From: Bacteroidota bacterium
GTDB taxonomy: Bacteria > Bacteroidota > Bacteroidia > Bacteroidales > JACABE01
Direction: 5' to 3'
Assembly: GCA_013377005.1 (NCBI GenBank)
Contig: JACABE010000013.1
Span: forward strand, 52,015-94,230
DNA: 42,216 nucleotides
This document shows positions 1-42,216 of the stretch, in pieces. The translations under genes and the position numbers were made by a program. Within the stretch, counting starts at the first letter, position 1. Each line of letters begins with the position of its first letter. Under the pieces are notes generated by a model that was given only the letters and a program-made list of their open reading frames with translations, was not told where the DNA came from and did no database searches.

Positions 1-39
1 TTATAAAAATGATTAATTTAGCCAAAATATTTAATAAGA

Positions 40-780
40 ATGAAGATATTATCGGAAGTTGGTAGATATTTAGTATTAATGAAGCAAGTTTTTCGGAAAC
101 CCGAAAAACAATCCATTTACCGAAAACAACTTTGGCTTGAAATGGATAATTTAGGCCTTGATTCTCTCGGAATTGTTGCAATAATATCAATTTTTATGGG
201 AGCTGTGGTTACCATTCAAATGGCTTTTAATGTCGACAGCCCTTTAATACCTCTATATACTATTGGTTTTGCAACCCGTAAATCAGTAATTCTTGAATTT
301 TCGCCTACCATAGTAAGCCTAATACTTGCAGGGAAAGTAGGTTCTCGTATTGCCTCCGAAATTGGAACCATGCGTGTAACCGAACAAATTGATGCGTTAG
401 AAATAATGGGAATAAATCCAGCTGCATTTTTAATTTTACCTAAAATCATTGCCTCCATCATTATATATCCGTTTTTAATTTTAGTGAGTATGTTTTTAGC
501 AATATCAGGAGGTTGGCTAGCAGGATCATTAACAGGCTTGGTTGCTACAAATGATTATGTGTATGGCTTACAATATCAATTCAAGATGTTTGATATAACC
601 TATGCTTTAATCAAAACTGTGGTTTTTGCATTTTTAACGGCATCCGTATCGGGATATTATGGATATTATACGTCGGGCGGAGCATTAGAAGTTGGGCGTT
701 CCAGTACAAAAGCAGTTGTAAATAGCAGTATTATGATAATATTATTTAATTTGATACTCACTCAATTATTATTAGCATGA
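40..780 (+). CDS. mlaE: MlaE-type ABC transporter permease (MCE lipid transport)
   Basis: Inner-membrane permease of an MCE/Mla phospholipid transporter, which moves lipids between the inner and outer membranes. The 246-residue length is usual for the family. Several hydrophobic segments are visible (about residues 43-62, 85-100, 128-165 and 190-246). The family signature with GSRIASEIGTMRVTEQIDAL lies at about residues 101-120. The stop overlaps the start of the ATPase gene by 4 bases (ATGA), so the two are almost certainly translationally coupled. An MlaD-like substrate-binding gene does not follow directly; a CvpA-like gene is third. The start at 40 gives a normal N-terminus. Family assignment is firm; lipid specificity is inferred from the family. 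Confidence 0.92.
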   Translation: MKILSEVGRYLVLMKQVFRKPEKQSIYRKQLWLEMDNLGLDSLGIVAIISIFMGAVVTIQMAFNVDSPLIPLYTIGFATRKSVILEFSPTIVSLILAGKVGSRIASEIGTMRVTEQIDALEIMGINPAAFLILPKIIASIIIYPFLILVSMFLAISGGWLAGSLTGLVATNDYVYGLQYQFKMFDITYALIKTVVFAFLTASVSGYYGYYTSGGALEVGRSSTKAVVNSSIMIILFNLILTQLLLA

Positions 781-1526
781 TAGAAGCCATCAATGTATCA
801 AAATCATTTAATAACCATGAGGTTTTAAAGAATATCAGTGTTAAATTTGAGAAAGGCAAAACCAATTTAATAATAGGACAAAGCGGATCAGGAAAAACAG
901 TTTTGATGAAATGCTTGGTTGGCCTATTCCCAATTGATAAGGGCAGCATAAATTTCGACGGACGTTCATTCTCAACTATTTCTTATGAAGAAAAAAAGAA
1001 AGTCCGACAGGAAATAGGCATGTTGTTTCAAGGTGGAGCTTTGTTTGATTCCATGAATGTTGAAGAAAACGTAGTATTTCCATTATCTATGTTTACCGAG
1101 ATGTCGAATAACGAAAAAATTGAAAGAGCAAACTTCTGCTTAAAAAGAGTAAATCTTGAAAACGTAAACAAACTTTTCCCTTCAGAATTAAGTGGTGGCA
1201 TGAAAAAACGTGTAGCCATTGCACGAGCAATATCAGCCAATCCAAAATATTTGTTTTGCGACGAACCAAATTCAGGCTTAGATCCTGCAACCTCAATTGT
1301 AATTGATAATCTAATCAGTGAAATTACACAAGAATATCAAATTACCACAGTTATTAATACACATGATATGAATTCCGTAATTGAAATAGGCGATAAAATT
1401 GCTTTTATTTACAAAGGGAATTTATGGTGGGAAGGCGACAAAAACTCAATACTCCACACTGATAACAAAGAAATAAATGATTTTGTATATGCTACAGAAT
1501 TAACACGACGATTAAAAGGGAAATAA
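777..1526 (+). CDS. mlaF: MlaF-type ABC transporter ATP-binding protein
   Basis: Cytoplasmic ATPase that powers the adjacent MlaE-like permease. Motifs seen: Walker A GQSGSGKT (34-41), Q-loop glutamine near 85, ABC signature LSGGMKKR (138-145), Walker B YLFCDEP (158-164) and an H-loop histidine near 196. The NSGLDP stretch after Walker B is typical of the Mla/Ttg2A branch. The start overlaps the permease stop by 4 bases, and the next gene begins immediately after this stop, so the three genes form one transcription unit. Length (249 residues) is normal. Confidence 0.93.
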   Translation: MIEAINVSKSFNNHEVLKNISVKFEKGKTNLIIGQSGSGKTVLMKCLVGLFPIDKGSINFDGRSFSTISYEEKKKVRQEIGMLFQGGALFDSMNVEENVVFPLSMFTEMSNNEKIERANFCLKRVNLENVNKLFPSELSGGMKKRVAIARAISANPKYLFCDEPNSGLDPATSIVIDNLISEITQEYQITTVINTHDMNSVIEIGDKIAFIYKGNLWWEGDKNSILHTDNKEINDFVYATELTRRLKGK

Positions 1527-2024
1527 ATGAATATATTAGATATCATCTTTTTGATTCCATTGATATGGTTTGCCTACAAAGGTCTTGTAAACGGATTAGC
1601 CATTGAACTTGCAAGTTTACTTGCTTTACTTTTAGGAATCTATTTATCCTATCGCTTTTCAGTATTTGTTGGCGATAAAATTGGTTTAAATGGAAAGTAT
1701 GCTGGCATTCTTGCTTTTATTATCACTTTTGTTGCAGTGGTAGTATTGGTACATTTATTAGGAAAAGTAGTTGACAAAGCATTTAGTTTAGTCTCTTTAG
1801 GATTTATAAACAAATTGGCAGGTATTATATTTGGAGTATTAAAAATAGCTCTGATTATAAGTATTGTTCTTTATTTCATCAATACATTAGATTCAAAAAG
1901 ATTAATCATTTCTGAGAAAACCAGAAATGAGTCAAAACTACTCCAACCTATTGAAAAGCTTGCTCCATTTATCTTTTCAGGATTAAAGGATGAATTAAAA
2001 AATGATAGAAAAGAAAATAATTAA
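1527..2024 (+). CDS. CvpA family membrane protein
   Basis: 165-residue protein with four hydrophobic stretches spread over residues 1-125 and a short charged, lysine-rich C-terminal tail, the layout of the CvpA (colicin V production) family. The N-terminal pattern with a hydrophobic start, YKGLVNGLAIELASLL and a glycine-rich helix fits this family well. It begins directly after the stop of the MlaF-like gene, so it is probably co-transcribed and may serve the envelope too, although the family's biochemical role is not settled. It ends 4 bases short of the convergent flippase gene's stop. Confidence 0.8.
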   Translation: MNILDIIFLIPLIWFAYKGLVNGLAIELASLLALLLGIYLSYRFSVFVGDKIGLNGKYAGILAFIITFVAVVVLVHLLGKVVDKAFSLVSLGFINKLAGIIFGVLKIALIISIVLYFINTLDSKRLIISEKTRNESKLLQPIEKLAPFIFSGLKDELKNDRKENN

Positions 2025-2028
2025 TGCT

Positions 2029-3321
2029 TTATAGCCTTATATCTTTATTTTTATTAAATAATAATTGTTTAAAAATACTAACATACAATTTCAAATCCTC
2101 CCATTGAGGAAGTAATTTTTTAAAGCCTACACCACTTTCCTTTTTATAAAAATATAATATTACAATTGCATTAAATAAGTATGAAATACTAGAAATAATA
2201 CCTGCTCCATAAAACCCCCAAATAGGAATTGCCCAGAAACTTAATAATAATGTAACTATCAAAGCTGCTGATGAGGCTGAAAATTCGATATAAAACTTGC
2301 CGGTTCCTGAAAAATAATGGCCTATAAGTAAAGAGAAATTCCAAAGTATTACTCCAGGAGCTAAACACAACATAATATAATTAAGGTTTACAAATTCCTT
2401 TCCGAATATAATGCTATAAAATTCTGAAGGAAGTAATATCATTGGAATAATGATCATTATACTTATCAATAAACTAATTTTAGTTAAATTAACTGTTAGT
2501 TCTTGAGCATATTTTTTATCATAAGAATTTGCTATTCTTGCATATTGCACCATTGCCATACTTCCGCTCACCATCCAAACAGCTTCAGTTAAAGAAACCC
2601 CATTTGAATAAATACCCAATTGATCAGCACCTTTATATTTTGTAAGTAAATAATAGCTTAAACGAGCATTCAACATAGATGTAATATGCGAAAGTTGATT
2701 AAAAAAACCAAAACTAAACATAGCATATAGCGTAATTTTCCAATTTGAATCTTGCACAAAAGCAAATTCTTTATCCTTCTTTAGTAATAAAATACTCAAA
2801 AGAAAACTCAGAAAATAAGCAATATACAATGAGTAAATATAGGAGATTACATCAGCTTTCTTTACAAAAACAAAAAAGGAAAACAATGCTATCAACATAA
2901 AAAGTGGTTGTGCTAAGTTAACCAAATTAGAAGCATTTACTTTTTCTTTGCCTAATAAAATATTAGAATTGATGGCAGCATAAGAATTAATAAGAGAAAG
3001 CAAGCAAATATGACCGACAAAATCACGCTCTACGATATTAAAAAAATATAGAATTATATAAAAAGCAATGGCTGTAAAAAGGCTCCATACATAAGAAAGG
3101 AAAATCAGATGACTTATCTTAAATCGTGGTGTAAGATAAACCAGAGTGGCACCTCCAGCAATGTTCACAAAAATTAGAATAAATGAAATGGTGGTCAGAA
3201 CAATACTTTGTTCACCTTTGCCAATAGCACCCAAATATCGCGAAACAAAAATTGCAATCAGCAAATTGCAGATTGCTGAAGCTAATTTTATTGAAAAAGT
3301 ATTAAAAATTTTTCCTAACAC
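2029..3321 (-). CDS. Polysaccharide flippase (Wzx/MATE-like, oligosaccharide translocase)
   Basis: 430-residue, almost entirely hydrophobic protein with about 12 predicted membrane segments, as in the polysaccharide biosynthesis/export (Wzx-like, MOP superfamily) family. The N-terminal region with KLASAICNLLIAIFVSRYLG followed by GKGEQSIV resembles the conserved start of these flippases. The likely role is moving a lipid-linked glycan across the inner membrane for cell-surface polysaccharide. It lies 15 bases downstream of the GT4 glycosyltransferase on the same strand, so both are likely one operon from the promoter near 4520. The substrate cannot be told from sequence. Confidence 0.85.
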   Translation of the reverse strand: MLGKIFNTFSIKLASAICNLLIAIFVSRYLGAIGKGEQSIVLTTISFILIFVNIAGGATLVYLTPRFKISHLIFLSYVWSLFTAIAFYIILYFFNIVERDFVGHICLLSLINSYAAINSNILLGKEKVNASNLVNLAQPLFMLIALFSFFVFVKKADVISYIYSLYIAYFLSFLLSILLLKKDKEFAFVQDSNWKITLYAMFSFGFFNQLSHITSMLNARLSYYLLTKYKGADQLGIYSNGVSLTEAVWMVSGSMAMVQYARIANSYDKKYAQELTVNLTKISLLISIMIIIPMILLPSEFYSIIFGKEFVNLNYIMLCLAPGVILWNFSLLIGHYFSGTGKFYIEFSASSAALIVTLLLSFWAIPIWGFYGAGIISSISYLFNAIVILYFYKKESGVGFKKLLPQWEDLKLYVSIFKQLLFNKNKDIRL

Positions 3322-3336
3322 AATTATATTACTATT

Positions 3337-4497
3337 TTAATTCAGAACAGATTTATAAATTTCCATGTATTGTTTCCCAATTACCTCATAGCTAAAATGA
3401 TTTTCTGCATAAGTTCTAATTATAGATGAATCATAATTACGACAAGTATCAAGCATTCTAGTAAGCTCATAAATAAGCATTTTCATATTATGAGCTTCAA
3501 TTAGAATACCATTATCAACATTTACATGTTCAGCTATACCACCTACATTAGTTGATAAAATAGGCAATCCACATGACATAGCTTCTGCTATAACACATGG
3601 AAAATTTTCATAATTACTAAAAAGCAGTAAAAAATCGCATTGCTGCATAATAGCTGCTACTTCTTTAGTATTTCTTTTGCCATGAAAAATAATTTTATCA
3701 GTAATTCTTAACTTATCAATTTTGTTTTGATATTGCTCAAAATTGCCATCGCTTATTACTTCAAGGATAAAATCATTTCTGTATTTTTGGAGTTCACTTA
3801 TTGCAGTTAATATTCCATTAAAATTTTTTTGCTCTTCCGTTAATGATGAAACATGTATTATTCGCTTCATGTCTGTACTAAATGTTTGCTTCTGCTTAAA
3901 TAAACTAATTTCAACTACATTTGGAATAACTTTGTAATTTCCTGTTATTTTAAAGTTCTGCATTGCCAAAGCAAGGTTCTGTGTAACAGGAGTTAATACA
4001 GCAGCTTTTTTTGCAAAGTGTCGGTAAAAAATCACAGAACTATTAGGTTTATTGGCATCTTGAGGCAAATACCCAGTCCAATGTTCAGTAATAATATAAG
4101 GAATCTTTTTTATAAGTTTTAAATAATAAGCAATTAAACCTATTGGTATTAAGATATTTGCATGAATAATTAACGGTTTTGTATTTTTATATATTTGCTT
4201 GAAACCCAAATAGTAAGCAGTAATAATTTTAAAGAATCTCAAAATTGATGTAAAAAAAGGAAGATTTGTTTTTATTTTCTTTAAATAAATAATGTGAACA
4301 TCAAGATTATTATGTTTTTCGACAACATACTCTTTCTTATTATCATAAGCTGAATGAAAACAAACATGAAGAACGCTAACATCAGCATAAAGTGAAACGG
4401 CTTCGGCATGTTTTTCAACAAAATTCCCCAAAGTAGGATTCTCTTTATTTGGAAACCAAGACGAAATAAATAAAACCTTTAATTTTTGTTGATTCAT
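3337..4497 (-). CDS. Glycosyltransferase family 4 protein
   Basis: 386-residue GT-B fold glycosyltransferase. The N-terminal half starts with KVLFISSWFPNKENPTLGNF, typical of the Glyco_transf_4 domain, and the C-terminal half is a Glycos_transf_1 domain. There the EX7E motif (ENFPCVIAE) sits before MSCGLPIL and a GGIAE nucleotide-sugar contact. It probably adds a sugar to a surface glycan in the cytoplasm. It is first in a two-gene unit with the flippase downstream. A TAnnTTTG -7 box on the minus strand (4521 to 4514) lies about 16 bases ahead of the ATG. Donor and acceptor are unknown. Confidence 0.9.
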   Translation of the reverse strand: MNQQKLKVLFISSWFPNKENPTLGNFVEKHAEAVSLYADVSVLHVCFHSAYDNKKEYVVEKHNNLDVHIIYLKKIKTNLPFFTSILRFFKIITAYYLGFKQIYKNTKPLIIHANILIPIGLIAYYLKLIKKIPYIITEHWTGYLPQDANKPNSSVIFYRHFAKKAAVLTPVTQNLALAMQNFKITGNYKVIPNVVEISLFKQKQTFSTDMKRIIHVSSLTEEQKNFNGILTAISELQKYRNDFILEVISDGNFEQYQNKIDKLRITDKIIFHGKRNTKEVAAIMQQCDFLLLFSNYENFPCVIAEAMSCGLPILSTNVGGIAEHVNVDNGILIEAHNMKMLIYELTRMLDTCRNYDSSIIRTYAENHFSYEVIGKQYMEIYKSVLN

Positions 4498-4513
4498 GTT
4501 CGGAATAATTTAG

Positions 4514-4521
4514 CAAACCTA
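4514..4521 (-). promoter_or_regulatory. Bacteroidota -7 box for the GT4/flippase operon
   Basis: The minus strand reads TAGGTTTG, an exact match to the TAnnTTTG -7 element of Bacteroidota primary sigma promoters. It ends about 16 bases before the GT4 start codon. A clear -33 element is not seen. Confidence 0.5.
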
Positions 4522-4566
4522 CTTATTTTTTTTTATTTTTAACTGAATATTCTAAAAAAAATTGTG

Positions 4567-4574
4567 TAGATTTG
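4567..4574 (+). promoter_or_regulatory. Bacteroidota -7 box for the glutamine amidotransferase gene
   Basis: TAGATTTG matches TAnnTTTG exactly and ends 9 bases before the preferred ATG at 4584. This implies a very short or absent leader. It also argues against the upstream TTG at 4572 as the start, because that codon lies inside the box. Confidence 0.5.
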
Positions 4575-4583
4575 CCTTTAGTA

Positions 4584-5159
4584 ATGAAAAATAGGCTTTT
4601 AATTATAGATAATTACGATTCATTTACATACAACTTAGTTCAAATAATTGAACAATGTAGTGTGAATAATTATGCTATTGCAAAAAATGACGAAATAAGC
4701 CTTTCCGAAGCTGGAAATTTCGATAACTTTTTGTTTTCACCAGGTCCGGGAATTCCATCCGAAGCAGGTATTATGTGTGAATTAATTAAGCACTACGCAT
4801 CCAAAAAAAAAATGTTAGGGATTTGTCTTGGACATCAAGCTATTGCTGAATGTTTTGGAGCTAATATTGTTCAAATGAAAAAAATCATGCATGGAATTGC
4901 CTCTGAAACAATACTTACTGATAAAAAAGATGAAGTGTTATTTTCAAATGTTCCTACACATTTTATTACAGGACGCTACCATTCATGGATTGTCAGTCGA
5001 AAAAACTTTCCAAATGAGTTGTCAATTACTGCTATTGATAATCAAAAAAATATAATGGCAATTAAACACAATTTCTATGATATACATGGATTACAATTTC
5101 ATCCCGAATCATTTATTACTCTCGAAGGACTCACAATTATAAAGAATTGGTTAAGATAA
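4584..5159 (+). CDS. Aminodeoxychorismate/anthranilate synthase component II (glutamine amidotransferase)
   Basis: Class I glutamine amidotransferase that passes ammonia from glutamine to a chorismate-using partner for folate (PabA) or tryptophan (TrpG) synthesis. From ATG 4584 the protein is 191 residues. It begins with the typical IIDNYDSFTYNL, has SPGPG at 52-56, the nucleophile in GICLGHQAI (Cys81), a RYHSW motif, and the His173/Glu175 pair in FHPES. The frame stays open upstream to a TTG at 4572, but the family N-terminus and the -7 box support 4584. No partner subunit gene lies beside it, so PabA and TrpG cannot be told apart. Confidence 0.9.
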   Translation: MKNRLLIIDNYDSFTYNLVQIIEQCSVNNYAIAKNDEISLSEAGNFDNFLFSPGPGIPSEAGIMCELIKHYASKKKMLGICLGHQAIAECFGANIVQMKKIMHGIASETILTDKKDEVLFSNVPTHFITGRYHSWIVSRKNFPNELSITAIDNQKNIMAIKHNFYDIHGLQFHPESFITLEGLTIIKNWLR

Positions 5160-5267
5160 CAAAATAATAAAAAACTTAATGCCATCATTTTTTATTCACT
5201 TAATTTACTTTAAGCTTTTTTGTATAGAAATAATTATTATTAATGCTATTATAAAACAGAAAAGTTT

Positions 5268-5275
5268 TAATTTTG
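5268..5275 (+). promoter_or_regulatory. Bacteroidota -7 box for aroQ
   Basis: TAATTTTG matches TAnnTTTG exactly and ends 16 bases before the aroQ ATG, in an AT-rich 132-base gap that holds nothing else I recognise. Confidence 0.45.
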
Positions 5276-5291
5276 AAAAAAAATAATTGTT

Positions 5292-5702
5292 ATGCGAATT
5301 ATTATTATAAATGGTCCCAATTTAAACCTCTTGGGAGAGCGTGAAAAAGAAATATATGGAAATCTGAGTTTTGAATCTTATCTTGAAATATTGAGAAATA
5401 CAAATAAAGACATTACTATTGATTATTTTCAAAGTAATATAGAAGGTGAAATTATCAATAAATTACATGATACGGGTTTTGCTTATGACGGAATCATTCT
5501 TAATGCTGGTGGTTATACGCATACATCTGTTGCAATTGCTGATGCAATTAAAGCAATCAAAACATCAGTTGTTGAAGTACATATTTCTAATATTTTTGCA
5601 CGTGAAAATTTTCGGCATATATCATTAATAGCACCAAATTGTAAAGGAAGTATAATAGGATTTGGATTAGATAGCTATAAGCTGGCAATAAAGAGTTTTT
5701 AA
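5292..5702 (+). CDS. aroQ: Type II 3-dehydroquinate dehydratase
   Basis: Third step of the shikimate pathway: 3-dehydroquinate to 3-dehydroshikimate. The 136-residue length is near the usual 140-150 for type II enzymes. Motifs seen: GPNLNLLGERE at 8-18, catalytic Tyr22, NAGGYTHTS with Asn71 and His77, His97 in VEVHISN, and the ARENFRH segment with Arg104 and Arg108. The gene follows the chorismate-linked amidotransferase on the same strand but has its own promoter box. Its stop overlaps the stop of the convergent GT2 gene in a shared TTAA (5699-5702). Confidence 0.95.
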   Translation: MRIIIINGPNLNLLGEREKEIYGNLSFESYLEILRNTNKDITIDYFQSNIEGEIINKLHDTGFAYDGIILNAGGYTHTSVAIADAIKAIKTSVVEVHISNIFARENFRHISLIAPNCKGSIIGFGLDSYKLAIKSF

Positions 5703-6718
5703 CTAAAGTTTTCTTTCTTTAGTTCAGTAAAAAGCTTTTTCTTCAATAAATAGTGTTCAAATACGACATTATGCATATAAGTTTTACTAACTTTTTTTTG
5801 ATGAATGCTCTTACGCTTTTTAAAATTTTTATTAATTGATGCGTAAAAACTAAAATGAGCTCGGATAACTGCCCAAAAATCTTTAAAACCACCTTCAGTT
5901 AAAAATTTAGTTGCTGCAATAAAATCCAGAAAAAGTCTAAAAATGAACACTTTCATCAATCTATCGGCAGGTAAGTTTTTAAAAAGAAGGTAAAAATTAT
6001 TTCTGAAATTTAAATATGTTTTTCGAGCATTATTCTTAGGTAGTGTTCCACCTCCAACATGAAAAACAAGAGAATCTGGACAATACATTATCTTGTAACC
6101 TTCATTCTTAAGTCGCCAGCAAAAGTCAATCTCTTCCATGTGTGCAAAAAAATCATTGTCTAAACCACCATACTTATGATACAGTTCAGCTCTTACAAAC
6201 ATAGCAGCACCTGTTGCCCAAAAGATTTCACAAACATCATCGTATTGACCTTTATCTATTTCTAATGATTGAAATAATCGTCCACGACAAAACGGATATC
6301 CATATTTATCAATAAAACCACCAGCTGCACCTGCATATTCAAATTTTTCTCTCTCTAAATAAGATCGAAGTTTGGGTTGACAAACGGCAATATTCTTATC
6401 ACTATCCATCAATGCAATGATCGGTTTAATCCAATTCTCAGTAACCTCAATATCAGAATTTAGTAAAACATAATATTCCGCTTCAACTTGAACTAAAGCA
6501 TCATTATAACCCTTTGAAAACCCACCATTTTCATTATTTTTAATTATTCTGATTTCAGGATAATTAGCTTGCATAAAGGCTAATGAATCATCGAAAGAAT
6601 TATTATCAGCAATAATAATTTCAGCGTCTTCCCTACTATATTGAATAACAAAAGGTAAAAACTTTTCTAAAAATTTTCTACCATTCCAGTTTAATAATAC
6701 AACTGCAGTTTTTATCAT
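5699..6718 (-). CDS. Glycosyltransferase family 2 protein (rhamnosyltransferase-like)
   Basis: 339-residue GT-A fold glycosyltransferase. It shows VVLLNWNG near the start, IIIADNNSFDDS, NNENGGFSKGYNDAL, and LNSDIEV carrying the metal-binding aspartate. The later block with FWATGAAMFVRAELY and HMEEIDFCWRLKNEGY is typical of the rhamnosyltransferase-like GT2 group. The acceptor is probably a cell-surface glycan. It lies 8 bases downstream of the LpxL-like acyltransferase, so the two are likely co-transcribed, which hints at lipid A or LPS work. Donor sugar is unknown. The C-terminal 40 residues are very basic. Confidence 0.88.
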   Translation of the reverse strand: MIKTAVVLLNWNGRKFLEKFLPFVIQYSREDAEIIIADNNSFDDSLAFMQANYPEIRIIKNNENGGFSKGYNDALVQVEAEYYVLLNSDIEVTENWIKPIIALMDSDKNIAVCQPKLRSYLEREKFEYAGAAGGFIDKYGYPFCRGRLFQSLEIDKGQYDDVCEIFWATGAAMFVRAELYHKYGGLDNDFFAHMEEIDFCWRLKNEGYKIMYCPDSLVFHVGGGTLPKNNARKTYLNFRNNFYLLFKNLPADRLMKVFIFRLFLDFIAATKFLTEGGFKDFWAVIRAHFSFYASINKNFKKRKSIHQKKVSKTYMHNVVFEHYLLKKKLFTELKKENFS

Positions 6719-6726
6719 ATAAATAA

Positions 6727-7596
6727 TTAATTTCGTTTATGCTTCCATCTTCTGTGCGACCAAAGCCAGTTTTCGGGATATTGGTGAATTAATCGTTCCA
6801 ATGCATTTACATACAATTCAGATATCTCACCTACTTCTGTTTGTTTTGGTTTATCAGTTATTAATTCAAATTCTAAAGTATATTTCCCTCTACCTACTCG
6901 AATAATGCGTAAGAAAACTACTGCAAAATCTAAACTTTTCGACATTTTTTCTAAACCTGTAAAAAATGCCGTTTCCTGATTTAAAAATGTAGTCCAATGA
7001 TGGTCTCCATTTTTTGAAGGTGCCTGATCTGACACAATAAAACTTAATATTTTCTCATCTCTATTCTGAATAAAATTTCTGTAAGCTTGTTGCGATGGTA
7101 CAGGAATTACGCCAAAACTTCCTCTTACCTTTTTCATGTAATTGTCAAAAAAAGGATTCGTCTGAGGTTGATAAATTCCGAAAACTTTAAAATCAGTAAT
7201 TAAAGGCAAAATCATACCCCCCATTTCCCAACTTCCGGTATGACCGCAAACAAGAAAAACACTTTTATTGTCATTATAAAGCTGTTTCAACAATTCAAGA
7301 TTCTTAAATTTAAACCTTTTTAATATAGCCTTTTCAGTTAAATGTGCGGATTTAATAGATTCCACAATTAAGTCGGCCATTATTTGAATATATTTTTTTC
7401 TAAGAGTCTTGATTTCAGTATCCGTTTTTTCAGGGAAAGAGTTTTTAAGATTTTGAATGATTATTTTCTTTCTGTATTTTAGCAAATAATAAAGTATAAA
7501 ATACACAAAATCAGATATTATATACAACAATCGAAATGGTAAGCATGAAACCAGTCGTTCAAAAATTAAAAAGAAAAAAAAACCTAACTTTCTCAT
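6727..7596 (-). CDS. LpxL/HtrB-like lysophospholipid/lipid A acyltransferase
   Basis: Membrane-anchored acyltransferase of the lipid A late-acyltransferase family (LPLAT). The 289-residue length fits. A hydrophobic N-terminal anchor spans about residues 5-40, and the HX4E catalytic motif is HTGSWE at 119-124. The YQPQTNP and DQAPSKNGD segments and the C-terminal NWLWSHRRWK are family hallmarks. The likely role is adding secondary acyl chains to lipid A at the inner membrane. The gene heads a unit with the GT2 gene and is separated from the upstream GWxTD gene by a hairpin terminator. Confidence 0.9.
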   Translation of the reverse strand: MRKLGFFFFLIFERLVSCLPFRLLYIISDFVYFILYYLLKYRKKIIIQNLKNSFPEKTDTEIKTLRKKYIQIMADLIVESIKSAHLTEKAILKRFKFKNLELLKQLYNDNKSVFLVCGHTGSWEMGGMILPLITDFKVFGIYQPQTNPFFDNYMKKVRGSFGVIPVPSQQAYRNFIQNRDEKILSFIVSDQAPSKNGDHHWTTFLNQETAFFTGLEKMSKSLDFAVVFLRIIRVGRGKYTLEFELITDKPKQTEVGEISELYVNALERLIHQYPENWLWSHRRWKHKRN

Positions 7597-7629
7597 TATT
7601 AATGATAAAAAATTTGTATTTCCATTTAC

Positions 7630-7665
7630 AAAAATAGCTCATTATTTGAATAATGAGCTATTTTT
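7630..7665 (-). terminator. Hairpin terminator after the GWxTD gene
   Basis: Perfect 16-base inverted repeat AAAAATAGCTCATTAT with a 4-base loop, with runs of A and T at the stem ends, so it could work in both directions. It lies in the 95-base gap between the GWxTD gene and the acyltransferase, both on the minus strand. Confidence 0.75.
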
Positions 7666-7691
7666 AGCTAAACAAAAGAAAAAAATATGAT

Positions 7692-9176
7692 TTATCTGGG
7701 ATTTTTAAATAATTCTCCAGCTTTTCCTTTATCATATTGAGAGTCTTCCTCCTGATTTACATCATTGTTACGAGACAATTTACGTGTCCAATTTGGATTA
7801 TTTATTTCGCCCAATGCATCAGAATGTATTAATGAATAATCATTTAAGGCAAGATCAGGATTTGCAAAAACAAACTTTTTATTTGATTGATTATTAAGTT
7901 TATAATAATGCCATATTTGATAAGGAATAGAGCCATAACCACCATCTTTTAAACTAGCACCAGCATCAAAAGGTTTATCGACGATTTCATTAGGTGCACC
8001 ATATTGTAAATACACTCTTCCTCTATCCGTTTCGTAGCCTCTTCTAACTTTTGTGCTGTAATTAAAATTAACTTTTTCAACTTCTTTTTGGTAAGCTAAC
8101 CAATTATTTTCTGGACTTACAGTATTCCGTTGTAACCAAAAATTAAAGAAGTATTGTTGCATAGTTTTTAAATCCATTTCCTTTAATTGGTCATTTATAA
8201 ATGTTTTTTCCAAATCAGTAGAAATTGGATACAAGGATTTTATATAATCTACAAGACTATCTTTATCAAGAAATTTTCCAGCAAAAGTTTCTTCAACTTC
8301 TAAATTAGCAATATCTTTTAGTTCAAAACGAATACTTGGATTGCTTCTTTGGAAAAATAATTTACTTAAAGCTAATACTTTATTAAATTTATCTCTAACT
8401 TCAATAGCTAAGTTATAATTACCAGAAGGAAGTTTTGAAATATCAAATTCACCAAAAAAAACATTTACAGGCTTAGATTGCTCTCTTTTCTTTTGCACTA
8501 AATTCGACATAAGTTTCATTGTTTCATAAGATTCAATATAGTAAGTCACTAAAAATGCCTCAGCCTTACCGTAATTTTTTTCTATATTATATATTTCAGA
8601 ATAAAAAGTGATTTTTTTTGTATTTTCAGGATAAAAATCAGAAACATAAGGAATTAAATCATAACCACTTTTAGAAACAATGTTTGGAATTTCTGTCTTT
8701 TTAAAGGACTCGATCAATTCAATACCAGACATATTTACTTGATTCTGTGAATATTCAATTAAAATATCTTGATTGATTCTATAGGGTTGTATAGAACTAT
8801 TTTTGTCAGCAATAATTAACTCATAAGTGTAATTTCCATTTGCAAGTGTAAATCTCTGTTGATCTATAAAATTAAAATTAACATTAAGAGAATCTTGAGC
8901 TTCCGGACTGTATAAATTGTACTTTTTAAAATCTTTTATACTGTCGTTTTGTTTAAAAAGCATTGTGATCTCTATTGTAGCTTGATATTTTCCATTTTTA
9001 TTTTTTACAAAATAAACACTTTTACCATAAACAGAAAGATATGTTTCTATATAAGGACCATGTTCTGGTGAATAAAATGAAGCATAAGACAAATCAGCTT
9101 GTAGTTTTTTTGCCTGTGTATCATTAGCATACAAAATAAATGCTATAAAAAATGTAAAAAATAAATATTTTTTCAT
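7692..9176 (-). CDS. GWxTD domain-containing protein
   Basis: 494-residue exported protein with a signal peptide at residues 1-22 (hydrophobic core, then ANDTQA). The C-terminal region has the conserved GYETDRGRVYLQYGAPNEI block at about residues 380-398, followed by YQIWHYY. This is the signature of the GWxTD family, with tyrosine in place of the tryptophan. The middle part looks like beta-rich repeats. The family is common in Bacteroidota and has no settled function; envelope location is inferred from the signal peptide. An exact -7 box lies 20 bases ahead of the ATG and a strong hairpin follows, so the gene is probably monocistronic. Confidence 0.85.
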   Translation of the reverse strand: MKKYLFFTFFIAFILYANDTQAKKLQADLSYASFYSPEHGPYIETYLSVYGKSVYFVKNKNGKYQATIEITMLFKQNDSIKDFKKYNLYSPEAQDSLNVNFNFIDQQRFTLANGNYTYELIIADKNSSIQPYRINQDILIEYSQNQVNMSGIELIESFKKTEIPNIVSKSGYDLIPYVSDFYPENTKKITFYSEIYNIEKNYGKAEAFLVTYYIESYETMKLMSNLVQKKREQSKPVNVFFGEFDISKLPSGNYNLAIEVRDKFNKVLALSKLFFQRSNPSIRFELKDIANLEVEETFAGKFLDKDSLVDYIKSLYPISTDLEKTFINDQLKEMDLKTMQQYFFNFWLQRNTVSPENNWLAYQKEVEKVNFNYSTKVRRGYETDRGRVYLQYGAPNEIVDKPFDAGASLKDGGYGSIPYQIWHYYKLNNQSNKKFVFANPDLALNDYSLIHSDALGEINNPNWTRKLSRNNDVNQEEDSQYDKGKAGELFKNPR

Positions 9177-9195
9177 TGCTTATCTTTTTAATTTA

Positions 9196-9203
9196 CAAAA
9201 GTA
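9196..9203 (-). promoter_or_regulatory. Bacteroidota -7 box for the GWxTD gene
   Basis: The minus strand reads TACTTTTG, an exact TAnnTTTG match, ending about 19 bases before the start codon at 9176. Confidence 0.5.
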
Positions 9204-9324
9204 ATTATAATGACTTTAGATATTTTTAGAAATCAGTTAAAGGTTGTTAAAAACCAGTTAACGGTAAATATCTTTTTTATTTCTAAAAAAATCAAAAAAA
9301 ACAACCCTTAAATCAATTAATTAT

Positions 9325-9332
9325 TAACTTTG
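9325..9332 (+). promoter_or_regulatory. Bacteroidota -7 box for pepD
   Basis: TAACTTTG is an exact TAnnTTTG match and lies 45 bases before the pepD ATG, leaving an AT-rich leader of roughly 40 bases. Confidence 0.5.
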
Positions 9333-9377
9333 CTTTTTAAATAACAACTTTATAAATCTTATTAATAAATATAAAAA

Positions 9378-10838
9378 ATGAGTAAAGAAATTTTAAATCT
9401 TGAGCCAAAAGCAATTTGGAAACATTTTTACAGCCTTACACAAATCCCTCGCCCATCTGGACATGAAGCTGCTTGTATAGCTTTCATGAAAAAATTTGGC
9501 GAAGACCTTGGTTTGGAAACTGTTGTTGACCCTGTTGGCAATGTAATTATCCGCAAACCTGCCACTCCAGGCATGGAAAGCCGTAAAGGTGTTGTTTTGC
9601 AAGGTCATTTGGATATGGTACCTCAAAAAAACAGCGACAAGAATCATGATTTTGAAAAAGACCCAATTGAAACTATAATTGATGGTGAATGGGTTAGAGC
9701 CAATGGAACTACTCTAGGTGCTGATAATGGAATGGGTGTTGCTGCAGCTATGGCAATTCTTGAAGCTAAAGATTTACAACATGGTATGGTTGAAGCTCTT
9801 TTTACTATTGATGAAGAAACGGGTATGACAGGTGCATTTGGATTGCAAGCGGGTTATTTGAAAGGTGATATCTTAATGAATCTTGATTCAGAAGATGAAG
9901 GCGAATTATACATCGGATGTGCAGGTGGTACCAATGGTAATATTACTTATACTTACGCAGAAACAGATGTTCCTGCTAATTCTACTGCTTATAAATTAAA
10001 TATAACCGGTTTAAAAGGTGGACACTCTGGTGTGGATATTCACTTAGGTAGAGGAAATGCTAACAAAATCATGAACCGTTTTCTGAAAGAAGCCAGCAAT
10101 GAACTTGGATTACGTATAGCAACCTTAAATGGTGGAAGTTTGCGTAATGCCATCCCTCGTGAATCATTTGCGATTGTAACAATTCCTTCAGCTAACCAAG
10201 CTGCTTTTACTGCAAAATTAAAAGAATTTGAAACCATCATAAAAAAAGAACTTTCAGCTGTAGAGCCAGATTTAAAAATGGAAGTTGTTTCTACCAATAT
10301 GCCTTCAAAAGTAATGGATTCTAAAAATCAGAAAACATTTATTGATGCTGTGTATGCATGTCCAAATGGTGTTGTTCGTATGAGTAATGCAATGGAAGGT
10401 TTAGTTGAAACTTCAAACAATTTAGCTATAATAGAAGTTAAAGAAGGAACAGCAACAGCTCTTTGCTTGTTACGTAGTTCAGTAGATTCAGCAAAAGCAG
10501 ACCTTGAAAGTCAAATGGAATCAGTTTTTCATTTAGCTGGTGCTGAAATAACTTTTGACGGACAATATCCTGGTTGGAAACCAAATCCAGACTCTCCGAT
10601 ACTGAAAAAAATGCTTGACATCTATAATAATCAGTTTGGTAATATTCCTAAAATATATGCAATTCATGCTGGTTTAGAATGTGGTTTATTAGGTGGCGTA
10701 TATCCTAATTGGGATATGATTTCATTTGGTCCTACTATTCGTTTTCCACATTCTCCTGATGAAAAAGTAAATATTGCAAGTGTGACTAAATTTTGGGATT
10801 TCTTAGTTGAAACCCTGAAAAATGTTCCAATCAAATAA
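9378..10838 (+). CDS. pepD: Aminoacyl-histidine dipeptidase (PepD, M20 family)
   Basis: Cytosolic zinc dipeptidase that splits Xaa-His dipeptides such as carnosine. The 486-residue length matches PepD. M20 motifs are clear: GHLDMVPQ with His77 and Asp79, GADNGMG with the metal-bridging Asp116, and DEETGMTG with catalytic Glu146 and metal ligand Glu147. A GGHSGVDIH dimerisation-domain motif follows, and IHAGLECG near the C-terminus supplies the last ligands. It has its own promoter box and ends at a good terminator, so it is monocistronic. Confidence 0.95.
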   Translation: MSKEILNLEPKAIWKHFYSLTQIPRPSGHEAACIAFMKKFGEDLGLETVVDPVGNVIIRKPATPGMESRKGVVLQGHLDMVPQKNSDKNHDFEKDPIETIIDGEWVRANGTTLGADNGMGVAAAMAILEAKDLQHGMVEALFTIDEETGMTGAFGLQAGYLKGDILMNLDSEDEGELYIGCAGGTNGNITYTYAETDVPANSTAYKLNITGLKGGHSGVDIHLGRGNANKIMNRFLKEASNELGLRIATLNGGSLRNAIPRESFAIVTIPSANQAAFTAKLKEFETIIKKELSAVEPDLKMEVVSTNMPSKVMDSKNQKTFIDAVYACPNGVVRMSNAMEGLVETSNNLAIIEVKEGTATALCLLRSSVDSAKADLESQMESVFHLAGAEITFDGQYPGWKPNPDSPILKKMLDIYNNQFGNIPKIYAIHAGLECGLLGGVYPNWDMISFGPTIRFPHSPDEKVNIASVTKFWDFLVETLKNVPIK

Positions 10839-10856
10839 ACTAAACAATTTTTTATT

Positions 10857-10893
10857 AAAAAGCGATTAAAAAAAGAATTTAATCGCTTTTTTT
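10857..10893 (+). terminator. Rho-independent terminator of pepD
   Basis: Stem AAAAAGCGATTAAA pairs with TTTAATCGCTTTTT across a 7-base loop and continues into a T run. It starts 18 bases after the pepD stop. Confidence 0.85.
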
Positions 10894-10997
10894 ATTTCCA
10901 ACCACAAGTTTCAAAGAATTTTAATGTCAAAAAGAATTAAAATTATAAATATTTATTAATATACCTTAAACTAAGCTTCTAATATTGATAAAACTTA

Positions 10998-11005
10998 TAC
11001 TTTTG
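10998..11005 (+). promoter_or_regulatory. Bacteroidota -7 box for the TonB-dependent receptor gene
   Basis: TACTTTTG is an exact TAnnTTTG match, 33 bases before the ATG at 11039. It lies inside the longer open frame that begins at 10985, which shows that longer start is not used. Confidence 0.55.
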
Positions 11006-11038
11006 CAAGCAATTAAAAAATTTAAAAATCAGAAATTT

Positions 11039-13558
11039 ATGCCACTTAATAAAAAACTATTCATTGCTCTTTCAATTTTCACAATTTTCAGCAATCAAAT
11101 TTTATTTTCTCAAAATCAATATGGAAGAGGACAAGAACGTTCAGGAGAAGGTAACAGAGGAACTGGTGGTATAGGAAGTATTTCTGGTTTTGTTGTTGAC
11201 AAACAAACCCTTCAAGCAGTAGAATACGCTAATTTAACAATTTTTCGCTCAAAAGATTCTGTAATGGTGGGTGGCGCTATTACAAATCAAAAAGGCAGTT
11301 TTACCATTGAAAAAGTTCCTTTTGGCAATTATTATATGGTTGTTAGTTTTATTGGCTACTCCAGCTTAAAAATTCCAAATATTATAGTAAACCCAAAAGA
11401 CATTGACAAAAAGATGGGGCAGATAAAATTCTCCCCATCTTCAAACACATTAAACGAAGTAAATGTTATTGGCGAAAAGCGAATGATGGAATATACACTT
11501 GACAAAAAAATAGTAAATGTTGATAAAAACTTAGTAAGTGCTGGTGGATCAGCCGTAGATGTAATGCAAAACATTCCTGCTGTAACAGTTGATATTGATG
11601 GAAATGTTAGTTTACGTGGTAGCACTAATGTTAATATTTTGATTGATGGTCGTCCTTCAAGTCTTTCTGGCATGAGCCGTCAGGCAATATTAGAACAAAT
11701 TCCAGCTAGTTCTATTGAAGCTATTGAAATAATAACCAATCCCTCTGCCAAATATAACCCAGAAGGAATGTCTGGTATCATTAATATCAGGCTTAAAAAG
11801 AAAACAGCTCAAGGATTAAATGGCATGGTTTCAACAAGTATTGGCACAAATAACCGTTACAATAGTTCTATAAATTTAAACTATAGTACTGAAAAAATTA
11901 ACGTGTTTGCTTCCTGGGATGGTAGATGGAATCAGGGGAAAGGTTATGGTGATACTTATAGAATTGCAACATTAAAAGATACTTCTTCCTACACAACACA
12001 ACATTCTGAAATGAAACGTATTATGGATAACAATACAGTTAAAGCAGGTTTTGATTGGTATATTAATTCTAAAAATACAATTACGCTTATGGGGCAATAC
12101 AATGTTGGAGGAAGCGAACGAAATCAGGATTTATTTAGTTTTACTAAAGACTTTAATTTTATAAAAGAAAATGATTATAAGCAACATAACAAAGAAATAG
12201 AAAATGATAATTCAAATATGTTTGCCTTGAATTACAAGAAAACGTTTACACAACGTGGTCGAGAATTAACTGCTGATTTTTCATATAGTACGTCAAAAAA
12301 TTCTGAAAATACAGATATGACGCTTAATAATTTTTTGTCGAATTATCAGGATGTTTCAATGAGCAGCAAGCCTAGTTTGCAAAAACAATATGATGATGGC
12401 AACAATTGGGTAGGAAATGCATCAATAAATTACGTTCATCCATTTGCTAAAAAAATGAAATTAGAAACTGGTTATCAAGGTATTTTCAGAAATGTTGATG
12501 ATGATTTTCGTCTTGAAAAATATGATACGACAAGCTTAATTTATGTAAATGATATTTTTTCGAGCAACCATTTTAAATACAAAGAAAATATCAATGCAAT
12601 ATATGGCACTTTTTCTAAAGAATGGGAAAGTATATCGATGCAACTAGGCTTAAGGCTTGAGGAAGCTAATACCACTGCAGAACAACTTACACAAAAACAA
12701 ACTTTTACAAATAATTACTTTAGCATTTACCCTAGTGTTCATATTTCTAAAAAATTAGCACGTAAAAATGAAATACAATTTAGTTACAGTCGTAGGGTAA
12801 ACCGTCCAGATATGCATGATTTAAATCCATTTAAAGATTATTCTAATCCACTAATGATACGTTATGGAAATCCTTACCTAAAACCCGAATACATAAATTC
12901 TTTTGAAGTAGGTCATTCAAAATATTGGAACAAAACATCTTTCTATACTTCTATATATTATCGCCAAATTAACGATGTTATCAAGCGTATTGCCTTTTTA
13001 GATACCAATGGAATCTCAAATATGACTAACCAAAATCTTACAAAAGGAACATCATATGGTGTTGATTTTATATTGGAACAGGAAGTTTTAAAATGGTGGC
13101 GTATTAATGCTAATTTTAGTTATTTCAGAACTATGATTGAAGGCAATAGCATTGATGGCAATATCTCTACTGATAACTATAGCTGGACATCTAAGTTAAA
13201 CTCTACAATGAATTTTGGCAAAACTTTATCTATACAAATTTCAGGTAATTATCGTGCTCCTATTATTACCCCTCAAGGGAAAATGCACGAAACTTATTCT
13301 GCAGATATTGCATTCAAAAAGGATTTATTTAAAGAAAAATTTTCAGTTTCATTTAGAGTAAGCGATATTTTTAATACTCAAAAATGGAATAATGATACTC
13401 ATGGCACTGGTTTTTCAGCATCAATGAGCAACAAACGTCAATCACAAGCTGCATTTTTAACAATTAGTTACAAAATTAACGGTGGATTGAAAGCTAAACC
13501 TCGCAAAAAAGTAACTGAAAACGGAAATGGTAATGGAACTGATGAAGGAGATTTTTAA
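11039..13558 (+). CDS. TonB-dependent receptor, outer membrane beta-barrel family
   Basis: Outer-membrane protein of about 839 residues from ATG 11039. Order: signal peptide (about 1-25, ending FSQ), a short Gly/Arg-rich linker, a carboxypeptidase-regulatory-like domain (about 43-125), a plug domain with NIPAVTVDIDGNVSLRGS and NVNILIDGRPS, then a long beta-barrel. It resembles the outer membrane beta-barrel family rather than SusC, and no SusD gene is adjacent. The frame is open back to 10985, but a -7 box lies within that stretch and the ATG at 11039 gives a clean signal peptide. A Gly/Asn-rich C-terminal tail is present. The ligand is unknown. Confidence 0.88.
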   Translation: MPLNKKLFIALSIFTIFSNQILFSQNQYGRGQERSGEGNRGTGGIGSISGFVVDKQTLQAVEYANLTIFRSKDSVMVGGAITNQKGSFTIEKVPFGNYYMVVSFIGYSSLKIPNIIVNPKDIDKKMGQIKFSPSSNTLNEVNVIGEKRMMEYTLDKKIVNVDKNLVSAGGSAVDVMQNIPAVTVDIDGNVSLRGSTNVNILIDGRPSSLSGMSRQAILEQIPASSIEAIEIITNPSAKYNPEGMSGIINIRLKKKTAQGLNGMVSTSIGTNNRYNSSINLNYSTEKINVFASWDGRWNQGKGYGDTYRIATLKDTSSYTTQHSEMKRIMDNNTVKAGFDWYINSKNTITLMGQYNVGGSERNQDLFSFTKDFNFIKENDYKQHNKEIENDNSNMFALNYKKTFTQRGRELTADFSYSTSKNSENTDMTLNNFLSNYQDVSMSSKPSLQKQYDDGNNWVGNASINYVHPFAKKMKLETGYQGIFRNVDDDFRLEKYDTTSLIYVNDIFSSNHFKYKENINAIYGTFSKEWESISMQLGLRLEEANTTAEQLTQKQTFTNNYFSIYPSVHISKKLARKNEIQFSYSRRVNRPDMHDLNPFKDYSNPLMIRYGNPYLKPEYINSFEVGHSKYWNKTSFYTSIYYRQINDVIKRIAFLDTNGISNMTNQNLTKGTSYGVDFILEQEVLKWWRINANFSYFRTMIEGNSIDGNISTDNYSWTSKLNSTMNFGKTLSIQISGNYRAPIITPQGKMHETYSADIAFKKDLFKEKFSVSFRVSDIFNTQKWNNDTHGTGFSASMSNKRQSQAAFLTISYKINGGLKAKPRKKVTENGNGNGTDEGDF

Positions 13559-13636
13559 AGAAAGTTACAACTTATTAATAGCATTTGTATTTTTCTTAAA
13601 AATATTAATAATCAATAATTTGAACTAAAATTTATT

Positions 13637-14113
13637 TTAATATTCTATTTTATTTTCCATTTCTAACCATTTCTTAAATACATCTAAAGCATCAGTTTGC
13701 ATCATTTGGTTAGCAGGAATAGATCTTTCTGATAATGGAATATTAATTTCTTCATAAATAAAAGAATCGTCAAAACCTGCATTAGCAGCATCTATCTTAG
13801 TACAGGCATAATATATTTTTTTAGGGCGAGCCCAATAAATAGCACCCAAACACATCGGACAAGGCTCACAACTTGTGTAAATCTCACAATCATCTAATTG
13901 GAATGTATTAAGGTTTCTACAAGCGTCGCGAATTGCATTAACTTCTGCATGCGCAGTGGGGTCGTTGGTAGAAGTAACACTATTGCTACCGCGACCTACA
14001 ATTTTCCCATCTTTTACTACCACGGCACCAAAAGGACCACCATTGCCTGTTAGTAAATTATCAGCAGCTAATTTAATTGCTTCTGCCATAAATATATTTT
14101 TGTCCGAAACCAT
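13637..14113 (-). CDS. guaD: Guanine deaminase (cytidine deaminase-like fold)
   Basis: 158-residue zinc deaminase. Zinc motif HAEVNAIRD (His55, Glu57) and PCPMC (Cys85, Cys88) are intact. The stretch after it, GAIYWARPKKIYYACTKID followed by AANAGFDDSFIYEE, closely follows the bacterial GuaD family rather than TadA tRNA deaminase. Expected reaction: guanine to xanthine plus ammonia, in purine salvage or breakdown. It is divergent from the Gre-like gene with 63 bases between starts, and the two promoters overlap. TadA is the alternative assignment, less likely from the C-terminal half. Confidence 0.85.
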   Translation of the reverse strand: MVSDKNIFMAEAIKLAADNLLTGNGGPFGAVVVKDGKIVGRGSNSVTSTNDPTAHAEVNAIRDACRNLNTFQLDDCEIYTSCEPCPMCLGAIYWARPKKIYYACTKIDAANAGFDDSFIYEEINIPLSERSIPANQMMQTDALDVFKKWLEMENKIEY

Positions 14114-14122
14114 TTTACTTAT

Positions 14123-14130
14123 TATATTTG
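14123..14130 (+). promoter_or_regulatory. Bacteroidota -7 box for the Gre-like/ispH/recF unit
   Basis: TATATTTG is an exact TAnnTTTG match, 46 bases before the ATG at 14177. It probably drives the plus-strand run that follows. Confidence 0.45.
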
Positions 14131-14153
14131 TAAAAGTTTTTTTTGTAAAATTA

Positions 14154-14161
14154 CAAAATTA
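14154..14161 (-). promoter_or_regulatory. Bacteroidota -7 box for guaD
   Basis: The minus strand reads TAATTTTG, an exact TAnnTTTG match, 40 bases ahead of the guaD ATG. It lies downstream of the plus-strand box, so the two transcripts would overlap at their 5' ends. Confidence 0.4.
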
Positions 14162-14176
14162 TTTTTTATCAAAAAT

Positions 14177-14629
14177 ATGAATAAACTTGAAATAAAGAAA
14201 AAACTTTTCGATGCCTGCATCAATCGTCAAAATGAAGTCATTAACAATCTGAAAGATTTGATGAAAGATGCACAGGAAAGCGCCAATGATTACGGAATGC
14301 CTAAAGATCGTTATGATTCTTACCGTATGCAAATATTACGCAAACGTGATATGTATGGACAACAACTGGAAAAAGCATTGGAAGAAATAGATGTTCTGAA
14401 AAAGATTGATATTTCTAAAGAAAATAAAGAAGTAAGTTTTGGTTCTGTTGTATTTACAGATGAGCAAAAATTATTTATTTCTATCAGTATAGGCAAAGTA
14501 GAGGTTGAAGGTGAAACTTATTATGCTGTTTCTGTTAAAGTTCCTTTTTACGAAGTAATTAAAGGTAAAAAGCAAGGAGATACATTTGAATTTAGAGGTA
14601 AACAAAATAAGGTTTTGGAGGTTTTTTAG
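14177..14629 (+). CDS. GreA/GreB-like transcript factor with altered coiled-coil tip
   Basis: 150-residue protein with the Gre factor layout: an N-terminal helical hairpin (about 1-80) and a C-terminal FKBP-like beta domain (about 88-150, with PFYEVIKGKKQGDTFEF matching the family's PIARGLIGKEEGD-type segment). Counted from the start, the hairpin tip reads G40-M-P-K-D44, which aligns by position with E. coli GreA G40-D41-L-K-E44. So the first catalytic acid is methionine and the second is aspartate. It could bind the RNA polymerase secondary channel with reduced or altered cleavage activity. It is the first gene of a run with ispH and recF. Assignment is by fold pattern; function is inferred. 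Confidence 0.65.
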   Translation: MNKLEIKKKLFDACINRQNEVINNLKDLMKDAQESANDYGMPKDRYDSYRMQILRKRDMYGQQLEKALEEIDVLKKIDISKENKEVSFGSVVFTDEQKLFISISIGKVEVEGETYYAVSVKVPFYEVIKGKKQGDTFEFRGKQNKVLEVF

Positions 14630-14668
14630 TATGAATAATAAAATTCATTCAAAACTAACGAAAAACAA

Positions 14669-15541
14669 ATGAACGTAACAATAGATAAATATTCAGGTTT
14701 TTGCTTTGGTGTGATTCATGCAATTGAAGTGGCTGAACGTAAACTGGAAGAACATAGCCAATTATATTGTTTAGGTGATATTGTCCATAATGGAATGGAA
14801 GTAAAGCGTCTTGTAGATAAAGGATTGAAAATTATTACCCATGAAGAATTTAAACAGTTACACAACTGCAATGTGCTTATAAGAGCTCACGGAGAACCAC
14901 CTGAAACATATAAAACTGCTTTAGAAAACAACATAAATTTAATAGATGCCTCCTGCCCTATCGTATTGAAACTACAAAGCAAAATCAGGAAAGGATATGA
15001 GGAAATGTTACAAAAAAACGGTCAAATCGTTATATATGGTAAGCTCGGACATGCTGAAGTAAATGGTTTGGTTGGACAAACAGATAATACAGCTATAGTA
15101 GTTGACAACGATGAAGATATTGAGCAAATTAACTTTTCTCGTCCACTACGCTTGTACTCACAAACTACCAAAAGTATTGATGGACTGGCTAGAATTATTG
15201 AAAAAATAAATACTAAAATAAAAGAGGTAAATAACGACAAAGAAATTGATTTCGTTTCGAATGATACCATTTGCAGACAAGTTTCTAATCGTTCATCTCA
15301 ATTAAAAGAGTTTTCTAATAACTTTGAAGTGATTATCTTTGTAAGCGGAAAAAAGAGTTCAAACGGCATGTTTCTTTTTGACTTATGCAAATCAGTAAAC
15401 CCACACACATATATGGTTGCTGAACCTGCAGAAATTAATAAAGATTGGTTTAAATGCGTTGAAAATGTTGGTGTTTGTGGAGCTACATCAACTCCTATGT
15501 GGTTGATGGAAGAAATAGCTGGAATTATAAGAGAATTTTAA
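14669..15541 (+). CDS. ispH: 4-hydroxy-3-methylbut-2-enyl diphosphate reductase
   Basis: Last enzyme of the MEP isoprenoid pathway, an iron-sulfur protein making IPP and DMAPP from HMBPP. The 290-residue length is normal for the stand-alone form. The three cluster cysteines are Cys12 (GFCFGV), Cys96 (DASCPIV) and Cys202 (NDTICRQ). Substrate-site residues His40, His74, His128, Glu130 and the Thr pair near 166-167 are in place. Near the C-terminus the usual TAGASTP region reads CGATSTP. It sits 39 bases after the Gre-like gene and 4 bases before recF. Confidence 0.95.
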   Translation: MNVTIDKYSGFCFGVIHAIEVAERKLEEHSQLYCLGDIVHNGMEVKRLVDKGLKIITHEEFKQLHNCNVLIRAHGEPPETYKTALENNINLIDASCPIVLKLQSKIRKGYEEMLQKNGQIVIYGKLGHAEVNGLVGQTDNTAIVVDNDEDIEQINFSRPLRLYSQTTKSIDGLARIIEKINTKIKEVNNDKEIDFVSNDTICRQVSNRSSQLKEFSNNFEVIIFVSGKKSSNGMFLFDLCKSVNPHTYMVAEPAEINKDWFKCVENVGVCGATSTPMWLMEEIAGIIREF

Positions 15542-15545
15542 AAAT

Positions 15546-16664
15546 ATGTATCTTAAAAGCCTTATCGTTAATAATTTTAAAAATTACACCGAAGCTAATC
15601 TTGAGTTTTCGGAGAAAATAAATTGCTTTGTAGGCGATAATGGTGAAGGCAAAACTAATTTGCTTGATGCTATCTATTACCTATCGTTTTGCAAAAGTTA
15701 TTTTAACTTAGTTGATATGCAAAACATCAAACATGAGGAAGATTTTTTCGCCATACATGGAAATTATATCAGAAAGGATGAGTATCAGGATATGGTAAGT
15801 TGTATTCAAAAAAGAAATCAAAGAAAAGTATTTAGAATTAATAAAAAAGAATACGAACGCTTAGCCGATCATATCGGGCTATTTCCATTGGTTATGATTT
15901 CGCCTTACGATCGGGATTTGATAAATGAAGGCAGTGAAATTCGTCGTAAATATATTGACAGCGTTATTTCTCAGTTCGATCGTATTTATTTAGATGATTT
16001 GATAAATTACAATAAAGCCCTGCAACAACGCAATGCTTTGCTTAAACAATTTGCTGAGAGCAATCGTTTTGAAAGTGCTTCTTTAGAAATGTGGAATGTT
16101 CATCTGCAAAAACACGGAGAAAATATTTACCAGAAACGCAAGGTTTTTCTGGAAGAATTTATGCCTCTTTTTCAGCATTATTTTGCTTTTATTTCGGGGG
16201 GTAAAGAAAAAGTTGAGATTTCCTATCTGTCGCAAATGAACGATAATGACATGGAAGGTTTGCTGAAAGATAATTTGCAGCGTGATCGTGCTTTGCAATA
16301 TACTTCTGTGGGCATACATAAAGATGATTTGGAGTTTATGATGGATGGTTTTGCTGTTAAAAAATTTGGTTCGCAAGGGCAACAAAAGTCATTCTTCATA
16401 GCTTTAAAACTGGCTCAATTTGAATACACAAAAAACATTAAGGGATTTAAACCTATTCTTTTGTTCGATGATATTTTTGACAAACTCGATAATACCAGAG
16501 TGGAACAATTGATAAAATTAGTTGCTGATCAGAATTTTAAACAAGTTTTTATTACAGATACTCAAACCGAACGCATAGTTAATGTATTTGAAAAGATTAA
16601 TATTCCGCATAAAATTTTTAAAGTAGAAAAAGGCAGAGCTACAGAAATGGAACAAAATGTTTAA
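15546..16664 (+). CDS. recF: DNA replication and repair protein RecF
   Basis: 372-residue SMC-like ATPase that helps load RecA at single-strand gaps. Walker A GDNGEGKTN is at 30-38 within an N-terminal LIVNNFKNY start typical of RecF. The signature region is near GSQGQQKSFFIALKLAQ and Walker B is ILLFDDIFDKLD. It starts 4 bases after ispH and overlaps the next gene by 8 bases, so it is translationally coupled on both sides. dnaA and dnaN are not present in the window. Confidence 0.95.
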   Translation: MYLKSLIVNNFKNYTEANLEFSEKINCFVGDNGEGKTNLLDAIYYLSFCKSYFNLVDMQNIKHEEDFFAIHGNYIRKDEYQDMVSCIQKRNQRKVFRINKKEYERLADHIGLFPLVMISPYDRDLINEGSEIRRKYIDSVISQFDRIYLDDLINYNKALQQRNALLKQFAESNRFESASLEMWNVHLQKHGENIYQKRKVFLEEFMPLFQHYFAFISGGKEKVEISYLSQMNDNDMEGLLKDNLQRDRALQYTSVGIHKDDLEFMMDGFAVKKFGSQGQQKSFFIALKLAQFEYTKNIKGFKPILLFDDIFDKLDNTRVEQLIKLVADQNFKQVFITDTQTERIVNVFEKINIPHKIFKVEKGRATEMEQNV

Positions 16665-16950
16665 TAAAAGCAATGAACTTACATTAAAAGAAGCCATTGA
16701 GCAATTACTCAACGCTTATAAAATGAATGGAAAAATTAACGAGACCCGTATAATACAGGCATGGGATCAAGTTTGCGGAGTAATGATATCGAAACATACC
16801 GAGAATTTATACATACAAAATCGGGTTTTGTTTGTAAAAGTAGATTCAGCAGCTTTGCGAAACGAACTAAGTTATGCTAAAACCAAATTGGTAAAAGCAT
16901 TAAATAGCACAGTTAAAGAAGAGGTTATTACGGAGATAGTGTTTTCGTGA
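16657..16950 (+). CDS. DUF721 (DciA-like) protein
   Basis: 97-residue protein of the DUF721 family: a helical N-terminus, the conserved QAWDQVCGVMISKHTENLYI block, then VLFVKVDSAALRNELSY. Related DciA proteins act in replicative helicase loading in bacteria without DnaC. The location directly after recF, with an 8-base overlap, is a common arrangement and supports a role in DNA replication or repair. The helicase role in this organism is inference from the family. Confidence 0.85.
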   Translation: MFNKSNELTLKEAIEQLLNAYKMNGKINETRIIQAWDQVCGVMISKHTENLYIQNRVLFVKVDSAALRNELSYAKTKLVKALNSTVKEEVITEIVFS

Positions 16951-16998
16951 GAATTTATCAAAGTTAATCGCTCCAATTGTATTAAAGAAAATTAAAAC

Positions 16999-17283
16999 AT
17001 GAATATTAAAGAAGAAACTTTTTGCGATAGTAAAATAAACTTTCCTATCATTATCAATTTCAAAGTAATTACTAATAATACGTTCCCCGATATGGTAAAT
17101 CGTACGCATATCGGAATTGCTATTGAAGATGCCGGTTTGCAATACGACGAAATTAAGGTTACCGAAAGCAAAAAGCAAAATTATCTCAGCTATACTATAT
17201 TATTAAATGTAGATAACGAGAAACAGATGTCCGATCTGTATAGCAAAATAAGAGAAATACCGGGATTTGTGATGGCAGTTTAA
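16999..17283 (+). CDS. DUF493 (YbeD-like) protein
   Basis: 94-residue protein resembling the DUF493/YbeD family: FPIIINFKVI near residue 14, an SxKxNYLSYTI-like strand, then a helix with QMSDLYSKIREIPGFVMAV at the end. These small ferredoxin-like folds have an uncertain, possibly regulatory role. It follows the DUF721 gene by 48 bases on the same strand and is probably in the same transcript. Assignment rests on the overall pattern. Confidence 0.7.
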   Translation: MNIKEETFCDSKINFPIIINFKVITNNTFPDMVNRTHIGIAIEDAGLQYDEIKVTESKKQNYLSYTILLNVDNEKQMSDLYSKIREIPGFVMAV

Positions 17284-17353
17284 TTAATGATTAATTGTTA
17301 ATTATTAATTATTAATTACGAACCCTATATCTTTACAAACTTTAAGAACGATA

Positions 17354-18439
17354 ATGACCAAAGTAGAAGAAATATTACAGAAAGACGATTTCAGCAAATC
17401 AGACTTGGTTGAATTGCTTAAGGCTGATGGCGATGACAAAAAGAAAATCTTTGAGAAAGCAGCTGCTATTAAAAAGCAGTATGTTGGCAATAAAGTATAT
17501 TTCCGCGGATTGATTGAGTTTTCAAATATTTGTGCCAAAAATTGTTATTATTGTGGCATCCGGAGTGGCAATAAAAAGCTAACAAGATATTATGTTACCG
17601 AAGCCGAGGTGTTGGATGCTGTTAAATATGCACACGAAAACAAATACGCTTCCTTAGTAATACAAGCCGGCGAGCGTAGTAACAAAAAGTTTGTAAATAC
17701 CATTACCAACTTATTACACAAAATTAATGAATTAACGAATAACGAAATGGGCATTACCCTTTCGTTGGGCGAACAAACCGAAGATACCCTTATACAATGG
17801 CGTGAAGCAGGTGCCAAACGTTATTTATTACGCATTGAAGCTAGCAACCCTGAATTATATCGAAAACTTCATCCCAATAATAAAACCCACGATTTTGAAA
17901 CCCGCTTAAATGCCCTGCATTTATTGCGCAAAACAGGCTATCAGGTGGGAACGGGCGTAATGATAGGCTTACCGTTTCAAACCATTGAAGATTTAGCCGA
18001 CGATTTATTGTTTTTCAAAGAATTTGATATCGACATGGCTGGCATGGGACCCTATATTGAGCATGAAGATACCCCTTTGTATCAATACCGCCATCTTTTA
18101 ATGTCGAAAAAAGAACGCTTCGATTTATCACTAAAAATGGTGGCATTGCTGCGCATTATGATGAAAGATATTAATATTGCAGCCACCACTGCCATGCAAA
18201 CGCTCGATAAAATGGGCCGCGAAAAAGCCATCAAGGTAGGTAGTAATATTATTATGCCCAACCTTACCCCTGTTAAATACCGTGATAGTTATCTGTTGTA
18301 CGAAGACAAACCCTGCATTGACGAAGAAGCCAGCGAATGCAAAAACTGCCTCGAAGCCCGCATCCATATTTCGGGTGCCGAAATAGGTTATGGCGAATGG
18401 GGCGATAGTTTACATTTTGGCAAAAAGGAAAAATCTTAG
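17354..18439 (+). CDS. hydE: [FeFe] hydrogenase H-cluster radical SAM maturase HydE
   Basis: 361-residue radical SAM enzyme. The CX3CX2C cluster motif is Cys60, Cys64 and Cys67. The IQAGERS, ITLSLGEQTEDTL and MAGMGPYIEHEDTPL blocks match HydE, which helps build the dithiomethylamine-bearing diiron unit of [FeFe] hydrogenase with HydF and HydG. A second cysteine set, CX7CX2C at about 321, 329 and 332, has the same spacing as the optional second cluster of T. maritima HydE. No hydF, hydG or hydrogenase gene is in the window. The 3' half looks richer in G and C than its neighbours. Confidence 0.9.
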   Translation: MTKVEEILQKDDFSKSDLVELLKADGDDKKKIFEKAAAIKKQYVGNKVYFRGLIEFSNICAKNCYYCGIRSGNKKLTRYYVTEAEVLDAVKYAHENKYASLVIQAGERSNKKFVNTITNLLHKINELTNNEMGITLSLGEQTEDTLIQWREAGAKRYLLRIEASNPELYRKLHPNNKTHDFETRLNALHLLRKTGYQVGTGVMIGLPFQTIEDLADDLLFFKEFDIDMAGMGPYIEHEDTPLYQYRHLLMSKKERFDLSLKMVALLRIMMKDINIAATTAMQTLDKMGREKAIKVGSNIIMPNLTPVKYRDSYLLYEDKPCIDEEASECKNCLEARIHISGAEIGYGEWGDSLHFGKKEKS

Positions 18440-18501
18440 TAATAATTAGTAAACAGTATATACACAATTTTTAGTTTCGGTAATTAATGTATAAAAACAT
18501 T

Positions 18502-18636
18502 AGAACGCTGATTAAACAGATACGTTCCGTAAACGCAGATTTTCGCGAATTATTCCGAATGTTTTTTATTTTCATATATTAATAATCCGTTTTATCAGCG
18601 TTTCCCTGAGAGATCTGCGTCATCCGCGTTCATGAA
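18502..18636. repeat. Imperfect intergenic inverted repeat
   Basis: The left arm GAACGCTGATTAAACAGAT (18503-18521) is mirrored by a right arm at about 18585-18604 whose complement reads GAAACGCTGATAAAACGGAT. Outer segments also echo each other: CGCAGATTTTCGCGAATT on the left and ATCTGCGTCATCCGCGTT on the right. It resembles the degenerate intergenic repeats built from CGCTGAT and CGCAGAT words seen in many genomes. No gene is visible in 18440-18933 apart from the small-RNA candidate at its end. Confidence 0.6.
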
Positions 18637-18766
18637 AAATACATTAGAAAAATTAATGCTATATTTCAAATATGACAATAAATTATTCTTAGTACTTAAT
18701 AGAAACACAAATTAACAAATAAGATAAGATAAAACATTTTTTTTCGATTGCACATAAAATCTGATG

Positions 18767-18774
18767 TATATTTG
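18767..18774 (+). promoter_or_regulatory. Bacteroidota -7 box for a possible short transcript
   Basis: TATATTTG is an exact TAnnTTTG match, with a TTG 16 bases upstream as a possible -33 element. A second exact box, TAAATTTG, lies at 18791-18798. A hairpin terminator follows within 80 bases and no full-size gene lies between. Confidence 0.35.
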
Positions 18775-18781
18775 TAATGTA

Positions 18782-18848
18782 AAGTTACAATAAATTTGAT
18801 ATGTGTTTTTTGATAAAACCAACAGTTGAAAAATTGTTGGTTTTTTTT
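18782..18848 (+). ncRNA. Candidate small RNA (about 65 nt)
   Basis: A stretch bounded by two TAnnTTTG boxes and a rho-independent terminator. A 23-codon frame from ATG 18801 runs through the terminator, so it is unlikely to be the product. I do not recognise an RNA family. It could equally be a relic, or a stop signal for transcripts reading on from hydE. Confidence 0.25.
18817..18848 (+). terminator. Hairpin terminator in the hydE downstream gap
   Basis: Stem AACCAACA pairs with TGTTGGTT over a 10-base loop, followed at once by a run of T. Orientation fits plus-strand transcripts. Confidence 0.65.
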
Positions 18849-18933
18849 GTACCTCAACTATATTTGGTTTAAAAAAAACCTCACAAGTTTTTGTAAATAA
18901 GTTTTCAAAAAAATTGCGGTGTCTTGTCCTAAT

Positions 18934-20469
18934 CTATTCCTTCACAAATTTACTTTGCATGCTATTAGTATCATTAGTAACTTTTACTATATATATACCT
19001 TTGGCTAATGCTGCAATATTCAATTCTGTCTGTGGCTGTGTTATGTTTTGTTGTAATAGTAGCTTTCCTTGTATATCGTAAATAGAAACAATTGTGTTTT
19101 GTAGGCTTGTTAGTTGTTGGAGGTTTATAGTTAAGTTAGAGGTGGCTGGGTTGGGGTAGATATTTATTGGTTTATTAATGTTCTCTGTTATCCCTGTTGT
19201 AAAAGAAACAAAGTGGGCTTCATAGCGAATAGCATAAGTTACATCATTAATTATATAATTAGAAGAATAAATATCCAAAATGCCTAATGATAATACCCAA
19301 TTGTTATTCACCCATTCTTCATACTTTCCCGTTATTGAGTTTCCGTTGGCATTGTAAGTGTAAGTATTTTTACTAATATTTACCCACACATTATTTTGCC
19401 ATGATTCATATAAATAAGTAAGCATATTACCATAGGCATTGTAAGTGTAAGTATTTTTACTAATATTTACCCAAGCATTGTTTTGCCAATTTTCTGATAA
19501 TGTAGTTAACCTATTTCCATTTGCATTATACGTAGAAGTAGATTTACCACTATATACCCAAGTGTTGTTTTGCCATTGTTCTGACAAATAAGTAAGCTGA
19601 TTTCCATTAGCATTATAAGTACAAGTAGATTTACCACTATTTATCCACGCATTGTTCTGCCAGTTTTCAACTAATTCAGTAAGTTTATTGCCATTGGAAT
19701 TATAAGTATAAGTAGATTTACCACTATTTATCCATACATTGTTTTGCCAGTTTTCAAATATTTCAGTAAGCATATTCCCATTGGCATCATAAGTATAAGT
19801 ATATTTAGTGCTATTTACCCATGCATTGTTTTGCCATTGTTCTGATATTTGAGTAAGCATATTCCCATTGGCATTAAAAGTTAAAGTACTTTTATTGCTA
19901 TTTACCCAAGCATTATTTTGCCAATTTTCGTATAAACTGGTAAGCATATTTCCATTGGCATCATAAGTAAAAGTATATTTAGCACCATTTACCCATGCAT
20001 TGTTTTGCCATTGTTCTTCCAAACGAGAAAGCAAATTTCCAATTGCATTATAAGTAAAAGTATATATTGTGTTATTTACCCATGCATTGTTTTGCCATTG
20101 TTCTGATAAAGTAGAAAGCCTTTTTCCATTGGCATTATAAGTATAAGTTTCTTTAGAATAATTTACCCATGCATTGTTTTGCCAACTTTCTATTTTATTG
20201 GTTAGCACATTTCCATAGTTATTAAATGTTTGGGTTATTCTTTTATAAAGATTATTGCTAATATCAAAGGTAACTATGGTATCATAATTCCAAATGATTG
20301 CATTGGTTGCTTTTTGTTTAAGGCTTGCATGATTAGGAATATTATCAAGTAAAGGATAATTTATTGCTTCCTTGCCTAAGTTGGGTATAGGATGGGTTTT
20401 ATGCTGTGCATTCACAATATTCATCATGCAAATAGCAATCAATAAAACATAAATTCTTTTCATAATCAT
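18934..20469 (-). CDS. T9SS type A-sorted protein made of 29-residue YD-like repeats
   Basis: 511-residue secreted protein. Signal peptide MKRIYVLLIAICMMNIVNAQ (an in-frame ATG six bases upstream is equally possible). From about residue 95 to 400 it is a tandem array of 29-residue units with core WQNNAWVN, then TYTYNANGN and LT. I count ten WQNN copies and one decayed WVNN copy. The pattern recalls RHS/YD repeats. The last 85 residues, with INIYPNPATSNLTI, IYDIQGKLL and a GIYIVKV strand, are a type A T9SS sorting domain, so the protein is expected at the surface or outside the cell. Function is unknown; the TA-ACTTTA sequence upstream is only a near match to a -7 box. Confidence 0.85.
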   Translation of the reverse strand: MIMKRIYVLLIAICMMNIVNAQHKTHPIPNLGKEAINYPLLDNIPNHASLKQKATNAIIWNYDTIVTFDISNNLYKRITQTFNNYGNVLTNKIESWQNNAWVNYSKETYTYNANGKRLSTLSEQWQNNAWVNNTIYTFTYNAIGNLLSRLEEQWQNNAWVNGAKYTFTYDANGNMLTSLYENWQNNAWVNSNKSTLTFNANGNMLTQISEQWQNNAWVNSTKYTYTYDANGNMLTEIFENWQNNVWINSGKSTYTYNSNGNKLTELVENWQNNAWINSGKSTCTYNANGNQLTYLSEQWQNNTWVYSGKSTSTYNANGNRLTTLSENWQNNAWVNISKNTYTYNAYGNMLTYLYESWQNNVWVNISKNTYTYNANGNSITGKYEEWVNNNWVLSLGILDIYSSNYIINDVTYAIRYEAHFVSFTTGITENINKPINIYPNPATSNLTINLQQLTSLQNTIVSIYDIQGKLLLQQNITQPQTELNIAALAKGIYIVKVTNDTNSMQSKFVKE

Positions 20470-20628
20470 AGTTTTAAGTTGTTGTAATTAATCAGAGGTA
20501 AAGTTATACATATTTATTTAAAATAACATAATATTCACAAAATATTTTACAGTTTCTTTAATTATTGATATCCTATATATCATTATTAAATGTATAGGAA
20601 CAAAAATCATATATTTTATACGTAAGCT

Positions 20629-21150
20629 TGGTAGTCATAAAATAGTTGTGGGATGACCACCCACGAACGTAGGTAGCAATAAAACAGTTGTGGGATGACT
20701 ACCAACGAACGTAGGTAGCAATAAAACAGTTGTGGAACGACTACTCACGAACGTATGTAGTGATAAAACAGTTGTGGGATGACTACTCACGAACGTAGGT
20801 AGTGATAAAACAGTTGTGGGATGACTACCCACGAACGTAGATAGTAATAAAACAGTTGTGGAACGACTACCCACGAACGTAGATAGCAATAAAACAGTTG
20901 TGGAATGACTACCCACGAACGTAGATAGTAATAAAACAGTTGTGGGATGACTACCCACGAACGTAGGTAGCAATAAAACAGTTGTGGGATGACTACCCAA
21001 AAACTTTAGTAGTCATAAAACAGTTGCAGGATGACTACTTAAAAACTTTAGATGCCATTAAGCAGTTGCAGGATGACTACTCAAAAACTTTAGTAGTCAT
21101 AAAACAGTTGTGGGACGACTATATAAAAACTTTTATAGTCGTCCCACAAT
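20629..21150. repeat. Tandem array of twelve 42-bp units with hairpin potential
   Basis: Counting GTTGTGGG/GTTGCAGG cores, twelve units fall at 20645 and every 42 bases to 21107 with no insertion or deletion. The typical unit carries ATAAAACAGTTGTGGGATGA, then CTACCCACGAACGTAG. Units 2-9 can pair GTGGG with CCCAC, while units 1, 10 and 12 carry GTAGTCAT paired (fully or nearly) with ATGACTAC. There is no unique spacer, so it is not a CRISPR array. The rest of the 20470-21273 gap shows nothing else I can identify. Confidence 0.9.
21108..21149. repeat. Perfect 16-bp inverted repeat closing the 42-bp array
   Basis: TTGTGGGACGACTATA (21108-21123) is followed after 10 bases by its exact complement TATAGTCGTCCCACAA (21134-21149). 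The right arm is an inverted copy of the repeat core, so the array changes direction here. It may also act as a stop signal for rubrerythrin transcripts, though a T run is lacking. Confidence 0.85.
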
Positions 21151-21273
21151 TATTTTGAGATGCTGTTTGCAAAAGTTGTGTGGTTATTAAAACCTGCCAA
21201 GACTAATGTAAATAGCAATGCATTGGGTTTAACGATGTTTTTCGCTAAGAAACAAATCTGCAATAAGAAATCC

Positions 21274-21846
21274 CTAAAAATTATCAGCTTTTATTTCAAA
21301 ATAAGCCTGAGGATGATCGCAAACAGGGCAATTCATCAAAGCTTTTTCGCCATAATGAACATGACCGCATTTACGGCAAACCCACATAACCTTACCTTCT
21401 CTCTTAAATACTTTAGCTGTTTCGAGATTGTTGAGTAATTTTCTGTAACGATCTTCATGTTCTTTTTCAATAGCAGCAATCAATTTGAATGACATTGATA
21501 CTTTTTTAAAACCTTCTTCTTCGGCAATCTTAGAGAAAGCAGGATACAAATCTGTCCATTCTTCATTTTCTCCATCAGCAGCAGCTTTTAGATTTTCAGC
21601 TGTATTTGATATCATTCCGGCAGGATAAGAAGCCGTAATTTCAACTACACCACCTTCGAGATAGCGGAAAAAGATTTTGGCATGCTGTTCTTCCTGAAGA
21701 GCTGTTTCTTCAAACATCGCTGCTATTTGTTCATAGCCTTCTTTTTTGGCTTGTTTTGCAAAAAACTGATACCGATTTTTTGCCTGCGATTCACCTGCAA
21801 ATGCTTTTAGCAGGTTTTTTTCTGTTTTAGTTCCCTTTATACTCAT
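21274..21846 (-). CDS. rbr: Rubrerythrin
   Basis: 190-residue non-haem iron peroxidase that protects anaerobes from hydrogen peroxide. The N-terminal ferritin-like four-helix domain has AFAGESQAKNRY, EETALQEEQHAKIF and a last helix with AAIEKEHEDRY, giving the diiron ligands. The C-terminal rubredoxin domain has CxxC pairs at Cys157/Cys160 and Cys173/Cys176. The reading frame is open further upstream to 22050, but that part overlaps rdgB antisense; ATG 21846 gives the canonical start and follows a -7 box by 22 bases. Supports an anaerobic or microaerobic lifestyle. Confidence 0.95.
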   Translation of the reverse strand: MSIKGTKTEKNLLKAFAGESQAKNRYQFFAKQAKKEGYEQIAAMFEETALQEEQHAKIFFRYLEGGVVEITASYPAGMISNTAENLKAAADGENEEWTDLYPAFSKIAEEEGFKKVSMSFKLIAAIEKEHEDRYRKLLNNLETAKVFKREGKVMWVCRKCGHVHYGEKALMNCPVCDHPQAYFEIKADNF

Positions 21847-21868
21847 GATTTTTATTTTTTTAATCAAA

Positions 21869-21876
21869 CAAAAATA
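21869..21876 (-). promoter_or_regulatory. Bacteroidota -7 box for rubrerythrin
   Basis: The minus strand reads TATTTTTG, an exact TAnnTTTG match, 22 bases ahead of the rubrerythrin ATG. It lies 22 bases from the opposing rdgB box. Confidence 0.5.
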
Positions 21877-21898
21877 ATCATTAATTTTGGAAAAAATA

Positions 21899-21906
21899 TA
21901 AATTTG
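21899..21906 (+). promoter_or_regulatory. Bacteroidota -7 box abutting the rdgB start
   Basis: TAAATTTG matches TAnnTTTG and ends one base before the ATG of rdgB. If used, transcription would begin at or just after the start codon, so it may be a chance match or a sign of leaderless expression. Confidence 0.25.
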
Positions 21907-21907
21907 C

Positions 21908-22480
21908 ATGGAATTAGTTTTTGCCACCAACAATACACACAAAATAAAAGAGATAAGCCCTCTTATTACCAACAGTTTTCGTTTATTAAGCCTTTCAGAC
22001 CTTAATTTTTTTGAAGATATCCCCGAAACACAAGCCACATTGCAAGGCAACGCTTCACAAAAATCACATTATATATTCGATAGATATGCTATCAATTGCT
22101 TTGCTGATGATACAGGTCTGGAAATAGAAGCTCTAAAAGGCGAACCAGGTGTTTATTCTGCACGCTATGCCGGCGAAGGATGCAATTTTCAGGATAACAT
22201 TGATAAGGTATTGCTAAAAATGCAGGGGATTACCCATCGCAATGCACGCTTTCGCACTGTAATTTCATTACTATTAGATGGAAAAGAATATTTTTTTGAA
22301 GGATATGTAAATGGTAAAATACTTAACGAAAAACATGGCAATGATGGCTTTGGTTACGATCCTATTTTTATGCCCGACAACTACACTATTTCATTTGCAG
22401 AAATGACGTTAGAAGAAAAGAATAAAATAAGTCACCGAGGTATGGCAGTCAGAAAACTTGCCGCATTCCTGAATATATGA
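21908..22480 (+). CDS. rdgB: Non-canonical purine NTP pyrophosphatase (RdgB/HAM1)
   Basis: 190-residue house-cleaning enzyme that hydrolyses ITP, dITP and XTP to monophosphates. Motifs: FATNNTHKIKEI at the N-terminus, FADDTGLEIEAL with Asp67/Asp68, GVYSARYAGE, GNDGFGYDPIF and SHRGMA. The start at 21908 matches the usual N-terminus of the family exactly, so it is secure even though the upstream leader is nearly absent. Divergent from rubrerythrin, with 61 bases between starts. Confidence 0.95.
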   Translation: MELVFATNNTHKIKEISPLITNSFRLLSLSDLNFFEDIPETQATLQGNASQKSHYIFDRYAINCFADDTGLEIEALKGEPGVYSARYAGEGCNFQDNIDKVLLKMQGITHRNARFRTVISLLLDGKEYFFEGYVNGKILNEKHGNDGFGYDPIFMPDNYTISFAEMTLEEKNKISHRGMAVRKLAAFLNI

Positions 22481-22593
22481 GGTAATGTGGCAAAAAATGC
22501 TTTATAATTTGAACCAAAAATTATAAAATGAGTTTTAATTTTATAAATATATTTTTTTGTATTCAAATTCAAAACATAAGAAAATTGAGTTAT

Positions 22594-22636
22594 AAGAAAA
22601 CAATCATCTTCAAAGGAAATGATTGTTTTCTTATTT
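22594..22636 (+). terminator. Hairpin terminator after rdgB
   Basis: Perfect 14-bp stem AAGAAAACAATCAT/ATGATTGTTTTCTT with an 11-base loop, then ATTTTTA. It lies 114 bases after the rdgB stop and before the DUF4294 gene. Confidence 0.7.
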
Positions 22637-22706
22637 TTAAAATAAAAATATACACTTTTGCGTTTTTAACATGATTTGTAAGTAATTTTGAAATAATAAT
22701 TATGCA

Positions 22707-23303
22707 ATGAGGAAATTTATTTTCATACTATTCTTACAATTAATACCTGTGCTCCTTTTTTCGCAGCAAGAAAAAGATACCGTGGTAAAAGGTATTATTA
22801 CCAATGTTACCGTTTTCGAAGGAGATACTATTCCATATATTTCTTTACCTGTTATTTATATTTATGCCGATAAATACAGAATGTCAGAAAGCGAAAGAAT
22901 TGCCTATGATAAATTAGTAAGAAACGTAAAAAAAGTCTATCCTTATGCTTGTTTAGCCGGAATGAAATTAAGAGAATACAATGATATATTAATGAAAGCT
23001 CCTGATAAAGGTGAAAGAAGAAGAATAATGAAAAAAGCTGAACAGGAAATAAAAGATCAGTTTGGAACAGAATTAAAACAACTAACCTTTTCTCAGGGCA
23101 AAATACTAATTAAGCTTTTATATCGAGAAACAGGAAACACTTCTTATGAATTGGTTCAGGAATTAAGAGGTAAATTTGTTGCTTTCTTTTATCAGGCTTT
23201 TGCACGCTTATTTGGTTACAATTTAAAATCAACCTATGATCCTGAAGGTGAAGATAGACTTATAGAAATTATTGTACTTCAAATTCAAAAAGGATTAATA
23301 TAA
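22707..23303 (+). CDS. DUF4294 family exported protein
   Basis: 198-residue protein with an N-terminal signal peptide ending LLFSQ (about 1-20). The mature part has a short beta segment with DTIPYISLPVIYIYAD, then a charged helical region including YDKLVRNVKKVYPYACLAGMKL and QLTFSQGKILIKLLYRETG. This matches the DUF4294 family that I recall as confined to Bacteroidota. Location is probably periplasm or outer membrane; no function is known. A near-match -7 box (CACTTTTG, 22653-22660) precedes it. Confidence 0.75.
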   Translation: MRKFIFILFLQLIPVLLFSQQEKDTVVKGIITNVTVFEGDTIPYISLPVIYIYADKYRMSESERIAYDKLVRNVKKVYPYACLAGMKLREYNDILMKAPDKGERRRIMKKAEQEIKDQFGTELKQLTFSQGKILIKLLYRETGNTSYELVQELRGKFVAFFYQAFARLFGYNLKSTYDPEGEDRLIEIIVLQIQKGLI

Positions 23304-23322
23304 AAGGGTACTGAAAAAGGTT

Positions 23323-25284
23323 TTATCTTAATACCGTAATTGTACCAAGCCTTCTATAATACACACCATCATCGCCAATAGCTAATAAAGAATAAGTATA
23401 AATACCATCAGGTACATAATCACCATTAAATTTTCCATCCCATCCAACATTTACATCATTTGTTTCAAATAACAAATTACCCCATCTATTAAAAATAAGA
23501 ATATGAAAACTTTTAATATTTGTAGAAGACACAAAAAACAAATCGTTTTTGCCATCATTATTGGGTGTAAAAGTATTGGGTATATACAATGTTGATGCTC
23601 CAATAACATCTATTTTTAAACATTTTGCATCAAAACATCCATTATTATTAGAAGCTGTTACACAATAAACCGTATCCTGCATAGGATACATAATAATAGT
23701 ATCCGTAATACTTCCGGTGTTCCACACATAACTAAGCCCACCCTTAGCTGTAACAACGACAGAGTCTTCTGCAATAATAGTAAGTGAAGATGCATCAACA
23801 ATAAGCACTGGAGTAGGTTTAACTATAACCGTTGAACTATCTTTAACTATACAACCCACTATATTGTATAAAATGTTATAAGTAGTAGTAGTTAGTGGGG
23901 AAACCGTTATAGAAGCTGTATGAGCACCACTCTGAATCCAGTTATATGTACCTCCTGGTAATGATGGTACGGCTGTTAATACTACACTGTTTCGAGAGCA
24001 GATAGTTGGATTATTTACACTAAGTGTAGGAACAACAGGACTATCGGGTAATGCAATATTAGTATCCAATTTGCAATCGTTATTGTCCGTAATTGTAACC
24101 AAATAGTTACCAGCAACAAGATTATGAGTTGTTGAAGTAGTATCTCCATTACTCCAGTTATAATGATAAGGAATTTTTCCATTGATTAATGTAAGTTCGG
24201 CACTTCCGTTATTACCACCTTTACATATAATAGCAGTAGTTGTAATTGTTGCTTTTAATTCCAGATTCTGAATCTGAACGCTTGCAGTAGCTGTTTGATT
24301 GTTAGCATCTTTAACTACAACAGTATAAGTTCCGGCACACAAACCTATCACCGTATCATTTTGAGTAGCTTGCTGATCGTTCCAAAGATAAGTATAAGGC
24401 GGCTGACCACCCGATGCAATTACCACAGCTTTTCCGGTACAAGTAATTACAGGAGGAGGAATACATGCATCGTTACACGTTCCATACGTAGGAAGAGCAG
24501 GTATATTTACCCAATTTCCACCATCTGGCATTCTTCTAAATGATTTCCCAAGAGTAGTTCCCGGATTTGATGAAGTAATATAGTTCTTTTTTGCTGAAGG
24601 AAAATTATTATAAGATAATAAACTACCATTGTATCCGCATGTTGAAACCTGAGGATTGCATGGAATACAGCTAAAACAAGAAACTGTTTGTTCATTTATA
24701 TTCCATGAAATAGCATCCTGAGGTATTCCATTATTATCATAAAAAGCAAACCAACCACCTGAATTTGGAAACCATAACCTACTAGCACCTATTTCCAGAC
24801 AAATATTACCCAACAAATTACTATCAAGTACTATTTCAATAGTTTTTCCGCCATTTTGAATAAGTAAAGCTGAAGGGATGGGAGGAGCAGTAACACCTCT
24901 TATAACAACAAAACCTCTCGGAGGAACTATTGTTCCATTAGGAATAACAAAACCACCGCCTTTAGCACTATTATTTGAATCACTAGGAGCATTATTGCCT
25001 AAAAAGAAACACGAAATATCAATTGATTGACAAATATCGGGATTATATAATTCTATCCATTCACCTTTACAAGCAGCAGCACCGCCACCATGCCCAAATA
25101 TAGAACCATCACCTACCAATGGAGCAAGCATTACCTCATTAATTAATATCTTAGGTCCGTTATAAGTACAAGGATTACCATTGCAACCGGTATTGATTTG
25201 AGTAGTGGTAGAAAGCGTAACTTGTGCATTAGCACTACAAAACAACATGAAAATAAAAGTAATAATAAAAAAGATTATTTTCAT
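23323..25284 (-). CDS. T9SS type B-sorted protein with lamin-tail and SprB-like repeats
   Basis: 653-residue secreted protein. Signal peptide about 1-21. The N-terminal third has an N-EVMLAP start, GEWIELYNPD and FVIPNGTIVPPRGFVVIRG, a lamin-tail domain. The middle has two SprB/PKD-like repeats (GGQPPYTYLWND, then GKIPYHYNWSNGDTTS) and an Ig-like segment. The C-terminus with IPNTFTPNNDGKNDLFFV, IFNRWGNLLFE and DGIYTYSLL is the type B (gliding-motility-associated) T9SS sorting domain. It should be surface-bound or released, perhaps in adhesion. An exact -7 box precedes it; no partner gene (PorP/SprF) is adjacent. Confidence 0.9.
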   Translation of the reverse strand: MKIIFFIITFIFMLFCSANAQVTLSTTTQINTGCNGNPCTYNGPKILINEVMLAPLVGDGSIFGHGGGAAACKGEWIELYNPDICQSIDISCFFLGNNAPSDSNNSAKGGGFVIPNGTIVPPRGFVVIRGVTAPPIPSALLIQNGGKTIEIVLDSNLLGNICLEIGASRLWFPNSGGWFAFYDNNGIPQDAISWNINEQTVSCFSCIPCNPQVSTCGYNGSLLSYNNFPSAKKNYITSSNPGTTLGKSFRRMPDGGNWVNIPALPTYGTCNDACIPPPVITCTGKAVVIASGGQPPYTYLWNDQQATQNDTVIGLCAGTYTVVVKDANNQTATASVQIQNLELKATITTTAIICKGGNNGSAELTLINGKIPYHYNWSNGDTTSTTHNLVAGNYLVTITDNNDCKLDTNIALPDSPVVPTLSVNNPTICSRNSVVLTAVPSLPGGTYNWIQSGAHTASITVSPLTTTTYNILYNIVGCIVKDSSTVIVKPTPVLIVDASSLTIIAEDSVVVTAKGGLSYVWNTGSITDTIIMYPMQDTVYCVTASNNNGCFDAKCLKIDVIGASTLYIPNTFTPNNDGKNDLFFVSSTNIKSFHILIFNRWGNLLFETNDVNVGWDGKFNGDYVPDGIYTYSLLAIGDDGVYYRRLGTITVLR

Positions 25285-25310
25285 AAGAAGCTGTTTCCTA
25301 ATTTATGAGA

Positions 25311-25318
25311 CAAAGATA
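25311..25318 (-). promoter_or_regulatory. Bacteroidota -7 box for the T9SS type B gene
   Basis: The minus strand reads TATCTTTG, an exact TAnnTTTG match, 26 bases ahead of the start codon at 25284. Confidence 0.5.
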
Positions 25319-25360
25319 ATAAAAATACAGTTTAAATAGCTCCTTAAACCATAAAATCAT

Positions 25361-25368
25361 TATTTTTG
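25361..25368 (+). promoter_or_regulatory. Bacteroidota -7 box for kbl
   Basis: TATTTTTG is an exact TAnnTTTG match, 34 bases ahead of the kbl ATG. Confidence 0.5.
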
Positions 25369-25402
25369 CAAGCAATAAAACAACTTAATAAAACAAAACA
25401 CC

Positions 25403-26593
25403 ATGTACGATAAAGTTAAAGCACACCTTCAAAAAGAAATCAGCGAAATTAAAAATGCAGGCTTATACAAAAACGAACGCATTATTATTTCGCCTCAAGG
25501 TGCCAATATCAAAGTAAATAGCGGACAAGAAGTTTTAAACTTTTGTGCCAATAACTATTTAGGATTATCCAATAACCCTAAATTAATACAAGCTGCTAAA
25601 GACGCATTAGACAGTCGTGGTTACGGCATGTCTTCGGTTCGTTTTATTTGCGGAACGCAAGATTTGCACAAAGAATTGGAACAAAAAGTTGCTGAGTTTT
25701 TCGGCACCGAAGATACCATTTTATATGCAGCCTGTTTTGATGCCAATGGTGGTGTTTTCGAACCATTATTAGGCGAAGAGGATGCTATTATCTCCGATTC
25801 ATTAAACCATGCATCTATTATTGATGGAGTTCGCTTATGCAAAGCACAACGTTATCGTTACGAAAATGCCAATATGGCTGATTTGGAAGAACAATTAAAA
25901 CTTGCTCAAAGCAATCGATTCCGTTTAATAGTTACCGATGGTGTTTTCTCCATGGATGGCAATGTAGCACCTTTGGATAAAATATATGAATTAGCCAACA
26001 AATACGATGCCATGATTATGGTTGATGAATCGCATTCAGCTGGTGTTGTGGGTAAAACAGGCAGAGGCGTTACCGAATTATACAACCTGAAAGGAAAATG
26101 CGAAATTATTACCGGGACATTAGGCAAAGCTTTTGGTGGTGCTATTGGTGGATTTACAACCGGTAAAAAAGAAGTTATTGAAATGTTGCGTCAACGTTCA
26201 CGCCCGTACTTATTCTCAAATTCTATTCCTCCAATGGTAGCTGCTGCAGGTATCAAAATGGTAGAAATGATGAGTGAAACCAATGAATTACAGGATAAAC
26301 TTCATGAAAACACCGCTTATTACAGCCAAAAAATGCTTGAAGCAGGTTTCGATTGCAAACCTACTCAATCAGCAATTGTTGCTGTAATGTTGTACGATGC
26401 AAAATTATCACAGGAAATGGCTGCCAGATTATTAGTTGAAGGTATTTACGTTATTGGGTTCTACTACCCTGTAGTACCAAAAGACAAAGCACGTATCCGC
26501 GTACAAATATCAGCTGCTCATACCAGAGAACACTTAGATAAATGTATTGCCGCATTTACTAAAGTGGGTAAAGAATTAGGTGTAATTAAATAA
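25403..26593 (+). CDS. kbl: Glycine C-acetyltransferase (2-amino-3-ketobutyrate CoA ligase)
   Basis: 396-residue PLP enzyme of threonine breakdown: it splits 2-amino-3-oxobutyrate with CoA to glycine and acetyl-CoA. Fold-type I alpha-oxoamine synthase motifs: NFCANNYLGLSN, GYGMSSVRFICGTQDLHK, VDESHSAG with the PLP-binding Asp208, and the Schiff-base lysine in GTLGKAFGGA (Lys242; Lys244 in E. coli Kbl). The partner threonine dehydrogenase gene is not in the window. It has its own -7 box and a strong terminator, so it is a single-gene unit. Confidence 0.93.
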   Translation: MYDKVKAHLQKEISEIKNAGLYKNERIIISPQGANIKVNSGQEVLNFCANNYLGLSNNPKLIQAAKDALDSRGYGMSSVRFICGTQDLHKELEQKVAEFFGTEDTILYAACFDANGGVFEPLLGEEDAIISDSLNHASIIDGVRLCKAQRYRYENANMADLEEQLKLAQSNRFRLIVTDGVFSMDGNVAPLDKIYELANKYDAMIMVDESHSAGVVGKTGRGVTELYNLKGKCEIITGTLGKAFGGAIGGFTTGKKEVIEMLRQRSRPYLFSNSIPPMVAAAGIKMVEMMSETNELQDKLHENTAYYSQKMLEAGFDCKPTQSAIVAVMLYDAKLSQEMAARLLVEGIYVIGFYYPVVPKDKARIRVQISAAHTREHLDKCIAAFTKVGKELGVIK

Positions 26594-26606
26594 AAATGAT
26601 TATAGA

Positions 26607-26646
26607 AGACGCTGTCAGTTGTTATATAGGCTGACAGCGTCTTTTT
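26607..26646 (+). terminator. Rho-independent terminator of kbl
   Basis: Perfect 12-bp stem AGACGCTGTCAG/CTGACAGCGTCT with a 12-base loop, then TTTTT, starting 14 bases after the kbl stop. Confidence 0.88.
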
Positions 26647-26698
26647 ACTTCTTCATATTTTTCTTTGGGATTATATATTTCAGACAAAAATACTTTGT

Positions 26699-26846
26699 GT
26701 TGGGAACATTCCACCGAAAAAAGTAAGACTAAAACAGCCATCGGTGACATTCCACCGAAAAAAGTAAGCCCAAAACAGCCGTTGGGAACGTTCCACCAAA
26801 AAAAGTAAGACTAAAACAGTCGTTGGGGACATTCCACAAGCGGTGG
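26699..26846. repeat. Tandem array of about four 41-bp units
   Basis: The CATTCCAC/CGTTCCAC core recurs at 26707, 26748, 26789 and 26830, an exact 41-base period. Units read GTAAGACTAAAACAGTCGTT then GGGAACGTTCCACCAAAAAA with small changes. GGAACGTTCC is a perfect palindrome in the third unit, and CGGTG/CACCG can pair in the second. The TAAAACAG and TTGGGA core and the near-equal period resemble the 42-bp array at 20.6 kb. Confidence 0.85.
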
Positions 26847-26973
26847 TATGTATTTTTCAAAAAGGCAAAGAATAGCAAATAACAATATCTTTTACTCTAA
26901 GCTAATATCCTTTTATTCATCATCGGTTCGCAAATATATTATTCCTGTCATGTCGTTTATCGTTTATTTTTTT

Positions 26974-26981
26974 TATTTTTG
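26974..26981 (+). promoter_or_regulatory. Bacteroidota -7 box upstream of the DUF805 gene
   Basis: TATTTTTG is an exact TAnnTTTG match. It is flanked by TCCTGT (26944-26949) and ACAGGA (26983-26988), an inverted pair that could be an operator. It sits 9 bases before a 30-codon upstream frame and 88 bases before the DUF805 start. Confidence 0.45.
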
Positions 26982-26990
26982 TACAGGACA

Positions 26991-27083
26991 ATGAATAAAA
27001 TGCTATTAGGTTATGTGATATTCTATTTACAAATTCATTACTTCTTGATCAAATTTCAAAAAATAAAATATGGAAATATTTAA
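26991..27083 (+). CDS. Possible 30-residue upstream ORF (leader peptide)
   Basis: A short frame starting MNKMLLGYVIFYLQ, hydrophobic in its first half, begins 9 bases after an exact -7 box and ends 14 bases inside the DUF805 gene in another frame. The overlap could couple translation of the two. No family recognised; it may be a chance frame. Confidence 0.25.
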   Translation: MNKMLLGYVIFYLQIHYFLIKFQKIKYGNI

Positions 27084-27390
27084 ACAGCTTTTCACTTACA
27101 AAGGTAGAATGCGAAGACGAGATTATTTGATTATTCAATTGGGATTAGTTTTTTTGATGTTTGCAATGTTTATAATAGCTTTTACAAATTTTGGAGTAAT
27201 TACTTTCATACTGCTTCCTTTAAGTTATTTGATAAATATTTTTCAGACAGCGAAACGCTTGCACGATATTAATATTTCTGGTTGGTTGTCATTAATTATT
27301 TTGGTGCCTATTGGATATTTTATAGTTATACCTTTGTGTTTTATTCCTAGTAGTGAGGGCAAAAATAAATTTGACATAAATCAAAAATAA
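27070..27390 (+). CDS. DUF805 family small membrane protein
   Basis: 106-residue membrane protein. It starts with a YKGRMRRRDYL segment, then three to four hydrophobic segments, and holds AKRLHDINISGW (about residues 62-73), which is the RLHDxxxSGW hallmark of DUF805 (YhaH/YhaI-like). Function unknown. A small two-helix ORF follows 59 bases downstream and a PagL-like gene after that, so they may share a transcript. Confidence 0.85.
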   Translation: MEIFKQLFTYKGRMRRRDYLIIQLGLVFLMFAMFIIAFTNFGVITFILLPLSYLINIFQTAKRLHDINISGWLSLIILVPIGYFIVIPLCFIPSSEGKNKFDINQK

Positions 27391-27449
27391 TTTTCAACAA
27401 TTAAATAATAGAATAGACTATCCTCTGCAATAATTAACTGATAAAAATA

Positions 27450-27629
27450 ATGAAAAGCAAAAATCTATTTTTAGTATTCGGACAGCTTTCTTTAGCGGTT
27501 AGCTTCCTGCTCAGCCAATTTGTAACTGAAACTGATTTCGTTTCATGTATGATTGGTTTTTTTATTGGCTTATCAATCGTATTTAATCTTGCATTTTTAA
27601 TAAGCCTAAGGAAGAAAAAAGAAAACTAA
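27450..27629 (+). CDS. Small two-helix membrane protein, 59 residues
   Basis: ATG 27450 opens a 59-residue frame beginning MKSKNLFLVFGQLSLAV and ending in a basic RKKKEN tail. Two hydrophobic segments (about 6-24 and 32-53) and a positive C-terminus are what one expects of a small inner-membrane protein. It is missed by common length cut-offs. It sits between the DUF805 gene and the PagL-like gene (25 bases before the latter) on the same strand. No family recognised. Confidence 0.5.
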   Translation: MKSKNLFLVFGQLSLAVSFLLSQFVTETDFVSCMIGFFIGLSIVFNLAFLISLRKKKEN

Positions 27630-27654
27630 TATTTGCATTACTTTACTACAAAAT

Positions 27655-28737
27655 ATGCGTAAAAAAATCAAGCTTATATTAATAATTTTACTTGCAGGAT
27701 TTGTCTTTTTACACAATACGCAGGGGCAAGAAACAACACCAAAATTTTATTTTGGGGGATTTAACATCAATACCGGTAAATTTCTCCCGCATTCAAAACG
27801 CATCGAAAACATAAAAGCTAATGTTTTCGCTGTTCAAGCCAAATTATACCAAAACCTATTCAACACAGATAAATGGGAAAACCCATTTAAATCTACCAAA
27901 TTTGGTTATTCTCTTACTTATATCCATACACAAAATGCCATAATCGGCGATTTTTGGGGTGCAAATATGTTTATGGAACCCATGTTGTTTAGTTATCGTC
28001 GCTTACATTTATACTCACATTTGGGAGCCGGAATTGCTTATGCCACCGAAAAGTTTAACAAAGAAACCAATCCTGCAAATTATATGATAAGTACTGATTT
28101 TAGTTTCTTTTTCAATTTAAAATTAAATTTAGACTATCAGCTTAGCAAACAGTTTTCAATTGGCTTAAATGCAGGATTCTCTCATTGTTCTAATGCAGCC
28201 TTATACCTCCCTAATTTAGGTATAAATATGTTAAACTATGGTGTAAATATTGGATACAGGATTTTTGAAGAAAAAACACCTCAAATTATTAACCCAACAT
28301 TTAATACAGAGAAAAAATGGGCTCATGATTTAGCAATAGGAATTGCTACCAGAGGTGTAAACGAAGAATTGAATAAATACTATATAATTCTTACCACTGA
28401 TTATGCAATCAATCGCTTTATTAGCCGTAAAAACATTCTAAGCTTAAATTTTCATTATGTTCTACGTCAAGGTGATATATATGATAAATATTACGATACT
28501 AAATATTATAATTACTTTGGCTTAGCATTAGGGCATGAATTACTGATAAAGAAATTATCGATAATCACTCAATTAGGAGCTTATATATTCGATACAAATC
28601 TAAATCAACATTATTGGTATGCCCGTTTAGGTGTGAGGTATTATTTTACAAAAAACATATATGGAATGATGACTTTAACCAATCGCAAGCAATCAGCAGA
28701 TTACTTACAATACGCTATTGGTTATCGACTTAGGTAA
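27655..28737 (+). CDS. PagL-like acyloxyacyl hydrolase family outer-membrane protein
   Basis: 360-residue exported protein: signal peptide about 1-24, then alternating beta-strand pattern. The stretch GFSHCSNAALYLPNLGIN (about 174-191) matches the lipid A 3-O-deacylase (PagL/acyloxyacyl hydrolase) motif, with the catalytic His177 and Ser179. The position where I expect the catalytic glutamate holds asparagine (Asn191). After the PagL-like part there is another 150 residues of strand-rich sequence, longer than the classic enzyme. It may deacylate LPS in the outer membrane, or may be an inactive relative. It ends at a clear terminator. Confidence 0.65.
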   Translation: MRKKIKLILIILLAGFVFLHNTQGQETTPKFYFGGFNINTGKFLPHSKRIENIKANVFAVQAKLYQNLFNTDKWENPFKSTKFGYSLTYIHTQNAIIGDFWGANMFMEPMLFSYRRLHLYSHLGAGIAYATEKFNKETNPANYMISTDFSFFFNLKLNLDYQLSKQFSIGLNAGFSHCSNAALYLPNLGINMLNYGVNIGYRIFEEKTPQIINPTFNTEKKWAHDLAIGIATRGVNEELNKYYIILTTDYAINRFISRKNILSLNFHYVLRQGDIYDKYYDTKYYNYFGLALGHELLIKKLSIITQLGAYIFDTNLNQHYWYARLGVRYYFTKNIYGMMTLTNRKQSADYLQYAIGYRLR

Positions 28738-28809
28738 GTATTTGTTTCTCAAAACACATATTTTCAGATGATTAAAAATTTATTTCACTTATAAATTCAT
28801 TTAAATTGC

Positions 28810-28847
28810 AAAAAAAGTCATTGCTTTTGAAACCTATGACTTTTTTT
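28810..28847 (+). terminator. Rho-independent terminator of the PagL-like gene
   Basis: Stem AAAAAAGTCAT pairs with ATGACTTTTTT over a 14-base loop and runs into T residues. Confidence 0.8.
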
Positions 28848-28889
28848 GTTTAAATTAGCCAGAAGTTTTTAGACTTGATTTTTTTCTTC

Positions 28890-31178
28890 ATGAAAACGCT
28901 AAAATATATTTTTATATTATTTATTATCTGCTGTTTAACAACAACAATAAATGCCCAAAAAGTAGGTCTTGTTTTAAGCGGTGGCGGAGCAAAAGGCGTA
29001 GCACATATTGGCGTATTAAAAGCATTGGAAGAAAATGGAATTCCTATAGATTATATAGCAGGAACTTCAATGGGTGCAATTATTGGCGGTTTATATGCAG
29101 CTGGTTATTCACCCGATGACATGGAAAAAATATTCCTGAGTGATGAATTTTCAAACTGGATTTCAGGTACAATTGACAAGAAATATATTTACTACTTTAA
29201 AAAGGAAACACCAAACGCTTCATGGATAGACTTAAGATTTAACTATAACACAAAAATAAAACCTAAATTACCTACCAATATTATTGCTCCTTACCAAATG
29301 GATTTTGCTTTTTTAGAAATCTTTGGAAGCGCTAATGCATTGGCAAATAATAATTTTGATAATCTTTTTGTTCCTTTTCGCTGTGTTGCTTCCGACATCT
29401 ATACCAGCAAACAAGTAATACTAAAAAAAGGAGATCTTAGCAAAGCTATCAGAGCTTCTATGACCTTCCCATTCTACTTTAAACCTATTAAAATCGACAG
29501 TACATTATTATTTGATGGCGGAATGTATAATAATTTTCCTACCAATGTAATGTACGAAGAATTTTTTCCAGATATTATTATTGGCAGTAAAGTAGCAGGA
29601 AATTATCCAAAACCCGACGAGGATGATATTATTTCTCAGTTACAGAATATGCTAATGGAAAAAACAGATTATTCAGTTATATGCGACAATGGAATGCTAA
29701 TTGCGCCTAATATCGAAAATGTAAATGTTGTTGATTTTAGTAAAACACGTTCTATTATCGATAGTGGTTACGCAGAAACAATAAGAAAAATTAACAATAT
29801 TCGACAATCTGTTTATGAAAATATATCACCAGATAGATTAAATGCTAAAAGGAAAGCTTTTAACAACAGAAAACCAGCTTTGGTTATTGATAGTGTTTTA
29901 ATTGATGGTTTGACGAGTAACCAGAAAGTATATGTAAATCGCCTGCTATTTCAAAAGTCAAAAGATTTACCCATTGAAAAAATAAAAACTGAATATTTTA
30001 AATTGCTAGCCGATAATAAAATAGAGAATATCACACCTAAACTACTTTTTATTGACAGCACAAAAAAATTTAATCTACACCTTGATATTAAAAAAGATAA
30101 AAACTTTGTGGCTGAATTTGGTGGAAATATTTCATCCAGCCCTATTAACGAAGCATTTGTACAATTCCAGTACAAACAATTCGGAAAAACAGCAAAAAGT
30201 TTTATTTTAAATACTTATATGGGAAAGTTTTATAGTTCGGCTATGGCAAAAGCCAGATTCGACTATGCTTCTTCTGTTCCAATTTACATTGAAACGGCTT
30301 TTGTGATACATCAATGGGATTTCTTTAAAACAAAAACATACTTTTTTGAAGATAAAACGCCCTCCTACTTAATTCAAAACGAAAAATATGTAACAATTGC
30401 ATTAGGATTACCTGCCGGTAATAAAGCAAAATATGAAACCCGTTTTTTTCAGTCGTATTCAAATAGTGATTATTACCAAAACAATACATTTGGAAGAAAC
30501 GATACAGCAGATCAAACCAATTTCAATTTTAATTCCATAGAATTAATGTATCAATATAATACATTGAATAAGAAACAATATGCTAATTCTGGAAGTTTAC
30601 TTCAATTAAAAGCAAAATATTTAGATGGTATTGAAGAATACATTCCCGGATCAACTGCTATAAATAAAAATCCTTTTGAAATCAGACAACGTTGGGTTCA
30701 GGCAAAACTTACTTATGATAAATATTTTAATAAAATTGGATTTAACACATTTGGTTTTTTATTTGAAAGCTTTTATTCAAATCAGAAATTATTTAATAAT
30801 TACACTGCCAGTGTACTATCTTCTTCTTCATTTACACCTTTTCCTGAATCACACACATTGTTCTTAACCCCATTCAGATCTAATATATATGCAGCTTTAG
30901 GACTGAAAGATATCATCGGATTAACCAAGAATATTGATTTAAGAATTGAAGCTTATCTTTTCCAGCCTTATGAAGAAATGATTCAAAACAGCAATTTAAC
31001 TGCTTCTTTTAATGAAAAATTCCAAAAGCGTTATATGATGGGATCATCAACAATTGTTTTTCATAGTCCAATCGGACCTGCTAGTTTAAGTTTTAATTAC
31101 TATCAAAATATGGAACAACCCTTCTCTCTTATATTTAACCTTGGATACATTCTATTTAATCCAAAAGCAAGAGATTAA
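28890..31178 (+). CDS. Patatin-like phospholipase with BamA-like barrel (PlpD-like)
   Basis: About 762 residues from ATG 28890. Signal peptide 1-22 (ending INA), then a patatin domain with the oxyanion loop GGGAKG (31-36), nucleophile Ser60 in GTSMG and catalytic Asp209 in DGG. A POTRA-like segment follows at about 325-410, then a C-terminal beta-barrel to the end. This is the PlpD/type Vd layout: a phospholipase carried to the surface or periplasm by its own barrel. The frame is open 15 bases upstream to a TTG, but ATG 28890 gives the better signal peptide. It follows the PagL-like gene but behind a terminator. Confidence 0.88.
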   Translation: MKTLKYIFILFIICCLTTTINAQKVGLVLSGGGAKGVAHIGVLKALEENGIPIDYIAGTSMGAIIGGLYAAGYSPDDMEKIFLSDEFSNWISGTIDKKYIYYFKKETPNASWIDLRFNYNTKIKPKLPTNIIAPYQMDFAFLEIFGSANALANNNFDNLFVPFRCVASDIYTSKQVILKKGDLSKAIRASMTFPFYFKPIKIDSTLLFDGGMYNNFPTNVMYEEFFPDIIIGSKVAGNYPKPDEDDIISQLQNMLMEKTDYSVICDNGMLIAPNIENVNVVDFSKTRSIIDSGYAETIRKINNIRQSVYENISPDRLNAKRKAFNNRKPALVIDSVLIDGLTSNQKVYVNRLLFQKSKDLPIEKIKTEYFKLLADNKIENITPKLLFIDSTKKFNLHLDIKKDKNFVAEFGGNISSSPINEAFVQFQYKQFGKTAKSFILNTYMGKFYSSAMAKARFDYASSVPIYIETAFVIHQWDFFKTKTYFFEDKTPSYLIQNEKYVTIALGLPAGNKAKYETRFFQSYSNSDYYQNNTFGRNDTADQTNFNFNSIELMYQYNTLNKKQYANSGSLLQLKAKYLDGIEEYIPGSTAINKNPFEIRQRWVQAKLTYDKYFNKIGFNTFGFLFESFYSNQKLFNNYTASVLSSSSFTPFPESHTLFLTPFRSNIYAALGLKDIIGLTKNIDLRIEAYLFQPYEEMIQNSNLTASFNEKFQKRYMMGSSTIVFHSPIGPASLSFNYYQNMEQPFSLIFNLGYILFNPKARD

Positions 31179-31298
31179 CTTATTTTATTATTTATATTCA
31201 TGAAAATAATAATTTAAGTAAAATATATCAATACACATAATACAAGTATTTTACTTAAAATATTTTTAAAATTAATTTGTACAATTACAAATAATTCA

Positions 31299-31306
31299 TA
31301 CTTTTG
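31299..31306 (+). promoter_or_regulatory. Bacteroidota -7 box for the DUF349 gene
   Basis: TACTTTTG is an exact TAnnTTTG match, 139 bases before the DUF349 ATG. The implied leader of about 130 bases holds two hairpins (CCCC/GGGG near 31311-31326 and TTTCCATTT/AAATGGAAA near 31388-31410). Confidence 0.45.
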
Positions 31307-31445
31307 CTTCCCCTTTTTGACGGGGATTTAAAACAATTTATAGTTCATTTATTATTAATCATTAACGTACAGATCATCTCTATCGGATTTCCATTTTATA
31401 GAAATGGAAAGAGAATTCTAAATCTGTTAAAAATACAGAAAGTGT

Positions 31446-33665
31446 ATGAAAAATTTATCCCAAGAACCTGTAGAAAATCAGGAAGAAGTAATTATCAACG
31501 AAGAATCACAGACTGAAAATCAGGTAACAGAAACAACACCTGAAATCAAAGCATCGATCATAGAAGTCGATGAAAAAGAAGAAACCATCCTTTCAGAAAA
31601 CATTGCTGAAAATGTATCAGTTACTATTGACAATCAAATTAAAGAAGAAGTTATTGAAGAAACAAATCCTACACAGGAAGTAATAACTACTGATATTATT
31701 GAAGATGTAATCGAACCTATTGTTGAAACAGTTGAACCTGTTGCCGAAGTTGCAGAAACTATCACTGAATTAGCAGAGCCAATTATTGAAAAAACGGAAT
31801 CTATTGCCGAAGACAAAAAACCAATTATGGAAATACAGATTCCTGCCATTGAATCTAACATTGAAAGCATTGATGAACCTAAGGCTATGGACATTGATGA
31901 AATTGACGATGTAGATGAGTTAGAACATGAATTAAATGATCTTGAATTAGAAGAAAAATACAGTCATCTTACAAAAGATGAATTAATTGAAACCCTTAGT
32001 TCATTAGTTCATGAAGAAAACATCAATAGCGTTAAAACTAAAGTTGCACTAATTAAAGTAGCTTTTCTGAAAATAATTAAAGAAGAAAAGTATCAGATAT
32101 ATCAAAAATTTATCGAAGATGGTGGCGTTAAAGAAGACTTTAGCCCTATTGAAGATGAAACAGAAGTTAGATTTAAAGCCGCTTTCGATGTTTACAGAGA
32201 GAGGAAAAATAAATATAACGAAGAACAAGAAAAAATTAAACTTGAAAATTTAGCTAAAAAACAACAAATTATTGAAGAGTTAAAAGTTCTTATCAATTCA
32301 GAAGAAACTTTAAAGAAAACTTACGATGATTTTAAAGTTTTACAGGAAAAATGGAAAGGAATTGGACAAGTTCCTCATACGGACAATAACACTTTATGGC
32401 AAAATTATCACTTTTTAATTGAAAAATTCTTTGACAAAGTAAAAATAAATAAAGAACTTAAAGACCTTGACCTAAGAAAAAACATGGAGGCCAAAATTCA
32501 GCTTTGCGAAAAAGCTGAAGAACTATTAATTGAGCCTTCAATTATGGTTTCTTTCAAAAAACTACAAGAATACCACGACGAGTGGAAAGAAACCGGTCCT
32601 GTACCTGTAGATAAAAAAGATGAAATCTGGGAAAGATTCAAAACAGCTTCAGATCAGATTAATCAATTACGTCATGAGTTTTACGAAACTCAACACAAAC
32701 AGGAAGAAAATAATCTGATTGCGAAAACTGCTTTATGCGAAAAAGCTGAACAAATTCTTTCTACAGAATGCGTTAGCTTAAAACAATGGCAAGATGCCAC
32801 AACCGAGTTAAATGATTTACTTAAAATCTGGAAAACCGTCGGACAAGCACCTAAAAAGCAAAACAATGAAATATGGGCACGTTTCAAAACATATTTAGAT
32901 ACTTTTTTTGCTACCAAAAACGAATTCTTTGATAAATTAAAAGACGAACAACAAAACAACTACAACCTAAAAGTTGAACTTTGTTTACAAGCTGAAGCCA
33001 TTAAAGATCGTACCGATTGGAAATATGCAACTACAGAATTATTGAATTTACAAAAACAATGGAAAGAAATAGGACCAGTTCCACGCAAACAGCAGGATAA
33101 ATTATGGTCTCGTTTTAGAGCTGCTTGCGATGAATTCTTTAAAACAAAAGCTGATTATTTCTCTCACATCAATGAAAACGAAGCCACTAATCTTAAGTTG
33201 AAACAAGATCTTATTGAAAAAATAAAGGGCTTCCAATTTAGTGAAGTTCGCAACGAAAATTTACAAACACTCAAAGATTTCCAAAGAGAATGGTCAGAAA
33301 TCGGACATATTCCTATCAAGGAAAAAGAAAGAATTCAGGCTGAGTTTCGTGTAGTAATCAACAATTGCTTCGATCAATTAAAAATAAATAACAATGAAGC
33401 ATCTGCCATGAACTACAGAAGCAGAGTAGAAAGCATGAAAGAAAACGGTGATGGAAAACAAATGATTGGCAAAGAAAAAGCTTTTATCTCAGGTAAGCTA
33501 ATGAAGTTGAAAGAAGATATTAATTTATGGGAAAACAATATAGGTTTCCTTGCTCACTCTAAACAAGCTGATATTTTGAAAAATGAATTTGCCAAGAAGA
33601 TAGAAAATGCCAAACAAGAGGTTATTCTTTTGGAAGCCAAATTCAAAATGCTTACAAATTCATAA
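31446..33665 (+). CDS. DUF349 repeat protein with acidic N-terminal region
   Basis: 739-residue soluble protein. The first 170 residues are low-complexity and acidic, with Glu/Val/Ile-rich repeats. After that come about five DUF349 units of roughly 70-75 residues, each with a pattern like LxxWKxIGxVPxxxxDxLWxRFxxAxDxFF, strongly helical. Such proteins are common in Bacteroidota with no firm role; the Glu/Lys-rich helices suggest coiled coils or a scaffold. The start at 31446 follows a long structured leader; the stop is followed by a strong terminator, so it is a single-gene unit. Confidence 0.85.
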   Translation: MKNLSQEPVENQEEVIINEESQTENQVTETTPEIKASIIEVDEKEETILSENIAENVSVTIDNQIKEEVIEETNPTQEVITTDIIEDVIEPIVETVEPVAEVAETITELAEPIIEKTESIAEDKKPIMEIQIPAIESNIESIDEPKAMDIDEIDDVDELEHELNDLELEEKYSHLTKDELIETLSSLVHEENINSVKTKVALIKVAFLKIIKEEKYQIYQKFIEDGGVKEDFSPIEDETEVRFKAAFDVYRERKNKYNEEQEKIKLENLAKKQQIIEELKVLINSEETLKKTYDDFKVLQEKWKGIGQVPHTDNNTLWQNYHFLIEKFFDKVKINKELKDLDLRKNMEAKIQLCEKAEELLIEPSIMVSFKKLQEYHDEWKETGPVPVDKKDEIWERFKTASDQINQLRHEFYETQHKQEENNLIAKTALCEKAEQILSTECVSLKQWQDATTELNDLLKIWKTVGQAPKKQNNEIWARFKTYLDTFFATKNEFFDKLKDEQQNNYNLKVELCLQAEAIKDRTDWKYATTELLNLQKQWKEIGPVPRKQQDKLWSRFRAACDEFFKTKADYFSHINENEATNLKLKQDLIEKIKGFQFSEVRNENLQTLKDFQREWSEIGHIPIKEKERIQAEFRVVINNCFDQLKINNNEASAMNYRSRVESMKENGDGKQMIGKEKAFISGKLMKLKEDINLWENNIGFLAHSKQADILKNEFAKKIENAKQEVILLEAKFKMLTNS

Positions 33666-33689
33666 TATTAAAATTATAAATTTAATTAT

Positions 33690-33718
33690 AAAAAGCCGGA
33701 AGAAGTTTCCGGCTTTTT
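33690..33718 (+). terminator. Rho-independent terminator of the DUF349 gene
   Basis: Perfect 12-bp stem AAAAAGCCGGAA/TTCCGGCTTTTT with a 5-base loop, 25 bases after the stop. The rest of the 270-base gap to 33935 is AT-rich with no other feature seen, except a weak TACATTTT near 33908 ahead of the next gene. Confidence 0.88.
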
Positions 33719-33935
33719 GTTAAAAGGCAATTTCATTAATAAATATTTAATTTAAGATAGATTGAGATAATTTAATTAACAAAACACTTAAATATTTTAC
33801 ATTATATAAAAAAAATAATTTTATTGGAAACAGATAAATTGATGAAGAAAATTAATAAAATGGACTTTAAATAAGGTTTTGATAAAATACTTCTTGTGAA
33901 ATAATATTACATTTTCGAAACTTAATAAAATCATC

Positions 33936-35168
33936 ATGAAACGGGAACAATATATTCCATTTGATAAAGAATTCCTACTTGATCTGCAAATAGCTGAAAG
34001 AGCATCAGATAAAAAAGATACAGAAGATTTCAAAAAAATGTTCGATATATTAGAACATTATTTTCATTACGAAGCCTTCAATCTTATCCGAAATTTAAAA
34101 CAAAATTACTCAGCTTTCGACCCAGACTTAAATAGAACCGAAAGGGCAGCATATAATGGCAAAAGTGATCTTTCTATTTTCAAAAAAACATTGCTAACAG
34201 TTCTTGAACGAGGTAATTATAATTTGGTTGACAAAGAAGTATTAGATGAAGCTTTCAAAAATTCAGATTTGATAGGTTTGAAAATTGGCATCGACTTTGA
34301 TGATTTTAAGGAATATGGTTTATATGTTCGTGGTCATAATAAATCTACAGAAAAGCTAACAAAATACTTTTTCTGGAAAAAGGAAACTACTTTTGAATAC
34401 TACGACCGTGTAATGATATATCTCAAGTACAATGACACATCCTATTTCGAAGAAAATAAAATTAACATAAGTAAACTGCCATTCGAGCCGGGATGTATTG
34501 TATTGAAAATATTTAAACGTGTTCCCAAAAATGACCTTGAAACTATCTTTCCGAATGCCGTTCCTAAAATGTCGTTGATTGACAAATTATTACTATGGGT
34601 ACCAGGTTTTGGTGGAGGTATATCCTTATTAAGTGCGAAAGTAATTCCTGCATTAATTGCCATGTATACAACCTACAAAGCAGGAAACTCACTGAATTCA
34701 GGAAACAGTAAAACAGCACTTACACAAGGTTTACTTGCATTGGGTATATTATGCGGTTATTTATTTCGTCAGTACAATAATTTTGTAAATAAGAAAATAA
34801 AGTTTTCAAAAATGCTTTCCGATAGTTTGTATTTTAAAAATCTCGGCAATAACAGTGGAGCCTTTTATTCCTTACTTAACTCATCGGAAGAAGAAGAACT
34901 GAAAGAAACTATACTTGCTTATGCATTTTTAAATAAAAGCAAACAATCGCTAACGGCAGAAGAGCTAGATCTGCAAATTGAATCTTGGTTTAAAACTTAT
35001 CTGAATACAGAACTCGATTTTGACGTAGAAGATGCTTTGTACAAATTGAAGAACATTGGTCTTGGTTATGAAACCAATGGAAAATGGGAAGTTATTCCAT
35101 TAAACAAAGCACTTATTAGAATTGACGAAATTTGGGACGGGATTTTTGATTATAATCAGAACCAGTGA
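33936..35168 (+). CDS. DUF3754 (TMEM143-like) membrane protein
   Basis: 410-residue protein. Residues 1-205 are soluble and include a beta-rich part ending VLKIFKRVPKNDLETIFPNA, then KMSLIDKLLLWVPGFGGG, which is the DUF3754/TMEM143 signature. One or two membrane segments follow (about 220-275), and the last 120 residues are helical with ILAYAFLNKSKQSLTAEELD. Homologues occur in bacteria and plastids or mitochondria with no known function. The gene converges on the DUF5063 gene with a 20-base gap. Confidence 0.8.
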   Translation: MKREQYIPFDKEFLLDLQIAERASDKKDTEDFKKMFDILEHYFHYEAFNLIRNLKQNYSAFDPDLNRTERAAYNGKSDLSIFKKTLLTVLERGNYNLVDKEVLDEAFKNSDLIGLKIGIDFDDFKEYGLYVRGHNKSTEKLTKYFFWKKETTFEYYDRVMIYLKYNDTSYFEENKINISKLPFEPGCIVLKIFKRVPKNDLETIFPNAVPKMSLIDKLLLWVPGFGGGISLLSAKVIPALIAMYTTYKAGNSLNSGNSKTALTQGLLALGILCGYLFRQYNNFVNKKIKFSKMLSDSLYFKNLGNNSGAFYSLLNSSEEEELKETILAYAFLNKSKQSLTAEELDLQIESWFKTYLNTELDFDVEDALYKLKNIGLGYETNGKWEVIPLNKALIRIDEIWDGIFDYNQNQ

Positions 35169-35188
35169 TAGTATCAAATACAAATAAC

Positions 35189-35713
35189 TCAATTACTATT
35201 TGCTTCTTTATATAATAAATAGTGGAATATCTTATGAATTTCTATAGCCCTAAACCCCCAATGACGTTCAAATAACAAACGACATTCGGAAACAGCATTT
35301 TCGCGGGCAGCTTTGGTGTTTCTTTGGTACAATAATAAAAAATCTTTCATATCCTGATAAATATCTGCAAGGTATTCTGCTACAGAAGTCTTAACAGGAT
35401 TATCGTAATCATCATCATTGTAATCAACCATCCAGAAATCATCATCTTTACCCATTTTTGCCTTTACATCATTGAAAATAGTCAACCAATTTTCTTCTGT
35501 AACAAAACGTTCGTTTATTTCAGGATTTTCGACAATTACAAAAGGTAAGGTTGAGCCTTTTAAATACATCAACGGACATATTTTCTGAAAATAACTAATA
35601 ATATCTTCTTTTGTATACTTCTCAATACCTTCAAGAAACAAACAATATTCATTAGCAACGGTAATCATTTCAATTACATTCCTTGAAACAGCAGGTTCTT
35701 CGCTTAACATCAT
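35189..35713 (-). CDS. DUF5063 family protein
   Basis: 174-residue acidic, helical protein with VIEMITVANEYCLFLEGIE near the N-terminus, an acidic WMVDYNDDDYDN loop, and a C-terminal block with DMKDFLLLYQ, ECRLLFERHWG and HKIFHYLLY. This fits DUF5063. Two adjacent ATG codons (35713 and 35710) are equally possible starts. It lies 48 bases downstream of the 468-residue protein gene, on the same strand and without a promoter box of its own, so they probably form one operon. Function unknown. Confidence 0.7.
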   Translation of the reverse strand: MMLSEEPAVSRNVIEMITVANEYCLFLEGIEKYTKEDIISYFQKICPLMYLKGSTLPFVIVENPEINERFVTEENWLTIFNDVKAKMGKDDDFWMVDYNDDDYDNPVKTSVAEYLADIYQDMKDFLLLYQRNTKAARENAVSECRLLFERHWGFRAIEIHKIFHYLLYKEANSN

Positions 35714-35761
35714 ATATTATAATTAATTGTATTATTTTTATAAATTTTCTTTTAACTTTAA

Positions 35762-37168
35762 CTATTCAGAATATCCAAATAGTTTTTTCGTTTTAATAGC
35801 TTCCGCAATATATTTAGGCACCATAAGTTCCCATCCTTTTTCTGAGTTTTTAATCATATTGAGTACAATATGAGGATAGGTTCTTATAAACTCTTTTTTT
35901 ACATTCTTGATATCGATTATTTTTTTATTGGAAACCAAATGCATAAAAAGATATTTAATATTTTCTTCTACTTCAATATTTTTCAAGGTAATCAATTCAG
36001 ATGTTTCTTCATTAATTGAAGGGTAAACATACATCTTCATATTATCAATAAACAAACGGCCAAATGCTTCAATAATACCTCCTTTCAAGTGTGTGTAATA
36101 CTTTTGGTTAATTACATTTAAAAAAGTGTGCATCCCGATTACAATTCTTAAATTAATAGTTTTAAACTGTGATAAATATGCAACCAACTTATAGTATTCT
36201 TTAAAATTTGAAACCATAACATTTTGTCCCATACCATTTAAGATATCAACTCTTTCTAAAAAATCACGCTCATGAAATTCGCCGTCTTCCAGCAAATTAT
36301 TAAGTGTAATTTCGCATAAAGCAATTGTATTGTTTTTGTCATAATCTTCATCTTTTTTAAATAAACCATAGCTAGTTTTAAGCATATCAAAACCTACATA
36401 AGTAATTGGACGAAAACTTCCACGAAATGCCAACACATTCTTTTTATAAAGCAAATCCGAAGGTTCATTTACATTTCCATAGCGATCAAACATAATGGCT
36501 TTTGACATTCCTGTTTTAACCAATTGTACTCCCAATAATCGATTGTCCACATAATTAAGTTGAGGACCAGTCATATTAATCATAGTAATTTCTAATCTAT
36601 CTGATGTTAAATTATCCATCAAAGCAAGCAAAAATTCCGTAGGATTTTGATAATGATAAAAACAAGCATGTATCAAATTAACACCTAAAACCCCCAATGT
36701 ATTTTGTTGTAATAAATTATCATTTTCTAACAAAGATGTATGTATTACCACTTCATTCGGTTCAGAATTAGGATGCAATTGAAATTTTACACCTAACCAG
36801 CCTCTTGCTTCATTATCCTTTTGATAATTAAGGGCAACTACAGTATTTGCAAAAACGAAAAAACAGGTTTTATTGTCACGTTTATCCTTTAAGACTTCAG
36901 TAAGCTCATTATATTCAATGCTAAGCATCTTCCGCAATCGATCTTGAGAAACATATCTTTCTTTCTTCCCTTTACAATACAACACATCACTATATGCCAT
37001 ATCGTAAGCCGAAATTGACTTCGCAATAGTTCCTGAAGCACCTCCTGCTTGAAAAAAACTACGAGCAACCTCTTGCCCTCCACCTATTTCGGCAATAGTT
37101 CCATAAAATTTTTCATCTAAATTTATACTTAATGCTTTACGCGTCGTACTTACAAATTCTTTTTCCAT
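35762..37168 (-). CDS. Conserved 468-residue protein of unknown function
   Basis: Soluble, no signal peptide and no membrane segment. Notable stretches: SINLDEKFYGTIAEIGGGQE near residue 15, RSFFQAGGASGTIAKSISAYDM at about 36-57, an LGVLGVNLIHACFYH block near 160, and NMTGPQLNYVDNRLLGVQLVK near 200. I recall close relatives as common in Bacteroidota, carrying conflicting labels (for example nicotinate-nucleotide adenylyltransferase or TonB-dependent receptor). Neither label fits the sequence: there is no HxGH motif and no barrel. A -7 box precedes it, and the DUF5063 gene follows 48 bases later. Confidence 0.75.
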   Translation of the reverse strand: MEKEFVSTTRKALSINLDEKFYGTIAEIGGGQEVARSFFQAGGASGTIAKSISAYDMAYSDVLYCKGKKERYVSQDRLRKMLSIEYNELTEVLKDKRDNKTCFFVFANTVVALNYQKDNEARGWLGVKFQLHPNSEPNEVVIHTSLLENDNLLQQNTLGVLGVNLIHACFYHYQNPTEFLLALMDNLTSDRLEITMINMTGPQLNYVDNRLLGVQLVKTGMSKAIMFDRYGNVNEPSDLLYKKNVLAFRGSFRPITYVGFDMLKTSYGLFKKDEDYDKNNTIALCEITLNNLLEDGEFHERDFLERVDILNGMGQNVMVSNFKEYYKLVAYLSQFKTINLRIVIGMHTFLNVINQKYYTHLKGGIIEAFGRLFIDNMKMYVYPSINEETSELITLKNIEVEENIKYLFMHLVSNKKIIDIKNVKKEFIRTYPHIVLNMIKNSEKGWELMVPKYIAEAIKTKKLFGYSE

Positions 37169-37202
37169 AGCAATAATGGTGTTCTTATAAAGTAATAATT
37201 TT

Positions 37203-37210
37203 GCAAAAAT
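37203..37210 (-). promoter_or_regulatory. Bacteroidota -7 box for the 468-residue protein and DUF5063
   Basis: The minus strand reads TATTTTTG, an exact TAnnTTTG match, 34 bases ahead of the start codon at 37168. Confidence 0.5.
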
Positions 37211-37337
37211 AAGGAATAAGTCTATTGCCTGTTAAAAAATCTTAATATAATAGCTAATTAACACTTTATGTTTTGTATTCAATTTTTTTTAATGTTAATT
37301 TGCAAAGTAATACATACTATCCACCAAACAAAAATTA

Positions 37338-38516
37338 ATGATTTTTCGAAAAAATATTTATTCAATAGCAGTCACAATAATTGCAATTTTATATATAAAT
37401 GCAAGCTATTCACAAGACAATGAAAACAACAGAATTAATAAAAAAGAATCTGATTCTTTAATGTTGGCATTGCATGCAAGCATTCCTATCTTTAGCGATA
37501 TAGTAACCATTTCAAAAAGTCCTTCATCTATTTCAATTGCAAAACCAACACTTAAGCTGCCGAATAAGCTTTACAATACATGGAATAATAAAGATATCAA
37601 AATAAATAGTGATAAAGCTTTCAACAAAAATACTACTTATGTTCTTCCTCTCATTAACGAAGAAACCAATCATAAATTTGTTTTCCCGTATAAAGGTAAA
37701 GTAATTTCTCCTTTTGGTTATAGGGGTAGAAAAGTACATGCCGGAACTGATATAAAATTAGCCTTAAACGATGAAGTTTTCTGTGCTTTTGATGGCGAAG
37801 TTCGTATGGCTAAGCGTTATAGTGGATATGGAAATTTAGTGGTTGTAAGACATAAAAATGGGCTGGAAACTTGTTACGGACATTTAAATTCAATTAAAGT
37901 AAAAGTCAATCAAGAAGTAAAAGCTGGTGATTTAATTGGATTAGGTGGGAGAACAGGCAGAGCGACTACTACACATTTGCATTTTGAAACACGCTTTTTA
38001 GGCGATGCATTTAACTCGGCAAAATTATTAGATTACGATAATTTTACTTTAAAATCAGACACTTTGGTGATTGACAAAAATACTTTTATCAAATCAAAGA
38101 ATTTTAAATATAAGAAAAACAAAAGAGGTAAACGCATAAAGGTATTTTACGAAGACACAACTCAGGAAGAAAACACACCTGTTAATACTAACACTACTAT
38201 CGTTTACCAAGAAGATGAAGATTCTGTTGAACAAAAAACAGTTATAGAAAAACGAATTAATAATGTCAATTCAATTGAAAGAACAGTAGATGTCGCAGAT
38301 ACAAAAAAAGACAACTCTAAAGCTACTAAAACAAAAAAAGCTAGCAAGGATAGATCTACAAAAAAAGAAAAAACACGATTCTACAAAGTTCGTAGTGGAG
38401 ATACGTTGTCAAAAATAGCACGCAACAATGGAATTGCTGTTAAAGATTTGTGCAAGATTAACAAAATAAATGAAGATGCCATTTTAAGTTTAGGTAAAAA
38501 AATAAAACTAAGATAA
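37338..38516 (+). CDS. M23 family metallopeptidase with C-terminal LysM domain
   Basis: 392-residue exported protein (signal peptide about 1-26, ending ASYSQ). The LytM/M23 domain at about 113-230 has HxxxD (His134, Asp138) and HLHFE (His213, His215), with GH at 181-182, so the zinc site looks complete. A basic, Lys/Thr-rich linker follows (about 250-345) and one LysM domain closes the protein (about 348-392, VRSGDTLSKIARNNGI). Expected role: cutting peptidoglycan cross-links while bound to the wall. Only a weak -7 box (TTAATTTG, 37295-37302) is seen; a hairpin terminator follows. Confidence 0.92.
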   Translation: MIFRKNIYSIAVTIIAILYINASYSQDNENNRINKKESDSLMLALHASIPIFSDIVTISKSPSSISIAKPTLKLPNKLYNTWNNKDIKINSDKAFNKNTTYVLPLINEETNHKFVFPYKGKVISPFGYRGRKVHAGTDIKLALNDEVFCAFDGEVRMAKRYSGYGNLVVVRHKNGLETCYGHLNSIKVKVNQEVKAGDLIGLGGRTGRATTTHLHFETRFLGDAFNSAKLLDYDNFTLKSDTLVIDKNTFIKSKNFKYKKNKRGKRIKVFYEDTTQEENTPVNTNTTIVYQEDEDSVEQKTVIEKRINNVNSIERTVDVADTKKDNSKATKTKKASKDRSTKKEKTRFYKVRSGDTLSKIARNNGIAVKDLCKINKINEDAILSLGKKIKLR

Positions 38517-38539
38517 ACTTTACTCTATTATTAAATTTC

Positions 38540-38568
38540 AAGAAGGCAGGATTTATTTCTGCCTTCTT
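38540..38568 (+). terminator. Hairpin terminator of the M23 gene
   Basis: Perfect 10-bp stem AAGAAGGCAG/CTGCCTTCTT with a 9-base loop, 24 bases after the stop; the T tract is short. Confidence 0.65.
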
Positions 38569-38658
38569 TGCGTTTATAAGTTAACATCATACTGCTTAAT
38601 ATGAATAAAACCAAAGGATTTTTATGTAATTATTCTATTTAAATTATCAGATTAATGC

Positions 38659-38666
38659 TATTTTTG
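38659..38666 (+). promoter_or_regulatory. Bacteroidota -7 box for the PLP enzyme pair
   Basis: TATTTTTG is an exact TAnnTTTG match, 20 bases ahead of the ATG at 38687. Confidence 0.5.
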
Positions 38667-38686
38667 CACTTTAAATAATTACATGC

Positions 38687-40147
38687 ATGGAAAGCTATTT
38701 TGAGAAATTCAGACAGGAAACAATAGGACATAACTTACACTTCCAAACTCCTTATGGGTTGAAAAAGATGATATATGCAGATTGGGTTGCAAGTGGCAGA
38801 TTGTACGCACCTATTGAGAGGAAAATGGCAGAAGAGATAGGTCCTTATGTGGGCAATACCCATACCTTAACTAGTGAAACTGGCACCATGATGACAAATG
38901 CCTATCATCTGGCACTTAAAAAGATTAAACAGCATGTGAATTCAGGTCCCAACGATGTAATCATTACTTTCGGTTCGGGTATGACGGCTGTAATAAATAA
39001 ATTGCAACGTATATTGGGATTAAAATTCTGTGGTAATCTCACAGGCAAACCCTGCCTGAAAGACAGTGAACGTCCTGTAGTTTTTATTACCCACATGGAA
39101 CATCATTCCAATCATACTTCCTGGTTTGCAACTTCAGCAGATGTAGTGCTTCTTAAACCAGATAAAGATTTACAAGTAGATTTGAATGAATTAAAGTTTG
39201 AACTTGAAAAATACAAGGACAGGAAGTTTAAAATCGGTTCTTTTACAGCTTGTTCCAATGTTACCGGTGTAGGGACTCCTTTTCATGCAATGGCCAAACT
39301 TATGCATGCTTATGGTGGTGTTTGTTTTGTAGATTTTGCTGCCTCGGCACCTTATATGGATATGAATATGCATCCTGAAGATCCTTTAGAGAAACTTGAT
39401 GCTGTAATGTTTTCGCCTCATAAATTTCTTGGAGGACCTGGAACTTCTGGCGTTTTGGTATTTGATTCATCATTGTACCATAATTCTACCCCTGACCAAC
39501 CTGGCGGAGGTACTGTTGAATGGACTAATGCCTGGGGCGAGTACAAATATATTGATGATATCGAAATTAGGGAAGACGGTGGAACACCAGGATTTTTGCA
39601 GGCCATCAGAACTGCACTTTGCATTGAGCTTAAAAATCAGATTGGTGTTAAAAATATTCATCAACGCGAAGAAGAACTTGTAAAAATTGCTTTTAATGAA
39701 TTGAGCAAAATACCTGAATTACATATTTTGGCCGACAATATCAAAAACAGATTGGGCATCATGTCGTTTTATATCGAAAACATTCATTACAACCTGATTG
39801 TGAAATTATTGAACGACCGTTACGGTGTTCAGGTAAGAGGTGGCTGTGCCTGTGCAGGCACTTATGGGCATTATTTGCTGGATGTAACTTATGAGAAATC
39901 GAGGAAAATCACAAATCTGATCAACACAGGTGATTTATCTCAAAAACCTGGTTGGGTTAGGCTTTCGCTGCATCCTACCATGACAAACGAAGAATTATAT
40001 GTAATTACGGATGCTATCCTTCAGATTCAGGAAAACCATGGAGAATGGGAAAAAGATTATATCTATGATAAGCATACCAATGAATTTCATCATAAAGTAA
40101 ATACAAATGCTTCATCCGAAAGACTTGAACAATGGTTTCAATTATAA
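38687..40147 (+). CDS. Class V aminotransferase / cysteine desulfurase-like protein
   Basis: 486-residue fold-type I PLP enzyme. Seen: IYADWVASGRLYAPIE at the start, a His pair in HMEHHSN (139-140), FVDFAAS with PLP-ring Asp216, and the Schiff-base lysine in SPHKFLGGPGTSG (Lys246). In the region that carries the active cysteine in SufS-type desulfurases it reads RGGCACAGTYGHYLL (Cys387, Cys389). Longer than SufS/IscS (about 400), with extra C-terminal sequence. It forms a pair with a cysteine synthase-like gene 24 bases downstream, hinting at sulfur or selenium chemistry. The exact reaction is unknown; desulfurase, lyase or transaminase are possible. Confidence 0.75.
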   Translation: MESYFEKFRQETIGHNLHFQTPYGLKKMIYADWVASGRLYAPIERKMAEEIGPYVGNTHTLTSETGTMMTNAYHLALKKIKQHVNSGPNDVIITFGSGMTAVINKLQRILGLKFCGNLTGKPCLKDSERPVVFITHMEHHSNHTSWFATSADVVLLKPDKDLQVDLNELKFELEKYKDRKFKIGSFTACSNVTGVGTPFHAMAKLMHAYGGVCFVDFAASAPYMDMNMHPEDPLEKLDAVMFSPHKFLGGPGTSGVLVFDSSLYHNSTPDQPGGGTVEWTNAWGEYKYIDDIEIREDGGTPGFLQAIRTALCIELKNQIGVKNIHQREEELVKIAFNELSKIPELHILADNIKNRLGIMSFYIENIHYNLIVKLLNDRYGVQVRGGCACAGTYGHYLLDVTYEKSRKITNLINTGDLSQKPGWVRLSLHPTMTNEELYVITDAILQIQENHGEWEKDYIYDKHTNEFHHKVNTNASSERLEQWFQL

Positions 40148-40171
40148 ATTTTAGCGAATAAATTAATCAGT

Positions 40172-41278
40172 ATGCAAAACGAAAATACAAGAAAAATTCA
40201 TGGGTTAAATTCATTGATTGGAAATACACCTATACTTGCCATAAGATTCAGATACAAAGGTGAAGAAAGAATACTCTACGCTAAATCAGAGAATTTTAAT
40301 ATGACCGGAAGTATAAAGGATAGAATGGCTTTTTATATATTGAGTAACGCTTATAAATCAGGTATTTTAAAGTCTGGCGACACGATAATAGAAGCAACAA
40401 GCGGCAATACCGGTATTTCGTTTTCCGCTATCGGAAGGGCTCTAGGTCATCCTGTGACAATATTTATGCCTGATTGGATGAGTATGGAAAGAATCAACCT
40501 TATCAAAAGTTTTGGTGCAAAAATTAATCTCATTAGTAAAGAAGAAGGCGGGTTTTTGGGAAGTATTAAAATGAGCGAAGAACTTGCTGCAGAAAATAAA
40601 AACTCTTTTCTTCCAAGACAGTTTTCTAACTGCGATAATACGCAAGCACATTATTCGACCACAGCTCCTGAATTGTGGTGGCAAATGAAAATGCGTCATT
40701 TAGCTATCGACTCTTTTGTGGCTGGCGTGGGAACCGGAGGAACCATTATGGGAGTTGGTAAGTATTTAAAGGAAATAAATCCTGCCATTACAGTTCACCC
40801 GTTGGAACCTTCCAATTCCCCAACCCTCACTACTGGTTATAAAGTTGGTAAACACCGAATACAAGGAATATCTGATGAGTTCATTCCTTCTATTGTTGAA
40901 CTTGATAAACTAGATGAAATTGTGAGTGTTGATGACGGTGATGCCATTATAATGGCTCAGAAACTTGCCAACATGGGTATGGCCGTTGGAATTTCATCAG
41001 GCGCCAACTTTTTGGGGGCCTTAAAAATTCAGAATCAAACCGGTAAAGATAAAGTTGTGGTTACCATTTTCCCAGATGATAATAAAAAGTATCTGAGTAC
41101 TGATCTGGCAAGATGTGAACCACTGAAAGATGATTTTTTATCAAGTGATATTGAATTGCTCGATTTTAAAGCATTTAAAAGAGTATGTTTTACTTGTTGC
41201 GATCCAGTTGATTGTGTCGAAGCAGTATATCAGCATGACGAAAAATTCAAACTACCTCATTGCCCTAGGCGGGATTAA
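40172..41278 (+). CDS. Cysteine synthase-like PLP enzyme with Cys-rich C-terminal tail
   Basis: 368-residue fold-type II PLP enzyme (CBS/OASS family). PLP lysine in [10 protein letters not shown] (Lys49), SGNTG at 77-81, phosphate-binding GTGGT near 186-190, and SSGAN near 274. The core ends at about residue 312; a 50-residue extension then carries CFTCCDP, a further Cys near 347 and one near 363. Such a tail is not part of ordinary CysK/CysM and could bind metal or relay sulfur. It follows the class V aminotransferase gene by 24 bases. It may make cysteine or a related amino acid; the real substrate is unknown. Confidence 0.8.
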
Positions 41279-41297
41279 TTTATCTGCTTTTGAAAAT

Positions 41298-42047
41298 CTA
41301 TTTATTGAGAACTTTCAGATATTTAAAAAACAACTCCATCCCCATTCGTTTGGCATCATCTAATTGATAACTAATATTATCTGTAAAATAACTTTTGGCA
41401 TCTACATTTTTGGGAATTCGTTCATTAAAGAAACTAATAGTTTCGTTGATATGACGAATACCAAACTTTAGTGCTTCATTTAAATCTACCAAAAAAGTTT
41501 TAGATAGTTTTTTATTCGCTACCCATGCTGCAAATACAAATGGTAAACCTGTAAAATTATTCCATTCAGAAGCAAGATCGAAGACATAAGCATAATGTTC
41601 TGTAATATTAAAAGTTTTATCACCAATTAACACAACAGCTTCATCATCATTCAGTTTGTGATTAAAGTTGGACGAAAGTTTTTCCCATTTAGGATTGATT
41701 ATCCAATAATTTTGAGCCAAAACTTTCACCAGCTGAACAGAAGTACGCGACTCAATATCAAGATAAATTTTAGATATTTTATTCAATGGTTGATTGCTTA
41801 ACAATAAAACCGTTTTAACCTTTGAAATGGCACCAATACAGTAATCCGTAATAATTTCAGCAGTCTTTATTTGAGGAATCACTGCTACTGGTATTAATCC
41901 TATGTCTACCTTATCTTTTAAAAGTTTTTCAGCACAAATTGCGGGAACATCTTTTTCAATAATAAAATCGTGTAAACATGATGAATTTTCTAATCCATAA
42001 ATAAATGGAAATGTATTAAGATATGAAACGGCTGAAATTTTAATCAT
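41298..42047 (-). CDS. mqnA: Chorismate dehydratase MqnA (futalosine pathway)
   Basis: 249-residue enzyme that converts chorismate to 3-enolpyruvylbenzoate, the first committed step of the futalosine menaquinone route. The N-terminal ISAVSYLNTFPFIYGLE, then DIGLIPVAVIP, LDIESRTSVQLVKVL and VLIGDKTF, and FTGLPFVFAAWVA are family hallmarks of this periplasmic-binding-like fold. An exact -7 box lies 20 bases ahead of the ATG. Other mqn genes are not in the window. It converges on the cysteine synthase-like gene with a 19-base gap. Confidence 0.93.
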   Translation of the reverse strand: MIKISAVSYLNTFPFIYGLENSSCLHDFIIEKDVPAICAEKLLKDKVDIGLIPVAVIPQIKTAEIITDYCIGAISKVKTVLLLSNQPLNKISKIYLDIESRTSVQLVKVLAQNYWIINPKWEKLSSNFNHKLNDDEAVVLIGDKTFNITEHYAYVFDLASEWNNFTGLPFVFAAWVANKKLSKTFLVDLNEALKFGIRHINETISFFNERIPKNVDAKSYFTDNISYQLDDAKRMGMELFFKYLKVLNK

Positions 42048-42067
42048 TGCTTTTCTTTAAATCATCA

Positions 42068-42075
42068 CAAAAATA
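42068..42075 (-). promoter_or_regulatory. Bacteroidota -7 box for mqnA
   Basis: The minus strand reads TATTTTTG, an exact TAnnTTTG match, 20 bases ahead of the mqnA ATG. The remaining bases to the window end hold no gene that I can support. Confidence 0.5.
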
Positions 42076-42216
42076 AGAATAATCGAACAATTCTACTTTA
42101 AAAAAGTTTGAAATTTATTTTTTTAGAAAATTTACAATAAACTTAGGTTAAATATTATTACTTTAACCCGTTGTGCATTTAGGAAAGATTTACTTTTAAA
42201 TTGTTGGTAGGTCTAA

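Follow-up and report, generated by a model that had tools for sequence, protein, structure and literature searches.

Intergenic tandem arrays of mostly unrelated sequence share a unit length of 41–43 bp in a Bacteroidales genome

Among known systems, the tandem repeats of Porphyromonas gingivalis, with units of 41 and 23 nt, come closest to the arrays described here. In that species, repeats of 41 nt are assigned to MITE464/PgRS and repeats of 23 nt to BrickBuilt, periods of 22, 23 and 41 nt are noted in W83, and the 23- and 41-nt repeats have no homology to each other (PMC4596501). The arrays are carried there by MITEs whose terminal inverted repeats are IS5-like, with about 10–20 copies of one sequence (PMC4596501). 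A further point of reference is provided by the GTAG- and CGTC-tagged REP/BIME elements, which are described as short palindromic intergenic units, often clustered, with presumed roles in termination, in mRNA stability and in supercoiling (PMC3733652). REPs occur, on the same account, as many dispersed copies of one tagged sequence, the GTAG types together with a RAYT transposase (PMC3733652). Minisatellites are usually defined by sequence, the length of the unit being treated as accidental, and a literature search with subscription papers mostly outside its reach returned no description of period-locked intergenic arrays of unrelated sequence.

The window analysed here, a stretch of 42,216 nucleotides from a draft genome of 3.69 Mb (92 contigs; the source genome, G000), contains two intergenic tandem arrays. 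The first, at 20629–21148, is placed on the minus strand, which carries the upstream rubrerythrin gene and gives the stronger predicted fold, and consists of 12 units with a period of 42 bp. TRF reports it at 20630–21121 with a period of 42, 11.7 copies, 87% matches, 0% indels and a score of 625, and a layout at 42 bases recovers the core at 20645, 20687 and onwards to 21107, exactly as a preliminary description of the locus had given spacing, unit number and absence of indels. Of the 42 columns, 19 are invariant, mean column identity is 87%, and over 520 bp the units depart from their own consensus by 67 substitutions and 0 indels. Two blocks of unit subtypes can be distinguished, one with CACGAACGT between the arms (units 1–8, 20645–20980) and one with AAAAACTTT in that place (units 9–12, of which units 9–11 occupy 20981–21106), and over the whole array adjacent units are more alike than under random order (p 0.0006). 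The arms that had been proposed to fold are present, GTGGG and CCCAC with a 7-nt loop between them and, in later units, GTAGTCAT/ATGACTAC flanking TAAAACAGTTG.. or AAAAACTTT stretches. The terminal unit on the rubrerythrin side (21108–21149) forms a perfect inverted repeat of 16 bp, its arms at 21108–21123 and 21134–21149 and its loop 10 nt long; the inner units retain just the inner part of this repeat.

This array separates the 3′ end of the rubrerythrin gene (21274–21846; Pfam Rubrerythrin, 1.8e-29; a longer mechanical ORF starts at 22050), about 125 bp away, from the 5′ end of a gene at 18934–20469 that has 87-bp coding repeats, an RHS-repeat match and a Por secretion tail, both genes being on the minus strand. 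Genes resembling the latter, again with 87-bp repeats, adjoin a related element in another genome, G001 (locus L017). Several familiar kinds of repeat were considered for the first array and rejected. A protein-coding repeat is contradicted by stops in all six frames, 5 to 32 in each, with a longest open run of 125 codons that covers the array in part and many amino-acid changes between units; among the arrays described below, units of 41 and 43 bp could not keep a frame. In a CRISPR array unique spacers would be expected, and here the entire 42-bp unit repeats with such spacers absent. The window gave 0 matches to known structured RNAs at gathering score (Rfam 15), and the array had no match in either the phage or the plasmid collection at the sensitivity used. 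A 17-base motif matched three viral contigs; two of these matches fall within long ORFs and the other has no array nearby, and we take all three as chance.

With the P. gingivalis repeats the window shares membership of the Bacteroidales and spacer-free, head-to-tail, noncoding intergenic arrays, at 42 bp in the first array and 41 bp in the second (26699–26837; 3.4 copies by TRF), which the preliminary description had not mentioned; the P. gingivalis account has 41 and 22–23 nt together in one genome. The source genome's arrays differ from the elements described there in lacking the MITE architecture and in having, for the most part, few kin or none. Terminal inverted repeats were absent within 120 bp on each side of 11 arrays, the best match lying within the range of 40 shuffles and, for locus L023, equalling the shuffled maximum. 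Ten or more dispersed copies of one element, as in a MITE family, were likewise not found: a whole-genome search placed the first array at 2 clear places elsewhere (E below 1e-5, plus weak ones), the array of L055 at one other place and that of L052 at three, and the second array matched itself and one weak 23-base stretch and nothing else. Stretches of the second array (ACCGA..AAAG and AAAACAG) reappear, by eye, in a 41-bp array of the congener G003 (L103).

The period recurs well beyond the window. In a sample of 833,727 bp (23% of the source genome), TRF rows were dropped for a score under 90, a period outside 15–120, low complexity, or an overlap of at least half with an ORF of at least 150 aa, and the best-scoring of overlapping rows was kept. 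Sixteen intergenic arrays passed, and all 14 with a period of 25–70 bp stand at 41, 42 or 43 (p 3e-14 for the 40–44 band against a flat spectrum), counting an AT-rich imperfect array with 9% indels (L019:1026) and one whose 42 is 2 × 21 (L049). The two remaining arrays have periods of 21 (L027) and 86, or 2 × 43 (L038). The first 20 stretches of the sample come from contigs with better matches to the first array and the second 20 from contigs with weaker matches; four arrays of the filtered set (L049, L051, L052 and L055), all at 42, lie in this second group. Block-shuffling of the 834-kb sample left 0 rows with a score of 90 or more and a period of 15–120. A separate ungapped scan under other filters, whose ORF filter excluded the window's first array, placed 17 of 22 intergenic rows of 25–70 bp at 41–43, two of the 17 being 2 × 21 arrays; the other five rows stand at 25, 48 (2 × 24) and, three times, 63 (3 × 21).

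Among the relatives, the sample from G003 (234,195 bp) yielded periods of 18, 22, 39, 41, 43 and 43; L105 has two further arrays, of 42 bp, that are missing from the filtered set, probably through the ORF filter, as a 205-aa open frame crosses them. The sample from G001 (236,759 bp), which belongs to the same genus as the source genome, gave periods of 18, 18, 21, 102 and 105, and in that from G002 (339,426 bp) no array passed the filters, the ungapped scan adding a single marginal row (L078) of two copies with a period of 42. Given the other periods in G001 and none in G002, the caller is not biased to 42. Arrays inside and outside the 40–44 band number 17:5 in G000 and G003 together, compared with 0:5 in G001 and G002 (p 0.003), so that G003 is similar to the source genome in its array periods and the G001 and G002 samples are not. 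More widely, 80 named loci totalling 1.27 Mb, most of them Bacteroidales to judge by their titles, contain nine arrays of 25–70 bp, five of which lie at 40–44 (p 0.001); in 20 stretches from 20 members of the order, one of two such arrays does.

The arrays that have this period in common are mostly unrelated in sequence. By blast kinship the 14 arrays form about ten sequence groups, a count in which two arrays (L019:1026 and L049) stand without having been put to blast. Within the source-genome sample one loose family consists of the first array, L030, L019:11560, L032:3798 and L023 and another of L051, L052 and L020, the remaining queried arrays having no array kin there. One intergenic region of L032 (1433–1795) contains two distinct 41-bp arrays that directly adjoin, and L032 has another array, of 43 bp, at 3798. 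Parts of units seem to be swapped as modules, as if hairpin cores were exchanged at constant length: in G003 the arrays L108 and L239 have 22 contiguous bases of the 43-bp unit in common with most of the rest differing, and in L105 (1138–1563) an eight-unit array continues in register into two units that retain part of the unit. Similarity between neighbouring units is significant in two of seven arrays tested, and a 42-bp array without dyad symmetry or folding (L033, 16513–16790) shows the opposite, its neighbours differing more than under random order (p 0.99), as if an 84-bp dimer were repeated.

One period in many sequences could be the mark of a mutational ruler, an enzyme or replication intermediate that generates tandem copies of some 21 or 42 bp, for instance through filled-in staggered nicks two or four turns apart, so that arrays would be born with their period and need no function. 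This main rival would account for one period in unrelated sequences, for the small families and for arrays that form no hairpin, such as L033, and the difference in array abundance between congeners is what the presence or absence of an enzyme would produce. However, no candidate enzyme was found, IS200-type Y1 transposases occurring in all five genomes searched, G002 included, and a birth period alone would not explain why later indels are missing amid accumulating substitutions. The ruler is a serious idea that we nevertheless consider unlikely. A link to RAYT was rejected, the genome-level counts of Y1_Tnp matches (10 in G000, 7 in G001, 5 each in G002 and G003, and 3 in G004) not tracking array abundance. 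Five Y1 (IS200-type) transposase matches in the source genome (C12, C23, C36 and C56) have an equal score of 119.6 bits, suggesting recent copies.

The missing indels can be put in numbers. Units differ in sequence yet nearly all measure 41–43 bases, and so they appear to keep their length as the sequence changes. Twelve clear arrays of the source genome hold 269 substitutions and 1 indel, a tally of author-chosen arrays that leaves out L019:1026, L049, L030 and all arrays of other genomes, so that the choice inflates the depletion, and of units that share ancestry, so that the counts are not independent events. The comparison, noncoding DNA aligned with congeners, has 1302 substitutions and 217 gap openings in total (585:88 for G001, 330:53 for G003 and 387:76 for G002) under affine gap costs, which replaced megablast costs (331:104) and are less favourable to the reading that length is held. 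Indels are thus depleted about 45-fold in the twelve arrays (odds ratio 45, p 2e-15), and the first array alone, at 67:0, departs from the aligned noncoding DNA with p 7e-5. Arrays that do contain indels are L117 and L126, from other Bacteroidales, and the AT-rich L019:1026. The changes within arrays also show a transition excess, 158:108 against 459:843 in the orthologue comparison, which fits pairing-preserving change and is confounded by the greater age of that comparison.

The history of the site is that of a local expansion. Against selection on spacing the preliminary description would have counted either copies elsewhere with variable spacing and no conserved arms or a recent slippage-born minisatellite confined to one strain; the first did not appear, related arrays elsewhere retaining a spacing of 41–43 bp, and on the second the relatives tell the other way. 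Ten rubrerythrin loci from G001–G004 carry no 41–43-bp array, and of 58 relatives searched one (G001) has a DNA match to the first array, a version in two parts that has the complete terminal hairpin and follows a gene's stop codon. The expansion is therefore lineage-specific, as for a slippage-born minisatellite. A whole-unit difference in length between species was seen once, at one orthologous site (L019 in the source genome and L017 in G001), where gaps of 22, 12, 5 and 3 bases close together sum to 42, which I read as one unit; the same alignment also has an 18-base gap in the opposite direction.

Such a history is what ordinary bacterial minisatellites (VNTRs) would leave, with their head-to-tail units, block-wise variants and lineage-specific copy number. 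Chance duplication followed by slippage would then give the period no meaning, homogenisation would remove indels, and the shared period would reflect descent from a few old, drifted arrays, an account favoured by the block structure of the units, by the lineage-specific expansion and by arrays that have halves in common (L108 and L239 in G003, and the loose families of the source genome). VNTRs differ, however, from arrays in which unit length is nearly constant across unrelated sequences and indels are almost absent; homogenisation would have to spare substitutions and remove indels (269:1), and about ten groups without blast kinship among 14 arrays would have to keep their period through complete sequence turnover. 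This account appears distinctly improbable.

Dyad symmetry is the second feature of the units. It reaches a shuffle p below 0.05 in 10 of 20 consensus units (combined p 2.5e-9) and is not significant in the other ten. The argument, made earlier from the first array, that spacing is kept more tightly than sequence is supported by the indel depletion and by the period that recurs in unrelated arrays. That this array could also fold as RNA is borne out, the predicted structure being far better than shuffles on the minus strand (−182.1 kcal/mol, z −13.8) and on the plus strand (−157.6 kcal/mol, z −7.9). In its stem, ten departures read A-C on the plus strand, which makes them G-U on the minus strand, and compensating changes are present in eight; in the minus-strand alignment 87% of cells pair, but 8 of the 12 units break one stem pair and 5 break another. 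Shuffles reached the paired percentage in 9 of 500 cases and the number of covarying pairs in 95 of 500. Pooled over arrays, compensated cells number 10 against 4.7 expected (p 0.0075), eight of them in the first array. Hairpins are nonetheless rejected as a universal rule of the class, folding z-scores running from −12.9 to +1.7 across arrays, with L033, L030 and L019 folding no better than shuffles. Hairpins are thus common in the class, and the period is what its members share.

The preliminary description had put forward a phased protein-binding array, or else a nucleoid or replication element, as possible functions. In a phased array a putative protein, perhaps a dimer, would sit on one helix face at each unit and bridge or compact the DNA. 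Strict spacing near four helical turns, the dyad symmetry of half the units and the 19 invariant columns of the first array would suit such a protein, but the units of different arrays have no convincing motif in common, so that a sequence-specific protein could serve few arrays only and a general binder must read shape or hairpins. Among 20 units no 4-mer or 5-mer was common beyond the null, and the only 6-mers above the null's 95% level of 5 were AAAACA (7 of 20) and GTTTTA (6 of 20). We regard this explanation as very unlikely.

A likeness to REP/BIME may lie in short palindromic intergenic units, half of the tested units here having dyad symmetry and several arrays not folding; the difference lies in each array having its own unit in place of a single dispersed family, and for these arrays REP/BIME is an analogy and not a membership. 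The unit of the class is about 42 bp (41–43), close to four helical turns, and in many arrays it combines two dyad modules spaced by about 21 bp. The reading that we prefer, and to which we give about an even chance, is that the first array belongs to a class of intergenic minisatellites spread over the genome. These would be BIME-like and in many cases able to form hairpins, would gain or lose whole units, and would owe their constant unit length to helical or hairpin register. Local hairpin-bearing units would be amplified by slippage or unequal exchange, the arrays growing and shrinking by whole units, and the length would be kept because a unit out of length breaks the helical or hairpin register on which the element depends. 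By analogy with BIMEs, the arrays may serve as structural elements in gene-flanking DNA. At the first array, where five of the six terminator-like sites in 20300–21900 fall within the array on the minus strand (shuffled mean 1.0 for the region), a structured 3′ rubrerythrin transcript is plausible; the array would probably lie in the 3′ part of that transcript, as a putative hairpin string affecting termination or decay. Some arrays sit between divergent genes, where a terminator or 3′-UTR role does not fit. A DNA element that absorbs supercoils may be the alternative function.

In its more general form, tentative and somewhat less probable than an even chance, the proposal is that some Bacteroidales hold the length and not the sequence of their intergenic minisatellite units, built of two modules of about 21 bp, either through length-measuring duplication machinery or through a needed exact helical register of dyad or hairpin modules. 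Unit length is here the trait that unrelated arrays have in common, both in the source genome and in a congener, and further genomes show it again. If true, this would define a class of genome element by phase and independently of sequence, of which the 41- and 23-nt repeats of P. gingivalis would be further members. If it is upheld, what measures 42 bp becomes a direct question, one that would also cover the unexplained 41-, 22- and 23-nt repeats of P. gingivalis.
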